Assembly (NCBI RefSeq): GCF_016765585.1
Contig: NZ_JAESWC010000008.1
Coordinates: 124,001-188,000, forward strand
Source: Clostridium rhizosphaerae
GTDB taxonomy: Bacteria; Bacillota; Clostridia; Clostridiales; Clostridiaceae
Direction of reading: 5' to 3'
DNA length: 64,000 nucleotides
Both the position numbers and the translations under genes were made by a program. Numbering within the stretch: the stretch's first letter is position 1; every line of letters starts with the position of its first letter. Under the pieces are notes generated by a model. That model searched no databases and was not told the origin of the DNA. It was given only the letters and a program-made list of their open reading frames with translations. This document shows positions 1-64,000 of the stretch, piece by piece.

Positions 1-209
1 TCTAAGATTATATCCTCAGCTTCTACACTGAAAGAAAGTGGAACTTCCTTGGAAAAACCTTCTCCATAGGCCTTTTGTATGATTTGGTGCGCTTTAATTG
101 CATCCGTATTTCTTGAGCTTCCTGTAAAACCTGATACAATATCACCATGCATAAGCACAAATTCTACTAAGTTTCTTACTGAAACCTTAACACTTTCTTT
201 AATCTCCAT
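1..209 (-). CDS. N-terminus of a probable DinG-like ATP-dependent DNA helicase (cut by window edge)
   Basis: The reading frame starts at an ATG at 207-209 and runs open to the first base of the window, so about 69 residues are visible. The protein begins MEIKESVKVSVRNLVEF and continues with an Ala-His-Gln segment. From memory this resembles the N-terminal nuclease-like part of clostridial DinG-family helicases, which carry a PD-(D/E)XK-like module before the helicase motifs. No Walker motif is visible yet, so the family call rests on the N-terminal pattern alone. It lies 9 bp downstream of ugpQ on the same strand and is probably co-transcribed with it. The ribosome binding site is weak and distant. 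Confidence 0.5.
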   Translation of the reverse strand, partial: MEIKESVKVSVRNLVEFVLMHGDIVSGFTGSSRNTDAIKAHQIIQKAYGEGFSKEVPLSFSVEAEDIIL

Positions 210-218
210 ATTAAAAGG

Positions 219-947
219 TTATTTTCCTTCCATAAGTTTTTTTAATTTGTCAGGGTAGTTTGTTATTATTCCATCTATGCCATAGTCAAGAAATCTCTTC
301 ATAGTCTCTTCATCATTGATAGTATAAGGATTTACCATTACCCCGGCTGCCCTTACTCTATCAATAACTTCCTTGCTGTCTATAGCAGGAAAGTATGGAT
401 GTATTGCTTCAGCTCCTACTATTTTAGCGTATAGATGAGGCTCGAATAGTCCCTCCATATATAAAAGTCCAGTCTTAATATTTTTGTCAATCTGCTTGCA
501 CTTGTGTATTGTATAATGATTAAAGCTTGAAATTATAACCTTATCAACTGCATTATATTTATGGATTATTTCAATTAATTTTTGCTCGATATCCTTATAC
601 CATATTACATCAGTTTTTATTTCAAAATTAATAATAATATCTCTACTATTTGCAAGCTTTATTAATTCTTCAACAGTGGGTATTCTTTCACCGCTAAATT
701 CTAAGGCTTTCCACTTACCTGCATCAAGCTGCCTTAACTCCTCTAAATTATAGTCTTTTATATATCCCATTCCATCTGTAGTTCTGTCTATCTTTTCATC
801 ATGCATAAGCACTAAGTATCCATCCTTAGTCATATGAACGTCTGTTTCAATTCCTGTACATCCAAGTTCTATAGCTTTTTCAAAAGCCAAAATAGTATTT
901 TCCGGGTAATAACCGCTTGCCCCTCTGTGTGCGTAGTTAATAGTCAT
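219..947 (-). CDS. ugpQ: Glycerophosphodiester phosphodiesterase
   Basis: 242 residues, a single GDPD TIM-barrel domain. It hydrolyses glycerophosphodiesters from phospholipid turnover to sn-glycerol 3-phosphate and an alcohol. Family residues are visible: His7-Arg8-Gly9, Glu16-Asn17, Glu34-x-Asp36 (metal ligands) and His49-Asp50 (catalytic). There is no signal peptide, so it is a cytoplasmic UgpQ type rather than a secreted GlpQ. The start has a GGGG-type ribosome binding site about 6 bases upstream. It is probably co-transcribed with the helicase-like gene 9 bp downstream. Confidence 0.9.
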   Translation of the reverse strand: MTINYAHRGASGYYPENTILAFEKAIELGCTGIETDVHMTKDGYLVLMHDEKIDRTTDGMGYIKDYNLEELRQLDAGKWKALEFSGERIPTVEELIKLANSRDIIINFEIKTDVIWYKDIEQKLIEIIHKYNAVDKVIISSFNHYTIHKCKQIDKNIKTGLLYMEGLFEPHLYAKIVGAEAIHPYFPAIDSKEVIDRVRAAGVMVNPYTINDEETMKRFLDYGIDGIITNYPDKLKKLMEGK

Positions 948-1099
948 AATTCTACCCCCTTTTTTTAGATAAACAATATGTAGGCTTATAGTTAATATTA
1001 TTTATCTCTATATAAAACTCTATATCTATTTTATTACATTGCAATAATGATTTCAAAATTATTTTAAGCACTTTATGATAACATACAGCATTAGTTTAT

Positions 1100-1154
1100 A
1101 TAATCAAAAGCAAAAATATAACCACAAAAGCTTTAAAGCCTTTATGGTTATATT
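1100..1154 (-). terminator. Rho-independent terminator of mnmA
   Basis: A stem pairs 1115-1124 with 1145-1154 (10 perfect base pairs) and continues inward with six more pairs around a 6-base loop. A T-rich stretch follows on the minus strand. It begins about 18 bp past the mnmA stop. Confidence 0.8.
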
Positions 1155-1171
1155 CTTAAATTCTTTTATTT

Positions 1172-2284
<1,113 letters not shown>

Positions 2285-2353
2285 CTATATTAACGACCTT
2301 TCTGTTTATTATTTAGACTTAATAATCATTTCTTACTAAATAAATATTATATG

Positions 2354-2382
2354 AAAAAAAGCTGTATAAATCAATACAGCTT
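2354..2382 (-). terminator. Rho-independent terminator of proC
   Basis: Stem 2359-2367 pairs with 2374-2382 and is followed on the minus strand by seven consecutive T. It lies 18 bp after the proC stop. Confidence 0.85.
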
Positions 2383-2399
2383 AAATTATAATCTAAAAA

Positions 2400-3215
2400 T
2401 TAATTATTATTCTTAGTCATTGCGAGGTTTTTATCAGTACAGGCTTTCATAGCCTCCATAATTGTTCCTCTAAAGTTATTTTTCTCTAAAGCGTACACAG
2501 CTTCTATAGTTGTTCCTCCAGGAGAGCATACATTATCCTTTAACTGACCTGGATGCACTCCTGTTTCAAGCACCATCTTGGCAGCACCAAGTACAGCCTG
2601 AGCAGCCATGCTGTAAGCCTTTGCTCTGGGAACACCATCCCGCACAGCTCCATCTGCTAAAGCCTCTATAAACATATATACATAAGCAGGCGAGGATCCG
2701 CTTACTGCCGGAACAGCATCCATAAGTTTTTCACTTATTATCTCTACTTTTCCAAAGCTTTCAAATAGTCTTACAACCTCATTGAGTTCTTCTTCAGTTA
2801 CTATATCATTATAACATACAGCACTCATACCTTCTCCAACCATTGCAGGAGTATTAGGCATAGTTCTTACTACCTTAAGCTTTTTCCCAAAGGCTTTTTC
2901 CATAAAACTTATTGTTACGCCAGCTGCAATTGTAACGATTACTGTATTTTCTTTAACATAATCTTTTATTTCCTCTATAACTGCAGGATACATATGTGGT
3001 TTTACTGCTAATATAAGAATATCAGCTACCTTAGCAACTTCCTTATTATCTTTTGTTGTCTCTATACCATACTTTTCTTTTGTTATATTTAAATTTTTGT
3101 CTCCTGAATTGCTTCCAATAATACTGTCCTTAGAAACTATTCCTGATTTAACAATACCGCCAATCATTGCCTGAGCCATATTTCCACAGCCTATAAAGCC
3201 TACTTTTTTATTCAT
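2400..3215 (-). CDS. proC: Pyrroline-5-carboxylate reductase
   Basis: 271 residues. It reduces 1-pyrroline-5-carboxylate to L-proline with NAD(P)H, the last step of proline synthesis. The N-terminal Rossmann motif GFIGCGNMAQAMIGG is at residues 6-20. The C-terminal dimerisation domain carries the P5CR signature, with SGSSPAY near residue 172 and PGGTTIEAVY near residue 233. The start has a GAGAGGAT ribosome binding site. proA and proB are not in the window. Confidence 0.96.
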   Translation of the reverse strand: MNKKVGFIGCGNMAQAMIGGIVKSGIVSKDSIIGSNSGDKNLNITKEKYGIETTKDNKEVAKVADILILAVKPHMYPAVIEEIKDYVKENTVIVTIAAGVTISFMEKAFGKKLKVVRTMPNTPAMVGEGMSAVCYNDIVTEEELNEVVRLFESFGKVEIISEKLMDAVPAVSGSSPAYVYMFIEALADGAVRDGVPRAKAYSMAAQAVLGAAKMVLETGVHPGQLKDNVCSPGGTTIEAVYALEKNNFRGTIMEAMKACTDKNLAMTKNNN

Positions 3216-3257
3216 ATCCTCTCACAATTCCTTTCTAACATTATCATAAAGACAAAA

Positions 3258-3905
3258 TTACTCAGCTGCTACCAATTCCTGATTATAACTAAGTTTATCT
3301 ATTTCTTTTAGCTTTTCTTTTATTAGATTAATTATGTATTTCCTGTCTTCCTCATTATTAACAAAATCTATATTATCAGTATTTATCTTTAATAAAGGTG
3401 ATACATTATAATATCCAAAATACTCTTGATATTCATTATTAAGTTTTTCCCAGTATTCTCTTTCAACTATTTGCTCATAGTCTCTTCCTCTTTTTTTAAT
3501 CTTCTTAATTTCACAATCAACACTTGTCTCCAAATAAATCATGAGCTTAGGAGGTTGAACATGTTCAAGCATGTTTGCAAGAAGTTCCTTATATAAAGCA
3601 TATTCCTCTTTCTCCATATCTCCACCTTCGCAGAGCATTTTAGCAAATATTACATCTCCATATATACTTCTATCCATAACAGACCCATCAATTTTAGCTG
3701 CCTCTTTAAGTATTGCAAATCTTCTATTTAAAAAGAAAATTTGAAGAGGAAAGGAATATCTCTTTCTGTTGTAATAAAACTTATCAAGTAAAGGATTATC
3801 AGTGACTGGTTCCAAGAAAGGCTTGTATCCAAACTCCTCAATAAGTATATCCATTAAGCTTGTTTTTCCTACTCCAACTGGTCCATCTATAATAACAGCA
3901 TTCAT
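3258..3905 (-). CDS. Deoxynucleoside kinase (dNK/dGK family)
   Basis: 215 residues from the chosen start. It phosphorylates a deoxynucleoside, probably deoxyguanosine or deoxyadenosine, in the salvage pathway. The P-loop GPVGVGKTS is at residues 8-16, a DRS motif (DRSIYGDVIF) is in the middle, and a basic lid region KKRGRDYEQ follows. The open frame extends 29 codons further upstream. I chose the ATG at 3903-3905 because it has an AGAGGA site 5-6 bases before it and the protein then begins just ahead of the P-loop, as in the family. Substrate preference cannot be read from sequence alone. Confidence 0.85.
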   Translation of the reverse strand: MNAVIIDGPVGVGKTSLMDILIEEFGYKPFLEPVTDNPLLDKFYYNRKRYSFPLQIFFLNRRFAILKEAAKIDGSVMDRSIYGDVIFAKMLCEGGDMEKEEYALYKELLANMLEHVQPPKLMIYLETSVDCEIKKIKKRGRDYEQIVEREYWEKLNNEYQEYFGYYNVSPLLKINTDNIDFVNNEEDRKYIINLIKEKLKEIDKLSYNQELVAAE

Positions 3906-4091
3906 TATTTCCTCTTCCCTTCTGTTTCTGCTTATTAACTGAAAAAACTCTAAATATTCGCTCACGATTTTTTCCCCTTTCCCTGGAAACACTAGACATA
4001 TATCAACAAATTAAAACTCTATATAACAAGAAATATTATACCCCCTGAATAGTGCTAATTCAATTTGTTTTTTTACTGAAAACCTATTGAC

Positions 4092-4127
4092 AAAGCAAAG
4101 AGATGGTATTAATGTACAAACCATCTC
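4092..4127 (-). terminator. Rho-independent terminator of nth
   Basis: Eight perfect base pairs (4100-4107 with 4120-4127), then a T-rich run on the minus strand. It lies 14 bp past the nth stop. Confidence 0.75.
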
Positions 4128-4141
4128 CAAAACTAAAATAT

Positions 4142-4783
4142 TTATTTTTTCTTATCAAGTTTCAATTTATATTTGCACAAATGTGCTATAGAGCATTCCT
4201 CACATTTAGGTTTTCTTGCTTCACAGGTTCTTCTTCCATGGAATATTATAAGATGATGTGCCTTAGTCCATCTATCCTTTGGTATAATCTTCATGAGCTG
4301 CTCTTCTGTTTCTACAACATCATCGCTGTTTGCAAGCCCAATTCTGTTTGATACTCTAAATACGTGAGTATCCACAGCAATAGCCGGCACTCCAAAAGCG
4401 TTGCTTACTACTACATTTGCAGTTTTTCTTCCTACCCCAGGAAGTCTTACTAATTCTTCCTTTGTCTTTGGAACTTCTCCTCCATATTCATCAATAAGCA
4501 TCTGTGATAATGCAATAATATTTTTAGCCTTATTTCTATAAAGCCCTATTTCTTTTATTTCCACTTCAAGTTCCTCCTGCTTAAGCTTTGAAAAAGCCTC
4601 AGGAGTATTATATTTTTTATACATTCTTTCCGTAACCTGATTAACTTTTTTATCTGTGGTTTGAGCACTTAAAACTGTTGCTATTAAAAGCTCAAATGGA
4701 TTGCTGTGAACAAGCTCGCACTCTGCATCCGGATATCTATATTCTAAAAGATCTAAAACTTCTTTAACGTCACTTTTTTTCAT
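4142..4783 (-). CDS. nth: Endonuclease III
   Basis: 213 residues, the same size as the E. coli enzyme. It is a bifunctional DNA glycosylase/AP lyase that removes oxidised pyrimidines. The helix-hairpin-helix LPGVGRKTA precedes the catalytic Lys120, and Asp138 lies in VDTHVFR. The [4Fe-4S] cluster ligands are Cys187, Cys194, Cys197 and Cys203 with C-x6-C-x2-C-x5-C spacing. These numbers coincide with those of the E. coli protein. An AAAGGAG ribosome binding site precedes the ATG. Confidence 0.97.
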   Translation of the reverse strand: MKKSDVKEVLDLLEYRYPDAECELVHSNPFELLIATVLSAQTTDKKVNQVTERMYKKYNTPEAFSKLKQEELEVEIKEIGLYRNKAKNIIALSQMLIDEYGGEVPKTKEELVRLPGVGRKTANVVVSNAFGVPAIAVDTHVFRVSNRIGLANSDDVVETEEQLMKIIPKDRWTKAHHLIIFHGRRTCEARKPKCEECSIAHLCKYKLKLDKKK

Positions 4784-4814
4784 TTTTTAGCTTTCTCCTT
4801 TCAATCGAAACACT

Positions 4815-4879
4815 GGGCGGCCTGAACATGTTCGCTCCCACTCACAAGCCGCCCGTAAAAGGTCATTTAGACCTTTTAC
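4815..4879. repeat. GC-rich double hairpin upstream of nth
   Basis: Two hairpins sit back to back: 4815-4820 with 4849-4854 (GGGCGG/CCGCCC), then a perfect 10-bp stem 4855-4864 with 4870-4879 around the loop ATTTA. The first is unusually GC-rich for this window. The core GTCATTTAGACC of the second recurs at 26430-26440 in another hairpin. Whether this is a dispersed element, a terminator or part of the nth leader is not decided. Confidence 0.5.
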
Positions 4880-4906
4880 CCTCGCATTTATTATTTTACC
4901 ATATTG

Positions 4907-4956
4907 ATAAAAAAATAGTCTATTCCTAATTATTACAATTAAGATATAGACTATTT
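4907..4956 (-). terminator. Rho-independent terminator of the decarboxylase beta/gamma genes
   Basis: Stem 4913-4923 pairs with 4946-4956 (11 base pairs) and leads into a T run on the minus strand. It starts 5 bp after the stop of the 45-residue gamma-like gene. Confidence 0.75.
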
Positions 4957-4960
4957 GAAC

Positions 4961-5098
4961 TTATCTTTTTTCCGGAAACATCTTTACTAAAAATTTTATA
5001 GAGCAATAAATTGCAATAAGAACTATAAAAATACCGCCCATGCCCTTCAGCATAACAAAGAGGGCATCTATAAAGTTTTTATAAACTTCAGCACTCAT
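4961..5098 (-). CDS. Small OadG-like subunit of a sodium-pump decarboxylase
   Basis: A 45-residue ORF beginning MSAEVYKNFIDALFVMLKGM. A single hydrophobic helix spans roughly residues 12-38 and a basic tail ends in EKR. The start has a GGGAGAAG site and lies 21 bp after the oadB-like stop. Size, single membrane helix and position behind the beta subunit match the gamma/OadG subunit that assembles these membrane decarboxylases. There is no direct family motif, so the assignment comes mostly from context. Confidence 0.7.
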   Translation of the reverse strand: MSAEVYKNFIDALFVMLKGMGGIFIVLIAIYCSIKFLVKMFPEKR

Positions 5099-5119
5099 AA
5101 TCTTCTCCCGCCTTTATCA

Positions 5120-6241
5120 TCATTTAATAATATTTAATATTATGCCGCCGGCAATAACAGAAGCTATCTGCCCTGCTACATTTGCTCCAACTGCATGCAT
5201 AAGTATAAAGTTTTGATTATCTTCCTTCTGTGCCATCTTTTGAATAACTCTAGCCGACATTGGGAAAGCCGAAATTCCGGCTGCTCCTACCATTGGATTA
5301 ACCTTGTTCTTTAAAAACAGATTTAAGAATTTAGCAAAAAGAACTCCTCCAATAGTGTCAAATATGAAGGCTATTAATCCTAAGCCTATTATCATAGCAG
5401 TCTGCAAAGTTACAAAGGTTTCTGCTCTCATAGATGAAGCTATAGTTATTCCAAGTAAAAGAGTTATTATATTAACTAAATCCTTTTGTGCTGTTTCAGA
5501 TAATCTGTCCAGTACACCGCATTCTCTGATAAGATTTCCAAACATCAAAAATCCTATAAGTGCAACAGAAGTTGGTGCAATAAGACCTGCTATAACTGTA
5601 ACAACAATTGGAAATAATATTTTTGTTCGTTTTGATATGCTTTCAGGTTTATATGGCATCCTTATTTGTCTTTCCTTTTTGGTAGTAACAAGCTTAATTG
5701 CAAAAGGCTGAATTACAGGTACTAAAGACATATAAGAATAAGCTGCAACCGTAATTGGTGCTATGTACTTGCTGTTAAAATAATTGGCTACAAATATTGA
5801 GGTTGGCCCATCAGCCGCCCCTATGATACCGATTGAAGCCGCATCCTTAATACTGAATCCCAGAAGTGCTGCTGCTGCAATGGTAAAGAATATACCAAAT
5901 TGAGCTGCTGCTCCAAATAAAAGCATAAATGGATTTGAAAGAAGAGGTCCAAAATCTATCATTGCACCTATACCTATAAATAAAAGCAGTGGAAACATTT
6001 CTGTAGCAATTCCACCTTTAAATAAAACATCCAGTATTCCCTCAACTTCTTTGCCATTTATATTTTGAGTAATTGCCCCGGATAAAGGTATGTTAACTAA
6101 TATCGCTCCAAAGCCTATTGGTAAAAGAAGTGCAGGCTCAAAATCCTTAGCTATTGCAAGGTAAATAAGTATTCCACCTATAGCCCACATAACCACATGC
6201 TTAATGGTTATTGCTCCTATACCTTGAATTAAAAAATCCAT
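5120..6241 (-). CDS. Sodium ion-translocating decarboxylase, beta subunit
   Basis: 373 residues with about ten membrane helices. In this family the beta subunit decarboxylates carboxybiotin and drives Na+ out of the cell. The conserved DFGP is at residues 96-99 and GAADGPTS at 141-148. Its Asp144 corresponds by motif to the Na+-site Asp203 of Klebsiella OadB. The strong ribosome binding site AGGAGGATATCATAATG fixes the start. A gamma-like gene follows, but no carboxyltransferase alpha subunit or biotin carrier is nearby. The substrate (oxaloacetate, methylmalonyl-CoA or glutaconyl-CoA) cannot be told. Confidence 0.9.
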   Translation of the reverse strand: MDFLIQGIGAITIKHVVMWAIGGILIYLAIAKDFEPALLLPIGFGAILVNIPLSGAITQNINGKEVEGILDVLFKGGIATEMFPLLLFIGIGAMIDFGPLLSNPFMLLFGAAAQFGIFFTIAAAALLGFSIKDAASIGIIGAADGPTSIFVANYFNSKYIAPITVAAYSYMSLVPVIQPFAIKLVTTKKERQIRMPYKPESISKRTKILFPIVVTVIAGLIAPTSVALIGFLMFGNLIRECGVLDRLSETAQKDLVNIITLLLGITIASSMRAETFVTLQTAMIIGLGLIAFIFDTIGGVLFAKFLNLFLKNKVNPMVGAAGISAFPMSARVIQKMAQKEDNQNFILMHAVGANVAGQIASVIAGGIILNIIK

Positions 6242-6334
6242 TATGATATCCTCCTAAGTATTTCAATTTAAAGTAATGTATTTATTATAACACAGTAATT
6301 TCATATTTAGCCTTAATTTTCATAAAAACTTGGA

Positions 6335-6367
6335 AATTAAAAAGAGACTCTGCAATAGAATCTCTTT
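6335..6367 (-). terminator. Rho-independent terminator of kbl-tdh
   Basis: Stem 6341-6347 with 6361-6367, followed by T residues on the minus strand, 14 bp past the tdh stop. Confidence 0.7.
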
Positions 6368-6380
6368 TGTATAAATTGAA

Positions 6381-7337
6381 TTATTTAATATTTAATTTTT
6401 CTCTTAACTTTAAAAGCATATCTGATGTCATTGAAGCTAAATCATACTTAGCATTAAAGCCCCACTCTGCTTTAGCTGCACTGTCATCTATAGAATCTGG
6501 CCATGAATTTGCTATAGCCTGTCTAACAGGATCTACATCATAACTCATTTCAAAATTAGGTATATGTTTCTTGATTTCTGCAGCAATTTGTGATGGCTCA
6601 AAGCTCATTGCTGTAATATTGAAGGCATTTCTGTGTATAAGTTTTGATGAGTCTGCTTCCATCAAAGTTACGATAGCATTTAAAGCATCAGGCATATACA
6701 TCATATCCATATATGTTCCTTCTCCTATGAAGGAAGTATACTTGCCGCTTTTAAGCGCTTCATAATATATATCTACTGCATAGTCAGTAGTTCCGCCTCC
6801 TGGAGGTGTTGTATAGGAAATAAGTCCTGGGAAACGTACTCCTCTTGTGTCTACACCAAATTTCTTAAAGTAATAATCACAAAGAAGTTCTCCTGAAACT
6901 TTTGTTACACCATACATTGTTTGTGGACGTTGAATTGTATCCTGTGGTGTTTTTATTTTTGGAGTTCCAGGTCCGAAAGCTCCAATTGAGCTTGGTGTAA
7001 AGAAGGCTGTATTTAATTCTCTTGCAACTTCAAGAGCATTAAAAAGTCCTCCCATGTTGATTTCCCATGCTAATACTGGTTTTGCTTCTGCTACTGCTGA
7101 TAAAAGTGCTGCTAAATGTATTATAGAATCTACATTATATTTTTTAGCTAAATCAGCCATTTGCTTAGCATTTGTTACATCTAGAACTTCAAACGGACCG
7201 CTCTCTACAGTTTCATGTCCTTCTATTCTTCTAATATCAGTAGCTACAACATTATTAGCTCCGTATATGTTTCTCATGTGCATTGTTAATTCTGAACCTA
7301 TTTGACCTAGTGCTCCAGTTACAAGTATCTTTTTCAT
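6381..7337 (-). CDS. L-threonine 3-dehydrogenase, SDR (epimerase-like) type
   Basis: 318 residues of the extended short-chain dehydrogenase family. Gly8-x2-Gly11-x2-Gly14 binds NAD, and Tyr142-x3-Lys146 is the catalytic pair. It oxidises L-threonine to 2-amino-3-ketobutyrate. The family alone would only support NAD-dependent epimerase. The specific call comes from kbl lying 67 bp upstream on the same strand, whose product cleaves the unstable ketoacid to glycine and acetyl-CoA. This is the epimerase-type Tdh, unrelated to the zinc-dependent E. coli enzyme. Confidence 0.87.
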   Translation of the reverse strand: MKKILVTGALGQIGSELTMHMRNIYGANNVVATDIRRIEGHETVESGPFEVLDVTNAKQMADLAKKYNVDSIIHLAALLSAVAEAKPVLAWEINMGGLFNALEVARELNTAFFTPSSIGAFGPGTPKIKTPQDTIQRPQTMYGVTKVSGELLCDYYFKKFGVDTRGVRFPGLISYTTPPGGGTTDYAVDIYYEALKSGKYTSFIGEGTYMDMMYMPDALNAIVTLMEADSSKLIHRNAFNITAMSFEPSQIAAEIKKHIPNFEMSYDVDPVRQAIANSWPDSIDDSAAKAEWGFNAKYDLASMTSDMLLKLREKLNIK

Positions 7338-7404
7338 CTTACCCCTGCCTCCACATTTTTATCATATAAAGCTTGTATTTATATATTCTAATAAATATAT
7401 ATTC

Positions 7405-8601
7405 TTATTTTATTATTCCTAATTTTCTTCCTACCTTTGCATATACTGCTATTGCTTCATCTAACATTTCTTTAGTATGAGCAGCAGTAGGCATATTTCT
7501 AACTCTTGCTGTTCCAAGAGGTACTGTTGGGAATACTATTGATTTAGCATATACTCCTTCTTCAAAAAGCTCTCTGCTAAACTCTTGTGCCTTATCAGCA
7601 TCTCCAATTATACATGGAGTTATTGGAGTTTCACTATGTCCAATGTCAAAGCCTAACTCCTTTAAGCCCTTCTTTAAATAATTTCCGTTTTCCCAAACCT
7701 TTTTAACCAGTTCATCACTTTCAGTTAATATGTTAATAGCTTCGATTACTGCAGCACAAGATGATGGAGTCATAGCTGTTGAGAATAAGAATGGTCTTGC
7801 TCTAACCTTTAACCAGTCTATTAAATCCTTTGAACCAGCAACATATCCTCCTACTACACCAATAGCCTTAGAAAGTGTTCCTATTTGGAAGTCAATCTTT
7901 CCTACTAAATCATGGTGAGTTGCAGAACCGCTTCCGTGCCATCCAAGTACACCTGAAGCATGTGCATCATCTACATAAGTTATTAAGTCAAATTCTTCAG
8001 CTATTTCAACTATTTCCTTCAGTGGAGCTATATCTCCATCCATAGAAAATACACCATCAGTTATTACCATCAACTTTTCATAAAGACCTGATTCTTTAGC
8101 TTCTTTAGCCTTTTGTCTCAAATCATTCATGTCAGCATGTTCAAATCTTATTATTTTAGCTCCTGAAAGTCTGCAGCCATCTATAATTGATGCATGATTT
8201 AAAGAATCAGAAAGTATTGCATCCTTTTTGTTCATAACTGCTGAAATAGCTCCCATATTACAGTTAAATCCAGACTGGAATACAATAACTGCCTCTGAAT
8301 GTTTAAATTTAGCTAATTTTTCTTCAAGTTCATCATGAATGTCTAAAGTTCCGTTTATAGTTCTTACAGCTCCAGCACCAACACCATACTTTTCTGTTGC
8401 TTTTATTGATGCTTCAATCATTCTTTTATTTCCTGCAAGCCCTAAATAGTTGTTTGAGGATAGATTAATAAGTCTCTTGTCATTAATCTCTATAACAGGT
8501 CCATTTCCACCCTTTACAGTATTAATTACGTTATAAAGTCCCTTGCTTCTTAAGTCTTCCAAATTCTCTGTTAGAAATTTTTGTAAAGCTTTACTTCCCA
8601 T
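7405..8601 (-). CDS. kbl: Glycine C-acetyltransferase (2-amino-3-ketobutyrate CoA ligase)
   Basis: 398 residues, a fold-type I PLP enzyme of the alpha-oxoamine synthase family. The PLP lysine is Lys245 in [13 protein letters not shown], and Asp211-Asp212-Ala-His214 carries the cofactor-contacting Asp and His. It splits 2-amino-3-ketobutyrate with CoA to glycine and acetyl-CoA. Upstream sits the ribosome binding site AGGAAGG. Sequence alone cannot fully exclude 8-amino-7-oxononanoate synthase (BioF), but the adjoining tdh argues for Kbl. Confidence 0.92.
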
Positions 8602-8742
8602 GGTCCTTCCTCCTATACTTATATTTATTTTATATGTATTTAATTATTTTCACCAACATATATAGTATATAAAAATGCAAGCAAATTTGCAACAAGAAAA
8701 ATACATGATGGTTATATTTCATTAAATGGAATATTTAACATT

Positions 8743-8768
8743 AAAAAATACAGCATGATAGCTGTATT
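8743..8768 (-). terminator. Rho-independent terminator of plsC
   Basis: Eight base pairs (8747-8754 with 8761-8768), then six T on the minus strand, 15 bp beyond the plsC stop. Confidence 0.8.
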
Positions 8769-8782
8769 ATGTTATTAATCTT

Positions 8783-9484
8783 CTATTTATATACTCCCTT
8801 ATATTCTTCAGGAACAAGCTCTGAAATAGCCTTCATCATATTTGTCAAAGCTCTTGTTTCATAATCTGCTTTACTTTCATCTTTTTCTCTTTCTGAAAGA
8901 CTTATTTGTTTGCCAATTGTTACTCCTATCTTAGCATGATGAAAACTTTCCGAAGCCATATTACCGCTGTCATTAATAGGCAAAAATTTTTCGGTACCAT
9001 GTATGCCGATAGGTATCATAGGAGCTCCTGTAACTCTTGCAATCAAAAGTAAGCCCTTTTTTGCTTCAATCATGCTTCCGGTCCTACTGCGTGTCCCCTC
9101 TGGAAATAGCAATATATTATTTCCACCCTTAACTATGTTTATTATTCTAGTCAGTCCTTCTTTATCAGCCGTATTAGGTTTTAAAACTGTAGTTTTTATT
9201 ATTCTTATTCCTATATTTGTAGTAGGATTTTCAGTAAGCTTTACTCCAGCTACAAAAGTAACATCCTGCTCTTTTAAAATTTTATTTAGAATAAGTGCAT
9301 CAGAGTTACTTAAATGATTACATATAAAAATTACAGGCTTTTTAATATGGTTTAAATTTTCTATACCTTCTATCTTTAAATCAACATATTTATTGATTAT
9401 ACTATCTATTACTTTTTTAGCCATATAGTTTACTAATCCGTCTGGCAAATACTGTATAAGCTTTGCAAGTTTTGGAGAAATCAC
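8783..9484 (-). CDS. plsC: 1-acyl-sn-glycerol-3-phosphate acyltransferase
   Basis: 233 residues from the chosen GTG start. It transfers an acyl chain to lysophosphatidic acid to make phosphatidic acid at the membrane. The acyltransferase motifs are present: NHLSNSD with catalytic His57 and Asp62, and FPEGTRSRTG with Glu129. The frame could start four codons earlier at another GTG. That codon would lie inside the AGGTGGAG ribosome binding site that serves 9482-9484, so the shorter form is preferred. Confidence 0.88.
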   Translation of the reverse strand: MISPKLAKLIQYLPDGLVNYMAKKVIDSIINKYVDLKIEGIENLNHIKKPVIFICNHLSNSDALILNKILKEQDVTFVAGVKLTENPTTNIGIRIIKTTVLKPNTADKEGLTRIINIVKGGNNILLFPEGTRSRTGSMIEAKKGLLLIARVTGAPMIPIGIHGTEKFLPINDSGNMASESFHHAKIGVTIGKQISLSEREKDESKADYETRALTNMMKAISELVPEEYKGVYK

Positions 9485-9520
9485 CTTATGCTCCACCTTT
9501 CATAAATAAATCTAACTATA

Positions 9521-10501
9521 TTATAATTGCATTTTTTTTAAAAGTCTATGATAATAATCTTTTACAAAAGGTGAATTTATTGCTTTTTCATCTATAGGAA
9601 GCTTCTTATTTACTACAGCTGAATTAATAAGGGCATTTCTCTGAAGAATATTTTTGCCTCTCCAGCCGCATGAGGTTACAGCATATTTTTCTTTAAAAAT
9701 ACTATTATCTATATTAATCAGCTCTTCTAAGCTAATATCTTTCATATATTCATAAGGTTTAAATTGTTCAATTTGAGATAATTTAATATCTATATTAAAT
9801 GGGCACACATTTTGACAGCTGTCACAGCCAAACATTCTTCCACTAAGTTTTTCAAACCAAATATCTTCAATTTGTTTTTTCTGAGTTATATATGATAAAC
9901 ATATATTAGGGAAACTTCCGGCTCTATTTACAGCCTTTGTTGGACACTCCTTTAAACATAATGTACATTCCCCGCATTTTTGCTCAATTGGTTTATCTCT
10001 CCTAAGCTCAAGGTCCGTTATAATTTCTCCTAAAAAAACATAAGAACCATACTTCTCTGTTATAACCATATTATTCTTACCTATAAAACCTATTCCGCAT
10101 AAATAAGCAATATATCTCTCCGGCAGTGTATTGCTGTCAACAAAATACTTTGCCTCTCCCCCTAAACTTTCAATGAATTCACAAACCTGTTTTAAATAAT
10201 AAGAGACTACCTGATGATAGTCTTTTCCTCTAGTGTATTTTGAAAAATAAATCTTAGGATCTTCCTTGTCTTCGTACAAATAAGGAAAAGCTATTGATAT
10301 AATTGTTTTTCCATTCTCCATATTATTAAAAGGATTAATTCTCTTTTCTATATCTTGCTCTTCAAACTCATTTTCTTGATTATTAAGCTTTCTTTCCTCG
10401 TAAAAGGATCTTAATTCTTCAAAAACTCTGCACTCACAAAATCCAATTGTATCAAGACCTAAATGCTTACAAAAATCAACTATGCTTTCTTTATAATTCA
10501 T
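9521..10501 (-). CDS. queG: Epoxyqueuosine reductase QueG
   Basis: About 326 residues. QueG reduces epoxyqueuosine to queuosine at position 34 of tRNA, using cobalamin and two [4Fe-4S] clusters. The two ferredoxin-like cysteine clusters are in CGECTLCLKECP and, further on, CDSCQNVCP. The N-terminal half is the cobalamin-binding part. It is somewhat shorter than E. coli QueG because the C-terminal HEAT-like extension is missing. ATGs at 10511-10513 and 10499-10501 are both possible. The first overlaps the AAAGGA site, so the second is given. Confidence 0.9.
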   Translation of the reverse strand: MNYKESIVDFCKHLGLDTIGFCECRVFEELRSFYEERKLNNQENEFEEQDIEKRINPFNNMENGKTIISIAFPYLYEDKEDPKIYFSKYTRGKDYHQVVSYYLKQVCEFIESLGGEAKYFVDSNTLPERYIAYLCGIGFIGKNNMVITEKYGSYVFLGEIITDLELRRDKPIEQKCGECTLCLKECPTKAVNRAGSFPNICLSYITQKKQIEDIWFEKLSGRMFGCDSCQNVCPFNIDIKLSQIEQFKPYEYMKDISLEELINIDNSIFKEKYAVTSCGWRGKNILQRNALINSAVVNKKLPIDEKAINSPFVKDYYHRLLKKMQL

Positions 10502-10563
10502 TATAATATTCATTCCTTTAAATATCTTTTCTTAAGTTTATCACTTTTTTCACCTAAGCTAAA

Positions 10564-11148
10564 CTAAATAATCATTTCATTATAAATCTTTTGTTTTCTT
10601 CCTCTGTAGTCTTTTATCTCTATTATTGTATTAGATTTTGCTGATATAACCTTGGCAGGTATCCCTACAGCTGTTGAATTGCATGGAACATCCTTAAGCA
10701 CTACTGCATTTGCTCCTATTTTAGCATTATCTCCTATATATACTGGTCCTAAAACCTTTGCTCCAGTACCAATGATTACATTATCTCCAATAGTTGGATG
10801 TCTTTTTCCTTTTTCCTTTCCAGTTCCCCCAATAGTAACACCATGGTATATTGTTACATCATTACCTATCTCTGCTGTTTCACCAATAACAACACCCATG
10901 CCGTGATCTATAAATAATCCTCTGCCTATCTTTGCTCCAGGATGAATTTCAATACCTGTTAAAAATCTGCTGAACTGAGAAACTAATCTTGCTAGAACAA
11001 ATAACTTACTTTTATATAATCTGTGAGCCATTCTATGAAACATCATTGCATGTATTGATGGATACAATAATAACACTTCAAAAGCACTATTTGCTGCAGG
11101 ATCATTTTCTAGTATATTTTTTATATCATACTTTAAATTTTTGAACAT
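10564..11148 (-). CDS. cysE: Serine O-acetyltransferase
   Basis: 194 residues from an ATG with a run of seven G 5-6 bases upstream; the frame itself is open 23 codons further. It makes O-acetyl-L-serine from serine and acetyl-CoA. A short N-terminal helical region is followed by a left-handed beta-helix of hexapeptide repeats ([30 protein letters not shown]). The N-terminal domain is short, as is usual in Gram-positive CysE. It lies downstream of cysK, so both enzymes of cysteine synthesis should share the Cys T-box. Confidence 0.94.
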
Positions 11149-11169
11149 AGTGTCCCCCCCTTTCTGTTT

Positions 11170-11257
11170 AATTAAGAATGAAGATTGAAGAATGAAGAAT
11201 TGAATGATGTTTTTCATTCTTCATTCTTAATTGAATAAACTGCCACGCAGTTTATTC
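11170..11257. repeat. Palindromic repeat between cysK and cysE, plus a second hairpin
   Basis: Perfect 15-bp arms at 11170-11184 and 11218-11232 are built from GAATGAAGA-type units. A second hairpin, 11233-11242 with 11248-11257 (GAATAAACTG/CAGTTTATTC), covers the cysK stop. Similar GAAGAATG/GTAGAATG units recur at 24288-24425. It could modulate read-through into cysE or be a small mobile palindrome. Confidence 0.55.
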
Positions 11258-12163
11258 ATAAAGTCCCATTGAAAGATACTTCTCTCCTCCATCTGGAGCT
11301 ATTGTTACTATCTTTTTACCTGCACCTAGTTCCTTAGCAAGCTTTATGGCAATTGCAACATTGGCACCTGAGGATATACCTATAAGAATTCCTTCCTCTT
11401 TTGCTACTAGTCTTGCTGCTTCAAAAGCTTCTTCTTCGCTTGCAGTAAATACTTTGTCTACGAATTCTTTATTATATATTTCAGGTATGAACCCTGCTCC
11501 TATACCTTGTATCTTATGAGGTCCAGGCTGTCCTCCTGAAATAACTGGAGACTTTTCTGGTTCAACTGCTATGACCTTAACCTCTGGTCTAAGTTCCTTT
11601 AATCTCTTTCCAACTCCTGATATTGTTCCGCCTGTACCTACACCAGCAACAAACATATCTAAATCAGTTACATCCTTAACTATTTCTTCAGCAGTAGTAG
11701 CATAATGTTTGTTTGGATTTGCCTCATTAATAAACTGCTGAGGAATATAAAAGCCTTTTTCATTTTCAGCAATTTCTTGTGCTTTTGCTATAGCACCCTT
11801 CATTCCTTTAGCACCTTCAGTTAAAACAAGTTCTGCTCCATAGGCTCTTATTAAGCTTCTTCTTTCAACACTCATTGTTTCAGGCATAACTATAATAACT
11901 CTATAGCCTTTAAGCCTTCCTATCATAGCTAAGGCTATTCCTGTATTTCCACTAGTTGGCTCTACTATTGTATCACCTGCTTTAATAAGACCTAATTCTT
12001 CTGCCTTTTCTATCATTCCAAGTGCTGCTCTATCTTTAACACTTCCGCCTGGATTATACTTTTCAAGCTTAAGATAAATCTCAGCCATACCTTCCTTTAC
12101 TATATTATTAAGTTTTAATAAAGGTGTATTACCTACCATTTCCAATGTATTATTAAATATCAT
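11252..12163 (-). CDS. cysK: Cysteine synthase A (O-acetylserine sulfhydrylase)
   Basis: 303 residues, fold-type II PLP enzyme. It makes L-cysteine from O-acetylserine and sulfide. Lys43 in NPGGSVKDRA is the PLP lysine. The substrate loop TSGNTG (residues 70-75) and the phosphate-binding GTGGT further on are intact. A strong AAGGAGG site precedes the ATG. It is first in the cysK-cysE unit behind a T-box. Confidence 0.96.
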   Translation of the reverse strand: MIFNNTLEMVGNTPLLKLNNIVKEGMAEIYLKLEKYNPGGSVKDRAALGMIEKAEELGLIKAGDTIVEPTSGNTGIALAMIGRLKGYRVIIVMPETMSVERRSLIRAYGAELVLTEGAKGMKGAIAKAQEIAENEKGFYIPQQFINEANPNKHYATTAEEIVKDVTDLDMFVAGVGTGGTISGVGKRLKELRPEVKVIAVEPEKSPVISGGQPGPHKIQGIGAGFIPEIYNKEFVDKVFTASEEEAFEAARLVAKEEGILIGISSGANVAIAIKLAKELGAGKKIVTIAPDGGEKYLSMGLYE

Positions 12164-12226
12164 GATTTTTCCTCCTTATAATCCTTTATATTTTTATTTT
12201 TATATTCATTTTATTTTTTACTTCCA

Positions 12227-12271
12227 TTATCCAGGCTATACTCACCCATGGTTATGAGTTAGTCTGGATAA
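12227..12271. promoter_or_regulatory. Long imperfect hairpin between the T-box and cysK
   Basis: TTATCCAG at 12227-12234 and CTGGATAA at 12264-12271 form the base of a 45-base stem-loop with further paired blocks (ACTC with GAGT). It begins right after the T-tract of the T-box terminator. It may be an operator, a second RNA control element or an RNA-stabilising stem. The function is unknown. Confidence 0.35.
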
Positions 12272-12555
12272 AAAAATAAAAACTCCGCCTCTTATAAATA
12301 TAAGAGACGAAGTTAAACTTCGCGGTTCCACTCTAATTGGATAAATTATCCCACCTTACTCGAGCACATTATCATGCTCTATCACTATAACGGGTGAACC
12401 CGATGCAGCCTACTGTATAAATTAAAATTTATATTTCGGCACATAGCTCCGAAGGGCACTTCACATAAGCTTCTTCATAGAAACCCTCTCAGCTTTGGGA
12501 ATCCTCTCTGTATGTTCCATCTATGCTACTTTCCTTCTTCACAGCATTTCCGACT
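12272..12555 (-). promoter_or_regulatory. T-box leader (tRNA-Cys) of cysK-cysE
   Basis: The minus strand carries the conserved T-box GAGTGGAACCGCG (around 12319-12333). Upstream is a stem I with AGAGAGGA and GCTGAGAG features. The terminator pairs 12281-12294 with 12301-12314 and is followed by T residues. The specifier loop reads GAAGTGCCC, giving a TGC (Cys) codon at 12456-12458. The UGGA bulge matches the U73-CCA end expected of tRNA-Cys. Uncharged tRNA-Cys should therefore prevent termination and switch on cysteine synthesis. Confidence 0.93.
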
Positions 12556-12633
12556 AAATTACTATGATTTCTATATTTATATTATATGCTATCTATTTAA
12601 TTTGTCAACACTTTATTGAAATAAATTCCTTTT

Positions 12634-13374
12634 TTATTTGCAAAATCTATGACTTCCTATTACTTTAATTAGAGGTCTTGACCATATCCATGCATTGGTA
12701 GTCTTTGCAGGATTATAATAAAATACCGCTCCGCCAGATGGATCCCATCCGTTTAATGCATCTCTTGCGGCTTTAAGCGAAGATGGATACATTTGTGCAT
12801 GTATTTGTCCGTCTACTATGGCTGTAAAAGCTCCCGGCTGATATATTACTCCTGCAACGGTGCTCGGGAATCTAGCATCTCTAGTCCTGTTCATTATAAC
12901 TGCACCAACTGCCACCTGTCCCTCGTATGGTTCTCCTCTGGCTTCTCCATTAATCAGTCTCGCTAAGAGCATAACATCTGCATTATTAGAATTATCCACA
13001 TTAGCAGCTGCTGTAGTCTGCCCTGTTGAAGCTCCTTGGCCACCAGCATACTGTCCTGCATTTATACCCAAGGAATTTAGAGTGCTGTCCCCAGCAATTC
13101 CATCAACCTTAAGACCATTTTTAGACTGATAGCTTCTGACAGCAAGATAAGTGTTATAGCCATATACACCATCTAAACCGCCACTATAATATCCCCAAGC
13201 TCTAAGCCTTCTTTGAATTTCAGTTACTATAACACCTCTTGAACCCCATTTATATGCTACCGCGCCAACGGGATTATTGATTGGAGCAAAATAAGTGGAA
13301 GTTCCTAAGTATGTAATCATTATTACAGCAAGATATAAAGCTATTTTCTTAAGGCTGAATACTTTCTTTATCAT
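12634..13374 (-). CDS. sleB: Spore cortex-lytic enzyme, SleB type
   Basis: 246 residues. A non-cleaved or signal-like hydrophobic segment spans about residues 7-25. A PG_binding_1 domain follows at roughly 45-105 (RGVIVTEIQRRLRAWGYY). The C-terminal Hydrolase_2/SleB catalytic domain covers about 130-246, with catalytic-type Glu in ARLINGEARGEP. It acts on spore peptidoglycan during germination. The ATG at 13372-13374 was chosen for its GAGGAGGGA site; the frame extends nine codons further. No ypeB partner is adjacent, so a role in vegetative wall turnover cannot be excluded. Confidence 0.85.
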   Translation of the reverse strand: MIKKVFSLKKIALYLAVIMITYLGTSTYFAPINNPVGAVAYKWGSRGVIVTEIQRRLRAWGYYSGGLDGVYGYNTYLAVRSYQSKNGLKVDGIAGDSTLNSLGINAGQYAGGQGASTGQTTAAANVDNSNNADVMLLARLINGEARGEPYEGQVAVGAVIMNRTRDARFPSTVAGVIYQPGAFTAIVDGQIHAQMYPSSLKAARDALNGWDPSGGAVFYYNPAKTTNAWIWSRPLIKVIGSHRFCK

Positions 13375-13484
13375 CTTATCCCTCCTCATTACCATATACA
13401 AATATTCATAAATAGTTTGTGCTTATAGCTAAAAATAATACATTTAAAATATTATAGTGAACTACTTATAAAAAACTTAAAAAT

Positions 13485-13519
13485 AAAAAAACCCCACAGC
13501 ATATTTACTGCAAGGTTTT
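13485..13519 (-). terminator. Rho-independent terminator of the Mg-NRAMP operon
   Basis: The stem AAAACC(TT)GCAG pairs with CTGTGGGGTTTT around a short loop and runs into seven T on the minus strand, directly after the transporter gene. Confidence 0.75.
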
Positions 13520-13527
13520 ATAGCATT

Positions 13528-14754
13528 TTATAAAAAGGAGCTTACGAGCGTAATAACAGTCAAAACTATTATCAATAAAACTGTAGTTTTTGATATAAAA
13601 TTTTGAAGTTTGTTATTTGTATGCTCTCCCATAACTTCTTTATCATTGACTAAATTAATCATAAAAATTAATACTACAGGACAAAGTATTCCTGCTAACT
13701 GCTGAGTTACAAGAATTATTTTAATAAGAGATATTCCTGGAAATAGTACTATAATAGCACTGACAATAATGATAAATAAGAATAAACCAAAAAACACCGG
13801 TGCTTCTTTGATTTTATTATTTAACCCGCTTTCAAAACCAAAAGCTTCACAAACTGCATAAGAGGTTGAAAGTGGAATAACAAAACATGCTAAAAATGAT
13901 GCTCCAAAAAGTCCTACTGCAAATAGAATAAAGGAATAACTCCCCGCCAAAGGCTTAAGAGCTAACGCTGCATCCTGAGCAGTGTTTATATTTATACCAA
14001 ACTTATGAAGAGTTTCTGCCGTACATATAGTTATGAATAAGGCTGTTAATACTCCCCAAAAAGTTCCTAAATAAACATCCAGCTGCTCATACTTGTAATC
14101 TTTAAGTGATATCCCCTTATCTACAATAGAGGATTGAAGATAAAACTGCATATAAGGAGTTATGGTTGTACCTACCATTCCAATTAAGGCTAAAGAATAA
14201 TCCTTTGTAAAATTAGCATTTGGTCGTACAACACTTGTAAAAACTTCTGGCCAATGTGGTTTTACTAAAAATGCAGTTATAACATAACTGAAAAATGTAA
14301 GAGTAAGTCCTAGAAATACCTTTTCAGCTGTTGAGTAATCTCCCTTCATTAAAATAAAAGGGATTAAGAAAGTGATAATTGGTATTGAAAAATATTTACT
14401 TATATGAAATAATTCCAAACTTGCCGCAATACCTGCAAAATCGCCAATACAAACTCCTATATTAGCTACTAATAGTACAAACATCGCAAAGAACGCAAGT
14501 TTAACACCGTATCTTTCTCTTATTAAATCTGATAAGCCTTTTCCTGTAACTACAGCCATCCTTGCGTTCATTTCCTGAATAACTGCAAGACCTATTCCTA
14601 TTGCAAATAGTCCCCACAGCATTGAGTATCCGTATTGTGCACCAATAACAGAATAAGTAGTTACTCCACCGGCATCATTTCCTGCATTGGCTGTAATTAA
14701 TCCTGGTCCTAATATTGTTAATACAAATAAAAATTTGTTCCATCTTTTCTTCAT
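13528..14754 (-). CDS. NRAMP-related divalent cation transporter, probable Mg2+ importer
   Basis: 408 residues with about eleven membrane helices, NRAMP fold. The two metal-site motifs depart from Mn2+/Fe2+ transporters. Helix 1 reads NAGNDAGG (residues 23-30), so canonical DPGN is DAGG at 27-30. Helix 6 reads ITPYMQ, so canonical MPH is Thr199-Pro200-Tyr201 and the transition-metal-preferring Met is lost. NRAMP-related magnesium transporters described from C. acetobutylicum and Eggerthella lenta have altered motifs at these places. The gene lies 34 bp behind an MgtE-like regulatory protein in an operon led by an M-box, which supports Mg2+ import. Older automatic labels would read manganese transporter. 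Confidence 0.85.
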   Translation of the reverse strand: MKKRWNKFLFVLTILGPGLITANAGNDAGGVTTYSVIGAQYGYSMLWGLFAIGIGLAVIQEMNARMAVVTGKGLSDLIRERYGVKLAFFAMFVLLVANIGVCIGDFAGIAASLELFHISKYFSIPIITFLIPFILMKGDYSTAEKVFLGLTLTFFSYVITAFLVKPHWPEVFTSVVRPNANFTKDYSLALIGMVGTTITPYMQFYLQSSIVDKGISLKDYKYEQLDVYLGTFWGVLTALFITICTAETLHKFGININTAQDAALALKPLAGSYSFILFAVGLFGASFLACFVIPLSTSYAVCEAFGFESGLNNKIKEAPVFFGLFLFIIIVSAIIVLFPGISLIKIILVTQQLAGILCPVVLIFMINLVNDKEVMGEHTNNKLQNFISKTTVLLIIVLTVITLVSSFL

Positions 14755-14788
14755 TTACTGCACCTTCTTTCCATAAACTAAAAAAGTT

Positions 14789-16051
14789 CTAACTGACTTT
14801 TTTAGTACGTCTTCTCCAGGTTGGAAGGAAGACTTCATCTATAATATCCGTCATTATTACTATACCGCAAAGTTTATCTTCCTCATTAACCACAGGCATG
14901 GAAAGAAGGTCATATTTTACTGCAAGTTCTATAGACTCATCTATTCTTTCATCATCTTTAACCTTTATTACATTTGTATCCATAATATCCTTAAGCTTGT
15001 TTTCCGGAGCTGAAACAATTAAATCTCTAAGCGATACAACCCCATTAAGCTTTTCTTCTTCATCAACAATATATATATAGTAAGCTACTTCATCATCCGG
15101 TTTAAGTTCTCTTAAAAGTTCTATAGTTTCCTGTGTTGTTATATTAACATTAAAAGCTATAAAATCTTTATTCATTATACTTCCAACAGTTTCCTCTTCA
15201 TATTCCATAAGCACTCTGACTTCATCAGCGTCTTCTTTTTCCATGCTCATAAGAAGTTTTTCTGCTGTTTCTTCATCTACTTCATCAAGTATATCCGCAA
15301 TTTCATCATTTGGCATGCTGTCAAAAACCTCAACCATTTTGGATTCACTAAGGCTTTCTAAAAGATCCTTTTGAATTTCAGGCTCTATTTCTTCAAAGGT
15401 ATCCGCTGCTAAATCTTCATCTAGACTTTCAAATACCTTAGCTCTATAATTTACATCCATTTCTTCTAATATATCTGCTAAGTCTGCAGGATGAAGCTTT
15501 GAAAGCTTTTGATATGGAACTGTAAGCTTGAGATTATCATTTACCATTTCAAGAGATTCAACACTTTCCCACATTATCAAACTATCGGAGGCATTTTTGT
15601 TCATTAAATTATAGAAGCCTTTTACAACCCCTTCAATTCCAAGTCTTCTTCCTAAAGCTAAAACTCCTGTGTCAACCGCAAGCACTCTAAGTTCTCCTGC
15701 TATCTCGCCCATTCTAAGGTCATTAACTCTTACAAGCTTCTTGCCATTTATATCAACAATCTGTTTGTCTAAAAGATGTTTTGATAAAAGATAGGAAAAA
15801 CTTCTTGGTATAATTTCCTTTGCATCCTTAACTTTTATTAGTATATCTCTTTCATCTTCATAGAAATCAATATTTCTAAATTCGTAGTTAAAGATTTCTC
15901 CATCCTTTTTTATCTTATAGCCAATTGCTCTTGGATATCCATCTTCCGTAGTTACATAAATATCCCATACCTTACCAATAACATCGTCATACTCATCATA
16001 AACTTTCTTGTATAAAATGTTGCTTAAAAAGAAATTGGTTAGCTTTTTCAT
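14789..16051 (-). CDS. Soluble MgtE-like protein: PRC-barrel, MgtE N-domain and two CBS domains
   Basis: 420 residues with no membrane helix. The N-terminal half holds two PRC-barrel-like segments (about 5-65 and 90-165). An MgtE N-domain superhelix follows (about 180-285, LHPADLADILEEMD). A CBS pair ends the protein (about 290-415; second CBS LSMPVVNEEDKLCGIVIMTD). In true MgtE these modules sense cytosolic Mg2+ and gate the attached membrane domain. Here that domain is absent and the next gene is an NRAMP-type transporter. I infer it is a separate Mg2+ sensor or gate for that transporter. ATG 16049-16051 has the better-spaced GAGGAG site; 16055-16057 is too close. Confidence 0.87.
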   Translation of the reverse strand: MKKLTNFFLSNILYKKVYDEYDDVIGKVWDIYVTTEDGYPRAIGYKIKKDGEIFNYEFRNIDFYEDERDILIKVKDAKEIIPRSFSYLLSKHLLDKQIVDINGKKLVRVNDLRMGEIAGELRVLAVDTGVLALGRRLGIEGVVKGFYNLMNKNASDSLIMWESVESLEMVNDNLKLTVPYQKLSKLHPADLADILEEMDVNYRAKVFESLDEDLAADTFEEIEPEIQKDLLESLSESKMVEVFDSMPNDEIADILDEVDEETAEKLLMSMEKEDADEVRVLMEYEEETVGSIMNKDFIAFNVNITTQETIELLRELKPDDEVAYYIYIVDEEEKLNGVVSLRDLIVSAPENKLKDIMDTNVIKVKDDERIDESIELAVKYDLLSMPVVNEEDKLCGIVIMTDIIDEVFLPTWRRRTKKVS

Positions 16052-16087
16052 AGTCATTCTCCTCTCTTTTTGCAGAGGAATGCCTAA

Positions 16088-16171
16088 TCAGAATAGAACA
16101 GCCTCCCTCTGCCTGTATTTAATTTTCGCTTTAAAATTGTCCTCTCGTATCGAGGGGCACCGTCCATTCAT
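16088..16171 (-). CDS. Possible 27-codon leader ORF between M-box and the MgtE-like gene
   Basis: An ATG at 16169-16171 follows a GGTGGTGAG site and opens 27 codons (MNGRCPSIREDNFKAKIKYR then QREAVLF) before TGA. It lies past the M-box terminator and 36 bp before the MgtE-like gene. The peptide is basic with no membrane segment and no known family. It may be a translated leader or chance; hairpins in the same stretch (CCTCTCGTATCGAGGGG) could explain the conservation of spacing instead. Confidence 0.3.
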   Translation of the reverse strand: MNGRCPSIREDNFKAKIKYRQREAVLF

Positions 16172-16230
16172 CTCACCACCCAATAAGTATAATTATTTTG
16201 CCCAAATATTGGTTTATAAATGAAAGAAAA

Positions 16231-16421
16231 TAAAAAAAGAGCGCAAAGGCTCTCTAAAATTCAACAATAGCTTTCGTTGAGTTTTAGCACTATAGGGCGT
16301 AAGACAAAAGTCTAAGCTGCATTAGATAAAACCTTAATTCGGTAGTATCTGTTGACCATGAGTTGGCATCTCTCGATGTTTCCCGGTAGCAGCGTATATC
16401 CATATAGGAGCCTCACCTAAC
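16231..16421 (-). promoter_or_regulatory. M-box (ykoK) magnesium riboswitch with terminator
   Basis: The minus strand begins GTTAGGTGAGGCTCC at 16421. It continues with the family landmarks TACGCTGCTACC, GGTCAACAGA, TTAAGGTTTTATCTAATGCAG and GCTAAAACTCAACG, closely following the M-box consensus. A terminator stem, 16238-16242 with 16249-16253, leads into a long T run. An alternative stem (CTAAAACTCAAC with GTTGAATTTTAG) can form before it. In this family Mg2+ binding favours the terminator, so low Mg2+ turns the downstream genes on. Confidence 0.96.
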
Positions 16422-16445
16422 AAATATATTTTCTTTACACTATAA

Positions 16446-16473
16446 ATTATATTACAAAAAACTTTAAATGCAA
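16446..16473 (-). promoter_or_regulatory. Sigma-A type promoter of the Mg-NRAMP operon
   Basis: On the minus strand TTGCAT (16468-16473) and a perfect TATAAT (16446-16451) are 16 bases apart, about 25 bases ahead of the M-box 5' end. Confidence 0.7.
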
Positions 16474-16598
16474 CTATATTAGGCTAAAAATAATTAAATT
16501 TGTTTATTATTTTATATTAAATTTGTATTGTTAATGTTTTCATCATGTTTTCTCTTACTATTTATCATTCTCTCTTATTCTCACATTGATTTTTATGT

Positions 16599-17486
16599 CT
16601 ACTTAGAATGAACTACAATTTGATTATCTACCAGCTCAACTTTAACTTTATTCTTTCCTTTCAGGCCCAAAGCTTCTAAATATTCCTTTGGTATTTGCAG
16701 CCTTCCATTTTGATCCATAACAATAAGTTCTTCATGTGTATCTTCTTTTTGTATGGTTTCTTTATTTAATTCCTCGCTGCTTAAAGAATTAAACTCATCA
16801 AGATAGGAGCTTTTTATTAAAAATTCACTGCTTGTTCTTCCATCTCTTATAGCAACAACTCTATTAACCTTTTTAGAAAGCTCCATGTCATGAGTTACTA
16901 TTATTACAGTTACTCCTAAATTTTTGTTAATATCTCTAAAAACATCTAATACCTGAGAGGAAGTTCTAGTGTCCAATGCCCCTGTTGGTTCATCTGCTAG
17001 AAGAAAACTTGGGCTATTAGAAAGCGCTATAGCTATAGCGACTCTTTGCTGCTCTCCACCTGAAAGCTCATAAAGCTTATTATTTTTTCTGTGAGAAAGT
17101 CCCACCATTTCTAAAAGCTCTACAGCTCTTTCCCTCTTTCTTTTTCCCGTAAGATACATTGGAAGCTCAACATTTTCTAATGCAGTTAAATAGTTAACTA
17201 GATTTCTAGCATTATTCTGCCATATAAAGCCTACAGTCTCTCTCTTATATTTGATAAGCTCTTTATCCGTAAGCTTTAATAAATTTTTTCCATCTACTAA
17301 GAGAGTACCTGCGGAAGGTCTGTCTAAACCGCCAAGCATATTTAAAAGAGTTGACTTTCCGCTTCCACTGCTGCCAATTATAGCCATAAGCTCTCCATCT
17401 TCAACGTTCAAATCCAATCCCTGCAGCGCAACTACCTCTATGTCTTTTGTCTTATATATCTTTACTAAGTTTTCACATACTACCAT
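16599..17486 (-). CDS. ABC transporter ATPase with a C-terminal SpoVT/AbrB-like domain
   Basis: 295 residues from the preferred ATG. MacB/LolD-type ATPase: Walker A GSSGSGKS (38-45), signature LSGGEQQR (141-148), Walker B FLLADEP (161-167). Residues about 254-295 (MDQNGRLQIPKEYLEALGL) look like an AbrB swapped-hairpin domain, which is unusual on an ABC ATPase. The start is set by AAAGGAG, eight bases before 17486, and overlaps the previous ATPase gene by 14 bp. It is last in the four-gene export operon. Confidence 0.88.
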   Translation of the reverse strand: MVVCENLVKIYKTKDIEVVALQGLDLNVEDGELMAIIGSSGSGKSTLLNMLGGLDRPSAGTLLVDGKNLLKLTDKELIKYKRETVGFIWQNNARNLVNYLTALENVELPMYLTGKRKRERAVELLEMVGLSHRKNNKLYELSGGEQQRVAIAIALSNSPSFLLADEPTGALDTRTSSQVLDVFRDINKNLGVTVIIVTHDMELSKKVNRVVAIRDGRTSSEFLIKSSYLDEFNSLSSEELNKETIQKEDTHEELIVMDQNGRLQIPKEYLEALGLKGKNKVKVELVDNQIVVHSK

Positions 17487-18195
17487 TATTAGCTTCTCCT
17501 TTAAAAAGCTCATTTTGCTTTTCTTCTATAACCAAACCATCCTCTAAGGTTATAACACAATCACCAAGCTCCATCATATTAGGATCATGAGTAGTCATTA
17601 CGATAGTTATGCCCTCTTTTTCAACCAAATCCCTAAAAAGCTTCATAACTAAAACAGCATTATGAGAATCAAGTTCTGCAGTGGGCTCATCAGCAAATAT
17701 AATTCTTGGATTGTGAGCAATTGCCCTGGCAATTGCTACTCTTTGCTGCTCGCCTCCAGACATCTCCTGGGGCCTATGATGCATTCTTTTTGTAAGTCCA
17801 ACAAGTTCTAAACACTCTTCAGCTCTCTTTTTAGCCTCACTGTAAGAATAACCTGCAATTTTTAATGCAAACTCTACATTTTCAAAGGCAGACATAAGCG
17901 AAATCAATGCAAAAGATTGAAAAATAAAGCCCATATGTTTTCTTCTTATATTATCTATCTTATTTAAGGTCAACTTTGTTATTTCTTCTCCATCAAAAAC
18001 AAGTTTGCCTGAACTAGGTTTATCTAGTCCGCCCAATATATTTATCAAGGTGGTTTTTCCTGAACCAGACCGCCCCTTTAGTATTGTCAACGTTTTAGCT
18101 TCTATATTTATATTTATATCTTTCAAAGCATGTACAACATCTTTGCCTACATGAAATTCTCTACTTATAGCTTCAGTACTAATAATTGGAACCAT
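17473..18195 (-). CDS. ABC transporter ATPase (MacB/LolD type)
   Basis: 240 residues with a full nucleotide-binding domain: Walker A GRSGSGKTT near residue 41, signature MSGGEQQRVAIARA, Walker B IIFADEPTAELD, and the H-loop TTHD. It starts 3 bp after the permease stop and overlaps the next ATPase gene, so the genes should be translationally coupled. Two different ATPases beside one permease suggest a heterodimeric motor. The substrate is unknown. Confidence 0.92.
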   Translation of the reverse strand: MVPIISTEAISREFHVGKDVVHALKDININIEAKTLTILKGRSGSGKTTLINILGGLDKPSSGKLVFDGEEITKLTLNKIDNIRRKHMGFIFQSFALISLMSAFENVEFALKIAGYSYSEAKKRAEECLELVGLTKRMHHRPQEMSGGEQQRVAIARAIAHNPRIIFADEPTAELDSHNAVLVMKLFRDLVEKEGITIVMTTHDPNMMELGDCVITLEDGLVIEEKQNELFKGEANNGSM

Positions 18196-18198
18196 AGC

Positions 18199-21144
18199 TT
18201 AGTCCTCTCCTAACTTTATTACGTTGCTTATTTTTATTTTGGAAAGCAGATAAATTAAAATTCCAAGCCCTAATATAAAGGTAAAGCCGATAAAACCATA
18301 TACCTTAAGTCTATCACTTAAATAGGACATAATTTTAAAAGGTGGTATCTGCTGTGCAAAGCCTTCTGAAAGCTGGAAAAACACTACATATATTTTGCTG
18401 CACAAAAGCCCGATTAAGCTGCCAATAATCATCGCTATTCCAGAAGTTAAGAGCTGTTCCCAAATCATCATAAGCTTAAGCTGCATAGAAGATAATCCAA
18501 TAGCCCTTAAAACACCAAATTGCAGATTTCTTTCCTTGAGAGACAGCACCCAATATAGTATAAAACCCAAAAAGCAAACAACACCGCTTATTATAAATCC
18601 CATAGTTAAAGATCCATTTACAGCAAGCTGACTTGGATTATTTTTTAGATTTACAATATCATTTTTCGTATCTACAAGGTTAGAGACTATAATAAATTTG
18701 TTGTCAGCTATTGCTTTATATAATTCTTCTCTTGATGCATCCTTTTTAAGCTTCAGCCATACTTCATATGGTTCCTTTGGAAAGTTATCCTGTATATAAT
18801 TTAAATTAGTTACTATAAACTTATTTTCTCCTGCCTCTTCATCTTTTTTGTTATCCTCAGGAAGATTAGATGGCCAGTAATCCAAGACTGCATATACATT
18901 AAATTTTACTTCTTTGTTTCCATTCCAAGATACTGTTATGCTGTCTCCAGCTTTAGCTCCTGTACTTTCACTAATAGATGATGAGATTATACACGCAGCT
19001 TCTTCAGAAGATAGTAAATTTAAATACTCATTAATGTGGTAATGTAAAAGACCATTTCTATACCAAACTACATTTCCATAGTCATAAGGGTCTACAGCCA
19101 TTAAATTGGCGTTATTTATAGATTTGTTTCCGGCCTTTGCAAAAGCTTCCTGCTTTTTAAATACTCTTGCAGCATGTTCAACACCAGGCAACTTTTCAAA
19201 AGCATCAAAAGGCGGTTCAATATACTGTGCAGTTTTTGCAGAAGCCGCCCCGCTCGTTTGGCTTCCGCCATACTGTCCATAAGGTGCTGGAGCAGTGCCT
19301 CCCGAATCTACCCTATCCCAAATAAGCTTCATTGCTATATCCGCACCGTTTTTATATTCTATTTTCTCTTCATCGTTAGTATTTATCGTTCTTGCAGCCG
19401 TTGCGCTAAATATACCAATAGACAACGTAAGCATTATAAAGACCATTAAAAAATGATAGCTTACTGAAGAGCGAGATACTTGTATTAAAGTTCCGTACAT
19501 AGACGGTTTCCAAAACCTTTTACCAAGCTTATAAATAAGCTTAAGAATATACGGGTATAGTCTTAAAAATAAGAGACTAGCCCCTAATATAAATAATACC
19601 GGAACAAAAAATAATATAGGATCTACTTGCACATCACTTCCGGATAATGCAGCAGTTTTTATAAGTTTTTGTCTTTGAACAAAAGTATAATATCCATAAG
19701 CAGAAACCCCTAAAAGTATAAAATCTAAGAAAAGCTTTTGCCAAAAAGCTTTTTCTTCCCCTCTAGCTTTTTTCCTTTTATGATCTACTATACTTGTACG
19801 GCTTGCCTTGTAAGCTGGTATAAGCAGTGCTAAAAGAAATATACCGCTTGCAGCAAGAGCATAAATATAACTGCTTCCGCTGAGTTTAACCTCCAAAGCT
19901 TTTCTGTTTACAAATTCTAAGAAACCATTGGAGGCTCCTAAGAGTTTGGTTAAATACAAACCTAGAAGAGGCCCGACAGCTAAGGCGAACAACGCTAATA
20001 TCATTCCTTCTATAACATAGCCAAACACTACCTGAAGCCTGCTTGCTCCTCGGCTTATTAGAAGAGATATCTCATTTTTTTCCTTTTCAATTATAAGCTT
20101 TGAAACCATAAACAAGTATATGGAAAGCATTATAATTACAGGTACATTTAAAGACCACATCATAGTCTTCAGCTGTTTTTCTTTTCCAAGATATTTTGTT
20201 GTCAGGTCCTTTAATGGAAAGTTTATATTAGTACTGCTTCTTATCTCTGATAAATCCTTTGATATGGAATACTCACCTGAATACAGCTTGTTTATATTTT
20301 TAAGGGATAGATCATGGTAATCCAGTGCTGAATACCACTTTGCTGAATCCAGCTGTGTTGGCTGAGCTTTAACAAAATCTTTTATCATCAAGTCCTCGTT
20401 AATAATTATGGACTCATTAAAATTAGATATTTTGTTTCCAGACCAGTACAAATTATCCTCTTCTTTAGGTCCTACTACCCCAACTGGTTTAATTTTGATG
20501 TCTGCTATTCCTTTTTTGTTAACATCGCTTAATACATACACCCTGTTTAAAACCATTTTAAATTTGCTTAGCGCACCTTCAGTTATCATAACTTCATAAA
20601 TATTATCGGTCTTTTCATTAGCAGGAAGCCTTCCATCCACAATCTTTATGTGCTTTTCTATATTGCTTAACGATTGAATCCTTGCAAAAGCATTGTCGTC
20701 AAAATCGCCTGCTTTGAAGTTATCATGAACCATCTTTCTTGGCTCAGTTGAGTAATTAACAACTTGTTCCTGCACTTTTATTCCTATTCTATTTTGAAAA
20801 TCTTTCTTAAAAAATTCATCCGTCTTTATAAAATCTTCATAGTATTTATTAAAATACTTTTTAACATTATCGTTTTCAAAAATATTATTTCCTTGCACAT
20901 CCTTAAGAACATCGCCTAAAGAGCCGTCATTTAAATAAAAAAGAGCTGTAAAACCTCCCGGGTACGCTTCACTTTCTTTTTGATAGTTTTCCAAATCCTT
21001 TATAAAAACTTTCTGAAGCACAGCATCTGTATACATTGGTATACTGCTCATTAAAGCAGAACATATTAAAAGACCTATCATTAAAAATATGATAAACCAT
21101 TTATTTTTAACCATTTTTCTTAATACCATCTTAATTAAAGCCAT
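18199..21144 (-). CDS. FtsX/MacB-family ABC permease, 981 residues
   Basis: Helices near residues 15-37, 330-350, 380-405, 425-450, 470-490, 510-530, 560-580, 855-880, 900-925 and 950-972 flank two large extracytoplasmic regions. The layout is a duplicated FtsX unit with two periplasmic-like domains, about 40-325 and 590-850. Such permeases usually move lipids, lipoproteins or antimicrobial compounds rather than small nutrients. A GGGGGAT ribosome binding site precedes the ATG. It sits between the adaptor lipoprotein and the two ATPases. Confidence 0.85.
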   Translation of the reverse strand: MALIKMVLRKMVKNKWFIIFLMIGLLICSALMSSIPMYTDAVLQKVFIKDLENYQKESEAYPGGFTALFYLNDGSLGDVLKDVQGNNIFENDNVKKYFNKYYEDFIKTDEFFKKDFQNRIGIKVQEQVVNYSTEPRKMVHDNFKAGDFDDNAFARIQSLSNIEKHIKIVDGRLPANEKTDNIYEVMITEGALSKFKMVLNRVYVLSDVNKKGIADIKIKPVGVVGPKEEDNLYWSGNKISNFNESIIINEDLMIKDFVKAQPTQLDSAKWYSALDYHDLSLKNINKLYSGEYSISKDLSEIRSSTNINFPLKDLTTKYLGKEKQLKTMMWSLNVPVIIMLSIYLFMVSKLIIEKEKNEISLLISRGASRLQVVFGYVIEGMILALFALAVGPLLGLYLTKLLGASNGFLEFVNRKALEVKLSGSSYIYALAASGIFLLALLIPAYKASRTSIVDHKRKKARGEEKAFWQKLFLDFILLGVSAYGYYTFVQRQKLIKTAALSGSDVQVDPILFFVPVLFILGASLLFLRLYPYILKLIYKLGKRFWKPSMYGTLIQVSRSSVSYHFLMVFIMLTLSIGIFSATAARTINTNDEEKIEYKNGADIAMKLIWDRVDSGGTAPAPYGQYGGSQTSGAASAKTAQYIEPPFDAFEKLPGVEHAARVFKKQEAFAKAGNKSINNANLMAVDPYDYGNVVWYRNGLLHYHINEYLNLLSSEEAACIISSSISESTGAKAGDSITVSWNGNKEVKFNVYAVLDYWPSNLPEDNKKDEEAGENKFIVTNLNYIQDNFPKEPYEVWLKLKKDASREELYKAIADNKFIIVSNLVDTKNDIVNLKNNPSQLAVNGSLTMGFIISGVVCFLGFILYWVLSLKERNLQFGVLRAIGLSSMQLKLMMIWEQLLTSGIAMIIGSLIGLLCSKIYVVFFQLSEGFAQQIPPFKIMSYLSDRLKVYGFIGFTFILGLGILIYLLSKIKISNVIKLGED

Positions 21145-21190
21145 AAAAATCCCCCAGTATCATAAAATACGTACAACTTCGTATATCGCA

Positions 21191-22183
21191 TTAATTTAAT
21201 ATTACCTTCTGACCTTCCTTTAGACCTGAAATTATCTCAACTTCCGTTGTGCTTTCTATTCCCTTTTCTACATCTATACTTACCTTTTTATTGCCGTCTA
21301 GAACTTCCACTGTATTGTTTCCCATAAAGTTTTTCAGTCCCTGCTTCGGAATAACTATGGTATTTTTCTTTGTTTCAAGAGTTATATTAAGTTCCATGGA
21401 ATCTCCTAGATTCACATCCTTTACAGCATCCTTAAAATCTAGAACAGCCGAATCCTTATATTTTCCTGATGAAGGCAGCTGGGCTACCACTCCCTCATAA
21501 CTTTTTCCGTTTAAGCTTAAATTTACTTTAAGACCGGTCTGGAGCTTGGCTATACCGGAAGTATCTGAAGGCTTATAATTTACTTGAAGTTTATTGGGAT
21601 CTGAAATAGTAACAAGAGTCTTATAAGGCTCTACAATATCTCCCTCCTTCAAAGTTTCAATAAAATCAACTTTTCCTCCTATAGACGCAGTAAGCTTCGA
21701 AGATTGAAGCTGACTTTTCATAGTATCAAGTTTTGTCTTTTCAACTTGAACATCAATAGCAGCAAGCTGTTTTGCATACTCATCTGTCCCTGCAGAAGCC
21801 CGGTCATTATTAATCTGTGCCTTTTTAAGGCTTAGTTCCTGAAGCTTTATATTACTTTCAAGGTCATTTGTATCAAATTCTAAAAGAACATCTCCCTTAT
21901 TAACCATCTGCCCAAACTTCACTTTTATACTCTTAAGTCTCTTTCCATTTTCCTTAGTAAACAAATTATTTTCATTAGATGATACAACAGTACCATTTCC
22001 TTTTACTGCCTTTGTTATATCTTTTTTAACTACATCATACAGTTCATATTCCTGCTTTTGAGGTTTTACTAAAGGTGGTGCAAGCGTTTGCTCTTCCTTG
22101 GGTAAAACACCGCAGCCCGTTAAAGCTACACTTCCAGTTATTAAAATTGCAATAAGTTTTTTATAATTTTTCTTTAAATTCAT
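21191..22183 (-). CDS. MacA/HlyD-like membrane fusion lipoprotein
   Basis: 330 residues. The N-terminus has a lipoprotein signal with lipobox LTGC at about residues 21-24, so it should be anchored outside the membrane. A barrel-sandwich/lipoyl region around 75-200 is split by an alpha-helical hairpin, and a beta-barrel domain plus C-terminal segment (VEIISGLKEGQKVILN) follow, typical of RND/ABC adaptors. It is first in the operon with the FtsX-type permease and two ATPases, forming a MacAB-like system without the outer-membrane part. Likely role: export or envelope-stress defence. Confidence 0.88.
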   Translation of the reverse strand: MNLKKNYKKLIAILITGSVALTGCGVLPKEEQTLAPPLVKPQKQEYELYDVVKKDITKAVKGNGTVVSSNENNLFTKENGKRLKSIKVKFGQMVNKGDVLLEFDTNDLESNIKLQELSLKKAQINNDRASAGTDEYAKQLAAIDVQVEKTKLDTMKSQLQSSKLTASIGGKVDFIETLKEGDIVEPYKTLVTISDPNKLQVNYKPSDTSGIAKLQTGLKVNLSLNGKSYEGVVAQLPSSGKYKDSAVLDFKDAVKDVNLGDSMELNITLETKKNTIVIPKQGLKNFMGNNTVEVLDGNKKVSIDVEKGIESTTEVEIISGLKEGQKVILN

Positions 22184-22421
22184 CGTAAAATATCCCCCAT
22201 TTTCATCATATAAGCTTATAAACAGTATATATCATATTTTATTAAAGTAAAAGTTTACACCACAAAAACTTTTACTTTTGTAAATTATTAAGTTTTTATA
22301 TAACTTTTTTAGGCAATAATTCTAAAAGAAAATAGATTTCATAACCCATATAATTATGATAATATATAATGGATTCAATATACTAAAATGTATTTATGTA
22401 TAGATCATAAGGAGAAACCTA

Positions 22422-24272
22422 ATGAAAAAACAATCAGACAACATTACTAATAAATTTCTTCCTATAAACAGGAAGGACTTACAAGATAGAGGAATAGACC
22501 AATTAGATTTTGTATTTATAAGCGGTGATGCCTATGTAGACCATCCTTCCTTTAGTACTGCTGTTATTTGCAGAATACTTGAAGATGAAGGCTTTACTGT
22601 AGGGGTAATTGCTCAGCCAGATTGGAATACAGTAGAGGATTTCAAAAGACTCGGCAAACCAAAACTGGGATTTTTGATAAGCTCTGGTAATATAGACTCT
22701 ATGGTTAATCACTATACTGCTGCCAAGAAAAGAAGAAGCGACGACTTGTACTCTCCAGGAGGAAAATCCGGCTTCAGACCAGACAGAGCAGTTATAGTTT
22801 ATTCAAACCGTGCAAAAGAAGCTTATAAAGATGTGCCAATTATACTTGGAGGCATTGAAGCAAGTCTTAGAAGATTTGCTCATTATGACTACTGGTCCGA
22901 TAAAGTAAGAAGAAGCATACTTTTGGATTCCAAAGCTGATTTGCTTGCTTACGGTATGGGTGAAAAAACAATAATTGAAATTGCAAATTTATTAAAATAT
23001 GGAATGTCTATAGATAAAATGACAAACATAAGAGGTACTGCATATGTTTCAAAGAATATTGAAGAACTAAAAAATTATATAGAAGTTCCTTCATTTGAAG
23101 AGGTTTCAACCGACAAACTCTCTTATGCAGAAAGCTTTAAACTAGAATCTTATGAACAAGACGGTATCAGAGGAAAAACCTTAGTTCAAAAACATGGAGA
23201 CAGATTTATTGTTCAAAATCCTCCTCAGCTTCCAATGACTCAGGAAGAAATGGACAGAGTATATAATATTGCTTATGCAAGAACTTATCATCCAAGCTAT
23301 GAAGCTCAGGGCGGAATTCCTGCTATAAACGAAGTTAAATTTTCTATAACAAGTCATAGAGGCTGCTTTGGAAGCTGCTCCTTCTGTGCTCTTACCTTCC
23401 ATCAAGGAAGAACTATACAAAATAGAAGTCAGGAATCCATAGTTAAGGAAGCAGAAGATATTATTAAAGATAAAGATTTCAAAGGCTATATCCATGATGT
23501 AGGCGGTCCTACTGCAAACTTTAGGCATAAATCATGCAAGCTTCAAGAGGAACACGGGGTATGCAAAGCAAAGCAGTGTATGCACCCTAAACCTTGCAAG
23601 AACTTAATAGTAAGCCATACTGAATATTTAAGCCTTTTAAGAAAATTAAGGAGACTACCCGGAGTTAAAAAAGTGTTTATTCGTTCCGGAATAAGATATG
23701 ACTATTTAATTTATGATAAAAATGAAGAGTTTTTCGAAGAACTCTGCAAGCATCATATAAGCGGTCAGTTAAAGGTTGCACCTGAACATGTAAGCGATAA
23801 AGTTTTGGCTCAAATGGGAAAACCAACTAGAGAAGTTTACGAAAGATTTGTTAATAAATATCATTCTGTAAATGAAAAGCTTGGCAAAAAACAGTTTTTA
23901 GTACCTTATTTAATGTCCAGTCATCCTGGAAGCGATTTAAATGCTGCTATAGAGCTTGCACTTTATATAAAGGAAATGGGCTATACTCCGGAACAGGTTC
24001 AAGACTTTTACCCAACCCCCGGAAGCCTTTCAACTACAATTTACTATACAGGAATAAACCCGTTCACTAAAGAGAAAGTATACGTTCCAAAGGATCAAAG
24101 AGAGAAAAATATGCAAAGAGCTCTGCTCCAATACAATCTTCCTCACAATTATAATCTGGTGAAAGAAGCCTTAATAAAAGCTAACAGACAAGATCTTATA
24201 GGTTATGATAAGAAGTGCCTGATTCCTCCAAGAGCGCCAAAACTCAATACAGGTACTAAAAAAAGAACTTAG
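22422..24272 (+). CDS. YgiQ family radical SAM protein
   Basis: 616 residues. A long N-terminal region (about 1-290) with a B12-binding-like fold precedes the radical SAM core. The [4Fe-4S]/SAM motif is [15 protein letters not shown] with C-x3-C-x2-C near residue 310. A cysteine-rich stretch around residues 365-390 ([15 protein letters not shown]) is a family trait. The reaction is unknown for the family. An AAGGAG site precedes the ATG. It is divergent from the export operon. Confidence 0.9.
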
Positions 24273-24287
24273 TACCTGTATTGAGTT
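24241..24287. repeat. 19-bp perfect inverted repeat across the end of the ygiQ-type gene
   Basis: 24241-24259 and 24269-24287 are exact reverse complements around a 9-base loop. The left arm codes the last residues and the stop codon lies in the right arm. No T run follows immediately, so by itself it is not a standard terminator. It could protect the 3' end of the mRNA. Confidence 0.75.
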
Positions 24288-24425
24288 AATGTAGAATTTA
24301 GAATTAATAATGTAGAATGGTGGTAAAAAGTCCCTTATGGGGCTTTTTTTATTAGATGCATTTAAAAACCCCCTAAGGGATTTTTTTCATTAATTCTTCA
24401 TTCTACATTCTACATTCTTCATTCG
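24288..24425. repeat. Palindromic GTAGAATG-type repeat carrying terminator hairpins
   Basis: The left part has AATGTAGAATTTAGAATTAA and GTAGAATG units. The right part (about 24389-24424) has the complementary ATTCTTCATTCTACATTC units, so the whole stretch can fold back. Inside are two terminator-like hairpins, AGTCCC-TTAT-GGGGCT at about 24327-24345 and a CCCC/GGG hairpin near 24368-24380, each followed by T runs. They probably end the ygiQ-type transcript. The arms are related to the 11170-11232 repeat. Confidence 0.6.
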
Positions 24426-24469
24426 TGTGCTATACTATATCTAACAATATTTAACAATGAGGTGGAAGC

Positions 24470-26371
24470 ATGATGGATAAAAATGGTCATGAACACTTTG
24501 ATGAAGCAAGGAAACTGGCTGTAAGAGAATATAATAGAAGTATTTCCAGTGGTGAAATAGGATATCTACCTTCCCTTGAAGGTATTTTAAAAGATACGGA
24601 AATAGTTGCACAAGTGGACTTAGGTCTTATTGAAATTCCTCTTAAGAAAACTATAGGTACTTACACTCATTTGAGAAGTCTTTCTTTTGCAAGAAACTTT
24701 ATGCCTCTTATAGAAACAGAGTTTAGAGAAAAATGGTCTTCACTGTGTGAAGCTCATCTTCATGAGGGCATAAGAGATGCCATTAAAGTTTATGAATATA
24801 TGAATTGGTTTTACGTAATCGAAGGCAATAAAAGAGTAAGTGTGCTTAAATATTTTGATGCCTACTCTATTTCTGCCAAGGTAACAAGACTTATACCGAA
24901 GCTTGATGAAAACAGCAAAGACAGCAGGCTTTATTATGAGTTTCTTAAATTTAATAAAATAACTAACCTCTATTCAATATGGTTTTCAAAAGAAGGCAGC
25001 TTTGACAAGCTTCTTAAGCTATTTGATAATTTTAATCCTGAAAACTCTTATTTTGATAACAAATATAAATACTTTGAAGTATATATTTACAATACCTTTA
25101 GAAAAATATATTTATCTTACGGAGGAGACAGACTTAAAATAACAACAGGCGATGCTTTCCTTGAATACGCAAAAATCTATGGAATGCCTAAGAAAGCAAA
25201 TGAAGAAAAGCTTACTTTAAGAATGAAAGAATTTTTAAAGGAGCTTGAAGTTTTATCAAAGGATGAAGGTATAGATTTATCTACAGAACTATTAGAAGTA
25301 AGTCCAAACAAAATGATCAACACCTTAACTTCTTTAGTTATTCCAAAAAAGAAATTAAAAGTAGCCTTTGCTTATGCAAGAACTATAGAGGGCTCAGGCT
25401 GGACCTATTCACACGAGCTTGGAAGACTTCATCTTGAAAAAGTTCTTGGCGATCAGATAACTACCGGCTACATAGAAAATGTTCCTGAAAACAGTGATGC
25501 CTATAAGATGCTTAAAATTCTAGCAAACGCCGGTAACGATATTATTTTTACTACCAGCCCTATTTACTTAAATTCAACCTTGAAATGTGCTTTGGAATTT
25601 CCGCAGGTAAGATTTTTCAACTGCTCCGAAGCTCATCCGTACACACATGTAAGCAATTATTACGGCCGCACCTATGAGCCTAGATTCTTAACAGGAATTA
25701 TTGCAGGCTCAATGACAAAAGACAATATAATAGGTTATGTTGCCACAAGCCCCACTCCTGAAGTTATAAGCTCTATAAATGCCTTTGCTTTAGGCGCTAA
25801 AATGGTTAATCCTTATGCCAAGGTTAAAGTAGCCTACACTAACGAGTGGAATAGTCGTTTAAAATTTACGGATGCAGGAAGCAGGCTTATTAAAGAAGGT
25901 GCAGACATAATTTGTAATCGTACCTTAGAGGTTTCTCATCCTGTTTCTACAGACTTTGGTGTTTATTCCATGCTGTGCACCATTGATAAAGAACGTGGTG
26001 TTCCGGATAAATATCTGGCAACCCCTATATGGAACTGGGGCATATTTTACGAAAGAATACTAAAAAACATATTAAATAACACCTTTAAAACTATTGTTGA
26101 TATGTTCAGTAACAATCCAAAGCTTATAAACTTTTGGTGGGGAATTGATACTGGTGTTGTAGATATTTTTTATTCAAAGGAGCTTGTACCTCCAGAGACT
26201 CAAAAACTTGTAAACCTAATGAAAAAAATGATTATGAACAATGCATATCATCCTTTTACAGGACCAATTTACGATAGAGATGGGAACCTTAGAATAAATA
26301 ATGAGGAAACAGCCTCCTTTGAGCAGATATTATCTATGGATTGGTTTGTTGAAAATGTAGAAAGTATTTAA
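24470..26371 (+). CDS. Cytoplasmic BMP-family protein with a ParB-like N-terminal region
   Basis: 633 residues with no signal peptide or lipobox. Residues about 296-560 match the BMP/PnrA type periplasmic-binding fold (KLKVAFAYARTIEGSGW; DIIFTTSPIYL; GIIAGSMTKDNIIGYVA), which binds nucleosides in ABC importers. Residues about 100-140 contain EGNKRVSVLKYF (118-129), resembling the ParB/sulfiredoxin-like (D/E)GxxR motif. No permease or ATPase is nearby. I infer an intracellular ligand sensor or enzyme rather than a transport protein. A GAGGTGG site supports the start. Confidence 0.75.
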   Translation: MMDKNGHEHFDEARKLAVREYNRSISSGEIGYLPSLEGILKDTEIVAQVDLGLIEIPLKKTIGTYTHLRSLSFARNFMPLIETEFREKWSSLCEAHLHEGIRDAIKVYEYMNWFYVIEGNKRVSVLKYFDAYSISAKVTRLIPKLDENSKDSRLYYEFLKFNKITNLYSIWFSKEGSFDKLLKLFDNFNPENSYFDNKYKYFEVYIYNTFRKIYLSYGGDRLKITTGDAFLEYAKIYGMPKKANEEKLTLRMKEFLKELEVLSKDEGIDLSTELLEVSPNKMINTLTSLVIPKKKLKVAFAYARTIEGSGWTYSHELGRLHLEKVLGDQITTGYIENVPENSDAYKMLKILANAGNDIIFTTSPIYLNSTLKCALEFPQVRFFNCSEAHPYTHVSNYYGRTYEPRFLTGIIAGSMTKDNIIGYVATSPTPEVISSINAFALGAKMVNPYAKVKVAYTNEWNSRLKFTDAGSRLIKEGADIICNRTLEVSHPVSTDFGVYSMLCTIDKERGVPDKYLATPIWNWGIFYERILKNILNNTFKTIVDMFSNNPKLINFWWGIDTGVVDIFYSKELVPPETQKLVNLMKKMIMNNAYHPFTGPIYDRDGNLRINNEETASFEQILSMDWFVENVESI

Positions 26372-26415
26372 AGCAGCTGTCTCAAAACAGTTTAAACCTG
26401 CTGCCACAGTCTAAG

Positions 26416-26452
26416 TTGCCCATGAGAAGTCATTTAGACCTTTCATGGGCAA
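26416..26452. repeat. Hairpin sharing the GTCATTTAGACC core with 4855-4879
   Basis: 10 perfect base pairs (26416-26425 with 26443-26452) enclose a core GTCATTTAGACC, the same core as in the hairpin at 4855-4879. It lies 45 bp past the BMP-like gene. No strong T run follows on the plus strand. Confidence 0.55.
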
Positions 26453-26559
26453 CAAGCATATTTGCACCTGTACTTACAAATTGTTCATCAAGAGCAAAAA
26501 TAAAAATCTAATTCTCGTGAACGCTACTATAAAGTCAATCCTCTCTTTGAACAGCTCTA

Positions 26560-26610
26560 TTAAAAGCAAGTGATGGCCTTTTTATTATTTACATATTTAA
26601 ATATAGACCT
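26560..26610. repeat. 51-bp repeat shared with 59227-59277, interrupted by the insertion sequence
   Basis: It starts TTAAAAGCAAGTGATGGCC and matches 59227-59277 at 44 of 51 positions by eye, without gaps. Its last base abuts the insertion sequence terminal repeat at 26611, which suggests the element inserted at or into an older repeat. Confidence 0.65.
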
Positions 26611-27900
26611 ACACCACTTTACAATAAAATTAACTAACTTCATCTAAACAATGCAGGAATTAATTGCCTCTAAAGTCGCTTGATTAATTTCACTCTTTTG
26701 TATCTTTTGCACGAAAGTGCCTAATATTAATTCTTTTGATATTTGGTAAGAGATAGCATTTTTAATCTCCTGTGGACTTTGAAATTTATATTTAGAGAAA
26801 CTCTTGTGTATGAAAGGTAATATGACTGCAAAGTTATAGGCGATAGCCAGTAAGTTAGTATAGTTTTCTATCGCTTCTTTATTTCTTACCATATAGTTAC
26901 CAAAAGACCAAAAGAATTTATGCTGATAGAAAAACACTTCAATATTCCATCTGAATTTATATGTAAAAAATAGAATAAGGTTTGATTTCTCTTTATTAAC
27001 TGTACAATTATCCACAGAATAATTCCTAAATGAGTATATATCTGCAGGCTCTATCGAGCAAATATATACCCTAACAGATGAAAATTTATCAGTATCTGTA
27101 GTTGTTACTGTTACTAAAACAGAATCATCAAACAAATTTGTTTTGTTGCAATATATTTAGAAAAGGCTTTTTAGTATACCAGCTATCACATAATACTATA
27201 ACTTGATAATCCTTTAGTAATGGCATTATATTTTGTATCATATTACCTGCTATTTCAAGTTTGGTTTCACTTTTGTCATAAATTTTATACCCTACAGGTA
27301 ATGTTATATATTTGATTTTTCCATAAACGAGGATTGGAATACTTATAGCCAAAGATACAAAGCAGTGCCCATTTAAAAAAGACGTACCATCATGTTTTGT
27401 ACGATCAAATAATTTGCCATAGCAATCAAATTTATCTCCAAATTTAGCTTGAAGAGTATCACCTGTAATCAGGAAAATAGTTACAGATGACTTAAGTTCC
27501 TCTGGAATAAGTGTTAATGCTACTTTTACAGTTGCAAACATCAAACTCTCTACCGAGAATTTTGTATAGGATAAAAAGTAGTAAAAAGAGTTGAGAGCTT
27601 TATCCCAGTATCTGTTGATAAAATTATCATATAGAAACCTTATTGAGCGAACCTCTTGAGTAGAAAGTATAGCTGTAATAAGCAAAACAAAAATATGAAA
27701 GCTAAGTTTATAAAAAATAGAACGATATTCACTTAAATAGTTTTCTATTGTTTTAATTATAGATTTTTCGTCAATACTAATCATGAGTGCCAGATCCCTC
27801 CTACAGAAATACTCTGTTTGTTCAAAATTAGTATTGATAATAAAGAGGTATTTGGTACTATGATTTTTTTGGTAATTTTAAATTACTTGTAAAGTGGTGT
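26611..27900 (-). mobile_element. Decayed IS4-like insertion sequence, about 1.29 kb
   Basis: Perfect 14-bp terminal inverted repeats ACACCACTTTACAA lie at 26611-26624 and, reversed, at 27887-27900. They enclose a single broken DDE transposase on the minus strand. No clear target-site duplication is visible in the bases immediately outside, so ends or flanks may have changed since insertion. Family assignment beyond DDE (IS4-like) is uncertain. Confidence 0.8.
26644..27784 (-). pseudogene. Frameshifted DDE transposase
   Basis: The 5' part (27784 to 27128, 218 codons) has IS4-like blocks: TGDTLQAKFGDKF, KHDGTSFLNGHCF and CDSWYTKKPFL. It ends in a stop inside AACAAATTTGTTTG. The 3' part (27135 to 26644, 163 codons) continues in another frame from DDSVLVTVTTTD and carries KFRWNIEVFFY, the C-terminal Glu region. 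Both are pieces of one gene. The stretch between CDSWY and VTVTTTD is also much shorter than in intact relatives, so an internal deletion is likely. It should be inactive unless frameshifting restores it. Confidence 0.82.
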
Positions 27901-27954
27901 TATGGTTATATAATTAATTATTAAGTGCTTTATAAAGAGATTTCAAATCAACGA

Positions 27955-27989
27955 TAAAAAGCTGACACAACTAATTATTTGTGTCAGCT
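27955..27989 (-). terminator. Rho-independent terminator of the LPXTG protein gene
   Basis: Eleven perfect base pairs (27960-27970 with 27979-27989) and a T run on the minus strand, 8 bp past the stop. Confidence 0.9.
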
Positions 27990-27996
27990 ATAACAA

Positions 27997-29895
27997 TTAA
28001 ATTTGCTTCATCGTAGGTTTTTTTATAAATAAAAGTACCCCAAATGCAATTAGTAGGAGGGCTCCTATTATCAAGTCATTGTTATTTAAAAACGCTCCAG
28101 TTTGAGGAAGCATACCATTTGTCTGAGCTATAGTATACTTGCTAAAATGAGTTGTTTCAAAGGTAAAGGTCTTAGTGTTCTTATCATAGCTTCCACCTAT
28201 AAGCTCCCACTGCTTAGTTGTTTCATTGTAGTAATATGCTCCAAGCTTTGTGGTATCCAAGTTCTTAACCTCATCACTGGTAAGTTTAACTGCTATCTTG
28301 GCCTTGCCGCTCTTAAAGTTATGTATATCCTTTATCTTAGTTCCATCCTGCATGTAGGTTCCCAAGCTGAAATCAAAGATTTTTCCAACATTCTTAAGTG
28401 AGTTTAATATAGGGTCATTAGTTATAATATTTTGCTTAATATTTACATAGGAGCCTTGTACAGTTCCTTCATAGTCCACTGCAGCAAATGGTAGTTCCAT
28501 AGTTACTTTGCTTGTATTCATCTTATAGCTTCCAGTGCCACTGTTTATAGCAGCTGCATCAAGCTTTGCTTCAACAGACTGCACATCAGCACCTAATAAA
28601 GGGGATACTTCGTTTACTTCATTCTTCACTATTTGTGCAGTATCAAGAATAACAGTTGCTGATTTGGTATTGCTGTCAATTTTAGTTGTAAATTTTTCTA
28701 CTACAGGTGGTTTCGCATCATCCACTACTGGTGATTTTCCATCATCTACTACAGGCGATTTCGTATCATCAACTACAGGTGGTTTTTCATCATCTATGGA
28801 TATATTAAAATACCCAAATCCGACTATTCCGGTTGCTACCAGGTGCTTATCGTCGTAAACTCGCACTCCTTTTAATGCATCTGAAACAACATACTTTTTA
28901 ACCAGGCTATCTCCCTCAAATTTTGAAATTACACCATCTTCATCTACCCAAAGATTACCGTTTATATCTTTATCATAATAGACGTCTTTACCTGTCATAT
29001 CAAATTCTTTCATAAGCTGAAGATTATCTCCAACTATTGCATATCTTTGTACGAATTCTTTGTCAAACCTCTCTGAACTATCAGTTTTTGTGATGTGACC
29101 GTCTACGATATTAATAGTATTATTGCTGCCTACATACATAGATCGTATAGTATAGCTAGTTGGTAAAGTAAATTCTTTTATTTGATTGTCTTTTGATACC
29201 CTATACAGCTTATTATCTGTTCCGGTTCCAAAGGATTTAAAGAACCATACATTCCCACCTTGATCTACCTGTAACCCATTAAAAGAATCAAAGTTGCTTC
29301 TCCCAGACTGCTGTAATATGCTAAATTCAAACTTAAAGCCCTTTTCATTATAAACTATGTGTCTTGTGTAATTGTCTTTTATTCTTGTAGAGTTAGGATA
29401 ATATTCAGGAATATTATATTCTGATCCTAAGAACCACATTGTACCAGTTTGATCTATTACTATTTTCTCAACATATGGATTACCAACTGGAGATTTAGGC
29501 ATATTTTTAACAAATTCCATCTTATAGGTATTTAAATCCACTTTATAAATAGGTTTATCTTCTTCTGTGTCCTGAATTACATATAAATTGTCATTGTATA
29601 CTCCGATATCATCGAGCCATCTCAAAAAGTTAAAATCTTCAGATATAATATGTTTTTGGTCTTTTTCTTCAACAAATAGTTTTAAGTTATTATCTACTAT
29701 GTTTACATTTTTAATAATAGTCTTGCCCTTGTGCTGAAGCGCAAAACCTATAGTTTCTTTTTTAACCTCTGTAAAGGTAGGTACTGTTGAATCAGCTTCC
29801 TCTGCTTTAACTTTTATATCCAACGTCTGAAACAGCATCGTTAAAAATAAAAGAACCATTAAAATTGAATTTCTTCTCTTTTTTTGTGTTTTCAT
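27997..29895 (-). CDS. Sortase-anchored (LPXTG) surface protein with a beta-propeller-like region
   Basis: 632 residues. A signal peptide spans about 1-31 (ending near IKVKAEE). Residues about 35-365 are short beta-rich repeats with GTMWFLG, GNVWFFK and GNLWVDE, like a Vgb/SMP-30 type propeller. A linker of PVVDD repeats lies near 370-395. A C-terminal beta domain of the kind found before clostridial surface anchors (LGAYYYNETTKQWELIGGSY, then THFSKYTI) comes next. The end is LPQTG at about 596-600, a hydrophobic helix and a KKPTMK tail, the sorting signal. The leader is a c-di-GMP-I riboswitch, so expression should follow the sessile/motile switch. Likely an adhesin or matrix protein; the ligand is unknown. 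Confidence 0.88.
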   Translation of the reverse strand: MKTQKKRRNSILMVLLFLTMLFQTLDIKVKAEEADSTVPTFTEVKKETIGFALQHKGKTIIKNVNIVDNNLKLFVEEKDQKHIISEDFNFLRWLDDIGVYNDNLYVIQDTEEDKPIYKVDLNTYKMEFVKNMPKSPVGNPYVEKIVIDQTGTMWFLGSEYNIPEYYPNSTRIKDNYTRHIVYNEKGFKFEFSILQQSGRSNFDSFNGLQVDQGGNVWFFKSFGTGTDNKLYRVSKDNQIKEFTLPTSYTIRSMYVGSNNTINIVDGHITKTDSSERFDKEFVQRYAIVGDNLQLMKEFDMTGKDVYYDKDINGNLWVDEDGVISKFEGDSLVKKYVVSDALKGVRVYDDKHLVATGIVGFGYFNISIDDEKPPVVDDTKSPVVDDGKSPVVDDAKPPVVEKFTTKIDSNTKSATVILDTAQIVKNEVNEVSPLLGADVQSVEAKLDAAAINSGTGSYKMNTSKVTMELPFAAVDYEGTVQGSYVNIKQNIITNDPILNSLKNVGKIFDFSLGTYMQDGTKIKDIHNFKSGKAKIAVKLTSDEVKNLDTTKLGAYYYNETTKQWELIGGSYDKNTKTFTFETTHFSKYTIAQTNGMLPQTGAFLNNNDLIIGALLLIAFGVLLFIKKPTMKQI

Positions 29896-29913
29896 TATTA
29901 TCCCCCTCTAATT

Positions 29914-30044
29914 TCCCATAGAAAGGTTCTAGTCAAAAAATAAAAAATAATCCTATTTAGGTGGCCCGGCTGTCATAGAATTGCTTCCTTAGACCCGCAG
30001 CTTTGCGTCTTTATTTTTCAATAAATTTGCCATTTTCTATGGGA
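29914..30044 (-). promoter_or_regulatory. Cyclic di-GMP-I (GEMM) riboswitch of the LPXTG gene
   Basis: On the minus strand the aptamer (about 30034 to 29960) reads TGGCAAA, GACGCAAAGC, GGGTCTAAGG, then ATGACAGCCGGGCCACC. These are the landmarks of the GEMM-I consensus. An exact 11-bp inverted repeat, 30034-30044 with 29914-29924, encloses the whole aptamer. Its 3' arm ends about 10 bases before the AGGGGG ribosome binding site. A T-rich stretch (29930-29950) follows the aptamer. Whether control is by termination, by this long-range stem, or both is not decided, nor is the direction (on or off). Confidence 0.9.
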
Positions 30045-30192
30045 TTTTGTTAAATTAATGAATATATTGTAATATTTTTACTAAACATGCAATATTATAT
30101 CATATTATTTGATAAAAATAAACACTATATAGAAAGCAAATTTTATATTACAAACTAGTGTATTCAAATTATTTCTATTTCGTTTCAATCTC

Positions 30193-30765
30193 AATCGCTT
30201 GCTAATGCACTTCCTGCAGGATGAGTAGGATCTATAAAGTTTACAGGGTCATTAGAACAATAGCTGTAAAGATGCTGTGTCCATGGCTCATATGGATTTC
30301 CGCTGTAGGTATCCTGAGTTAAGAATCTTCCTGTTATTGGGTTATAGAATCTAGAGTCCATGTAGTAAAGATTTGCTGATAGGTCGTGTACTGCTCCTGT
30401 GAATTTGGTAGTATTTTTGAATAAGGAGTCTCCTTTATCCGCTGTCTTGCCAAACTCGTCATAATCATAACCTTTTACAAGACTTCCCTCTGGATTAATT
30501 ATACTGCTTACGCTTCCTCTTATGTCATAGTTATAGAAGAAATATTTGTTAGCATAGTTTCCGTCAAGTCTCTTCGAAGCTATTATTTATTGCAGAGTAT
30601 TGTATATTAACATCTTGGAATATATTCCTGTATCACACTGCTTCTACACTAACATTCGTACTATCATTCAAACTTGTCCCCATTTTTATAATGTATGGGT
30701 GAGTCATAAATTCTGGCTGTATACGTTCCGTCGCTATTAAGAAAAATTTTTTCATTTTTTGTTCT
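30193..30765 (-). pseudogene. Remnant of an RHS-repeat protein gene
   Basis: Translated on the minus strand, about 30585 to 30193 gives an RHS core end: RLDGNYANKYFFYNYDIRGS, YDYDEFGKTADKGDSLFK, YYMDSRFYNPITGRFLTQD and YSYCSNDPVNFIDP, then a stop. About 30765 to 30700 encodes NSDGTYTARIYDSPIH, normally just upstream in such proteins, but in a frame closed by TGA and separated by stops. No start codon or N-terminal region remains. It is the 3' tail of a once large wall or toxin-type protein, now broken. Confidence 0.85.
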
Positions 30766-30787
30766 TTGGTCTATTATTTACATATAA

Positions 30788-30836
30788 AAATAAGATATAT
30801 CAAAATAAAGTTATCTTTTATCTTGATATATCCTAT
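30788..30836 (-). terminator. Terminator of the metallophosphoesterase gene
   Basis: Stem 30794-30803 with 30823-30832 (GATATATCAA/TTGATATATC), followed by T-rich sequence on the minus strand, immediately behind the stop. Confidence 0.75.
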
Positions 30837-31424
30837 TTAAAGCTCAACTATATAATATTGAAAAGCATTTATAATCTTTGTATTCTTATACTCATTAAAT
30901 CTTGGCTTCATGCCGTAATTTAAGTGAACATGACCATGAAAAAAATATCTTGGTGAATATTTATCCATAAGCTCTATAAAACACTTAAAACCTCGATGAC
31001 AGTTATCAGTATCATCTCCAATACCAAAGGCAGGAGCGTGAGAAACCAATATATCAAAGCCTTTATTAAACCAAAGCTTTGGCTTTAACTTAAATATTCT
31101 TTTTTTCATTTCTTTTTCATTATATTGATATTCCGCAAAACTATATCTATGACTGCCTCCAAGACCTAATATTCTTAATCCCTTATAGTTTACTAGTTTT
31201 CCATCAATGCACTCACAGCCTTCAGGAGGGTTGCTTATGTATCTTGTATCATGATTACCAGGCACATAGAATAAAGGTGCCTTAATCATGGTAACTAAAA
31301 AGGAAAGATATTCTGCCTTTAAGTCCCCGCAGGATATTATAAGGTCTATATTTTTAAACTTCTCAGGCTGAAAGTAATCCCATAGATAAGGATTTTCTTC
31401 ATCAGAAACTAAAAGTATTTTCAC
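30837..31424 (-). CDS. Calcineurin-like metallophosphoesterase
   Basis: 195 residues from a GTG at 31422-31424 with a GCAGGAG site six bases upstream; the frame stays open 15 codons further but without a good site. Metal-site blocks are visible: DE early in KILLVSDEENPY, CGDLKAEY, PGNHDTRY, VSHAP and HGHVHLNYG. It cuts a phosphoester of unknown identity in the cytoplasm; a phosphodiesterase for nucleotides is possible. The first block has SDEE where most relatives have SDxH, which may alter the first metal site. Confidence 0.85.
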   Translation of the reverse strand: MKILLVSDEENPYLWDYFQPEKFKNIDLIISCGDLKAEYLSFLVTMIKAPLFYVPGNHDTRYISNPPEGCECIDGKLVNYKGLRILGLGGSHRYSFAEYQYNEKEMKKRIFKLKPKLWFNKGFDILVSHAPAFGIGDDTDNCHRGFKCFIELMDKYSPRYFFHGHVHLNYGMKPRFNEYKNTKIINAFQYYIVEL

Positions 31425-31454
31425 GGCTAACTCCTGCCTTCTCTTTAGTAAATT

Positions 31455-31492
31455 ATATATACAATGCAAGAACTTTATTGCATTGTATATAT
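31455..31492 (-). terminator. Stem-loop after the membrane protein gene
   Basis: 15 perfect base pairs (31455-31469 with 31478-31492) begin right at the stop codon of the gene at 31493-32140. The following minus-strand sequence is only moderately T-rich, so termination may be partial. Confidence 0.6.
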
Positions 31493-32140
31493 CTATTTTC
31501 TCAGCTTAGAAAGTGCATAATCTATTGTTATAATCCAAAGTATATCTCCAAACAAAACTGTTGAAAATAAAGTAATACCGGAGGCTTCAAGTATAGTCTC
31601 GATAATAACTGCCGCAGACGAAGCAATTATCATTCTTACACCAAGCTTATTAATATTTTTATTTTCTATGAAAATTATTGCTGTAAACAAAAACAGTGTA
31701 TTTATTATCAGATAAATTCCATACTGTATATTTTTATTATTAAAATACATTATGTATCCTAGATTCCTGAATATCTCTATGTTAATGGAAAACTTGGATA
31801 TTAAAAATATGTAACATGGAAATAAGACACCTGATAAAATTAAACAATAATTAAACTTAATTTTATCATTTCTAAATAAAATATAAATCGCAGCTGAAGC
31901 CAATACTGGTATAGTCAATAGATTTAAAAATGCAAAAGGCTTTAACAAATATAAATTTTTAATATTCGCTGAAAATAATAAAATTATTAAAGCTGCATAC
32001 CTTAAGCTTACAAGTGATAATGCACTGAGGCTTAAAATTTTTATCTTTAATGGAGCAAACTTTAAGCTATAGCTTATCCCATAATAAAGTAATATAAATA
32101 CAAGCAATAACAAGGTTACATAAAAATAATATACGTTCAT
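31493..32140 (-). CDS. Integral membrane protein of unknown function
   Basis: 215 residues from an ATG with an AGGTGGA site six bases upstream. About seven hydrophobic segments fill nearly the whole chain (starting with YYFYVTLLLLVFILLYYGI), with short basic loops and a KLRK end. I recognise no motif or family. It stands between the lipid kinase and the metallophosphoesterase genes on the same strand and could share their transcript. A small-molecule transport or sensory role would be a guess. Confidence 0.7.
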   Translation of the reverse strand: MNVYYFYVTLLLLVFILLYYGISYSLKFAPLKIKILSLSALSLVSLRYAALIILLFSANIKNLYLLKPFAFLNLLTIPVLASAAIYILFRNDKIKFNYCLILSGVLFPCYIFLISKFSINIEIFRNLGYIMYFNNKNIQYGIYLIINTLFLFTAIIFIENKNINKLGVRMIIASSAAVIIETILEASGITLFSTVLFGDILWIITIDYALSKLRK

Positions 32141-32215
32141 ATACACTCCACCTAAATTGTTACTACTTATATTTATTATTTTTTTTAGACTTTTATTCTA
32201 TTTTTATATATAATT

Positions 32216-33106
32216 CTAATCGTTTAAGTAACCTAATACCTTAAGACCGCCCTTTACGCACTCAACAGTAAGAGGAAAATCCGGTCCTCTTTCCCCATCG
32301 ATATCTGTTACTATATCTTCATAACACTCAATATACATTTTATTTGTTTTAAAATATATTAAATTATGTGCATCCTCTTCTAAGTGCTCCCCTCGAAGCA
32401 TCTTAATTAAGAGAGCAACCATATCCTTTATTGTTCCTGCTTTTATAATTATAACATCTAAATACCCATCATCTACTTCTGCTTTATAAGCAAATTTTAA
32501 ATTTCCTGCGGTCTGACCGTTAAAAGCAAGCATCAAGTACATGTCGCCATCATACTCAATTTCCTTTGAAGAAACTTTTATTTTAAGCTTTTTAAAATTT
32601 GGAAGCTGTTCTATACCCTTAACGTAGTAAGCAAGCTTTCCCATTGTATTTTTTAATGTAACACTTGTTTTTTGAGAAATATCTGTAAAAAGACCTGTAC
32701 TTGCTACATTAACAAAATACTTATCATTAACCTTTCCAAGATCCACAGTTCTAGGTTGTGTATTCAATATTTGTTCACAGGCTCTTTCAACATCCTGTGG
32801 AATTCCTAAAAACTTAGCAAAGTCATTAGCTGTGCCCACGGGAAGTACAGCAATGGGAAGATTGATATTTAGAGCTTTCATATGATTAACTACATTATCT
32901 ACGGTACCGTCTCCACCAGCTACTAAAATATATTTATATGTATAATCAATATCTTCAAATGCTTTTGAAAGCTCATATTCAAAGCTTATTCTATAAGGCA
33001 CAATTGAGTAACCATGCCTTTGATGAATATCTACAATCTTATCTAGATCATTCACAATTGAATTTTCACCTGAAAAAGGATTATAAATAAATTTAACTTT
33101 GTTCAT
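32216..33106 (-). CDS. YegS/DgkB-type lipid kinase
   Basis: 296 residues, diacylglycerol kinase catalytic fold. The nucleotide-binding block is GGDGTVDNVVNHM near residue 63 and the conserved LPVGTANDFAKFLGIP follows near 90. The C-terminal beta-sandwich contains DGDMYLMLAFNGQ and DGYLDVIIIK. It phosphorylates a membrane lipid such as diacylglycerol; exact specificity is not visible. A GGGTGAAT site precedes the ATG. Confidence 0.9.
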   Translation of the reverse strand: MNKVKFIYNPFSGENSIVNDLDKIVDIHQRHGYSIVPYRISFEYELSKAFEDIDYTYKYILVAGGDGTVDNVVNHMKALNINLPIAVLPVGTANDFAKFLGIPQDVERACEQILNTQPRTVDLGKVNDKYFVNVASTGLFTDISQKTSVTLKNTMGKLAYYVKGIEQLPNFKKLKIKVSSKEIEYDGDMYLMLAFNGQTAGNLKFAYKAEVDDGYLDVIIIKAGTIKDMVALLIKMLRGEHLEEDAHNLIYFKTNKMYIECYEDIVTDIDGERGPDFPLTVECVKGGLKVLGYLND

Positions 33107-33162
33107 ACGACTTATTCACCCACTAACACCTTTATTTACACATACATTATATTACCAATGTA

Positions 33163-33201
33163 TAAAATCCACAAGAAATTTATAGAATTTCCTGTGGACT
33201 T
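33163..33201 (-). terminator. Terminator of the CBS protein gene
   Basis: A near-perfect 15-bp stem (33166-33180 with 33186-33200) and T residues on the minus strand, 18 bp past the stop. Confidence 0.75.
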
Positions 33202-33218
33202 TTAAAGTTTGTTTATGT

Positions 33219-33647
33219 CTACATCATAGGAGAACTTGGCTCTGATATTTCGCTTAGAGCTTCTTCTGCATTATCCTTGAGTTGCTGCTCAACTGCTAAA
33301 TCTCCAAGAGACACTATACCAACAATATTACTTTTATCAACTACAGGTAATCTTCTTATCTGTCTTTCGCTCATTATTCTTGCTGCATCATGCACATCCA
33401 TATCTGGATTTGCTAATACAGGATTAGAACTCATCACTTCTCTAACCTTTTGATTCTTTACGTTTTCTCCTTCTGCTACTGATCTAAGAGCAATATCTCT
33501 GTCAGTAATAATACCAATAACATTTTCACCATCACATACCGGAACCGAACCAATATTATGTTCCTTCATCATCTTTGCAGCCTGCTCAACAGAATCTTCA
33601 GCATTTAAAGTGGCAACATCTTTAGTCATTAAATCTTTAACTTTCAT
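33219..33647 (-). CDS. Stand-alone two-CBS-domain protein
   Basis: 142 residues made of a CBS pair: MTKDVATLNAEDSVEQAAKM (7-26) and MSSNPVLANPDMDVHDAARI, each ending in a GIITDRD or GIVSLGD block. Such proteins bind adenine nucleotides or S-adenosyl compounds and regulate partners. The C-terminal tail (EEALSEISEPSSPMM) is acidic and probably disordered. AAGGAGGGG is one of the strongest ribosome binding sites in the window, suggesting high expression. No partner is evident; similar small CBS proteins are often stress-induced. Confidence 0.88.
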   Translation of the reverse strand: MKVKDLMTKDVATLNAEDSVEQAAKMMKEHNIGSVPVCDGENVIGIITDRDIALRSVAEGENVKNQKVREVMSSNPVLANPDMDVHDAARIMSERQIRRLPVVDKSNIVGIVSLGDLAVEQQLKDNAEEALSEISEPSSPMM

Positions 33648-33745
33648 TAACGTCCCCTCCTTAAATTAAACAATTAGTCTTCCTATATAGTCTTAACTTA
33701 AAGAAAGAGATTTATTATAGGTATATGTATACTTAAATAGAAATT

Positions 33746-34429
33746 TTAAGCTTTAGTTTTACTGGTTTTATTATAAGACTTAAACATAAAAGATCCTCCA
33801 ATAGCAACTATTGCTACCAGTGCTAAAGGTATTATAAACTTTTTAGAAAATGGGTGATGCATATTTTGTCCTAAATATGAATATGCAAGCATTTCTGGAA
33901 ATGCTCCCAGCAACGAGGCAATAATAAAATCTTTATAACTTATTTTAGTTAGTCCTGCAGCATAGCTTAATGGATCATATGGAAATAGTGTGGATATTCT
34001 CATTAAAAACATTATTTTAAACCCATGAGTTTCAATATTATCATCAAGCTTTAAAAGTTTTCCTTTAGTTATCTTAGATACAAATGGCTTTCCTAAACGT
34101 TTTGCAAGAAAAAATGCTAAGGTTCCAGAGAAATAGAGTCCAAGCATTGTAAGTATAAAACCTTTAATAGGTCCAAATATATTTCCAGCAAGTACTGTAA
34201 AAGGAAGAGCCGGGAAAAACACTATTATTGGTTTTAAAGAATATATTATCAACAGCACTAAAAAGGCTAAAGGTCCAAAGCTGATTATGTAGTTTCTTAA
34301 AGCTTTAAAATTAATATATCTAAAAACAAATCTTAAGTGCCTTTGATACCTTAAAAGAAAATAAATAAAAAGAAAAGAAATACATATTATAAGTATAGCT
34401 TTAATTATGTTTTTCGTTTTATTCTTCAT
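33746..34429 (-). CDS. TVP38/TMEM64 family membrane protein
   Basis: 227 residues, about six helices, with the VTT (SNARE-associated) domain at about 70-190. Family blocks: FPALPFTVLAGNIFGPIKGF, GTLAFFLAKRLG and FPYDPLSYAAGLT near residue 150. The family is related to DedA and is thought to act in lipid movement or membrane homeostasis. Its neighbours pssA and the lipid kinase fit that. An AAGGGG site precedes the ATG. Confidence 0.87.
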   Translation of the reverse strand: MKNKTKNIIKAILIICISFLFIYFLLRYQRHLRFVFRYINFKALRNYIISFGPLAFLVLLIIYSLKPIIVFFPALPFTVLAGNIFGPIKGFILTMLGLYFSGTLAFFLAKRLGKPFVSKITKGKLLKLDDNIETHGFKIMFLMRISTLFPYDPLSYAAGLTKISYKDFIIASLLGAFPEMLAYSYLGQNMHHPFSKKFIIPLALVAIVAIGGSFMFKSYNKTSKTKA

Positions 34430-34632
34430 TTTTTAACCCCTTACATTTTGTATAATTAATGATATCATTTAAATTAGTTTACAGCTACTGCTTTGAAAAA
34501 AATAAACTTAATTTTTTTTACTATTAACCATTTACTAAATCTATGTTATAATATATTGTATTAATTTAAAGCTGATTTTATATTGGTAATTTATGCAAGA
34601 CGGAATTATATTATTTTTAGGAGGAATTTTAA

Positions 34633-35148
34633 ATGTCAAAGAAAAACGCTGTGCCTAATATATTTACTTTTGCTAATTTGGCCTGTGGCGTGTTATCATT
34701 ACTTATGACTTTTAATTCAAATTATAGATGGGCATGTCTGTTTATAATTATTGCGGGATTAATAGACAGATATGATGGCAGGGTAGCAAGATTCTTACAA
34801 GTATCAAGCGATATAGGAAAAGAGCTCGATTCTTTAGCTGATTTAGTATCTTTCGGAGTTGCGCCATCTATACTTATGTTTAATTTATATGATTATACTC
34901 ACTTGGGACTTATCGGCTATATGCTAGTTTTAGTATTTCCTATTGCAGGTGCTTATCGTCTTGCCAGATACAATTCTATGCCTTTCAACAATGTATTTAC
35001 AGGCATTCCGATAACCATTGCAGGAACTTTTCTTGCTCTGTTTGCTTTACTAACTCTAAATTATAAAACAAATTTATCAGTTTCGATAGTTCTTGTAGTT
35101 ATGTTATCCTACTTAATGATAAGTAAATTAAGATTTAAAAAGGTGTGA
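34633..35148 (+). CDS. pssA: CDP-diacylglycerol-serine O-phosphatidyltransferase
   Basis: 171 residues with several membrane helices. The CDP-alcohol phosphotransferase signature is complete: DGRVAR (residues about 54-59), then Gly, Asp and Asp at the D-G-x2-A-R-x8-G-x3-D-x3-D spacing (ending KELDSLAD). Start and size match the Gram-positive PssA subfamily, which makes phosphatidylserine at the membrane. An AGGAGGAA site fixes the ATG. The phosphatidylserine decarboxylase gene is not in the window. Confidence 0.9.
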   Translation: MSKKNAVPNIFTFANLACGVLSLLMTFNSNYRWACLFIIIAGLIDRYDGRVARFLQVSSDIGKELDSLADLVSFGVAPSILMFNLYDYTHLGLIGYMLVLVFPIAGAYRLARYNSMPFNNVFTGIPITIAGTFLALFALLTLNYKTNLSVSIVLVVMLSYLMISKLRFKKV

Positions 35149-35167
35149 GATTTTTCCTCACACCTTT
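35139..35167. terminator. Bidirectional terminator between pssA and the 112-residue gene
   Basis: AAAGGTGTGAG (35139-35149) pairs with CTCACACCTTT (35157-35167). It overlaps the stop codons of both convergent genes. Confidence 0.8.
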
Positions 35168-35504
35168 AACTTTTTAACTCATCAAATTTAATTTCATCAT
35201 CTATTTCTGTTAGAATGTGATTAGAATTTACTTTTCCTTTAATAATTTCAGACTTTATCTCACAATACTCCATATAATTACAAGATGCCTTTTCAAGCGT
35301 AACTATTAAATCATCTATTATATCTCCGAGTTTATCTGACCTTTTAAGAGCATCTCTTATTTCCTCTTTTCTTGCTAAAGCAATCTTATTAAGTTCATCA
35401 GCTCCTCCAATTAGAAGTCTATAAGAACTTACAAGCTTACCAAGCAAATCTGCCAAATTATTTATATCCACGTAATATGTTTCGATAAGTTTCCTTCCGC
35501 TCAA
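35166..35504 (-). CDS. Small hypothetical helical protein
   Basis: 112 residues starting at a TTG with AGGTGA just upstream. Mostly charged and helical (DINNLADLLGKLVSSYRLL; KEEIRDALKRSDKLGDIIDD), with likely coiled-coil pairing and one central Cys. No signal peptide or membrane segment. I do not recognise the family. It lies 73 bp after the cation exchanger gene and may be transcribed with it. Confidence 0.65.
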   Translation of the reverse strand: MSGRKLIETYYVDINNLADLLGKLVSSYRLLIGGADELNKIALARKEEIRDALKRSDKLGDIIDDLIVTLEKASCNYMEYCEIKSEIIKGKVNSNHILTEIDDEIKFDELKS

Positions 35505-35577
35505 TTAATCACCTAAAAAGAATTAATATCATAACTATTTATATTATATGCCTTGATATTTTATTACATATAGAGCT

Positions 35578-36621
35578 TTAAGCTATATAATAATATCCAA
35601 GCGTTATCATAATATATATGGCTATAAGTATTGCCCCTTCAAACCAATAGGTTTTCCCATCCTGAAACACAAAGTATGACATACCAACTCCAATAAGTCC
35701 AATAATTATTTGGAAGTTAGTAAATATTAAATTCATTGGAGATATTGTAAAGTAAGAAAAAATCATTAGTATTGGAGTTACAAATAGTGATATTTGTATG
35801 CTGGATCCTATTGCTATCTCAAGGCTTAGGTTTACTTTATTTTTTAAAGCACACATTATAGCCGAAACATTTTCGCCAATATTTCCTAGTATAGGAATAA
35901 GAATAATTCCTAAAAATTCTTGAGAAATATTATAAGTATCTACCACTCCTTTAATATTTACTATTAGTTTTTCGCTCAAAAAATACAATATTACTGAGCA
36001 TATAATTATACCTATGAATATAAATTTCATTTCTCTTGGCTTTGTACTCACTTCTTCACTAGACTCACTCACTACAAACAAATTCCCATGAGTATAGAGG
36101 GAAAATACAAGTCCTAATATATATACTAAAATAAGTACGACAGCGACTTTAAGACTGATAGAAATCATAGCTCCTTTAGTAAGTGCAGCATATCTGTTTA
36201 AAGAAGCCAAAACTACTATGGCTGACATAGCCAAAAGCAGCATATTAAAATTAGTCCTTGCAACTAGCTTATTAAAATTTTGGTCCTTATACTTAATTCC
36301 TCCAAAAAATATGGAAACGCCAAGAACTAAAAGCATATTGCTTATTATAGAGCCTATAAGTGCAGATTTTACCATTGGAAGCATTCCAAGCTGAATAGAC
36401 CAAATTCCCATCATAAGCTCTGGAAGGTTACCTACTGTGGCCGCAATAAGACCGCCCTTCTTATCACCTATATATTCAGAAATATCTGAAGTGAATTCAC
36501 CTAATAGAATAGCCAGTGGAATAACTGCAGCAGAATAAATTATAGTATTAATAAGACTTGATGAGGTACTTATAAAAGTTAATACAAAGGATAGAGCACC
36601 AAAAAAATAAATTTTCTTCAT
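35578..36621 (-). CDS. Calcium/cation:proton antiporter (CaCA/CAX family)
   Basis: 347 residues with about eleven helices in two homologous halves. The alpha-repeat motifs are visible: GGLIAATVGNLPELMMG (about 57-73) in the first half and ILGNIGENVSAIMCALKN in the second, each with the acidic ion-binding residue (Glu in LPE and GEN). It should export Ca2+ or a similar cation in exchange for protons. The ribosome binding site is buried in a hairpin (see 36628-36683). Confidence 0.9.
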   Translation of the reverse strand: MKKIYFFGALSFVLTFISTSSSLINTIIYSAAVIPLAILLGEFTSDISEYIGDKKGGLIAATVGNLPELMMGIWSIQLGMLPMVKSALIGSIISNMLLVLGVSIFFGGIKYKDQNFNKLVARTNFNMLLLAMSAIVVLASLNRYAALTKGAMISISLKVAVVLILVYILGLVFSLYTHGNLFVVSESSEEVSTKPREMKFIFIGIIICSVILYFLSEKLIVNIKGVVDTYNISQEFLGIILIPILGNIGENVSAIMCALKNKVNLSLEIAIGSSIQISLFVTPILMIFSYFTISPMNLIFTNFQIIIGLIGVGMSYFVFQDGKTYWFEGAILIAIYIMITLGYYYIA

Positions 36622-36627
36622 AAAAAT

Positions 36628-36683
36628 AACACCTTATTTATCTTAGTCTCTTTACTAGACTATTCAAAAATAAATAAAGTGTT
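36628..36683 (-). promoter_or_regulatory. Hairpin hiding the ribosome binding site of the cation exchanger gene
   Basis: On the minus strand 36670-36683 pairs with 36628-36641 (14 positions, one mismatch). An inner stem AGTCT/AGACT lies near 36644-36660. The 3' arm contains AAGGTG, the only good ribosome binding site, six bases before the ATG. It starts 10 bp past the sdaAA stop and is followed by five T, so it could act as a terminator for sdaAB-sdaAA, as a translation gate, or both. Confidence 0.6.
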
Positions 36684-36693
36684 ACCTGTAAAA

Positions 36694-37569
36694 TTATTCT
36701 CCCAATATTTGCTTTCTAAGTTTTATTCCCGTAGGTGTAGATGCAAGCCCGCCAAGAGCAGTCTCTCTTAATTCACAAGGCATAGATTTTCCTACTCTAT
36801 ACATAGCTAGTACTGTGTCGTCAAAAGGAATTATGCTCTTTACTCCGCTCATGACTAAGTCAGCTGTTGTAAGGGCTGCTACAGTGCCTGAAGCATTTCT
36901 TTTGGCACAAGGTGCTTCTACAAGACCTGCAATAGGATCGCAAACCAATCCTAAAATATTTTTAATAATAATTGCGCCAGCATTTAGTGCCTGTTCCGGT
37001 GTTCCTCCCATCATTTCTACAACAGCGGCTGAAGCCATAGCTGAAGCTGAACCCACCTCTGCCTGACAACCTCCCTCTGCACCTGATACGGTAGCATTTT
37101 TTGCTATAATGATTCCTACACCAGAAGCAGTAAATAGGGCTTCAATCATTTCCTTGTCTGACTTTTCAAGCTTCTCCGCAGCCGATATTATAACTGCAGG
37201 CATAATACCGCAGGAACCAGCTGTAGGAGCTGCCACTATTCTTCCCATGGCTGCATTGACCTCAGAGCTTGAAAGTGCTCTTGCCATAGCCTTTAATATA
37301 AATTTATCGCAGAGAGTATTTCCCTTTTCCAAATAATCATAGAGCCTTTTTGCATCTCCGCCAATAAGTCCGCTTACGGAGACAACTTTGTTTTTCAAAC
37401 CTCGATTTGCTGACTCTTTCATAACCTCTAAGTTTTTAGCCATTTTCTCTATAATTTCTTCTCTGCTTATACCTGTCTCTTTAATTTCTTCTCTTATTGT
37501 ATATTCAGCAATAGATATGTTTTCTTTTTTACATATTTCAATTAATTCTTCACCTGTATTTACAAACAC
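36694..37569 (-). CDS. sdaAA: L-serine dehydratase, iron-sulfur-dependent, alpha subunit
   Basis: 291 residues. It deaminates L-serine to pyruvate and ammonia together with the beta subunit. The three Cys expected to hold the [4Fe-4S] cluster are in TAGSCGIMPA, LVCDPIAG and APCAKRNASG. A GTG start with AGGTAGTGAG upstream is used. It lies 9 bp behind sdaAB and is second in the operon. Confidence 0.95.
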   Translation of the reverse strand: MFVNTGEELIEICKKENISIAEYTIREEIKETGISREEIIEKMAKNLEVMKESANRGLKNKVVSVSGLIGGDAKRLYDYLEKGNTLCDKFILKAMARALSSSEVNAAMGRIVAAPTAGSCGIMPAVIISAAEKLEKSDKEMIEALFTASGVGIIIAKNATVSGAEGGCQAEVGSASAMASAAVVEMMGGTPEQALNAGAIIIKNILGLVCDPIAGLVEAPCAKRNASGTVAALTTADLVMSGVKSIIPFDDTVLAMYRVGKSMPCELRETALGGLASTPTGIKLRKQILGE

Positions 37570-37578
37570 TTATGCTCA

Positions 37579-38256
37579 CTACCTTTCAACTATTGGACTA
37601 ATAGCTCTTATGCTTTTAATATTTCCGATATCTATAATGTCTTGTATTAATTTTTGAGGAACATCCGAATCCGTTTCAAAAATCATAGTGGCCTCTGAAC
37701 CCCTACTGCTCCTGTATACCTTCATTGTTGCTATATTTATTTTAGCTTCATATATTATTGAACTAACCTTTGATATAATACCAGGTACATCCACGTGCTT
37801 AATAATAAGCGTTGGATATTCTCCTGTAAATTCTATCTTTTCCCCATCAACTTCCTTTATAATAATGTTGCCGCCGCCAATTGAGGACCCCATGACTTCA
37901 ACCACATTATCATCATAAGTTGTTATTAAAAATTTTACTGTATTAGGATGCTCGTCCCCTAAGTCTGCTTCAATAAATTCCATTTTTAGTCCTTGTATTT
38001 CAGCAATATCAATAGCAGCTCTTAATCTCTCATCCCACGGCTCCATACCTAGTATGCCAGCAGCTAAAGCCCTGTCTGTACCGTGTCCCCTGTAAGTTTT
38101 TGCAAAGGAACCATGTAGTAAGAATTTAACTTCCTTAATATCCTTTCCGGCGATTATTCTTGCAACCTTTGCAAGTCTCGCCGCTCCTGCTGTATGTGAA
38201 CTTGAAGGGCCTATCATAGCAGGTCCTAATATATCAAAAGCACTATAATTTCTCAT
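37579..38256 (-). CDS. sdaAB: L-serine dehydratase, iron-sulfur-dependent, beta subunit
   Basis: 225 residues. The N-terminal domain has the family block GPSSSHTAGAARLAKVAR (17-34). A C-terminal ACT domain (about 148-220, LIIKHVDVPGIISKVSSII) may bind serine. AAGGTGGAG precedes the ATG. First gene of the sda pair. With kbl-tdh in the same window, the cell seems equipped to ferment serine and threonine. Confidence 0.95.
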   Translation of the reverse strand: MRNYSAFDILGPAMIGPSSSHTAGAARLAKVARIIAGKDIKEVKFLLHGSFAKTYRGHGTDRALAAGILGMEPWDERLRAAIDIAEIQGLKMEFIEADLGDEHPNTVKFLITTYDDNVVEVMGSSIGGGNIIIKEVDGEKIEFTGEYPTLIIKHVDVPGIISKVSSIIYEAKINIATMKVYRSSRGSEATMIFETDSDVPQKLIQDIIDIGNIKSIRAISPIVER

Positions 38257-38344
38257 TATATCTCCACCTTATTAACAATTATTATTGCATTTTATATATA
38301 TTAATTTACAACACAATTCGACATTTGGCAATTAGAAAATGTTA

Positions 38345-38378
38345 TAAATAAAAGAGACTGCATTTCTGCAATCTCACA
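38345..38378 (-). terminator. Terminator of the uridine-kinase-like gene
   Basis: A GAGA-x-TGCA/TGCA-x-TCTC stem at 38354-38374 is followed by T residues on the minus strand, 4 bp after the stop. Confidence 0.65.
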
Positions 38379-38381
38379 AAA

Positions 38382-40043
38382 CTAATACTTATAAAAAACG
38401 CTTCCGCCTACGAATTCTCTTAATATTGAATTTTCAGGAACAAGTTTCATATCTACTTCTTTAAAGAAATTTAAAAAACTTCCTAGTCTTAAGGCTTCAT
38501 AATATACAGGACTCTTAGAAGTTATCTTCTTAAGTTCTTCTAAAGCATACTTTTTAAGTACACATAGTTCATATACAAGGGTAGAATTAAACATAACATC
38601 TGCTTCTTCCTGATATACAAATATATTCTTTTCCTCTCCTCTTCTTATTGAAGGCCACATTTTAAGAGTTTGTTCTCCTCCATAGCCTCTTGAAAGAAAA
38701 TCTCTAACAAGCCTTCTTATTATTCTTACATCTGTTGTTGCAATTCTATTATGATCATCTAGATTTAGCTGAGTCAAAGCGCTTATATAAATTTTAAATT
38801 TGCTTTCCTTTGGAATACTTGAAGTAAGCATCTCATTTAAGCCATGAATCCCCTCAACGATAAGTATTCCATTTTGAGGAAGCCTTACTCTTTCTCCATT
38901 CCACTCTCTTTTTCCCACCTTAAAATTAAAGGTAGGAGTTTCAATTTCTTCACCTTTTAATAAAAGTTCTAAGTGCTCATTAAAAAGCTTCAAGTCTAAT
39001 GCATATATTGACTCAAAATCATACTCTCCGCTTTCATCCTTAGGAGTATTTTCTCTATCTACAAAGTAGTCATCTAAGGAAATTGGTATTGGAAGAAAGC
39101 CATTCACTCTAAGCTGAATCCCAAGTCTTCTTGCAAATGTAGTCTTCCCGGAGGAAGAAGGCCCAGCTATAAGTACAAGCTTAGTGCCTTTTCTTTCATG
39201 AATCATATCAGCTATATAAGCTATTTTTTTCTCATGAAGTGCTTCTGCTACGTGAATTATATTTCTTATATCACCATTATCTACCTTATCGTTTAATGAC
39301 CCTACATCACCGACTTCTAATATATTACCCCACTGCTCTGTTTCGTAGAATATTTTTGCTAGCTTTCTATATTCAATAAACTTTGGTAAAACAGTTGGGT
39401 CTGCTTCGGTGGGGTATCTTAAAATAAAACCTGACTCATAACACGTAAGATCAAAATATTTTATCACACCAGTTGAATAAGCCATTGAGCCATAAAAATA
39501 ATCATATCTTCCATCAAGCTCATAAAGCTTCACTTTCTCTGCGTTCACGTGCTTTAAAAGTCTTAATTTATCTTCCATATTATATTCACTAAATATCTTT
39601 ATTGCCTCAGTTTTAGAAACTTCCAGCTTTCTAATTGGCAAGTCCCTATCAATTATATCCTGCATTTTTAATTTTATATTTTTAATATCTTCACAATTTA
39701 ATCTTTTTTCATTTCTGTGTATCTCACCAAAAAGTCCTTTGCTTAAAGCATGTTCTATTGTAATTTTTGCATCAGGATAAAGTTCAAGCACAGCCTTTAT
39801 TAGAACAAATTGAAGCGTTCTTACATAAGTTCTCATACCTAAATTTGTGCTGATATCAACGATATCAAAATCTCCATCTTCTTCTGCTGTTTTAGTAAGT
39901 TCATAATACTTTTCATTTATCTTTACTAAAACTACAGGAAGCCGACCTTCCTCATAATTCTCTTTATAAATATCATATAAAACAGTTCCTTTGTCGACTT
40001 CAATATTTTTACCGTTACTTAAATTCAACTTTATTTTCTCCAT
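38382..40043 (-). CDS. Nucleoside kinase fusion: ThrRS-like N-terminal domains plus uridine kinase
   Basis: 553 residues. Residues about 1-65 look like a TGS domain, and about 70-200 resemble the second additional domain of threonyl-tRNA synthetase (IEHALSKGLFGEIHR). The C-terminal half is a P-loop kinase of the uridine kinase/phosphoribulokinase family: Walker A GPSSSGKTT near 294-302 and SLDDYFVDRENTP near 326-338. It probably phosphorylates a nucleoside with ATP or GTP. The role of the N-terminal domains is unknown. A GGGGGCAC site precedes the ATG. Confidence 0.87.
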   Translation of the reverse strand: MEKIKLNLSNGKNIEVDKGTVLYDIYKENYEEGRLPVVLVKINEKYYELTKTAEEDGDFDIVDISTNLGMRTYVRTLQFVLIKAVLELYPDAKITIEHALSKGLFGEIHRNEKRLNCEDIKNIKLKMQDIIDRDLPIRKLEVSKTEAIKIFSEYNMEDKLRLLKHVNAEKVKLYELDGRYDYFYGSMAYSTGVIKYFDLTCYESGFILRYPTEADPTVLPKFIEYRKLAKIFYETEQWGNILEVGDVGSLNDKVDNGDIRNIIHVAEALHEKKIAYIADMIHERKGTKLVLIAGPSSSGKTTFARRLGIQLRVNGFLPIPISLDDYFVDRENTPKDESGEYDFESIYALDLKLFNEHLELLLKGEEIETPTFNFKVGKREWNGERVRLPQNGILIVEGIHGLNEMLTSSIPKESKFKIYISALTQLNLDDHNRIATTDVRIIRRLVRDFLSRGYGGEQTLKMWPSIRRGEEKNIFVYQEEADVMFNSTLVYELCVLKKYALEELKKITSKSPVYYEALRLGSFLNFFKEVDMKLVPENSILREFVGGSVFYKY

Positions 40044-40089
40044 ATTTGTGCCCCCTATAAATTCTGCAGAAATCTATATATAATACAAT

Positions 40090-40167
40090 AAAGTTCTTAC
40101 ATTAATGATGTCATAAAATGTCCAATCTTCAAGGACTTTTAGGACATCATTAATGTATTAGAACTTT
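40090..40167. repeat. Palindromic repeat, copy 1 of the TTACATTAATGATGTC family
   Basis: AAAGTTCT-TACATTAATGATGTC (40090-40112) is the reverse complement, with a two-base bulge, of 40143-40167, around a 30-base loop. A diverged copy lies at 44470-44549. It is in the divergent region between the kinase fusion gene and the DUF421 gene. Confidence 0.65.
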
Positions 40168-40307
40168 TGCATAGTATATATTTAAGAAATTAATATTATT
40201 ATACTTCACCATTTTAAAAAATGTCCTCCTACTACTCATAATTTTTAATATTTTAACAAAAAATATACCTATTGTTCTATTTTTCAATACTAAAAGGATG
40301 TGGTATT

Positions 40308-40997
40308 TTGTTAATAGTTCTTCTTAGAACCGTTATCTTATATTTTATCGTAGTTTTTACAATGCGAATGATGGGTAAAAGACAAATTGGTGAGCTTCAA
40401 CCATTTGAACTTGTTATAGCAATAATGGTATCAGAACTTGCTTCACTTCCCATGCAGGATACAAGAATTCCATTACTTCACGGTATTATTCCAATAATAA
40501 CTTTACTGGTTCTCCAAGTTAGTATATCCTTAGCAGAGTTAAAAAGCGAGACCGCCAGAACTATTTTCAGCGGAAAGCCCAGTATAATTATTAAAGGTGG
40601 CAAAATTGATATTAAGCAGTTAAAATACGACAGGCTTAATATTAATGATTTGATGGAGGAGCTTAGACTTCAAGGCTATTATAATATCGAGGACATAGAG
40701 TATGCCATACTGGAAACCAGCGGCCAGATATCGGTAATTCCTAAAACTGAATTAGAGCCGGCTACCAAACAGGACTTAAACATAAAGTCCACACAGGATA
40801 AACTTCCTATTACGCTGATACTAGATGGAAAAATCAATAAATACAATCTAAATCTTATCGAAAAAAACAACTCCTGGCTTCAAAGTCAGCTAAGAAAAAA
40901 TAACGTTTCTTCCTCTGATAAGGTTTTTATTGCCCTCCTCGATTCAAAAGGAAAGTTCTTCTACCAACTTAAGGAAGGAGGTTCCAGTAAGCAATGA
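40308..40997 (+). CDS. DUF421 (YetF-type) membrane protein
   Basis: 229 residues from a TTG at 40308 with AAAGGA nine bases upstream; the frame reaches 40272 without another site. Three N-terminal helices include the conserved MRMMGKRQIGELQPFELVI. A cytoplasmic domain contains GKPSIIIKGGKI, YDRLNINDLMEELR and the YAILETSGQISVI block. DUF421 proteins in spore formers are linked to spore resistance or germination, but the activity is unknown. It overlaps the next gene by 4 bp. Confidence 0.85.
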   Translation: MLIVLLRTVILYFIVVFTMRMMGKRQIGELQPFELVIAIMVSELASLPMQDTRIPLLHGIIPIITLLVLQVSISLAELKSETARTIFSGKPSIIIKGGKIDIKQLKYDRLNINDLMEELRLQGYYNIEDIEYAILETSGQISVIPKTELEPATKQDLNIKSTQDKLPITLILDGKINKYNLNLIEKNNSWLQSQLRKNNVSSSDKVFIALLDSKGKFFYQLKEGGSSKQ

Positions 40998-41374
40998 GAA
41001 ATATAATTATCTCTGTAACCGTATTTTTAGCAATGATTACTGCTATATTTTTTTCCATAGGATATTTAAATAGAATATCTTCAAACCTCCAAATCCTAAA
41101 TGATGACTTAGAAAAATATATTTCAGAGGAAAAATGGGATAAAGCTTATAAAACCTCCATGGATTTTACTAATCAATGGGAAAAGCATTCAAAGGTAATA
41201 AAGCTTTTTGTCAATCATCAAGAGATTGATAATATAGAAATGGAGCTCTGGAAGCTTCCTCAATACATTAAGGAAAAATCAAAGGATGAAGCTCTTGCCA
41301 GTGTGCATGTTTTGAAATTTCTTCTAAAACATATTTCTAGTTTAGAAAAAGTTAATATTCAAAACATATTTTAA
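40994..41374 (+). CDS. DUF4363 family small membrane-anchored protein
   Basis: 126 residues. One N-terminal helix (about 4-22) is followed by a charged helical domain on the outside (residues 30-126) with EKYISEEKWDKAYKTSMDF and repeated Trp-containing helices. It starts at ATG overlapping the DUF421 stop (ATGA), with AAGGAGG upstream, so the two are translationally coupled. DUF421-DUF4363 pairing is common in clostridia; the joint function is unknown. Confidence 0.8.
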   Translation: MRNIIISVTVFLAMITAIFFSIGYLNRISSNLQILNDDLEKYISEEKWDKAYKTSMDFTNQWEKHSKVIKLFVNHQEIDNIEMELWKLPQYIKEKSKDEALASVHVLKFLLKHISSLEKVNIQNIF

Positions 41375-41467
41375 AATCACTACATAAATAGTATATGCTA
41401 AATACTATTTATGCGTTATATTCAACACCTACTTTATCAAATACAGTATCACAATTACTTAAAAACA

Positions 41468-41498
41468 AAGAGATAGAAGAAAATCTCTTCTATCTCTT
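41468..41498. terminator. Terminator hairpin at the end of the Cys-rich gene
   Basis: 13 base pairs, 41468-41480 with 41486-41498, overlapping the stop codon of the minus-strand gene. T residues follow on the minus strand. It may also stop transcripts from the DUF4363 side. Confidence 0.7.
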
Positions 41499-41683
41499 CA
41501 TTTCATATATTTTTCTATACAATCTCTGCATATACACGCCTTACCTCTTTTATCTTCTGGAACTAAATCTAGTACCTTCTTAGAAACCTTAACATTTTCG
41601 CACCAGCACCCACCCTGTCCATGTTGACAGTTATTATCCTTACCGCATAGCGGACAAATTTTTTCACTCTCATTTAAACTCAT
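41498..41683 (-). CDS. Cysteine-rich CWC-type small protein
   Basis: 61 residues with CPLCGKDNNCQHGQGGCWC in the first half and CICRDC near the end: seven or eight Cys, likely to bind zinc. It matches the cysteine-rich CWC family by the GGCWC core. The start at 41683 has GAAAGGG eight bases upstream; a GTG three codons earlier lies too close to that site. Function unknown. Confidence 0.8.
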   Translation of the reverse strand: MSLNESEKICPLCGKDNNCQHGQGGCWCENVKVSKKVLDLVPEDKRGKACICRDCIEKYMK

Positions 41684-41707
41684 AAATATCACCCTTTCAT
41701 TACTAAT

Positions 41708-42748
41708 TCATTTCTCAATATAATTCATAACATGTTTTAAAATAATATTTATAGAACCATCACCATTTCTTTGTATTTCAAAACGGCTCCTGTCATCGTA
41801 GGTTTCTTCCTTTAAATAAAGATCAATATCGCTATCAATCTTTAATCTCACTCTTTTTAGCTTTTTAGAAACCCATTCCTTATCCACAGGAATCTTTCCC
41901 TCAATCTCTACTCCCGAAGATGAAACATACTCTATAAAATCCTGCTGGGCTTCATATTGATTTTTAAATAAATCCTCTGAAAGAGCTTTCACATCAATAT
42001 GTTCTTCTTCCTTAAGCTTTTTCTTTATTGCAGTTCTTACAATTTCCTGGGTATCTGCATTTTCCTTCAGCTTATTTCGTGTAAAGTTTTCAGCTGCGTT
42101 TACAAAAGCCTTGGTCATGTCTCTTTCATTATCAATAATACTGCAGCCTAGGTAACTATTAATAAAATAATTTGAACCGTATTCCTCTTTCTCTTTATTA
42201 TTACTCTTATCAATAACCATAAGATTAAACTTCTGTTCAGAGTTTAAAAGTTTTATAAAAGCACACTTTTGAATTTTCTGGCTGCTGGCAGGAAGGCCAG
42301 TAAACTGCGGGACAATATTTATACCTATTTTTTCCTCAACAAAATCAATGCTGTGAGTATAGTTCTTTATATAGTCCATTTTCATTATTCCAAGCATTGG
42401 TCCATGTTCTGTAGAAATTGATATCACAAGCAAATCGCAGGAAGGTATGTTTCCCTTTGACCTCATAAGCACAAACATTTGCCTGGCCAATTCCTTTGAA
42501 ACCTCTAAAAGATCATTTTCTCCACTAAGATACTCCTGTGACAAATCCTTTACTATATTTCTTTCTTCATTAAACACGGCATATTTTAGCTCTTCATCTT
42601 TTAAACATCGTTCAACGTGCCTTAATAGAAACTTATAGATTTCCTCATTAAGCTCTATAGTATATTCATTTAAGAGCGGTTCTCCTGAATTATTATCAAG
42701 AACATGAAGTACAGCTTCATTTATATGTATTTCTTTTATATATTCCAA
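41708..42748 (-). CDS. 37-kDa nucleoid-associated protein family (NdpA/YejK-like)
   Basis: 346 residues from a TTG with AGGTGA four to five bases upstream. The family resemblance lies in an N-terminal segment IKEIHINEAVLHVLD and a middle part LLVISISTEHGPMLGIMKMD. In Gram-negative bacteria the family is found on the nucleoid; the clostridial members are uncharacterised. It lies 24 bp behind the Cys-rich gene on the same strand. Confidence 0.75.
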   Translation of the reverse strand: MEYIKEIHINEAVLHVLDNNSGEPLLNEYTIELNEEIYKFLLRHVERCLKDEELKYAVFNEERNIVKDLSQEYLSGENDLLEVSKELARQMFVLMRSKGNIPSCDLLVISISTEHGPMLGIMKMDYIKNYTHSIDFVEEKIGINIVPQFTGLPASSQKIQKCAFIKLLNSEQKFNLMVIDKSNNKEKEEYGSNYFINSYLGCSIIDNERDMTKAFVNAAENFTRNKLKENADTQEIVRTAIKKKLKEEEHIDVKALSEDLFKNQYEAQQDFIEYVSSSGVEIEGKIPVDKEWVSKKLKRVRLKIDSDIDLYLKEETYDDRSRFEIQRNGDGSINIILKHVMNYIEK

Positions 42749-42811
42749 ATTAATCACCTGCTAATGTAATAGTCTATATATAATTTAATAATAAAAGTTT
42801 TATATGTCAAT

Positions 42812-42874
42812 AAAAATAGAGATTAAAAATATCGCTGAAGCAGATCTCTAGACTTACAGCAATATTTTAATCTC
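42812..42874 (-). terminator. Terminator of the alpha-amylase gene
   Basis: GAGATTAAAAATAT at 42819-42832 pairs with AATATTTTAATCTC at 42861-42874 (one bulge), with an inner CGCTG/CAGC pairing, followed by T residues on the minus strand. Confidence 0.7.
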
Positions 42875-42877
42875 CCT

Positions 42878-42915
42878 TTTATTATTTTGATTCTAATTTA
42901 TTATTTTGATTCTAA
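42878..42915. repeat. 19-bp tandem duplication at the amylase stop codon
   Basis: Two exact copies of TTTATTATTTTGATTCTAA, 42878-42896 and 42897-42915. The second copy encodes the last residues LESK and the stop; the first is an exact downstream duplicate that repeats those codons after the stop. Confidence 0.9.
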
Positions 42916-44427
42916 TATAAGAATTTCATTCCCCTGTATATCTAAGCTGGCTTTAGTGCTCAAAGTTCCTTTCTTTCCTTTATTAGAATAAAGAACCTTA
43001 GCTTTTGATAAATCTATTTTTTCCTTCGAAGCTTGTGTCCCTAAGTTAACATATACATAAACGCTTTTATTATCTTTAGTTCTCTTGTAAGCAAAAATAT
43101 CACTGCCTTGTGTTTCAAGAAGCTCAAAATTTCCATACTTAAGAGCATCACTATTATTTCTCACTGCAATTATGCTCTTGTATAAATTTAAAAGTGAGTC
43201 TTTATTTTGCAGCTGAACATTAACCGCAACTGTATTTTCATCATTTTTTGAAGCTTCCCATGAGCTGTTTTTTGAAGTATCCTTGTTATCCCAAATAAAA
43301 GGCTCTCTTATTTGTTCATCAGGCTTAACTCCAGTCATGCCTGTTTCTTCCCCATAATATATATAAGGAGTTCCCGGAAGAGTTAATAGTATTGCAGCAG
43401 CATTTTTTGCTTTGTTAACATCGTTTAATTGGCTCATAACTCTGTTTTGGTCATGATTAGTTAAAAACGGGCTGTCTATAAAATTTTTATTTACCGCAGC
43501 ATACTGCTGATATGCATTATCTATAGCAAAAGCTCCTGTTCCTACAGTTCCACTCTTTGCCATGTTTACAAGTGCATCTGCTACAGGGAAATTAAAAGCT
43601 GAATCTAAGCCGTTAAAATACTTAGCTATTATAGGTGTCTTATCCCAAACCTCTCCAACTAAAACAGCATCCTTTTTTTGACTGGTAACATATTCTTTAA
43701 ATTCTTTCCACCACTGCACATTCTTAGTGTTATCTTCGTATATATGCATTGCAGCATCAAGTCTAAAGCCATCTACACCCATATCAAGGTAAAACTTGGC
43801 TGCCTTTTTCATTTCATCTCTTACCGCTTGGTTATCATAATTTAAATCAGGCATTCCTTCCCAAAATAACGCATAATAATGGTCCTGGCCAAGAGGTACC
43901 CATGGCTGTGCACTTATTGGAGAACCTTCAGTAACATCTGTATTTTTATCAGCCCAAATATAATAATTTCTATATTTGCTGTCTTTATTTTGAGCAGCTT
44001 CCTTAAACCACTGATTTTCTGTACTTGTATGATTTATTACTAAATCCATCAACACTTTAATATTTCTCTTATGAGCTTCATTTAAAAGCTCCTTAAGGTC
44101 TTCTTCAGTTCCATAATCAGGATTGATTTTATAATAATCTGAAACATCATAGCCATGATAGCTTGGCGATGCATTTATTGGCATAAGCCATATGCCGCTA
44201 ACCCCTAAATCCTTGCTGAGATAATCAAGCTTTTGGGTTACACCCTTTAAGTCACCTTTTCCATCACCGTTACTGTCATTAAAAGCTCTTACAAATATCT
44301 CATAAAAAACTCTTCCGTTGTAATTTTCTTTCTGTACATCTTGTGCAATCGTTTGTCTATTGCAGCCAAAAAATAAAGTACTAAGCATCAAAACCGCAAG
44401 TACTACTGCCAGCCCTTTCTTTTTCAT
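42901..44427 (-). CDS. Extracellular alpha-amylase lipoprotein, GH13
   Basis: 508 residues. The N-terminal signal ends in a lipobox LFFGC (Cys22), so it is anchored on the outer face of the membrane. The GH13 barrel has all four conserved regions: DLVINHTS, GFRLDAAMH with the nucleophile Asp, GEVWD with the acid Glu, and FLTNHDQNR with the third Asp. A C-terminal beta-domain follows at about 440-508. It cleaves alpha-1,4-glucan; oligo-1,6-glucosidase or cyclodextrinase activity cannot be excluded. No maltodextrin transporter is nearby. Confidence 0.92.
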   Translation of the reverse strand: MKKKGLAVVLAVLMLSTLFFGCNRQTIAQDVQKENYNGRVFYEIFVRAFNDSNGDGKGDLKGVTQKLDYLSKDLGVSGIWLMPINASPSYHGYDVSDYYKINPDYGTEEDLKELLNEAHKRNIKVLMDLVINHTSTENQWFKEAAQNKDSKYRNYYIWADKNTDVTEGSPISAQPWVPLGQDHYYALFWEGMPDLNYDNQAVRDEMKKAAKFYLDMGVDGFRLDAAMHIYEDNTKNVQWWKEFKEYVTSQKKDAVLVGEVWDKTPIIAKYFNGLDSAFNFPVADALVNMAKSGTVGTGAFAIDNAYQQYAAVNKNFIDSPFLTNHDQNRVMSQLNDVNKAKNAAAILLTLPGTPYIYYGEETGMTGVKPDEQIREPFIWDNKDTSKNSSWEASKNDENTVAVNVQLQNKDSLLNLYKSIIAVRNNSDALKYGNFELLETQGSDIFAYKRTKDNKSVYVYVNLGTQASKEKIDLSKAKVLYSNKGKKGTLSTKASLDIQGNEILILESK

Positions 44428-44469
44428 AGCTTACCCTCCTCTTATATTTTAGGTTTTCCATAATGTACT

Positions 44470-44549
44470 AAAGCACTTACATTAATAGTGCCATACATTC
44501 TCAAATCTTTGTAAATACTTTAGACACTACTTATGTATTAGATCTTTTT
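44470..44549. repeat. Palindromic repeat, copy 2 of the TTACATTAATRRTG family
   Basis: ACTTACATTAATAGTGCC on the left and TTAGACACTACTTATGTATTAGATC on the right follow the same order and spacing as 40090-40167, with many substitutions. It lies between the amylase start and the end of the DUF6106-like gene. Confidence 0.55.
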
Positions 44550-44588
44550 CATTGCAGTTAATATGGTAAATATTAAATACTTACCATA

Positions 44589-45080
44589 TTAACTTTTCTT
44601 AACTGCCCTTGGATTATACTTATAACATAAATTTAAGAATTCCTCATCTGGAGTAAATCTTAATTGAAATCTCTCGTTTCCGCCAGTTACCATTGCTACA
44701 TATACATTTCTATCTGTACCGCCCGGAAATAAAGTAAGCATCTTGGACGGTTTATTTGAGAAGTCTTTAACATAGCTGCTATCTTCTGGTGCTATAAGCT
44801 CCGCATTTTTTACATCAAAAGTAAGAAGTCTCTTTCTTTTCTTTGCTTCTACAATTCTATCAATGTCTATATCTCCATTTGTAAAAGCATATTCAAATTC
44901 AACATATAGTGCCTTCTTTCCAAAGAATGAAGCTACTGCTAAAAGTAAACAAACAACAAAAATAGGAATAGCAGATAAAGTCAGTAAAGCTAAGCCTGCA
45001 AATATATAAAATGCCGCATTTACAATTTTATAAGCTGAAGACTTTTGCTTTGATACAAGCTGTTCATAAAAATTATCCAA
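44589..45080 (-). CDS. Uncharacterised membrane protein (DUF6106-like)
   Basis: 163 residues from a TTG with GGGGGG seven bases upstream. Two adjacent helices (about 17-55, ALLTLSAIPIFVVCLLLAVA) are followed by a soluble domain with a PH-like beta pattern (FEYAFTNGDIDIDRIVEAKK; KMLTLFPGGTDRNVYVAMVT). The family label is from memory and tentative. Single-gene unit. Confidence 0.65.
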   Translation of the reverse strand: MDNFYEQLVSKQKSSAYKIVNAAFYIFAGLALLTLSAIPIFVVCLLLAVASFFGKKALYVEFEYAFTNGDIDIDRIVEAKKRKRLLTFDVKNAELIAPEDSSYVKDFSNKPSKMLTLFPGGTDRNVYVAMVTGGNERFQLRFTPDEEFLNLCYKYNPRAVKKS

Positions 45081-45271
45081 TGTATGTCCCCCCTTTAAGC
45101 TCTTTATGAAATGATTTAGACTTATTATATCATAATTTAAATAAATTAAAAAATAGTGATTTTCTACAACAAATAAATTATTTTTTTATTACACATAATA
45201 ATGATATAATTAATGGTAGCAGTGGAAATTTATATTTTGCATAACATTTACCCATAGGAGGATAAACAGCT

Positions 45272-45868
45272 ATGAGTTTAGATAAATACTTAAGAACTGT
45301 CAGAAAGCTTAACAATATGGGACGCTGGGCTCCGGAATTCATGCATCAAAGAGCTACAGTAAGCGAGCATTCCTTTCAAGTTGCCCAAATTGGCCAGATG
45401 CTTGCCTTAATTGAGGAAGAGCACGGTAATAAAGTTGATTGGGAACGTCTTTTTAAAAAGCTCATTAATCACGATGTTGTAGAAGCCTTAACCGGCGATA
45501 TATTAAGCTTTGTTAAACACAGAAAACAGGAAATGAAAAATATGGTGGACCTAATCGAAGAAGAGGTTGCAGACGAATACCTTCTTTCCTATATGGAGGA
45601 ACCTTACAGGAGTAAATATAAAAAGCTTATGTTTGATGGAAAGGATAATACCCTAGAAGGTCAGCTTCTTAAATGTGCCGATCACATAGATGCTTTAATT
45701 GAGTGTATTAACGAAATAAACTTAGAAAATTGCAATCCTTTTGAAGAAAAATATAATACAATATTAAATCAATTAAAGCAAATCGATTTAATAAGCTCAA
45801 GATTTTTTCTTGAAAATATACTGCCTGCGCTGCTTACTGATTGCCGCAAACTAAATATCACTAAATAA
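45272..45868 (+). CDS. HD-domain phosphohydrolase, YfbR/HDDC2-like
   Basis: 198 residues. Metal ligands of the HD superfamily: His33 (in VSEHSFQVAQ), His67-Asp68 (in LINHDVVEALTGD) and Asp137 (in CADHIDALIE). Relatives are 5'-deoxynucleotidases acting on dNMPs. AGGAGGAT fixes the ATG. It opens a plus-strand run that continues 44 bp later with the CYTH gene. Confidence 0.85.
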   Translation: MSLDKYLRTVRKLNNMGRWAPEFMHQRATVSEHSFQVAQIGQMLALIEEEHGNKVDWERLFKKLINHDVVEALTGDILSFVKHRKQEMKNMVDLIEEEVADEYLLSYMEEPYRSKYKKLMFDGKDNTLEGQLLKCADHIDALIECINEINLENCNPFEEKYNTILNQLKQIDLISSRFFLENILPALLTDCRKLNITK

Positions 45869-45912
45869 ATATATATACGCCGCTGAATGTTTTAACTGAA
45901 AGGATGAAATTT

Positions 45913-46458
45913 ATGCAGGAATTAGAGACTAGAATATTGGATATAGATGTGGACGATATAAGAAACAAACTACTAAACTTAAATGCTGTAAAGGTGAAAA
46001 TGGAAAACCAGATAAACAGAATTTATGATTTTGAAGATAGAAAACTGCTAAATAAAAAAGGCTATGCCAGAATAAGAACAATTGAAGATACGATAAATAA
46101 CATAACAATTCATTACATGACTACGAAAGAAATGATAAGCCAGGAAAAATACAAAGTTATGGATGAACATGAAACTATTATTGCCGATTCAACTGAAGGA
46201 GAAAATATTTTTAAGGCTTTGGGACTTTCTTTAGTACAATCAATAAAAAAGTACAGAGAAAGCTATAAGTATAAAAATACGCTTATAGAAATAGATATAA
46301 ATTCTAAAGACTTCTGTCCATTCCCCTATATTGAAATAGAAACAGCCTATGAAGAGGAATTAAAAGAAGTAGTTTCTTTGCTTGGATATACTATGGAAGA
46401 TACCACCTCAAAAACTATTTTTGAAATATTAAATGACAGAGGAGTTAAAGGTATATAA
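45913..46458 (+). CDS. CYTH-domain protein (class IV adenylate cyclase/thiamine-triphosphatase-like)
   Basis: 181 residues from ATG 45913, which has GAAAGG nine bases upstream; ATG 45904 touches that site. CYTH features: an N-terminal acidic motif ELETRILDID (the usual ExExK here ends in Arg), KGYARIRTIE and a later YKNTLIEIDI with PYIEIETAYEE. These enzymes bind triphosphates in a beta-tunnel; candidates are triphosphatase or cAMP synthesis. It overlaps the next gene by one base (TAATG). Confidence 0.8.
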   Translation: MQELETRILDIDVDDIRNKLLNLNAVKVKMENQINRIYDFEDRKLLNKKGYARIRTIEDTINNITIHYMTTKEMISQEKYKVMDEHETIIADSTEGENIFKALGLSLVQSIKKYRESYKYKNTLIEIDINSKDFCPFPYIEIETAYEEELKEVVSLLGYTMEDTTSKTIFEILNDRGVKGI

Positions 46459-47321
46459 TGTTTGGCTATGTAACTCCCTGCAAAATGGAATTAAAAGTTA
46501 AGGACTTTGAAAAATTTAAAGCTTATTACTGCGGGCTGTGCAGAGCAATAAAGAAGAATTTTGGCAATGTTCCAAGACTAGCCCTAAATTATGATATGAC
46601 TTTTCTTGCAGTGCTTTTAGATTCTCTGAGTGATGAGAAAATAAAGGTAAGCAGAGAATTATGTGCTGTTCATCCTACTAAGAAAAGACTTATACTTGTT
46701 GATAATTCACCCTTAGATTACGCTGCTTTTTGCAATGTACTTCTTGCTTATTATAAGCTTGTTGACGACACTTATGATGACAGTTCTAAGTTAAGCAAGT
46801 TTTATTCTGCAATTTTAAGTACTTATTTAAGAAAAGCTTCAATGAAATATAAGGAAGTTGAAAGCCAAATAGAAAATTCCTTGAAGGAACTTTCTGTACT
46901 TGAAAAAAACTTTACAAATAGTTCTTTAGATGAACTTAGTCATCCTTTTGCTGATTTAACTGGTCATATACTTTCTTCCTATAATAAAAATAATGTTGAA
47001 AATTTGTATTGGCTTGGATATAATCTTGGAAAATGGATATATATAATTGATGCTTTTGACGATTTAGAAAAAGATATGAGCAGCAAAAAATTTAACGCTA
47101 TTAATAGTATTTTTAATACTACCAATTTACCATATGATGAATTTAAAACCTCTATTGAAGACAGAGTCGATTTTACCTTAGTAAACTGTGCTGAAGCCTG
47201 CGTAAATTATTTAAAAGCAATTCCTATTAAAAAAAATCATGAGCTTTTATATAATATACTTCAGTTTGGTCTTATGGAAAAGATGGACAAAGTTTTTGGA
47301 AGATTAGAAATTAGCAATTGA
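46458..47321 (+). CDS. DUF5685 family protein with two Asp-rich motifs
   Basis: 287 residues, soluble, almost all alpha-helical. The N-terminus has Cys8 and the pair Cys25-x2-Cys28 (YYCGLCRA). Two Asp-rich segments, VDDTYDD (102-108) and DAFDDLEKD (198-206), are about 95 residues apart in helical context. This pattern recalls the metal-diphosphate motifs of all-alpha isoprenoid synthases. No family I know gives it a function. It sits between CYTH and J-domain genes with minimal spacing, so the products probably work together. Confidence 0.8.
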   Translation: MFGYVTPCKMELKVKDFEKFKAYYCGLCRAIKKNFGNVPRLALNYDMTFLAVLLDSLSDEKIKVSRELCAVHPTKKRLILVDNSPLDYAAFCNVLLAYYKLVDDTYDDSSKLSKFYSAILSTYLRKASMKYKEVESQIENSLKELSVLEKNFTNSSLDELSHPFADLTGHILSSYNKNNVENLYWLGYNLGKWIYIIDAFDDLEKDMSSKKFNAINSIFNTTNLPYDEFKTSIEDRVDFTLVNCAEACVNYLKAIPIKKNHELLYNILQFGLMEKMDKVFGRLEISN

Positions 47322-47334
47322 AAGGATGAAAAAA

Positions 47335-47940
47335 ATGAGAAATCCATATGAAGTACTTGAAATCAAAGAAGGCTCCTCTAAAGAAGAAATTAAAAAAGCC
47401 TATAAGGAAATGGTAAAAAAATATCACCCTGATCAATACGGCAATAACCCATTAAGGGACTTGGCCGAAGAAAAATTAAGAGAAGTAAATGAAGCCTATG
47501 ACTATCTTTTGAAAAACACCAGTGATGGTCCACGTTATACAGAAAACAACTATGAAAGCAGCAGTAATAGCGGCTATGGCAATTATAATGAAATTAGAAT
47601 AGATATACAAAACGGTAACCTAAGAGCGGCCGAAGAAAAACTAAATCAAATAAATACACGTGATGCTCAGTGGAATTATCTTATGGGGCTCGTAAACTTA
47701 AGAAAAGGCTGGTATGATAATGCATATAATTACATAGTAAACGCCTGCAATCTTGAGCCAAATAATTTAGAGTACAGACAGACATTAAATAATTTAAAAA
47801 ATAGAAATACAGGATATAGACAAACCTATTACGGAAGAAATAATAGAAGTGACAGTGACTTTTGTGATCTTTGCTTTAAGCTGTGGTGTGCAGACAGCTT
47901 ATGCGAATGTTTTGGTGGAGACCTAATAAGCTGCTGTTAA
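47335..47940 (+). CDS. J-domain protein with a TPR-like middle and Cys-rich tail
   Basis: 201 residues from ATG 47335 (GAAAGG nine bases upstream). The J domain covers about 1-62 with the HPD motif in KYHPDQYG, so it should stimulate a DnaK-type chaperone. About residues 85-150 look like a TPR pair (DIQNGNLRAAEEKLNQIN; GWYDNAYNYIVNACNLEP). The last 25 residues hold seven Cys (DFCDLCFKLWCADSLCECFG), likely a metal site. It is not a general DnaJ, lacking the Gly/Phe and CxxCxGxG parts. Confidence 0.88.
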   Translation: MRNPYEVLEIKEGSSKEEIKKAYKEMVKKYHPDQYGNNPLRDLAEEKLREVNEAYDYLLKNTSDGPRYTENNYESSSNSGYGNYNEIRIDIQNGNLRAAEEKLNQINTRDAQWNYLMGLVNLRKGWYDNAYNYIVNACNLEPNNLEYRQTLNNLKNRNTGYRQTYYGRNNRSDSDFCDLCFKLWCADSLCECFGGDLISCC

Positions 47941-47973
47941 TTAATTAATTAATTATTATAGGAGGATATATTA

Positions 47974-48474
47974 GTGAATAACACTGCAAGTATTGCCCGA
48001 GGTGGTCTTTACACCGCTTTAGGAGTTCTCTTTATATATCTAAGTACAATAACACCTACAAGCAAGTTATATCTCTTAGGTATAGCTTCTTGTATTATTC
48101 CTCTTTCCATATTAACTATAAAAATCAGAAATAGTTTTTTTATGTATATATCAACAAGTCTTTTAAGCCTTCTTTTATTGGGTATAAAGGGCGGTGTAAT
48201 TGCTTATATTTTATTCTTTGGTCTTTATGGTTTTATAAAATATTTTATAGAAAGACTAAGAAATATGTATCTTGAAATATTCTTAAAGCTTATATATTTT
48301 AATCTTTCTATAGCATTAGTTTATATTCTTTATAGAGTATTTTTTACAGAGATGTTCAAAGTAGCTATACCTATCTACGCTCTTATATTAATGTTTCAAA
48401 TTATATTTTTAATCTTTGATTATGCCTTAACTCTATTTGTCGCTTATGTACACAGACGTTTAAAAATTTCTTGA
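47974..48474 (+). CDS. Small integral membrane protein
   Basis: 166 residues from a GTG with AGGAGGAT upstream. About five helices (GLYTALGVLFIYLSTITPTS; GIASCIIPLSILTIKI and so on). The arrangement resembles small substrate-binding or DUF2232-type membrane proteins, but I see no defining motif. It is 33 bp behind the J-domain gene and likely the last of the cluster. Confidence 0.65.
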   Translation: MNNTASIARGGLYTALGVLFIYLSTITPTSKLYLLGIASCIIPLSILTIKIRNSFFMYISTSLLSLLLLGIKGGVIAYILFFGLYGFIKYFIERLRNMYLEIFLKLIYFNLSIALVYILYRVFFTEMFKVAIPIYALILMFQIIFLIFDYALTLFVAYVHRRLKIS

Positions 48475-48512
48475 CAACAGTGTAAAAGATGATATAATAA
48501 TTATTGTGTTAT

Positions 48513-48589
48513 TGCCCAATCGCCAAATTGGTAAGGCACCAGACTCTGACTCTGGCACTGTGTAGGTTCGAGTCCTGCTTGGGCAGCCA
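48513..48589 (+). tRNA. tRNA-Gln (anticodon CTG)
   Basis: A complete cloverleaf: acceptor TGCCCAA with TTGGGCA, D-arm GCC/GGC, anticodon stem CCAGA/TCTGG with loop CTCTGAC giving anticodon CTG, T-arm GTAGG/CCTGC around TTCGAGT, discriminator G and encoded CCA. It reads CAG (Gln). Confidence 0.95.
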
Positions 48590-48591
48590 GT

Positions 48592-48627
48592 AAAGACTTT
48601 GCATTTTATGCAAAGTCTTTTTATTTT
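48592..48627 (+). terminator. Terminator of tRNA-Gln
   Basis: 12 perfect base pairs, 48592-48603 with 48609-48620, then a T run, three bases after the CCA end. Confidence 0.92.
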
Positions 48628-48633
48628 GTGTAT

Positions 48634-48689
48634 ATAAAAAATAACAGCCTTTTAGTAGCTTTATTATCAAAGTTACCAAAAGGCTGTTA
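48634..48689 (-). terminator. Terminator of speF-potE
   Basis: A long stem (AACAGCCTTTT...AAAAGGCTGTT, 48643-48653 with 48678-48688, continued inward) and six T on the minus strand, 13 bp behind the potE stop. Confidence 0.88.
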
Positions 48690-48701
48690 ACAATTTTAGA
48701 G

Positions 48702-50033
48702 TTATGCAACCCTATCCATCATATCATCTTTTTTAAGATCAAATTTGTGTGATACAAATCCGTATAATATCCAACCAGCAAAGGTTACTATTGAACCATA
48801 AGTAAGCGCTTCAGCTCCTGAAGAATATAGTGCATATAATCCATATACAGCTCCTACTAAAGCAATGAAGTTTGTTACTTTTGCTCTACCAGCTGGTACA
48901 TTTTCAGATTTCTGCATTACCCTTATAGATGCCATAGATAATAAATATGGTATAACGTTTGTAACTACTGCTAAGTTTACTAGTACATTAAACTGCTTTG
49001 ATAAAGTAGGACTGACTGTCATCAGTGCAAGCATACTTTGAATTACAGTAATTATAACCATAGCAATGATTGGAGTTTCATCCTTTGTAATTTTGCTGAA
49101 TATTTTAGGGAAATATCCTTCAACTGCAGAACCCTTAAACACTTGTGCAATAGTAAACTGCCAGCTGAATAAAGAACCAAAGCAGGATATAACCATAAGA
49201 CCCATAACAAGTTTTCCTATAGTTGAATTAAACATAGTAGCGAAAGCTAGTCCGAAAGGCGCACTGGAATTTAATAACTGTGCATTTGGAACAATACCAG
49301 CCATTACGTTAGTTGAAATAACATATATTATTGCTGCTCCGATAGTTCCTCCTAAACACGCAATAGGCACGTTTCTCTTTGGATTTTCAACTGCATCCAT
49401 ATTTGCAGCAGCTGATTCAAGCCCTAAGAAAGCCCATAAAGTTATTGATATTGATTTGCTTACTGCAGTGAAGAATGGAATATGATTAGGATTCCATGCG
49501 GATGCATATAACTTTCCGCTAAAGAAGAACCATCCAAAAATAGAGATACCTACAACAGGACCAATTACTCCCCATATTGTAAAGGAACTTATTCTTCCTG
49601 TAACTCTAGCTCCCTTAAAGTTAAGTACTGTAGCCAGCCATAAAGTAAAGATTGTCCATAAACCTACTGATATAGGAGATAATTCTTTTCCTAAGAATCC
49701 GCAAGCATAACCTACAGCAGAAATAGCAATAGCAACATTAGCAATTAATAATGATACCCCATAAGTATAGTTTGCCATAAAGCTTCCTGCTTTTCCGAAG
49801 GAGTACTCTGAATATCCTCCCATACCTGCAGCCTTTCTGCTGAACATTCCTGCCTGTGCAAAAGCATACGCTAACGCCATGGAACCAACAGCAGTAACTA
49901 ACCATGATAGAATTGACATTGTTCCAACTTGAGCTAAATTGGTTGGAAGCATTATTATTCCGGAACCCATCATGTTTATAACGGTTATTATTGTTAGCTG
50001 CCAAACACTCATCTTATTATTTGATTTACTCAT
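48702..50033 (-). CDS. potE: Putrescine-ornithine antiporter
   Basis: 443 residues, twelve helices, APC superfamily. Long blocks match E. coli PotE as I remember it: VNMMGSGIIMLPT-type start, GMGGYSEYSFGK, ANYTYGVSLLIANVAIAISA, LWAFLGLESA, AFGLAFA-type segment and CFGSLFSWQFTIAQVFK. It exports putrescine in exchange for ornithine. It lies 74 bp behind speF on the same strand, so the two form the ornithine-decarboxylation/acid-resistance pair. GGGAG supports the ATG. Confidence 0.93.
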   Translation of the reverse strand: MSKSNNKMSVWQLTIITVINMMGSGIIMLPTNLAQVGTMSILSWLVTAVGSMALAYAFAQAGMFSRKAAGMGGYSEYSFGKAGSFMANYTYGVSLLIANVAIAISAVGYACGFLGKELSPISVGLWTIFTLWLATVLNFKGARVTGRISSFTIWGVIGPVVGISIFGWFFFSGKLYASAWNPNHIPFFTAVSKSISITLWAFLGLESAAANMDAVENPKRNVPIACLGGTIGAAIIYVISTNVMAGIVPNAQLLNSSAPFGLAFATMFNSTIGKLVMGLMVISCFGSLFSWQFTIAQVFKGSAVEGYFPKIFSKITKDETPIIAMVIITVIQSMLALMTVSPTLSKQFNVLVNLAVVTNVIPYLLSMASIRVMQKSENVPAGRAKVTNFIALVGAVYGLYALYSSGAEALTYGSIVTFAGWILYGFVSHKFDLKKDDMMDRVA

Positions 50034-50057
50034 AATTAACTACTCCCTTTTTATTTT

Positions 50058-50094
50058 TAGCTTAGGATATAGTCGAAGCTATATCCGTAAGCTA
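50058..50094 (-). promoter_or_regulatory. Stem-loop between speF and potE
   Basis: TAGCTTA-GGATATAG (50058-50072) pairs with CTATATCC-G-TAAGCTA (50079-50094), loop TCGAAG. No T run follows, so it is more likely an mRNA-processing or stabilising stem than a terminator. The potE ribosome binding site follows at once. Confidence 0.55.
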
Positions 50095-50107
50095 TTAGTT
50101 TTTTTAG

Positions 50108-52348
50108 TTAATTTTTTCTGTCTAGTACATAGCCGTATGCTTTAACGCGGCCATTTTCTTTTTCAAGGTATACACCTTGAATTTCAGGTGCAAAACCTGG
50201 GAATTCATTAATTCCATCTTGAAGTATTAAGAAATATCTTTGAGCTACCTCGCTCCATACTTCCCCAGGAACAACACAGAAAACTCCTGGCGGATATGGT
50301 AGAGCTCCTTCTAAAGCTACTTCGCCTACTATATCCTCTAAGGCTACAAGCTTAGCCTCATTTCTTAATAGCGCCCATCTGGCTTGTTGAGGAGTAAATA
50401 TTTTCTTAGTTTCTTTCTTTGAAGAAGTAGTTGCTGCAACTTCATCTAAAGCATTCCAATTAGTTTCTTCTGAAACAACTGCTCTCTTAGGTAAAAATTC
50501 AGCTCTGAACAATTTCTTTTGATAATCTTTTGCATTGTTACCTTTATAGAAATCATGCATTTCCTGGCATAATCTTCTGATTGTATATCCTTTATACCTA
50601 TCCATGTTATTTCTATAAATGCTCGGAAGAACTGTGCTTAATGGTGCATCCTCTTCCACAAGTTTTTCAAACTGTGCTAGAAGTGCAACAAGGTTCTCCA
50701 TCTTTGTTGATGTTTCAGCTGGCGTTAATAAGAATAATATTGAGTTCAAATCATTCTTTTCTGGTATAAGTCCATGTTCTCTTAAGAAGTTAGCTAGTAT
50801 TGTAGCCGGTATACCAAACTCTTCGTATTCGCCAGTTTGAACGTTTATACCTGGTGTTGTAAGCATAAACTTGTTAGGATCAACGAAGTATTGGTTTTCA
50901 CCATATCCTTCAAAAGAATGCCACTTTTCACCTGGTATGAACTTGAAGAACTCTATGTTATTAGCAATTTCTTCTGTATCATGATCTTCCCAGTTCTTTC
51001 CATTAACAGTTGGAGGTATAAAAGGTTTAAGCATTGAACAGTTTTTTAATACCGCTTTTCTAGCTTCGATACCTAATTTTATGCATTCAGCCCACAAACG
51101 TCTTCCTGCTTCACCTTCCTGCATCTTCGCATTAACATCAAGTGTTGCATATAAAGGATAAAATGGACTTGTTGAAGCATACATCATAAATGAGTTATTA
51201 AAACGCTTGTGATCAACATAACGTCTTTGTCCTTTAATATGATTGTCCTTCTTGTGAATCTGTGAAGCTTGAGAAAATCCTGCCTGCTGCTTGTGAATAG
51301 ATTGAGTTACTAATATTCCAGGATCATTTTCATTTAAATCTAAAAGTAGTGGAGAACAATCTCTCATCATAGGAATAAACTGCTCATAACCAACCCACGC
51401 TGAGTCAAATAAAATATAGTCACAAAGATGTCCTATTTTATCAACTACCTGTCTTGCATTGTAAATAGTTCCATCATAAGTTCCAAGCTGAATTACAGCT
51501 AATCTAAATGGTCTCTTGTCATTAGCTCTTTCTGGAACAGTTTTAGCTATTTCTCCTCTAAGGTAAGCTTCATCAAAGCAGTGAGAATCGATACCACCGA
51601 TAAATCCAAAAGGATTACGTGCTGTTTCAAGGTATACTGGATTTCCGCCTGATTGAACTAAAGCTGCATTATATACAGATTTATGATTATTTCTATCAAA
51701 TAAAACCAAATCTCCTGGAGCAACTAATGCATTTATAGCTACAGTATTTGCTGTGCTTGTACCATTCATTACAAAGTAGGTTTTATCAGCGTTGTATATT
51801 CTTGCTGCATTCTGCTCTGCATCTACAGCTGGTCCTTCATGTATCAGAAGGTCTCCTAAAGCAACGTCGGCATTGCATATATCTGAACGGAATATGTTTT
51901 CTCCGTAGAACTCATAAAAATATCTTCCTGCAGGATGCTTTCTGAAATATTGACCACCTTGATGTCCAGGACAATCAAATTGAAGGTTTCCTCTTTCTAC
52001 GTAATTGCTTAAAGCTTTGAAGAAAGGCGGAAGTACATTTTCCTCATATTGACTTGCAGCGTTTTCAAGTTCTCTGTTATAAAGATTTGAATCAAAATTG
52101 CTTCCGTCAATTGCACGATAAACTTTTTTTGCTAATTCGCCATCTAGCTTGTCTATGTTTTTTAAAACAACAAATACAGGTATGCCAAACTTTGTATCAT
52201 ATATTTTATTGATTAAGTCAGCATCCAAATCAGTTACCACAACTGCTGCTACATCTGTATAATCAGTACTTTCAGCTAATATTAAATCTCTTTTAGTTGA
52301 AAAATACTCTTTAGCTTCTGCAGTGTATGCAATTTTTAACTGCTTCAT
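50108..52348 (-). CDS. speF: Inducible ornithine decarboxylase
   Basis: 746 residues, fold-type I group III decarboxylase. It has the N-terminal wing domain (1-105), the PLP core with SIHKQQAGFSQ (Schiff-base Lys), and the C-terminal domain with ALPYPPGVFCVVPGE. E. coli SpeF (732 residues) shares long near-identical blocks, for example QLGTYDGTIYNARQVVDKIG and CDYILFDSAWVGYEQFIPMM. It converts ornithine to putrescine and CO2 and consumes a proton. GGAGGTCG sets the start. The similarity to enterobacteria suggests lateral transfer together with potE. Confidence 0.95.
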   Translation of the reverse strand: MKQLKIAYTAEAKEYFSTKRDLILAESTDYTDVAAVVVTDLDADLINKIYDTKFGIPVFVVLKNIDKLDGELAKKVYRAIDGSNFDSNLYNRELENAASQYEENVLPPFFKALSNYVERGNLQFDCPGHQGGQYFRKHPAGRYFYEFYGENIFRSDICNADVALGDLLIHEGPAVDAEQNAARIYNADKTYFVMNGTSTANTVAINALVAPGDLVLFDRNNHKSVYNAALVQSGGNPVYLETARNPFGFIGGIDSHCFDEAYLRGEIAKTVPERANDKRPFRLAVIQLGTYDGTIYNARQVVDKIGHLCDYILFDSAWVGYEQFIPMMRDCSPLLLDLNENDPGILVTQSIHKQQAGFSQASQIHKKDNHIKGQRRYVDHKRFNNSFMMYASTSPFYPLYATLDVNAKMQEGEAGRRLWAECIKLGIEARKAVLKNCSMLKPFIPPTVNGKNWEDHDTEEIANNIEFFKFIPGEKWHSFEGYGENQYFVDPNKFMLTTPGINVQTGEYEEFGIPATILANFLREHGLIPEKNDLNSILFLLTPAETSTKMENLVALLAQFEKLVEEDAPLSTVLPSIYRNNMDRYKGYTIRRLCQEMHDFYKGNNAKDYQKKLFRAEFLPKRAVVSEETNWNALDEVAATTSSKKETKKIFTPQQARWALLRNEAKLVALEDIVGEVALEGALPYPPGVFCVVPGEVWSEVAQRYFLILQDGINEFPGFAPEIQGVYLEKENGRVKAYGYVLDRKN

Positions 52349-52467
52349 ATTCGACCTCCATTATTTTAATAGTTTGAATATTTTTTTCTATAGCAATATA
52401 ATACACCATTCGACAGTGTTTTAGCTTTGTAATTATTTAAATTAAAAATTATGTCATTTTGTAAAAT

Positions 52468-53613
52468 TTACAAAGGATTATTGATAAGATTATATATTCT
52501 AATTGATAAAGCTAATTCCTCATAAAAATGATCATAGGTATTACCTTTGCATAATATTTTATTTATTTTATCTATTCTGTATCTCACAGTATTTCCATGC
52601 TGAAATAATTCCTGTGCTGTAGCTTTTATATCTCCATTATTTTCAACATACTTTACTGCAGTTTTTAAAAGCTCTGTTTCATTATCTTTATCATAAGAAA
52701 CTAGTGGTTCTATCATTTCCTTATAATATTTTAGAACCCAGGGGTTATCAAGAATCGGTAGAATTACTCTATTAATTCCAATATCATGGAAGAATGAAAC
52801 ATCTTTATTATAAGTAACTGAATATTTGCAGGCATATAAACTTTCTTGTATTGCCTTATTCAGCTTTCCTAAGTTTTCATATAAGCTGCTTATACCTATA
52901 AAGTATTCTTTTTGAGTAAGTCCCCACCATTCCAGCCTTCTTAGTATATTTTTATCAATATGCTGCTGCCCCGCATCTTCAAAGGTATTAATAAGAATAT
53001 ACCCATCTTTATACGGGATAACCTTGCTAAAAGCTTCCTCCATCTCTTTATTATAAAAGCTTTTTATCCCTGTTGCTTTACCGCTTTTTTTCCTGCAAAA
53101 GGCTACTATATTTTTTTCTTTAAAATTTATATTAATTTTCCGGGCAATTTCTTTTATGCTTGGTTCATTCAAGTTATTATATAAAATGTTATCTATTATT
53201 GCTGTTAAGTTTTCATATTTCCTTTTTTCATTAATAGCTTTATTTACATATACAATTACATCCTCGGTAAAGGTATCGCTAAAGATCATGATAGGAAAAT
53301 TTTCTTTATTAGAAAGTTTAATCACTTCTTCAGGAATATAATTAAAATAAATATTTTTGATAGCCAGACAGCTTATTCCTACCGCTATCATCCTTTTTAC
53401 AATTCCATATAATTCATCAATATTATCTCTTATAGCAACTAATGTGCTTAAAGCAAAATCACCCGAACTAAAATTTTCTGCAATTAAGTCTCCTATTTCA
53501 TAATCCCAAACTGCTACATGGGTTATTTTATTGGATAGCCCCTTTTCTCCTGCAATGACCTTAAATCCTTTAAGTATTTCAAGTTCTAAAGCTTCATGTA
53601 CTGTTATAGCCAT
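52468..53613 (-). CDS. PucR/CdaR-type transcriptional regulator
   Basis: 381 residues from ATG 53611-53613, which has AAGGGGGTGG upstream; the frame is open 25 codons more. The N-terminal PucR domain (about 1-125, TVHEALELEILKGFKVIAGE) is a ligand sensor. The C-terminal HTH_30 domain (about 320-375) contains NNGDIKATAQELFQHGNTVR. It lies upstream of speF-potE with its own start, same strand, so control of that operon by ornithine or putrescine is a plausible guess only. Confidence 0.85.
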   Translation of the reverse strand: MAITVHEALELEILKGFKVIAGEKGLSNKITHVAVWDYEIGDLIAENFSSGDFALSTLVAIRDNIDELYGIVKRMIAVGISCLAIKNIYFNYIPEEVIKLSNKENFPIMIFSDTFTEDVIVYVNKAINEKRKYENLTAIIDNILYNNLNEPSIKEIARKININFKEKNIVAFCRKKSGKATGIKSFYNKEMEEAFSKVIPYKDGYILINTFEDAGQQHIDKNILRRLEWWGLTQKEYFIGISSLYENLGKLNKAIQESLYACKYSVTYNKDVSFFHDIGINRVILPILDNPWVLKYYKEMIEPLVSYDKDNETELLKTAVKYVENNGDIKATAQELFQHGNTVRYRIDKINKILCKGNTYDHFYEELALSIRIYNLINNPL

Positions 53614-53824
53614 AAAATTTCCACCCCCTTCTTGCTGTAATAATTTTAGCTTATAAAAGCCCGAATATAAATTCAGTGAACCATTCACTTTACTAAATTT
53701 ATTGTAAATTAATAACCATAAATAATTATAAAGAAGGATTATAATAAAATCAAATAATTATGAACTTTTTTATATTATTTTGTCTACTTTTGTCGCTAGT
53801 AATATATGGCATCTTTTTAACATC

Positions 53825-53866
53825 AAAAAAAATTTAAGGGTACAAGTTTAAACTTATACCCTTAAT
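53825..53866 (-). terminator. Terminator of the two-component/ABC operon
   Basis: Stem 53834-53849 with 53850-53865 (TTAAGGGTAcAAGTTT and its complement, almost loop-free), overlapping the stop codon and followed by eight T on the minus strand. Confidence 0.8.
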
Positions 53867-54549
53867 CTATATCCAGCTCCCCATACAGTTTCTATATACT
53901 GCGGTTCAGAAGGATTTGCTTCTATTTTTTCTCTCACTCTTCTTATGTGGACAGTTATTGTAGCGTTATCTCCAAGAGCTTCTAATCCCCAAACTCTTTC
54001 AAACAGTTCTTCTCTTCCAAAAACTCTGTTTGGATTCTGTGCAAAATATAAAAGCAGATCAAATTCCTTTTGAGCTAAGGTTACTTCTTTATCATTTATG
54101 AATACCTGTCTTGAATCTTTTAGTATCTTAAGCCCTCTTATTAATATGCTGTTCTTATCTTCACTACCTTTAAATTTGCTCTTTAGCCTTTCATAATTTT
54201 GGATATGAGACTTTACTCTTGCAACTAATTCCCCCGGACTAAAAGGCTTTGTAATATAATCATCCGCTCCTAAAGACAAGCCTTTTATTTTATCAATTTC
54301 CTCTTTCTTAGCTGAAACTAAAAGCACAGGAATATCTTTTATATCTTGGATTATTCTTAAAATATCAAAGCCATCTATATTAGGAAGCATTACATCAAGA
54401 ATAACCAAGTCATAATTATTTTCTTTTATTTCATTTAACCCTGATACTCCATCAGTGCATATGTTAACATCAAAACCAGAAATCTCCAAATAATCTTTTT
54501 CAAGTTCTGCAATACTTAAGTCATCTTCAACTATCAATATTTTCTTCAT
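53854..54549 (-). CDS. OmpR-family response regulator
   Basis: 231 residues. The receiver domain (1-115) has acidic residues at the start (LIVEDDLS), the phospho-acceptor Asp in LVILDVMLPN (about 52) and Lys in YITKPFSPGE. The winged-helix domain (about 130-230) carries YIETVWGAGYRLR. The start at 54549 has AGAGGGG; seven codons more are open upstream. It overlaps the kinase gene by 23 bp. Confidence 0.93.
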   Translation of the reverse strand: MKKILIVEDDLSIAELEKDYLEISGFDVNICTDGVSGLNEIKENNYDLVILDVMLPNIDGFDILRIIQDIKDIPVLLVSAKKEEIDKIKGLSLGADDYITKPFSPGELVARVKSHIQNYERLKSKFKGSEDKNSILIRGLKILKDSRQVFINDKEVTLAQKEFDLLLYFAQNPNRVFGREELFERVWGLEALGDNATITVHIRRVREKIEANPSEPQYIETVWGAGYRLRV

Positions 54550-55999
54550 AATCCCCTCTGACCTCTTCAACTTTTTTTAATGATATTATAATGCTTGTTC
54601 CTTCATTGTCGTGGCTGACAGCCCATATCCTTCCGTTGTGGCCTTCAACAATCTGCTTTGCTATAGCGAGGCCTAATCCGCTTCCCTTTGCTCCGCTTCT
54701 TGCAGCATCGGCTCTGTAAAACTTATCAAAAATCTTGTTTACATCTTCACTTTTAATTCCCATACCATTATCTCTAATTTCAATGATAATACTTGAATTT
54801 GTTTCTCTTAATTCTAAGCTTATTTCCCCCTGCTCTTTCCCCATATATTTTCGAGAATTGTCAATAATATTAATTATAACTCTTCTCATCCTGTCTCTAT
54901 CAATCGTGACAAATTTAGAATGCTCTAAATCGTTTTTAAGAGTTATTTTTATACTATTCTTTTCTAATTCAGGCTCCATTTCACTTACACAGTAATTGAA
55001 ATACTCAATTATATCTGTCTTTTCAAAATTAAAGGGGATCTGATTTAAATCAAGCTTTGAATAAAGTAGTAAATCATCAATCATAATGTCTACCTGCTCA
55101 GCCTTTGAGTAGATTGTTTTTAAATACCTTTCCATCTTTTCAGGAGTAGCAGCGACACCATCTAATATACCTTCAACATATCCTTTTATAGAAGTTATCG
55201 GAGTTTTCAAATCATGAGAAATACTTGATATAAGCATTTTCCTATTATCATCGTACTTAAGCTTCATTGCTATAGAGTCCTTAAGCTGTATTCTCATAAC
55301 CTCAAAATCATGACAAAGATCTTTTATCTCCTCATCTCCTTCCTCTGTAATTTCACAGTTTAAATTACCGCTGCTTATTTCAGAGGCTGCATTCTTTAGA
55401 GAGGTTATAGGATTTAAAAATCTTTTTGAAAGCCCATAGGTCATAATAATATTAACTGCTATAAAGGATATTATATATGTCAATATAATAACTAGAATAA
55501 ACTCCTGGAATAAGTTTTCATTATGTCCTATAGGAGCAAGCAGCATTATTTTGCTTTCTGAGGAATCTTTTAATGCTAAACGTGCAGTTTCAAACATATA
55601 AGAGGTAGAATTGATTTCTACAACTTTTTCAATGTGCTGATCCTCTGATTTTTCAAAAGCCTTTTCAGCATCGATTTTACTTATATCGCTAATTGAAGAC
55701 ATGATATTGTTATTTGCAGATATTATGTAATCTCCTTTAAGGCTTGAAAGCTTTTTAGATAATATACTTTTTAGTTCTCCTTCACTTAAAGCACCTAAAT
55801 TTTGTTCAGATATACTATTAGCTGTACTAAAAAGTTCTGTTTTTACTTCTGCAATTTTTTTAATGTTATTATATCCGATTTCTTTATTTAAAAACTTCGA
55901 AGAAATAAATAAGAAAGCAATGGCAACTACTAATGTAACAATAAATGGAATTATTACTATTAATGTATTGGATATTACTAATCTTTTCTTTATATTCAT
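54527..55999 (-). CDS. Membrane sensor histidine kinase
   Basis: 490 residues. Helix 1 at about 8-32; extracytoplasmic domain 33-165; helix 2 at 168-192; HAMP 193-245; HisKA with the phospho-acceptor His in SSISHDLKTPITSI (about 261); ATPase domain with IIDNSRKYM (N box), DNGMGI (G1) and GSGLGLAIAK (G2). It lies 9 bp behind the ABC permease gene and overlaps the regulator gene, so it probably senses a state of the ABC transporter or the envelope. Confidence 0.93.
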   Translation of the reverse strand: MNIKKRLVISNTLIVIIPFIVTLVVAIAFLFISSKFLNKEIGYNNIKKIAEVKTELFSTANSISEQNLGALSEGELKSILSKKLSSLKGDYIISANNNIMSSISDISKIDAEKAFEKSEDQHIEKVVEINSTSYMFETARLALKDSSESKIMLLAPIGHNENLFQEFILVIILTYIISFIAVNIIMTYGLSKRFLNPITSLKNAASEISSGNLNCEITEEGDEEIKDLCHDFEVMRIQLKDSIAMKLKYDDNRKMLISSISHDLKTPITSIKGYVEGILDGVAATPEKMERYLKTIYSKAEQVDIMIDDLLLYSKLDLNQIPFNFEKTDIIEYFNYCVSEMEPELEKNSIKITLKNDLEHSKFVTIDRDRMRRVIINIIDNSRKYMGKEQGEISLELRETNSSIIIEIRDNGMGIKSEDVNKIFDKFYRADAARSGAKGSGLGLAIAKQIVEGHNGRIWAVSHDNEGTSIIISLKKVEEVRGDYEENIDS

Positions 56000-56008
56000 T
56001 TATCCACC

Positions 56009-56761
56009 CTAAAAATCTTTTTTATCAAATAGGTAATAACCTAAGGTAAATAATATTATACCATAGCTTACAAGCATCATAAACTTGAGCAAAATTTTAA
56101 ATACCGGAAATGGAGTTATAATCCATAAGTTATACCAGTCAAATATTGAGGTAAAAAATATGCCTGAGTATCTTGAAAAAACTATTTCAAGCACTTTAAA
56201 AACCAAGAAAATTAGTACAGAAATAAAAAAAACACTAACTCCGCTTTTTAAAATGTTGCTTATAATTGCAATAACCATAGCAAGGATAAGCATTGGTAAA
56301 GCAGTTACAAGGTAGGACAATACAATATTTATAATTGCTTTTAAGGTAAAGGAATTAGAATTAAATAAAACACCCGCAAAAATTGAAATAAGCATAACTA
56401 AAATAAGATTAAATAAAATAAAAATAAATATTGCTGTAAGCTTTGCAGTAAAATACTTGAATCGGGTTACCGGTCTTGCAAGGGATATTTTCATTGTATT
56501 CTGAGAAAATTCTCCTGAAAAACTATCAATAGTAACAAGTGCAGTAAACAAAGGCAAAATAGTATTAACCAGTATCGACAATACCAATATAGGAAACTCC
56601 ATGCTTGAAGCTCCTCTAAGTCCAAATCTGCTTCTTAATGCCATAACAGCACCTTGACCTGCTATAATGAAAATAAAAGATATTATAATTGCCAGCAAAA
56701 ACTTTTTCTTTTTGCATAATTTTTCAATTTCATTAATTAAAGCTACTTTAAAACCTGCCAT
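56009..56761 (-). CDS. ABC-2 type transporter permease
   Basis: 250 residues from ATG 56759-56761, which overlaps the ATPase gene by 14 bp and has AGGTTGAG upstream. Six hydrophobic helices (FLLAIIISFIFIIAGQGAVM; LVLSILVNTILPLFTALVTI and others) and the typical FSGEFSQNTMKISLARPVTR block after helix 2 mark an ABC-2 permease. The substrate is unknown; lantibiotic or antimicrobial peptide export is common for such sets. Confidence 0.87.
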   Translation of the reverse strand: MAGFKVALINEIEKLCKKKKFLLAIIISFIFIIAGQGAVMALRSRFGLRGASSMEFPILVLSILVNTILPLFTALVTIDSFSGEFSQNTMKISLARPVTRFKYFTAKLTAIFIFILFNLILVMLISIFAGVLFNSNSFTLKAIINIVLSYLVTALPMLILAMVIAIISNILKSGVSVFFISVLIFLVFKVLEIVFSRYSGIFFTSIFDWYNLWIITPFPVFKILLKFMMLVSYGIILFTLGYYLFDKKDF

Positions 56762-57473
56762 TTCTCTCAACCTCACTAACAAAATAGTTTTCAAGCGTTG
56801 CATAATTCTTTAATATGTTCTTAGTGCTGTCTACATTAATCATTCTTCCATTATAAAGAACTCCAATGCTGGTGCAGGTAAGCTCCACATCATGGATAAG
56901 ATGGCTTGATATAAAAAAGGTTGTCCTCTCTTTTTCAGCTAAATTTTTAATAATATTTCTCATAGAAATCATTCCTTCAACGTCTAGTCCATTTAAAGGT
57001 TCATCCAAAACAACTACCTCTGGTCTTCCTAAAATTGCTGCTGAAATTCCAAGACGCTGTTTCATTCCAAGTGAAAATTTTCTCGGCTTTTCATTTTTAT
57101 ATTTTAAAATTCCTGTTAGTTCTAAAACTTCATCAATTCTATTATCATCAACATCCTTATAATACCTTGAAAACTGCTTTAAATTTTCATAAGCTGTTAG
57201 GTAAGGATAGGCTTCTGCTGTCTCTACTATACAACCTACCTTTTCCATTGCTTTTTCAAAATCCTCAAATATGCTGAAGCCATTTATTTTCACATCTCCG
57301 CTGTCCGGTTTAACAAGTCCTGTCATGACTTTCATTGCTGTAGTTTTTCCTGCTCCATTAGGTCCTAAAAAGCCAAAAATATCACCCTTATGTATATCTA
57401 AATTTATATCCTTAATTCCTCTGCCATTTTTATATACTTTAGTTAGGTTTTTTATCTCAATAACCTTGTCCAT
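56748..57473 (-). CDS. ABC transporter ATPase (ABC-2 type exporter)
   Basis: 241 residues: Walker A GPNGAGKTT near 37-45, signature FSLGMKQRLGISAAI, Walker B VVVLDEPLNGLDVEG, and the H-loop SSHL. Similar to ATPases of bacitracin/lantibiotic-immunity and polyketide exporters. It leads the operon ATPase-permease-kinase-regulator. AGGAGA precedes the ATG. Confidence 0.92.
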   Translation of the reverse strand: MDKVIEIKNLTKVYKNGRGIKDINLDIHKGDIFGFLGPNGAGKTTAMKVMTGLVKPDSGDVKINGFSIFEDFEKAMEKVGCIVETAEAYPYLTAYENLKQFSRYYKDVDDNRIDEVLELTGILKYKNEKPRKFSLGMKQRLGISAAILGRPEVVVLDEPLNGLDVEGMISMRNIIKNLAEKERTTFFISSHLIHDVELTCTSIGVLYNGRMINVDSTKNILKNYATLENYFVSEVERNGRF

Positions 57474-57513
57474 TGTAATCTCCTCTTATAAATGAAAGTT
57501 GATTTTTCAAGGG

Positions 57514-57534
57514 GGGCAGCCTTATCAGCCGCCC
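57514..57534. promoter_or_regulatory. GC-rich hairpin in the leader of the ABC operon
   Basis: GGGCAGC (57514-57520) pairs with GCCGCCC (57528-57534) with one G-T pair, about 40 bases before the ATPase start. No T run follows on the minus strand. It might be a weak terminator for the upstream exported-protein gene or a leader structure. Confidence 0.45.
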
Positions 57535-57557
57535 TAATTTTTAACAGGTGTTATCAA

Positions 57558-58841
57558 CTAATCAATTACTTTATCAAATTCTCCATCAAATATGGCGTTT
57601 CCATCAGCAGAAACTCCACTACGAGCATTATCAAAGTCAAAGTATAGTCTTGGGAACCCATAGTTCATTCCAATGTTTCCCTTTATGTTTTTGCCTTCTG
57701 AATTTGTATAAGTAAAGTTTGCATTATAAATGTTTTTATCAAACACAGCATTAAATTTAAAGCTCTTAGCCTTAGCAGCGTAATCTTCATACCCTTTTAA
57801 GTATTCTTCGCTGTATGATCCTGAAATATTCTTCTCAGTAATTTTATCAATACTTACAACTCTTTCACCGATTTTTTTAAATTTACCGTCTTTTTTAATA
57901 AATATATTATTTTTGTAGGTACCTATATAAAGTTCAGGATTGGATATTTTAGTATTGTCTTCAATGACTGTCTTTTCAACCTTCTTACCATTAAGGTCAG
58001 GCTTGTTGATAACAGTCTTATTTACATCATAAGCCTTAGCTAAAACTTCAAAGGTCAGGCTGTGTTCTTTTCCTGCATCATCCTTGCCATAAAGAACTCC
58101 TGTGCCAAGAATGTTTTGAACCAGACCATTTTTATCTACAGTCATCTTTCCCTTAAGATCTTTTACAAATATATCCTGAGTAATTTTAGGCATTAAACTT
58201 TTATTATCTTGGTTATTTGGGTTATTTTGATTATTTGAATAAAAACCAAATTGGCGTTTTAATTGATAAGAAACTATAGCATTTGCAAGCGTAGGAATTT
58301 GAGCTTCATTTAAAGAACCTGAAAACTCTTTACTTCCATCAGAATTGTCTGAAGCCACAACAGAGTCCTTAAGGTTGCCGATAAAAGCATCTGCTATTTT
58401 TTCAAGATCTCCTGCTTCCTTTTGTTTAAAAGGATTGTTTATCCAGAACTTATCATCATTTATCTTTTGTTCTGTTACATGATAAATGCCATCTTTATTG
58501 TTATAGCTGATATAGCCAGCTTTATCTCTGTAGTAGAAGCCCTCATTTTTCTCCTTGCCTTCCACAGTGGTTGTAGTATTCTCGCAGGAAAGCTTTTTTA
58601 AATCATATTTGTTAACAGAGTTTTGCGAGCTTATAACAGTTCCATTGTCCTTTAAAGCAAAAGAAACATCTACAGTATAGCTTGAAAGTTTGCTTGTATA
58701 ATTGTCAGCAGAATATTTCATTGCCTCCTTAGCCTGATCATAACCACTTTTTGAAACTACTTCAGCAAATGCTGTAGTTGTAAACATTAAAGTTCCAACA
58801 GCAAGACTTACTATCATGGCAGTCTTTTTTTTCATTTTCAA
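57558..58841 (-). CDS. Exported protein of unknown function
   Basis: 427 residues. Signal peptide about 1-27 (MIVSLAVGTLMFTTTAFAEV, cleavage after Ala-Phe-Ala). The mature part is beta-rich and polar with a Asn/Gln-rich stretch near 200-215 (NNQNNPNNQDNKS). No anchoring motif or known domain. The start is given as a TTG with AAGGGG ten bases upstream; the ATG at 58835 is an alternative. It lies 84 bp before the ABC ATPase gene on the same strand and may be the extracellular part of that sensory module. Confidence 0.75.
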   Translation of the reverse strand: MKMKKKTAMIVSLAVGTLMFTTTAFAEVVSKSGYDQAKEAMKYSADNYTSKLSSYTVDVSFALKDNGTVISSQNSVNKYDLKKLSCENTTTTVEGKEKNEGFYYRDKAGYISYNNKDGIYHVTEQKINDDKFWINNPFKQKEAGDLEKIADAFIGNLKDSVVASDNSDGSKEFSGSLNEAQIPTLANAIVSYQLKRQFGFYSNNQNNPNNQDNKSLMPKITQDIFVKDLKGKMTVDKNGLVQNILGTGVLYGKDDAGKEHSLTFEVLAKAYDVNKTVINKPDLNGKKVEKTVIEDNTKISNPELYIGTYKNNIFIKKDGKFKKIGERVVSIDKITEKNISGSYSEEYLKGYEDYAAKAKSFKFNAVFDKNIYNANFTYTNSEGKNIKGNIGMNYGFPRLYFDFDNARSGVSADGNAIFDGEFDKVID

Positions 58842-59029
58842 TTCATAACATCCCCTTACTTAAGCTAATTCCAGGAAAGCTTTCCATGTTTCTATTTTAA
58901 AGTCAATATCTCTACTTTACATAAACTAATTATAAACAAATTATAAACTTTGGGGAATATACGAAAGTTACCAAATAGAATAGCCGCAGGCTTTAAAAAA
59001 ATTCAGCAAACTTAAAATATTTTTATCTT

Positions 59030-59535
59030 GCTCAGAAGAGAGGCTCTAAGCTTTTCAATATCACTTCGCCAAGAACATGTGTAAAGTTATCAATCAAATT
59101 GAAATATTATTTTCTACACCTGCTCTCGGTCTTTACAACCAGCCTATATATCCTATACGCAATTATAAGTATCTTTCTATACGACTTACTAAATGATTGT
59201 TTTTATGATTAAAACTTTTGGATTTGTTAAAAGCAAGTAATGGCCTTTTTATCATTCGTATATTTATATATAAACCTATAAAAATATTTACTTGAGCCAT
59301 GCTGGTTTGCAGTAAATTTGCTTTCTACAATATCAAATAACCTGTTTATATAAACACTATTATTAAACAGCACCAAACTCTTTAATGCTTAATCTAGTTA
59401 ATTGAAGCAAAAGTATTATAGACTTGCTTTAAAGTTTGTAGGGCAGTGTGGAAAATAATATATAAGATTAATTAAGTACTTTGCCCATGTTCTTGGTGAA
59501 ATGAAATCATAATACTTAGAGCCTCTCTTCTGAGC
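59030..59535. repeat. Fold-back element with about 120-bp inverted arms
   Basis: The left arm, 59030-59150, and the right arm, 59416-59535, are inverted copies. The outer 21 bases are identical (59030-59050 and 59515-59535), and blocks such as AAGAACATG and ATATTATTTTC with similar spacing continue inward. Between the arms are 265 bp including the 59227-59277 repeat. No coding frame and no obvious target duplication. It has the build of a MITE or fold-back transposon. Confidence 0.75.
59227..59277. repeat. 51-bp repeat, second copy of 26560-26610
   Basis: 44 of 51 positions agree with 26560-26610 by eye. Here no insertion sequence follows. Confidence 0.65.
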
Positions 59536-59615
59536 TAACAAAATGTAAAATACGATATCCACATTTATTATAGAAGCTTCGCTTTATAATCAGAAAAAGT
59601 TAAAGCGAATTCCTA

Positions 59616-59725
59616 GAGACTCTTAGTTTTATGGCTTCACGAACCTTAGAACATCCGCAAAGTAATCACTAATCTTAGATATTATTTTCCACGCAAAATC
59701 CTGCGGACTTTAAAGCAAGCCTGCG
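59616..59725. repeat. Third, single copy of the fold-back arm
   Basis: In the same orientation as the left arm. Shared blocks, compared with the reversed right arm: AGAACAT then GCAAAGTA, TAATCTTA then ATATTATTTTCCAC, and ACTTTAAAGCAAG. It is more diverged, with small gaps. Confidence 0.6.
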
Positions 59726-59766
59726 TCAATTTTATTTCATAATCTACTTATTATCCAAACAGTTCT

Positions 59767-60159
59767 TTAGGACCTTCCTTTAAATTCATTTCCGCATTTC
59801 TTGCAGGTAATTACAACCTTACCCTTTTTTCTAGGCACTCTAAGCTTTTGAGAACAATTTGGGCACTTAAAAATTTTATATTTTCGTCTTTCCTCAATAG
59901 AAATATTGGATATATTAAATTTTCTTTTGATTATCAATATAATATTTTCATACTTGGCCAGCTCTTGATATCTTTTATATTTGTTTTTCGAACAAATTCT
60001 AAAAATTCCGTAAGCAACAAAAACAAGGCTTATACCTAATGTATACCTTGTTAAGGAAAGTACTGCCCCCAAAATTACAACATCTCGTGAAAGCCTGTCA
60101 AATCCATAGCAATCCTTAAAATAATATAAAAACTTGTTTAGATAATTATTAAACTTCAA
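59767..60159 (-). CDS. Zinc-ribbon membrane protein
   Basis: 130 residues from a TTG with GGGAGGAG six bases upstream. The first 45 residues are amphipathic (KFNNYLNKFLYYF). A membrane helix follows at about 36-54 (TRYTLGISLVFVAYGIF). The C-terminus is a zinc ribbon with CPNCSQKLRVPRKKGKVVIT then CKKCG (two C-x2-C pairs, about 25 residues apart). A small clostridial family of this build exists; its function is unknown. Confidence 0.8.
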   Translation of the reverse strand: MKFNNYLNKFLYYFKDCYGFDRLSRDVVILGAVLSLTRYTLGISLVFVAYGIFRICSKNKYKRYQELAKYENIILIIKRKFNISNISIEERRKYKIFKCPNCSQKLRVPRKKGKVVITCKKCGNEFKGRS

Positions 60160-60433
60160 TGAAACTCCTCCCAATAATATATTCCTACCGTAAATATATA
60201 AATATGTAAATATATATTTATACGGTATCACAGCTATCTTGCTGATACAACAAAAATTCTGTTAACATTTCATTACGAAATTTAATACTCTTCTTCTTCG
60301 TATCGGCCTGCCTCTGTGGGACAATTTGACCAATCTAATAAACACGGAAATAATCTTAAACAATAAAACTCCTCTCAGTATATTTTGAGCTTTTCTTCTT
60401 TCCTACGTATTAAAATGATTCATCTTAAAATCA

Positions 60434-60462
60434 TTGACAAAATTCATGCTTTAGAATATAAT
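60434..60462 (+). promoter_or_regulatory. Consensus sigma-A promoter of leuS
   Basis: TTGACA at 60434-60439 and TATAAT at 60457-60462 with a 17-base spacer, both perfect consensus. The expected start near 60469 is just ahead of the T-box. Confidence 0.92.
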
Positions 60463-60483
60463 GTTATAAAATATTAAGCTTTG

Positions 60484-60717
60484 AACAGGAATAGTAATAT
60501 TGCAATCAATTTAAGAGAGCTGTTGTCTGGTGCAAAACAGTATTTGATGAAATATGAACTCGTCTGGGAGCATACCTGCAGAAAAGCAGGTACGGTAAAT
60601 CCGTTATCTTTTTAAGCTGAGATTTATGATATATTTTTTCCTTTTCATAAATCTAATTAGAGTGGTACCGCGGAATTTTAATCTTTCGTCTCTTTTATGA
60701 GATTGAAGGATTTTTTT
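60484..60717 (+). promoter_or_regulatory. T-box leader (tRNA-Leu) of leuS
   Basis: Stem I includes AGAGAGC and GAACTCGTCTGGG, giving the specifier codon CTC (Leu) at 60559-60561. The T-box AGAGTGGTACCGCGG is at about 60659-60673; UGGT fits the A73-CCA end of tRNA-Leu. A terminator (ATCTTTCGTCTC with GAGATTGAAGGAT, 60681-60713) leads into a T run. Uncharged tRNA-Leu should allow read-through into leuS. Confidence 0.95.
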
Positions 60718-60737
60718 ATTTGAAGGAGGTTTTTTAA

Positions 60738-63173
60738 ATGGCTAACTATGGTACAGACGTTGATAAGAAATGGCAGCAAAAATGGGAAGAAACAAATCTT
60801 TATAAATTTGATAAAGATAAATTAGATAAAAAGCTATATGTACTTGAAATGTTTTCTTACCCATCCGGAAGCACACTTCATGCCGGTCACTGGTTTAACT
60901 ATGGTCCGGTAGATTCCTGGGCTAGAATGAAAAGAATGCAGGGTTATAATGTTTTTCAGCCAATGGGCTTTGATGCTTTTGGTCTTCCTGCTGAAAACTA
61001 CGCGATTAAAACAGGAATACATCCAAAGGATTCTACACTTAAGAATATTGAAACTATGGAAAAGCAGTTAAAATCCATGGGTGCAATGTTTAACTGGGAT
61101 AATGAAGTTGTAACCTGCGACCCTGAATATTATAGATGGACACAATGGGTATTTTTAAAACTATATGAAAAAGGCTTGGCTTACAGAAAGAAAGCTCCTG
61201 TAAATTGGTGCCCTAGCTGCAATACTGTTCTTGCAAATGAGCAGGTAGTTGACGGACACTGTGAGCGCTGCGAAACTGAAGTTACAAAGAAGGACTTAAC
61301 TCAATGGTTCTTAAAAATAACTGATTATGCAGATGAACTTCTTGAAAAGCTTGATGATTTGGATTGGCCTGAAAAAACAAAGGCTATGCAAAGACACTGG
61401 ATTGGAAAATCTACTGGTGCTGAAGTAACCTTTAAGGTAACTGATTCAGATTTAAGCTTTAATGTATTCACAACAAGAGTTGATACTTTGTTTGGAGTTA
61501 CCTATGTTGTTTTAGCTCCAGAAAATGAGCTTGTTGATAAACTTACTTTAGCTGAAAGCAAGGCTGCTGTTGAAGAATATAAGGAAGCTGCCAAAAAGCA
61601 GACAGATATAGAAAGACAATCTATTACAAGAGAAAAAACCGGAGTGTTTACAGGCTCCTATGCCATAAATCCTATTAACGGAAGAAAGGTACCTATCTGG
61701 GTTGGAGACTATGTACTTGCAACATATGGTACCGGTGCAGTTATGGCTGTTCCAGCTCATGACGATAGAGACTTTGCTTTTGCATCAAAATATAAGCTTC
61801 CAATAGAAAGAGTTATAGCAAGTGATACAGAACTTCCTTATACTGAACATGGAAAGCTTGTAAACAGCGAAGAGTTTACCGGACTTACTACTGAAGAAGC
61901 AAAGGAAGCAATTGTTAAAAAGCTTGAAAGCGTAAAGCTTGGTTCAGCTAAAGTTAACTATAGATTAAGAGACTGGCTTGTATCAAGACAAAGATACTGG
62001 GGTGCTCCTATTCCTGTTGTTCACTGCGAGCACTGCGGAATAGTACCTATACCTACAAATCATCTTCCAGTAGAGCTTCCATATGCTGTAGAATTCTCAC
62101 CTGACGGCAAATCACCACTTGCTAAATCAGAAGAGTTCATGCATACAACTTGTCCAAGATGCGGTCATGAAGCTTTAAGAGATGCAGATACTCTTGACAC
62201 CTTTGTTGATTCATCCTGGTATTATTTAAGATATGCTGACAATAAAAACAGTGAGAAGGCTTTTGATCCAGAAATCATTAACAAAGTACTGCCTGTTGAC
62301 AAGTATGTAGGCGGTCCAGAACATGCCTGCATGCATTTATTATATGCAAGATTTATTACAAAAGCTCTTAGAGATATGGGCTACTTAAACTTTGATGAAC
62401 CTTTCCTTTCATTAACTCATCAAGGCTTAATACTTGGACCAGACGGACTTAAAATGAGTAAATCTAAGGGAAATACTATTACACCTGACGACTATATCAA
62501 AGACCATGGTGCTGATGTATTCAGAATGTATTTAATGTTTGGGTTTGGCTATACAGAAGGCGGAGCTTGGAGCGATGACGGGATAAAATCTATTGCCAGA
62601 TTTGTAGATAGAATCGAAAGAATGTTTGACGCTTCAAGACAGGTAATAAACTCAGGAAATACCAAAACTACTATAGATAAGGCTGAAAAAGAACTTAACT
62701 ACTGGAGACATTTTGCAATAAGAGGCGTAACTTCAGATACCGAAATTCTTCAGTTTAATACTGCTATAGCCAGAATGATGGAGCTTACAAATGCATTATC
62801 AAAATACTTAAATGAAGAAACTAAAAATGCCTCCTTCTTAAAGGAAGTTATTGTAGACTTCATAAAAATGCTTGCACCGTTTGCACCTCACTTTGCTGAA
62901 GAACAATGGGATCTTTTAGGTATGAACTACTCTGTATTTAACGAAGAATGGCCAAAATTTGATGCAGCTGCTCTAGTTAAAGACGAGGTTGAAATCGCTA
63001 TACAAATTAACGGAAAAATAAAAGCTAGAATAAATGTTCCTTCTGATTTAAATGAAGATGGAATAAAAGAAGCTTCATTAAACAATGAAGATGTTAAAAA
63101 GGCACTTGAAGACAAAGCTGTTGCTAAGATTATTGTAATTAAAGGAAAACTTGTGAATATAGTAGCGAAGTAA
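60738..63173 (+). CDS. leuS: Leucyl-tRNA synthetase
   Basis: 811 residues, class I synthetase. The HIGH-type motif LHAGH is at 47-51 and KMSKS at 572-576. The zinc-binding inserts [21 protein letters not shown] (shortened: CPSC and CERC) and the editing domain (about 220-410, with [15 protein letters not shown]) are intact, as is the C-terminal anticodon-binding domain. AAGGAGG sets the ATG. It charges tRNA-Leu and is controlled by the T-box upstream. Confidence 0.98.
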
Positions 63174-63185
63174 TTAAGAATTAAA

Positions 63186-63234
63186 AAATACAAATAGCTG
63201 GAGGGTTATACCCTTCCAGCTATTTGTATTTTTC
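63186..63234. terminator. Bidirectional terminator between leuS and the RelA-like gene
   Basis: A stem of about 20 pairs (AAATACAAATAGCTGGAGGG with its complement ending 63230, one bulged T), T runs on both sides. It covers the stop of the convergent gene. Confidence 0.88.
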
Positions 63235-64000
63235 CAAAGTTTTTTCCGTTGCCTGAAGCAAATTATTTAAATCGTAAACTTCTCCTTCTTCTATAAGCTT
63301 ATTAAGCTGCATTTGAAATCTTGTAGATTCTCCCGGCTTGCCTATGGAAGCTAAAGTTATTATGTTATTCATTATATTTGATATTAAGCTTGACTTAACT
63401 TCAAATAATTTTTGAGCATCTTTAATCTCATCCTTTATCTCCAGCATAAGCTGATCTAAATTAGAGGCTGCATCAGCTGCATTCTTAAGCTTTTGTCTAA
63501 TATCATGAGGAATCTCATGCTTATATTTATAGTTAAGTGAATGCTCAATAGTGGCCCAAAAATTCATGGCAAGAGTTCTTATTTGAAATTCTGCTAAAAT
63601 ATCCTTTTGACCTTCTGCTAAGTTTACGGGATATTTAATAATCATATGATAGCTTCTATAACCACTTTCCTTATAATTAGTCACATAGTCTTTCTCATAC
63701 ATAATCTGCATATCTTTTCTAATTCTAATAAGCTGTACTACTCTTTCTATATCATCCACAAACTGACACATTACTCTTATGCCTGCTATATCTTCCATTT
63801 CATATTCTATTCGATCTAAAGGTATATTAAATTTGTTAGCTTTTTCAAGTATACTTGCTATTTCTTTTACTCTTCCTGTGACAAACTCAATCGGTGAGTA
63901 TTCATTTTTTCGTCGGAGTTCTGTTCTTATGCTTCTAAACTTTACTTTTAACTCATCAACAGCTTGTTCATAAGGTATCAGAAATGTTTTCCACTCTCTT
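63220..64000 (-). CDS. GTP pyrophosphokinase, small RelA/SpoT-type (5' end outside window)
   Basis: The frame is open from the window end to 63220, about 260 codons, with no start visible; the ATG at 63796-63798 is internal. The RelA/SpoT synthetase domain is clear: IEYEMEDIAGIRVMCQFVDD, the YKESGYRSYHMIIKYP substrate block, and AEFQIRTLAMNFWATIEHSL. It transfers pyrophosphate to GDP or GTP to make (p)ppGpp. No HD hydrolase domain is present in the visible part, as in YjbM/YwaC small synthetases. The C-terminal helices may serve in multimer formation. Confidence 0.92.
   Translation of the reverse strand, partial: REWKTFLIPYEQAVDELKVKFRSIRTELRRKNEYSPIEFVTGRVKEIASILEKANKFNIPLDRIEYEMEDIAGIRVMCQFVDDIERVVQLIRIRKDMQIMYEKDYVTNYKESGYRSYHMIIKYPVNLAEGQKDILAEFQIRTLAMNFWATIEHSLNYKYKHEIPHDIRQKLKNAADAASNLDQLMLEIKDEIKDAQKLFEVKSSLISNIMNNIITLASIGKPGESTRFQMQLNKLIEEGEVYDLNNLLQATEKTLEKYK

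Follow-up and report, generated by a model that had tools for sequence, protein, structure and literature searches.

This locus raises the question of how, and how many times, one bacterial operon can sense magnesium. In the window (the whole stretch of DNA that was analysed, 64,000 nucleotides from Clostridium rhizosphaerae) an M-box riboswitch precedes a gene for a soluble MgtE-like protein, here called the sensor, and a gene for an NRAMP-related transporter (Table 1). We consider it likely that this is a Mg2+-import operon of the published NrmT type with three levels of control, in which leader attenuation or gating by the sensor, or both, take part. The operon itself is of a kind already published; what is new is that riboswitch, acidic-proline leader and protein sensor stand in series. 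If this is true, a single mRNA from the window reads Mg2+ by a riboswitch, then by the ribosome and a third time by a protein.

Table 1. Elements of the sensor-NrmT operon in the window
Feature	Position	Strand	Evidence
M-box Mg2+ riboswitch aptamer (RF00380)	16263..16431	-	cmscan, 138.3 bits, full-length
Terminator-like stem 3′ of the aptamer	16236..16255	-	pattern scan, 7 pairs followed by a T run; RNA folds
Leader ORF MDGAPRYERTILKRKLNTGRGRLFYSD*, with GGGTGGTGA just 5′	16084..16167	-	translation and conserved pattern
Predicted hairpin pairing the end of the leader ORF with a stretch 5′ of the sensor ribosome-binding site	16072..16112	-	MFE fold
Soluble PRC-barrel/MgtE_N/CBS sensor gene	14789..16057	-	Pfam; likely start 16051
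NRAMP-related transporter gene, NrmT type (NDAGG, TTITPYM)	13528..14754	-	Pfam; best solved relative 7qia
Terminator-like hairpin at the operon end, after the NRAMP gene	13488..13519	-	pattern scan, 14 pairs

The M-box, a terminator-like stem, the sensor gene and the NRAMP gene form one apparent operon on the minus strand, and both the operon and its control by Mg2+ are almost certain. The M-box match (E = 4.2e-31, against a gathering score of 44 bits) spans model positions 1-169 of 169, and a covariance-model scan of the genome detects this M-box alone. Terminator-like sites exceed expectation in the pattern scan (4 found, 1.2 expected). The first-pass annotation had placed both genes under magnesium control through an M-box, a promoter and a terminator. 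The M-box and the terminator-like stems are borne out and magnesium control is well supported; the neighbourhood recurs in other genomes. The promoter is unsupported by the scan, because the number of promoter-like matches (16) is that expected by chance (15.9). From the match and the terminator, sufficient Mg2+ would fold the aptamer and end transcription, as is known for this class of riboswitch. The ATG at 16051 is the likelier start of the sensor, since that at 16057 sits almost on the ribosome-binding site. The short conserved ORF between the M-box and the sensor gene was absent from the earlier annotation.

The transporter has an NRAMP match in Pfam of 314 bits, and its metal motifs are NDAGG and TTITPYM; the genome's two further NRAMPs carry DPGN and MPH at these places. 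Its closest solved structure is 7qia (E = 3.5e-106; the next entry has E = 3.8e-25), which we take to be EleNRMT. It therefore combines a predicted NRAMP fold with altered metal motifs and nearest relatives among the known NrmT members, and its first-pass description as a Mg-type NRAMP with DAGG and TPY in place of DPGN and MPH holds up well as a prediction from these matches.

In the sensor, Pfam places MgtE_N at residues 188-289 together with a CBS pair, and PRC-barrel sequence at the N terminus. A profile search finds no other MgtE_N match in the genome. The MgtE transmembrane domain PF01769 has no match in the sensor or in the whole genome, and the sensor scores 174 bits on the NCBIfam mgtE model, below the cut-off of 233; it is therefore not an MgtE channel, though it shares the sensor half of one. 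This agrees with the first-pass view of an MgtE N domain and CBS module free of a membrane channel, in which the PRC-barrel went unmentioned. A search of solved structures with the PRC half gave no match, and the predicted fold of the sensor alone has a pTM of 0.51.

Operons of this type were described by Shin et al. 2014 (PMC4072509). In the available part of that paper, NRAMP-related genes, chiefly of Clostridia and Deltaproteobacteria, are reported to be preceded by M-boxes, the products are named NrmT, and two NrmT genes of C. acetobutylicum rescued Mg2+ but not Mn2+ uptake. Most of the NrmT group adjoins a gene like the MgtE cytoplasmic domain, for which the authors speculated on cytoplasmic feedback regulation of NrmT or a role as metal chaperone. 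The central idea of the first-pass annotation, offered there as new, that a detached MgtE module gates an unrelated transporter, was therefore already in print. The window shares with those operons the M-box, the MgtE-cytoplasmic-domain-like gene, the NRAMP-related Mg2+ transporter and the feedback idea; in contrast, no mention of a PRC domain, a leader ORF or partner-only loci was found in the available text, from which the terms 'PRC' and 'CBS' are absent. The available part of the EleNRMT paper (PMC8806188) has no match for 'operon' or 'riboswitch', and a literature search for MgtE_N or PRC-barrel together with NRAMP found no paper.

The pairing of the two genes recurs widely, as a gene-neighbourhood check of the earlier proposal would have it. 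In a draw of 299 genomes spread evenly over the phylum, with sensors taken at 236 bits or more (MgtE channels score 170 bits or less), 27 of 30 sensors have NrmT directly downstream, one lies at a contig edge and two are non-adjacent; every one of the 28 NrmT genes scoring 350 bits or more adjoins a sensor (coordinates compared by eye). Among these 28 loci one sensor is frame-shifted (L207) and one NrmT is split over two frames (G045). Together with 79 named loci, and after removal of 40 duplicate sensor ORFs, the draw yields 105 distinct sensors, of which 72 are paired (70 assigned by script, L070 and L105 by reading the loci), 32 unpaired and one unknown; L031, at a contig end, was left out of the pairing and the MgtE loci L033-L035 out of the sensor set. 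No natural sensor-NrmT fusion was seen in the loci read gene by gene. In two genomes, G335 and G336, the sensor and NrmT genes are widely separated, each with an M-box of its own (L215/L266 and L216/L265), which provides independent support for one Mg2+ programme. In a third, G370, the genes are also apart, with an M-box at the NrmT half (L260) and none at the sensor half (L214).

The sensor is nevertheless retained where the transporter is not. Of the 32 unpaired sensors, 28 belong to the window's own Clostridium group, and 23 of those 28 genomes have no NrmT-like match of at least 150 bits, some being metagenome assemblies of unknown completeness. Gene-by-gene reading of 14 of these orphan loci showed the same neighbours as in the window (hydrolase, cysK or cysE) at 12, and the M-box is retained in 6 of the 28. 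A tree built without the PRC2 columns (see below) places the window and L036 in a starred clade of 30 that has no other paired row, and in a class draw the best sensor adjoins NrmT in one of 11 other genomes of the window's family. The sensor partner thus outlives the transporter in Clostridium-group relatives. One genome (G535) has a second sensor copy, also paired with NrmT.

The metal-site residues are conserved in both groups. D251, D255 and D404 of the sensor align with D91, D95 and D247 of MgtE, and the equivalents are kept in 70, 72 and 72 of the 72 paired sensors and in 28 of 28 Clostridium-group orphans at each position. The acidic residues of Mg4 and Mg6 (sites as assigned in the available part of PMC5882242) are conserved, and with the N domain and CBS pair these make the sensor like the cytosolic domain of MgtE. 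It differs in having no membrane part and two N-terminal PRC-type beta domains, and in the replacement of the ATP-stacking Phe227 by Leu (69 of 72 paired sensors). Two Mg5 positions, D383 and D407, are variable among sensors.

The second PRC-type region (PRC2, residues 83-180 by a boundary set in this analysis, around LLDKQIVDxNGxKVVRVND) behaves differently. Of 53 columns at least 93% conserved in the 72 paired proteins, 9 of 20 in PRC2 fall below 80% in the 28 orphans, compared with 3 of 29 in N and CBS (Fisher p = 0.008, uncorrected for ancestry). A four-residue PRC2 signature is unbroken in 83 of 86 rows with NrmT in the genome and 7 of 27 without, the rows sharing ancestry. When six independent pairs on starred branches were compared, an average of 0.6 showed the signature going with NrmT and none showed the opposite, significance being out of reach for this test. 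These comparisons hint that PRC2 may face NrmT. We do not claim the motif as a proven interface, since the phylogeny-aware test is powerless and most of the PRC2 changes fall in one clade.

What the two proteins do can now be weighed. That the transporter imports chiefly Mn2+ or Fe2+ is very improbable. The NrmT of A. capsulatum, which has the partner but no M-box, behaved as a Mn2+ transporter and probably imports Mn2+ (Shin et al. 2014, PMC4072509, available part), but the window gene is under M-box control, has NDAGG and TPY instead of DPGN and MPH with 7qia as its best PDB relative, and lies in a genome with two ordinary NRAMPs elsewhere. For the sensor, one scheme is that it would read cytosolic Mg2+ via the conserved MgtE-type acidic residues and damp NrmT, perhaps docking on it through the predicted PRC region. 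The joint (tandem) fold of the two proteins, with a pTM of 0.64, did not deliver the confident interface that the first-pass proposal called for, and an interface drawn from it was rejected. The orphan sensors in the 23 genomes lacking a close NrmT speak against a simple gate, as do two results from the available part of Shin et al. 2014 (PMC4072509): co-expression of the A. capsulatum partner made Mg2+ rescue no better, and C. acetobutylicum NrmT was functional without its partner. We regard gating of NrmT by the sensor as evenly poised. A distinct though lesser possibility is that the soluble protein works alone as a Mg2+ (or nucleotide) sensor or as a chaperone, acts on another target and merely shares an operon with NrmT. 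The same orphans and co-expression result favour it, as do the M-boxes still present at six orphan loci and an unpaired sensor in genome G003 that is followed by a KimA-like permease; against it are the invariable adjacency of NrmT to a sensor in the phylum draw, the M-boxes kept by the separated genes of G335 and G336, and the PRC2 signature, which is not ancestry-independent. The role of the MgtE-like partner is now testable, with partner-only and split-gene genomes as natural controls.

Between the M-box and the sensor gene lies a short ORF, and a short ORF is found at this place in most Clostridium-group loci, whether M-box and NrmT are present or absent. The pattern was defined as an ATG start, D or E at codon 2, P at codon 5, a length of 8-50 codons and a distance of at most 300 nt from the sensor start. 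It is present at 68 of 102 sensors (67 within 260 nt) and absent by this rule at 34, where 25 rounds of dinucleotide shuffling gave a mean of 0.9 and a maximum of 5. This count excludes L208 (the same as L044) and about ten sensors that are near-identical, short-flanked or unlisted, and scores L046 as lacking a leader; four pairs among the 102 upstream regions are at least 90% alike. The register is fixed. With P at codon 5, residue 2 is D in 41 loci, E in 27 and any other in at most 2; of the loci with D or E at codon 2, 68 have P at codon 5 and at most 3 have it at any one of the other codons from 3 to 9. A ribosome-binding-site-like stretch precedes 48 of the 68 leaders; among the remaining short ORFs with an ATG start in these regions, 16 of 235 have one. 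Of 67 leaders, 41 carry Gly at codon 4, 10 carry Val and 9 carry Asp, and the window leader begins MDGAP.

Since the rule was derived from the 102 loci, it was tried on a fresh class draw, where a leader is present at 8 of 16 sensor loci (shuffles of the original 17: mean 0.1, maximum 2); the count is not 9 of 17 because L333 is L047, seen before. Among 404 control genes the rule flagged 12, of which 9 are sensor genes, leaving 3 of at most 395. Chance as the source of the pattern is rejected by the shuffles, the fixed register, the fresh draw and the control genes. The pattern extends beyond the window locus and beyond sensors: it occurs before 11 of 57 MgtE channel genes (shuffles: mean 0.6, maximum 2), and relaxing the rule to admit any NTG start and P at either codon 4 or codon 5 raises this to 28 of the 57 (mean 5.4, maximum 8). 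The register is also seen before Bacteroidota sensors that have no obvious ribosome-binding site. Of 65 scanned sensor loci, 19 combine M-box and leader, 25 have a leader without an M-box, 6 an M-box without a leader, and 15 lack both. No leader was found in the seven upstream stretches (with estimated starts) of NrmT genes that lie apart from a sensor. CorA in the window's genome was dropped as a leader target, one of three genes having a weak TTG-start candidate. A literature search of mainly open-access coverage found no such leader described in Clostridia, Bacilli or Bacteroidota, whether ahead of NrmT, its partner or mgtE.

The register is that of E. coli MgtL, the leader of mgtA, also a short ORF before a Mg2+ uptake gene with an acid at codon 2 and P at codon 5 (MEPDP), and this suggests a ribosome-based Mg2+ gauge. 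MgtL carries another acid at codon 4 and acts on Rho-dependent termination; ribosomes drop off more readily at EPDP when Mg2+ is low, an effect that is lost when Glu2 and Asp4 are replaced (PMC11282234, available part). In contrast, codon 4 is mostly Gly in the leaders described here, the window leader has D2 and A4, and the effect would be on translation. Because the second early acid is missing, we say that the leader may work like MgtL, and not that it belongs with it. In Salmonella MgtQ, Asp2 and Glu5 promote a change of RNA fold through which the ribosome-binding site of mgtB becomes accessible (PMC8092293, available part). This is likewise an acidic short ORF with alternative stems, though of 8 codons and located between mgtC and mgtB.

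From the MgtL and MgtQ precedents we infer the following scheme. At low Mg2+, ribosomes would drop off or pause at the acidic/proline start of the leader, whereupon the leader RNA would refold and free the sensor ribosome-binding site; at high Mg2+ the leader would be translated through and the site would close. MFE folds predict a hairpin with one arm overlapping the leader end and the second arm just 5′ of the sensor ribosome-binding site. Leaders fold better than shuffles (mean z -2.8; z < -1 in 28 of 31; window leader z -1.3). Modelled accessibility of the ribosome-binding site is 0.34 free, 0.45 with an early ribosome and 0.41 with a late one, early exceeding late in 28 of 45; for the window the same simple model gives 0.57, 0.92 and 0.92. 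This would back the refolding scheme only weakly. Alternative-pairing runs with p up to 0.05 occur in 6 of 31 leaders for anti-site/site, 12 for arm/anti-site and 3 for both; the window leader has no long run at that level for either helix.

By analogy, and with fair confidence, we favour the leader as a Mg2+-responsive attenuator. It is also possible, if somewhat doubtful, that it is conserved for ordinary reasons, such as RNA structure at its start, translational coupling or another ligand, and does not sense Mg2+. The Pro codons are skewed (CCT 53, CCC 8, CCG 7), CCC or CCT with adjacent bases can pair with the leader end in some Clostridium-group folds, and the Pro codon of MgtQ acts through base pairing (available part of PMC8092293). 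Yet Asp, Glu and Gly are each specified by several codons, and the register recurs before the Bacteroidota sensors and MgtE genes and in E. coli MgtL. Taking the leader as an attenuator, we lean slightly towards MgtL-like M-[D/E]-x-x-P leaders being a widespread Mg2+ gauge before sensor-NrmT operons and MgtE genes in Clostridia, some Bacilli and Bacteroidota, and not an enterobacterial speciality, which in the window would act in series with the M-box. If so, a leader start that destabilises ribosomes at low Mg2+ would be a simple sensor common to several phyla. How Mg2+ is sensed by bacteria that lack PhoPQ, or have no M-box at the locus, becomes a testable question.

The nearest literature on such leaders concerns MgtL, MgtQ, the E. 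coli corA 5′ region and a mycobacterial M-box uORF. The last, Rv1805A (PMC12810186, available part), is also a conserved short ORF with an invariant proline following an M-box; it differs in having the proline at position 7, in being called mycobacteria-specific, and in lying before pe20 with a translational M-box.

Phe227 of MgtE, described as required there for ATP binding (PMC5529423), corresponds to residue L384 of the window sensor. Leucine occupies this position in 69 of the 72 paired sensors (i.e. those with an adjacent NrmT gene), and because of this replacement the binding of ATP by the sensors may have been lost or altered.

One Bacteroidales contig (L065) carries two sensor-NrmT pairs that face each other. 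At L207 a frame change within MgtE_N interrupts the sensor gene. The neighbouring NrmT gene has an open frame, and an M-box also lies next to the sensor gene.

The unpaired sensor of L204 (genome G003) is followed 190 bases downstream by a permease gene, for which a search of solved structures returned KimA as the sole relative (E 3.9e-110). This permease may be a chance neighbour.

Short ORFs of the M-[D/E]-x-x-P kind are also present upstream of MgtE channel genes (loci L270-L326), encoding for example the peptides MDADPSNKC and MESVPW. Seventeen of the regions upstream of these genes were scanned for M-boxes, and one of them contained a match.

The window contains further RNA elements, all matched by covariance models. 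The first T-box leader lies directly upstream of a cysteine synthase-like gene, within a gene order common to the window and its relatives.

Features of the window and of the compared loci
Feature	Sequence	Position	Strand	Match (bits)
Cysteine synthase-like gene	window	11252-12163		
T-box leader	window	12300-12551	-	107
Sensor gene	window	14789-16057	-	
c-di-GMP-I riboswitch	window	29957-30041	-	80.9
Second T-box	window	60472-60696	+	140.1
Facing sensor-NrmT pairs	L065	4962-10847		
Unpaired sensor and permease	L204	5983-9408		
Interrupted sensor locus	L207	2153-5097
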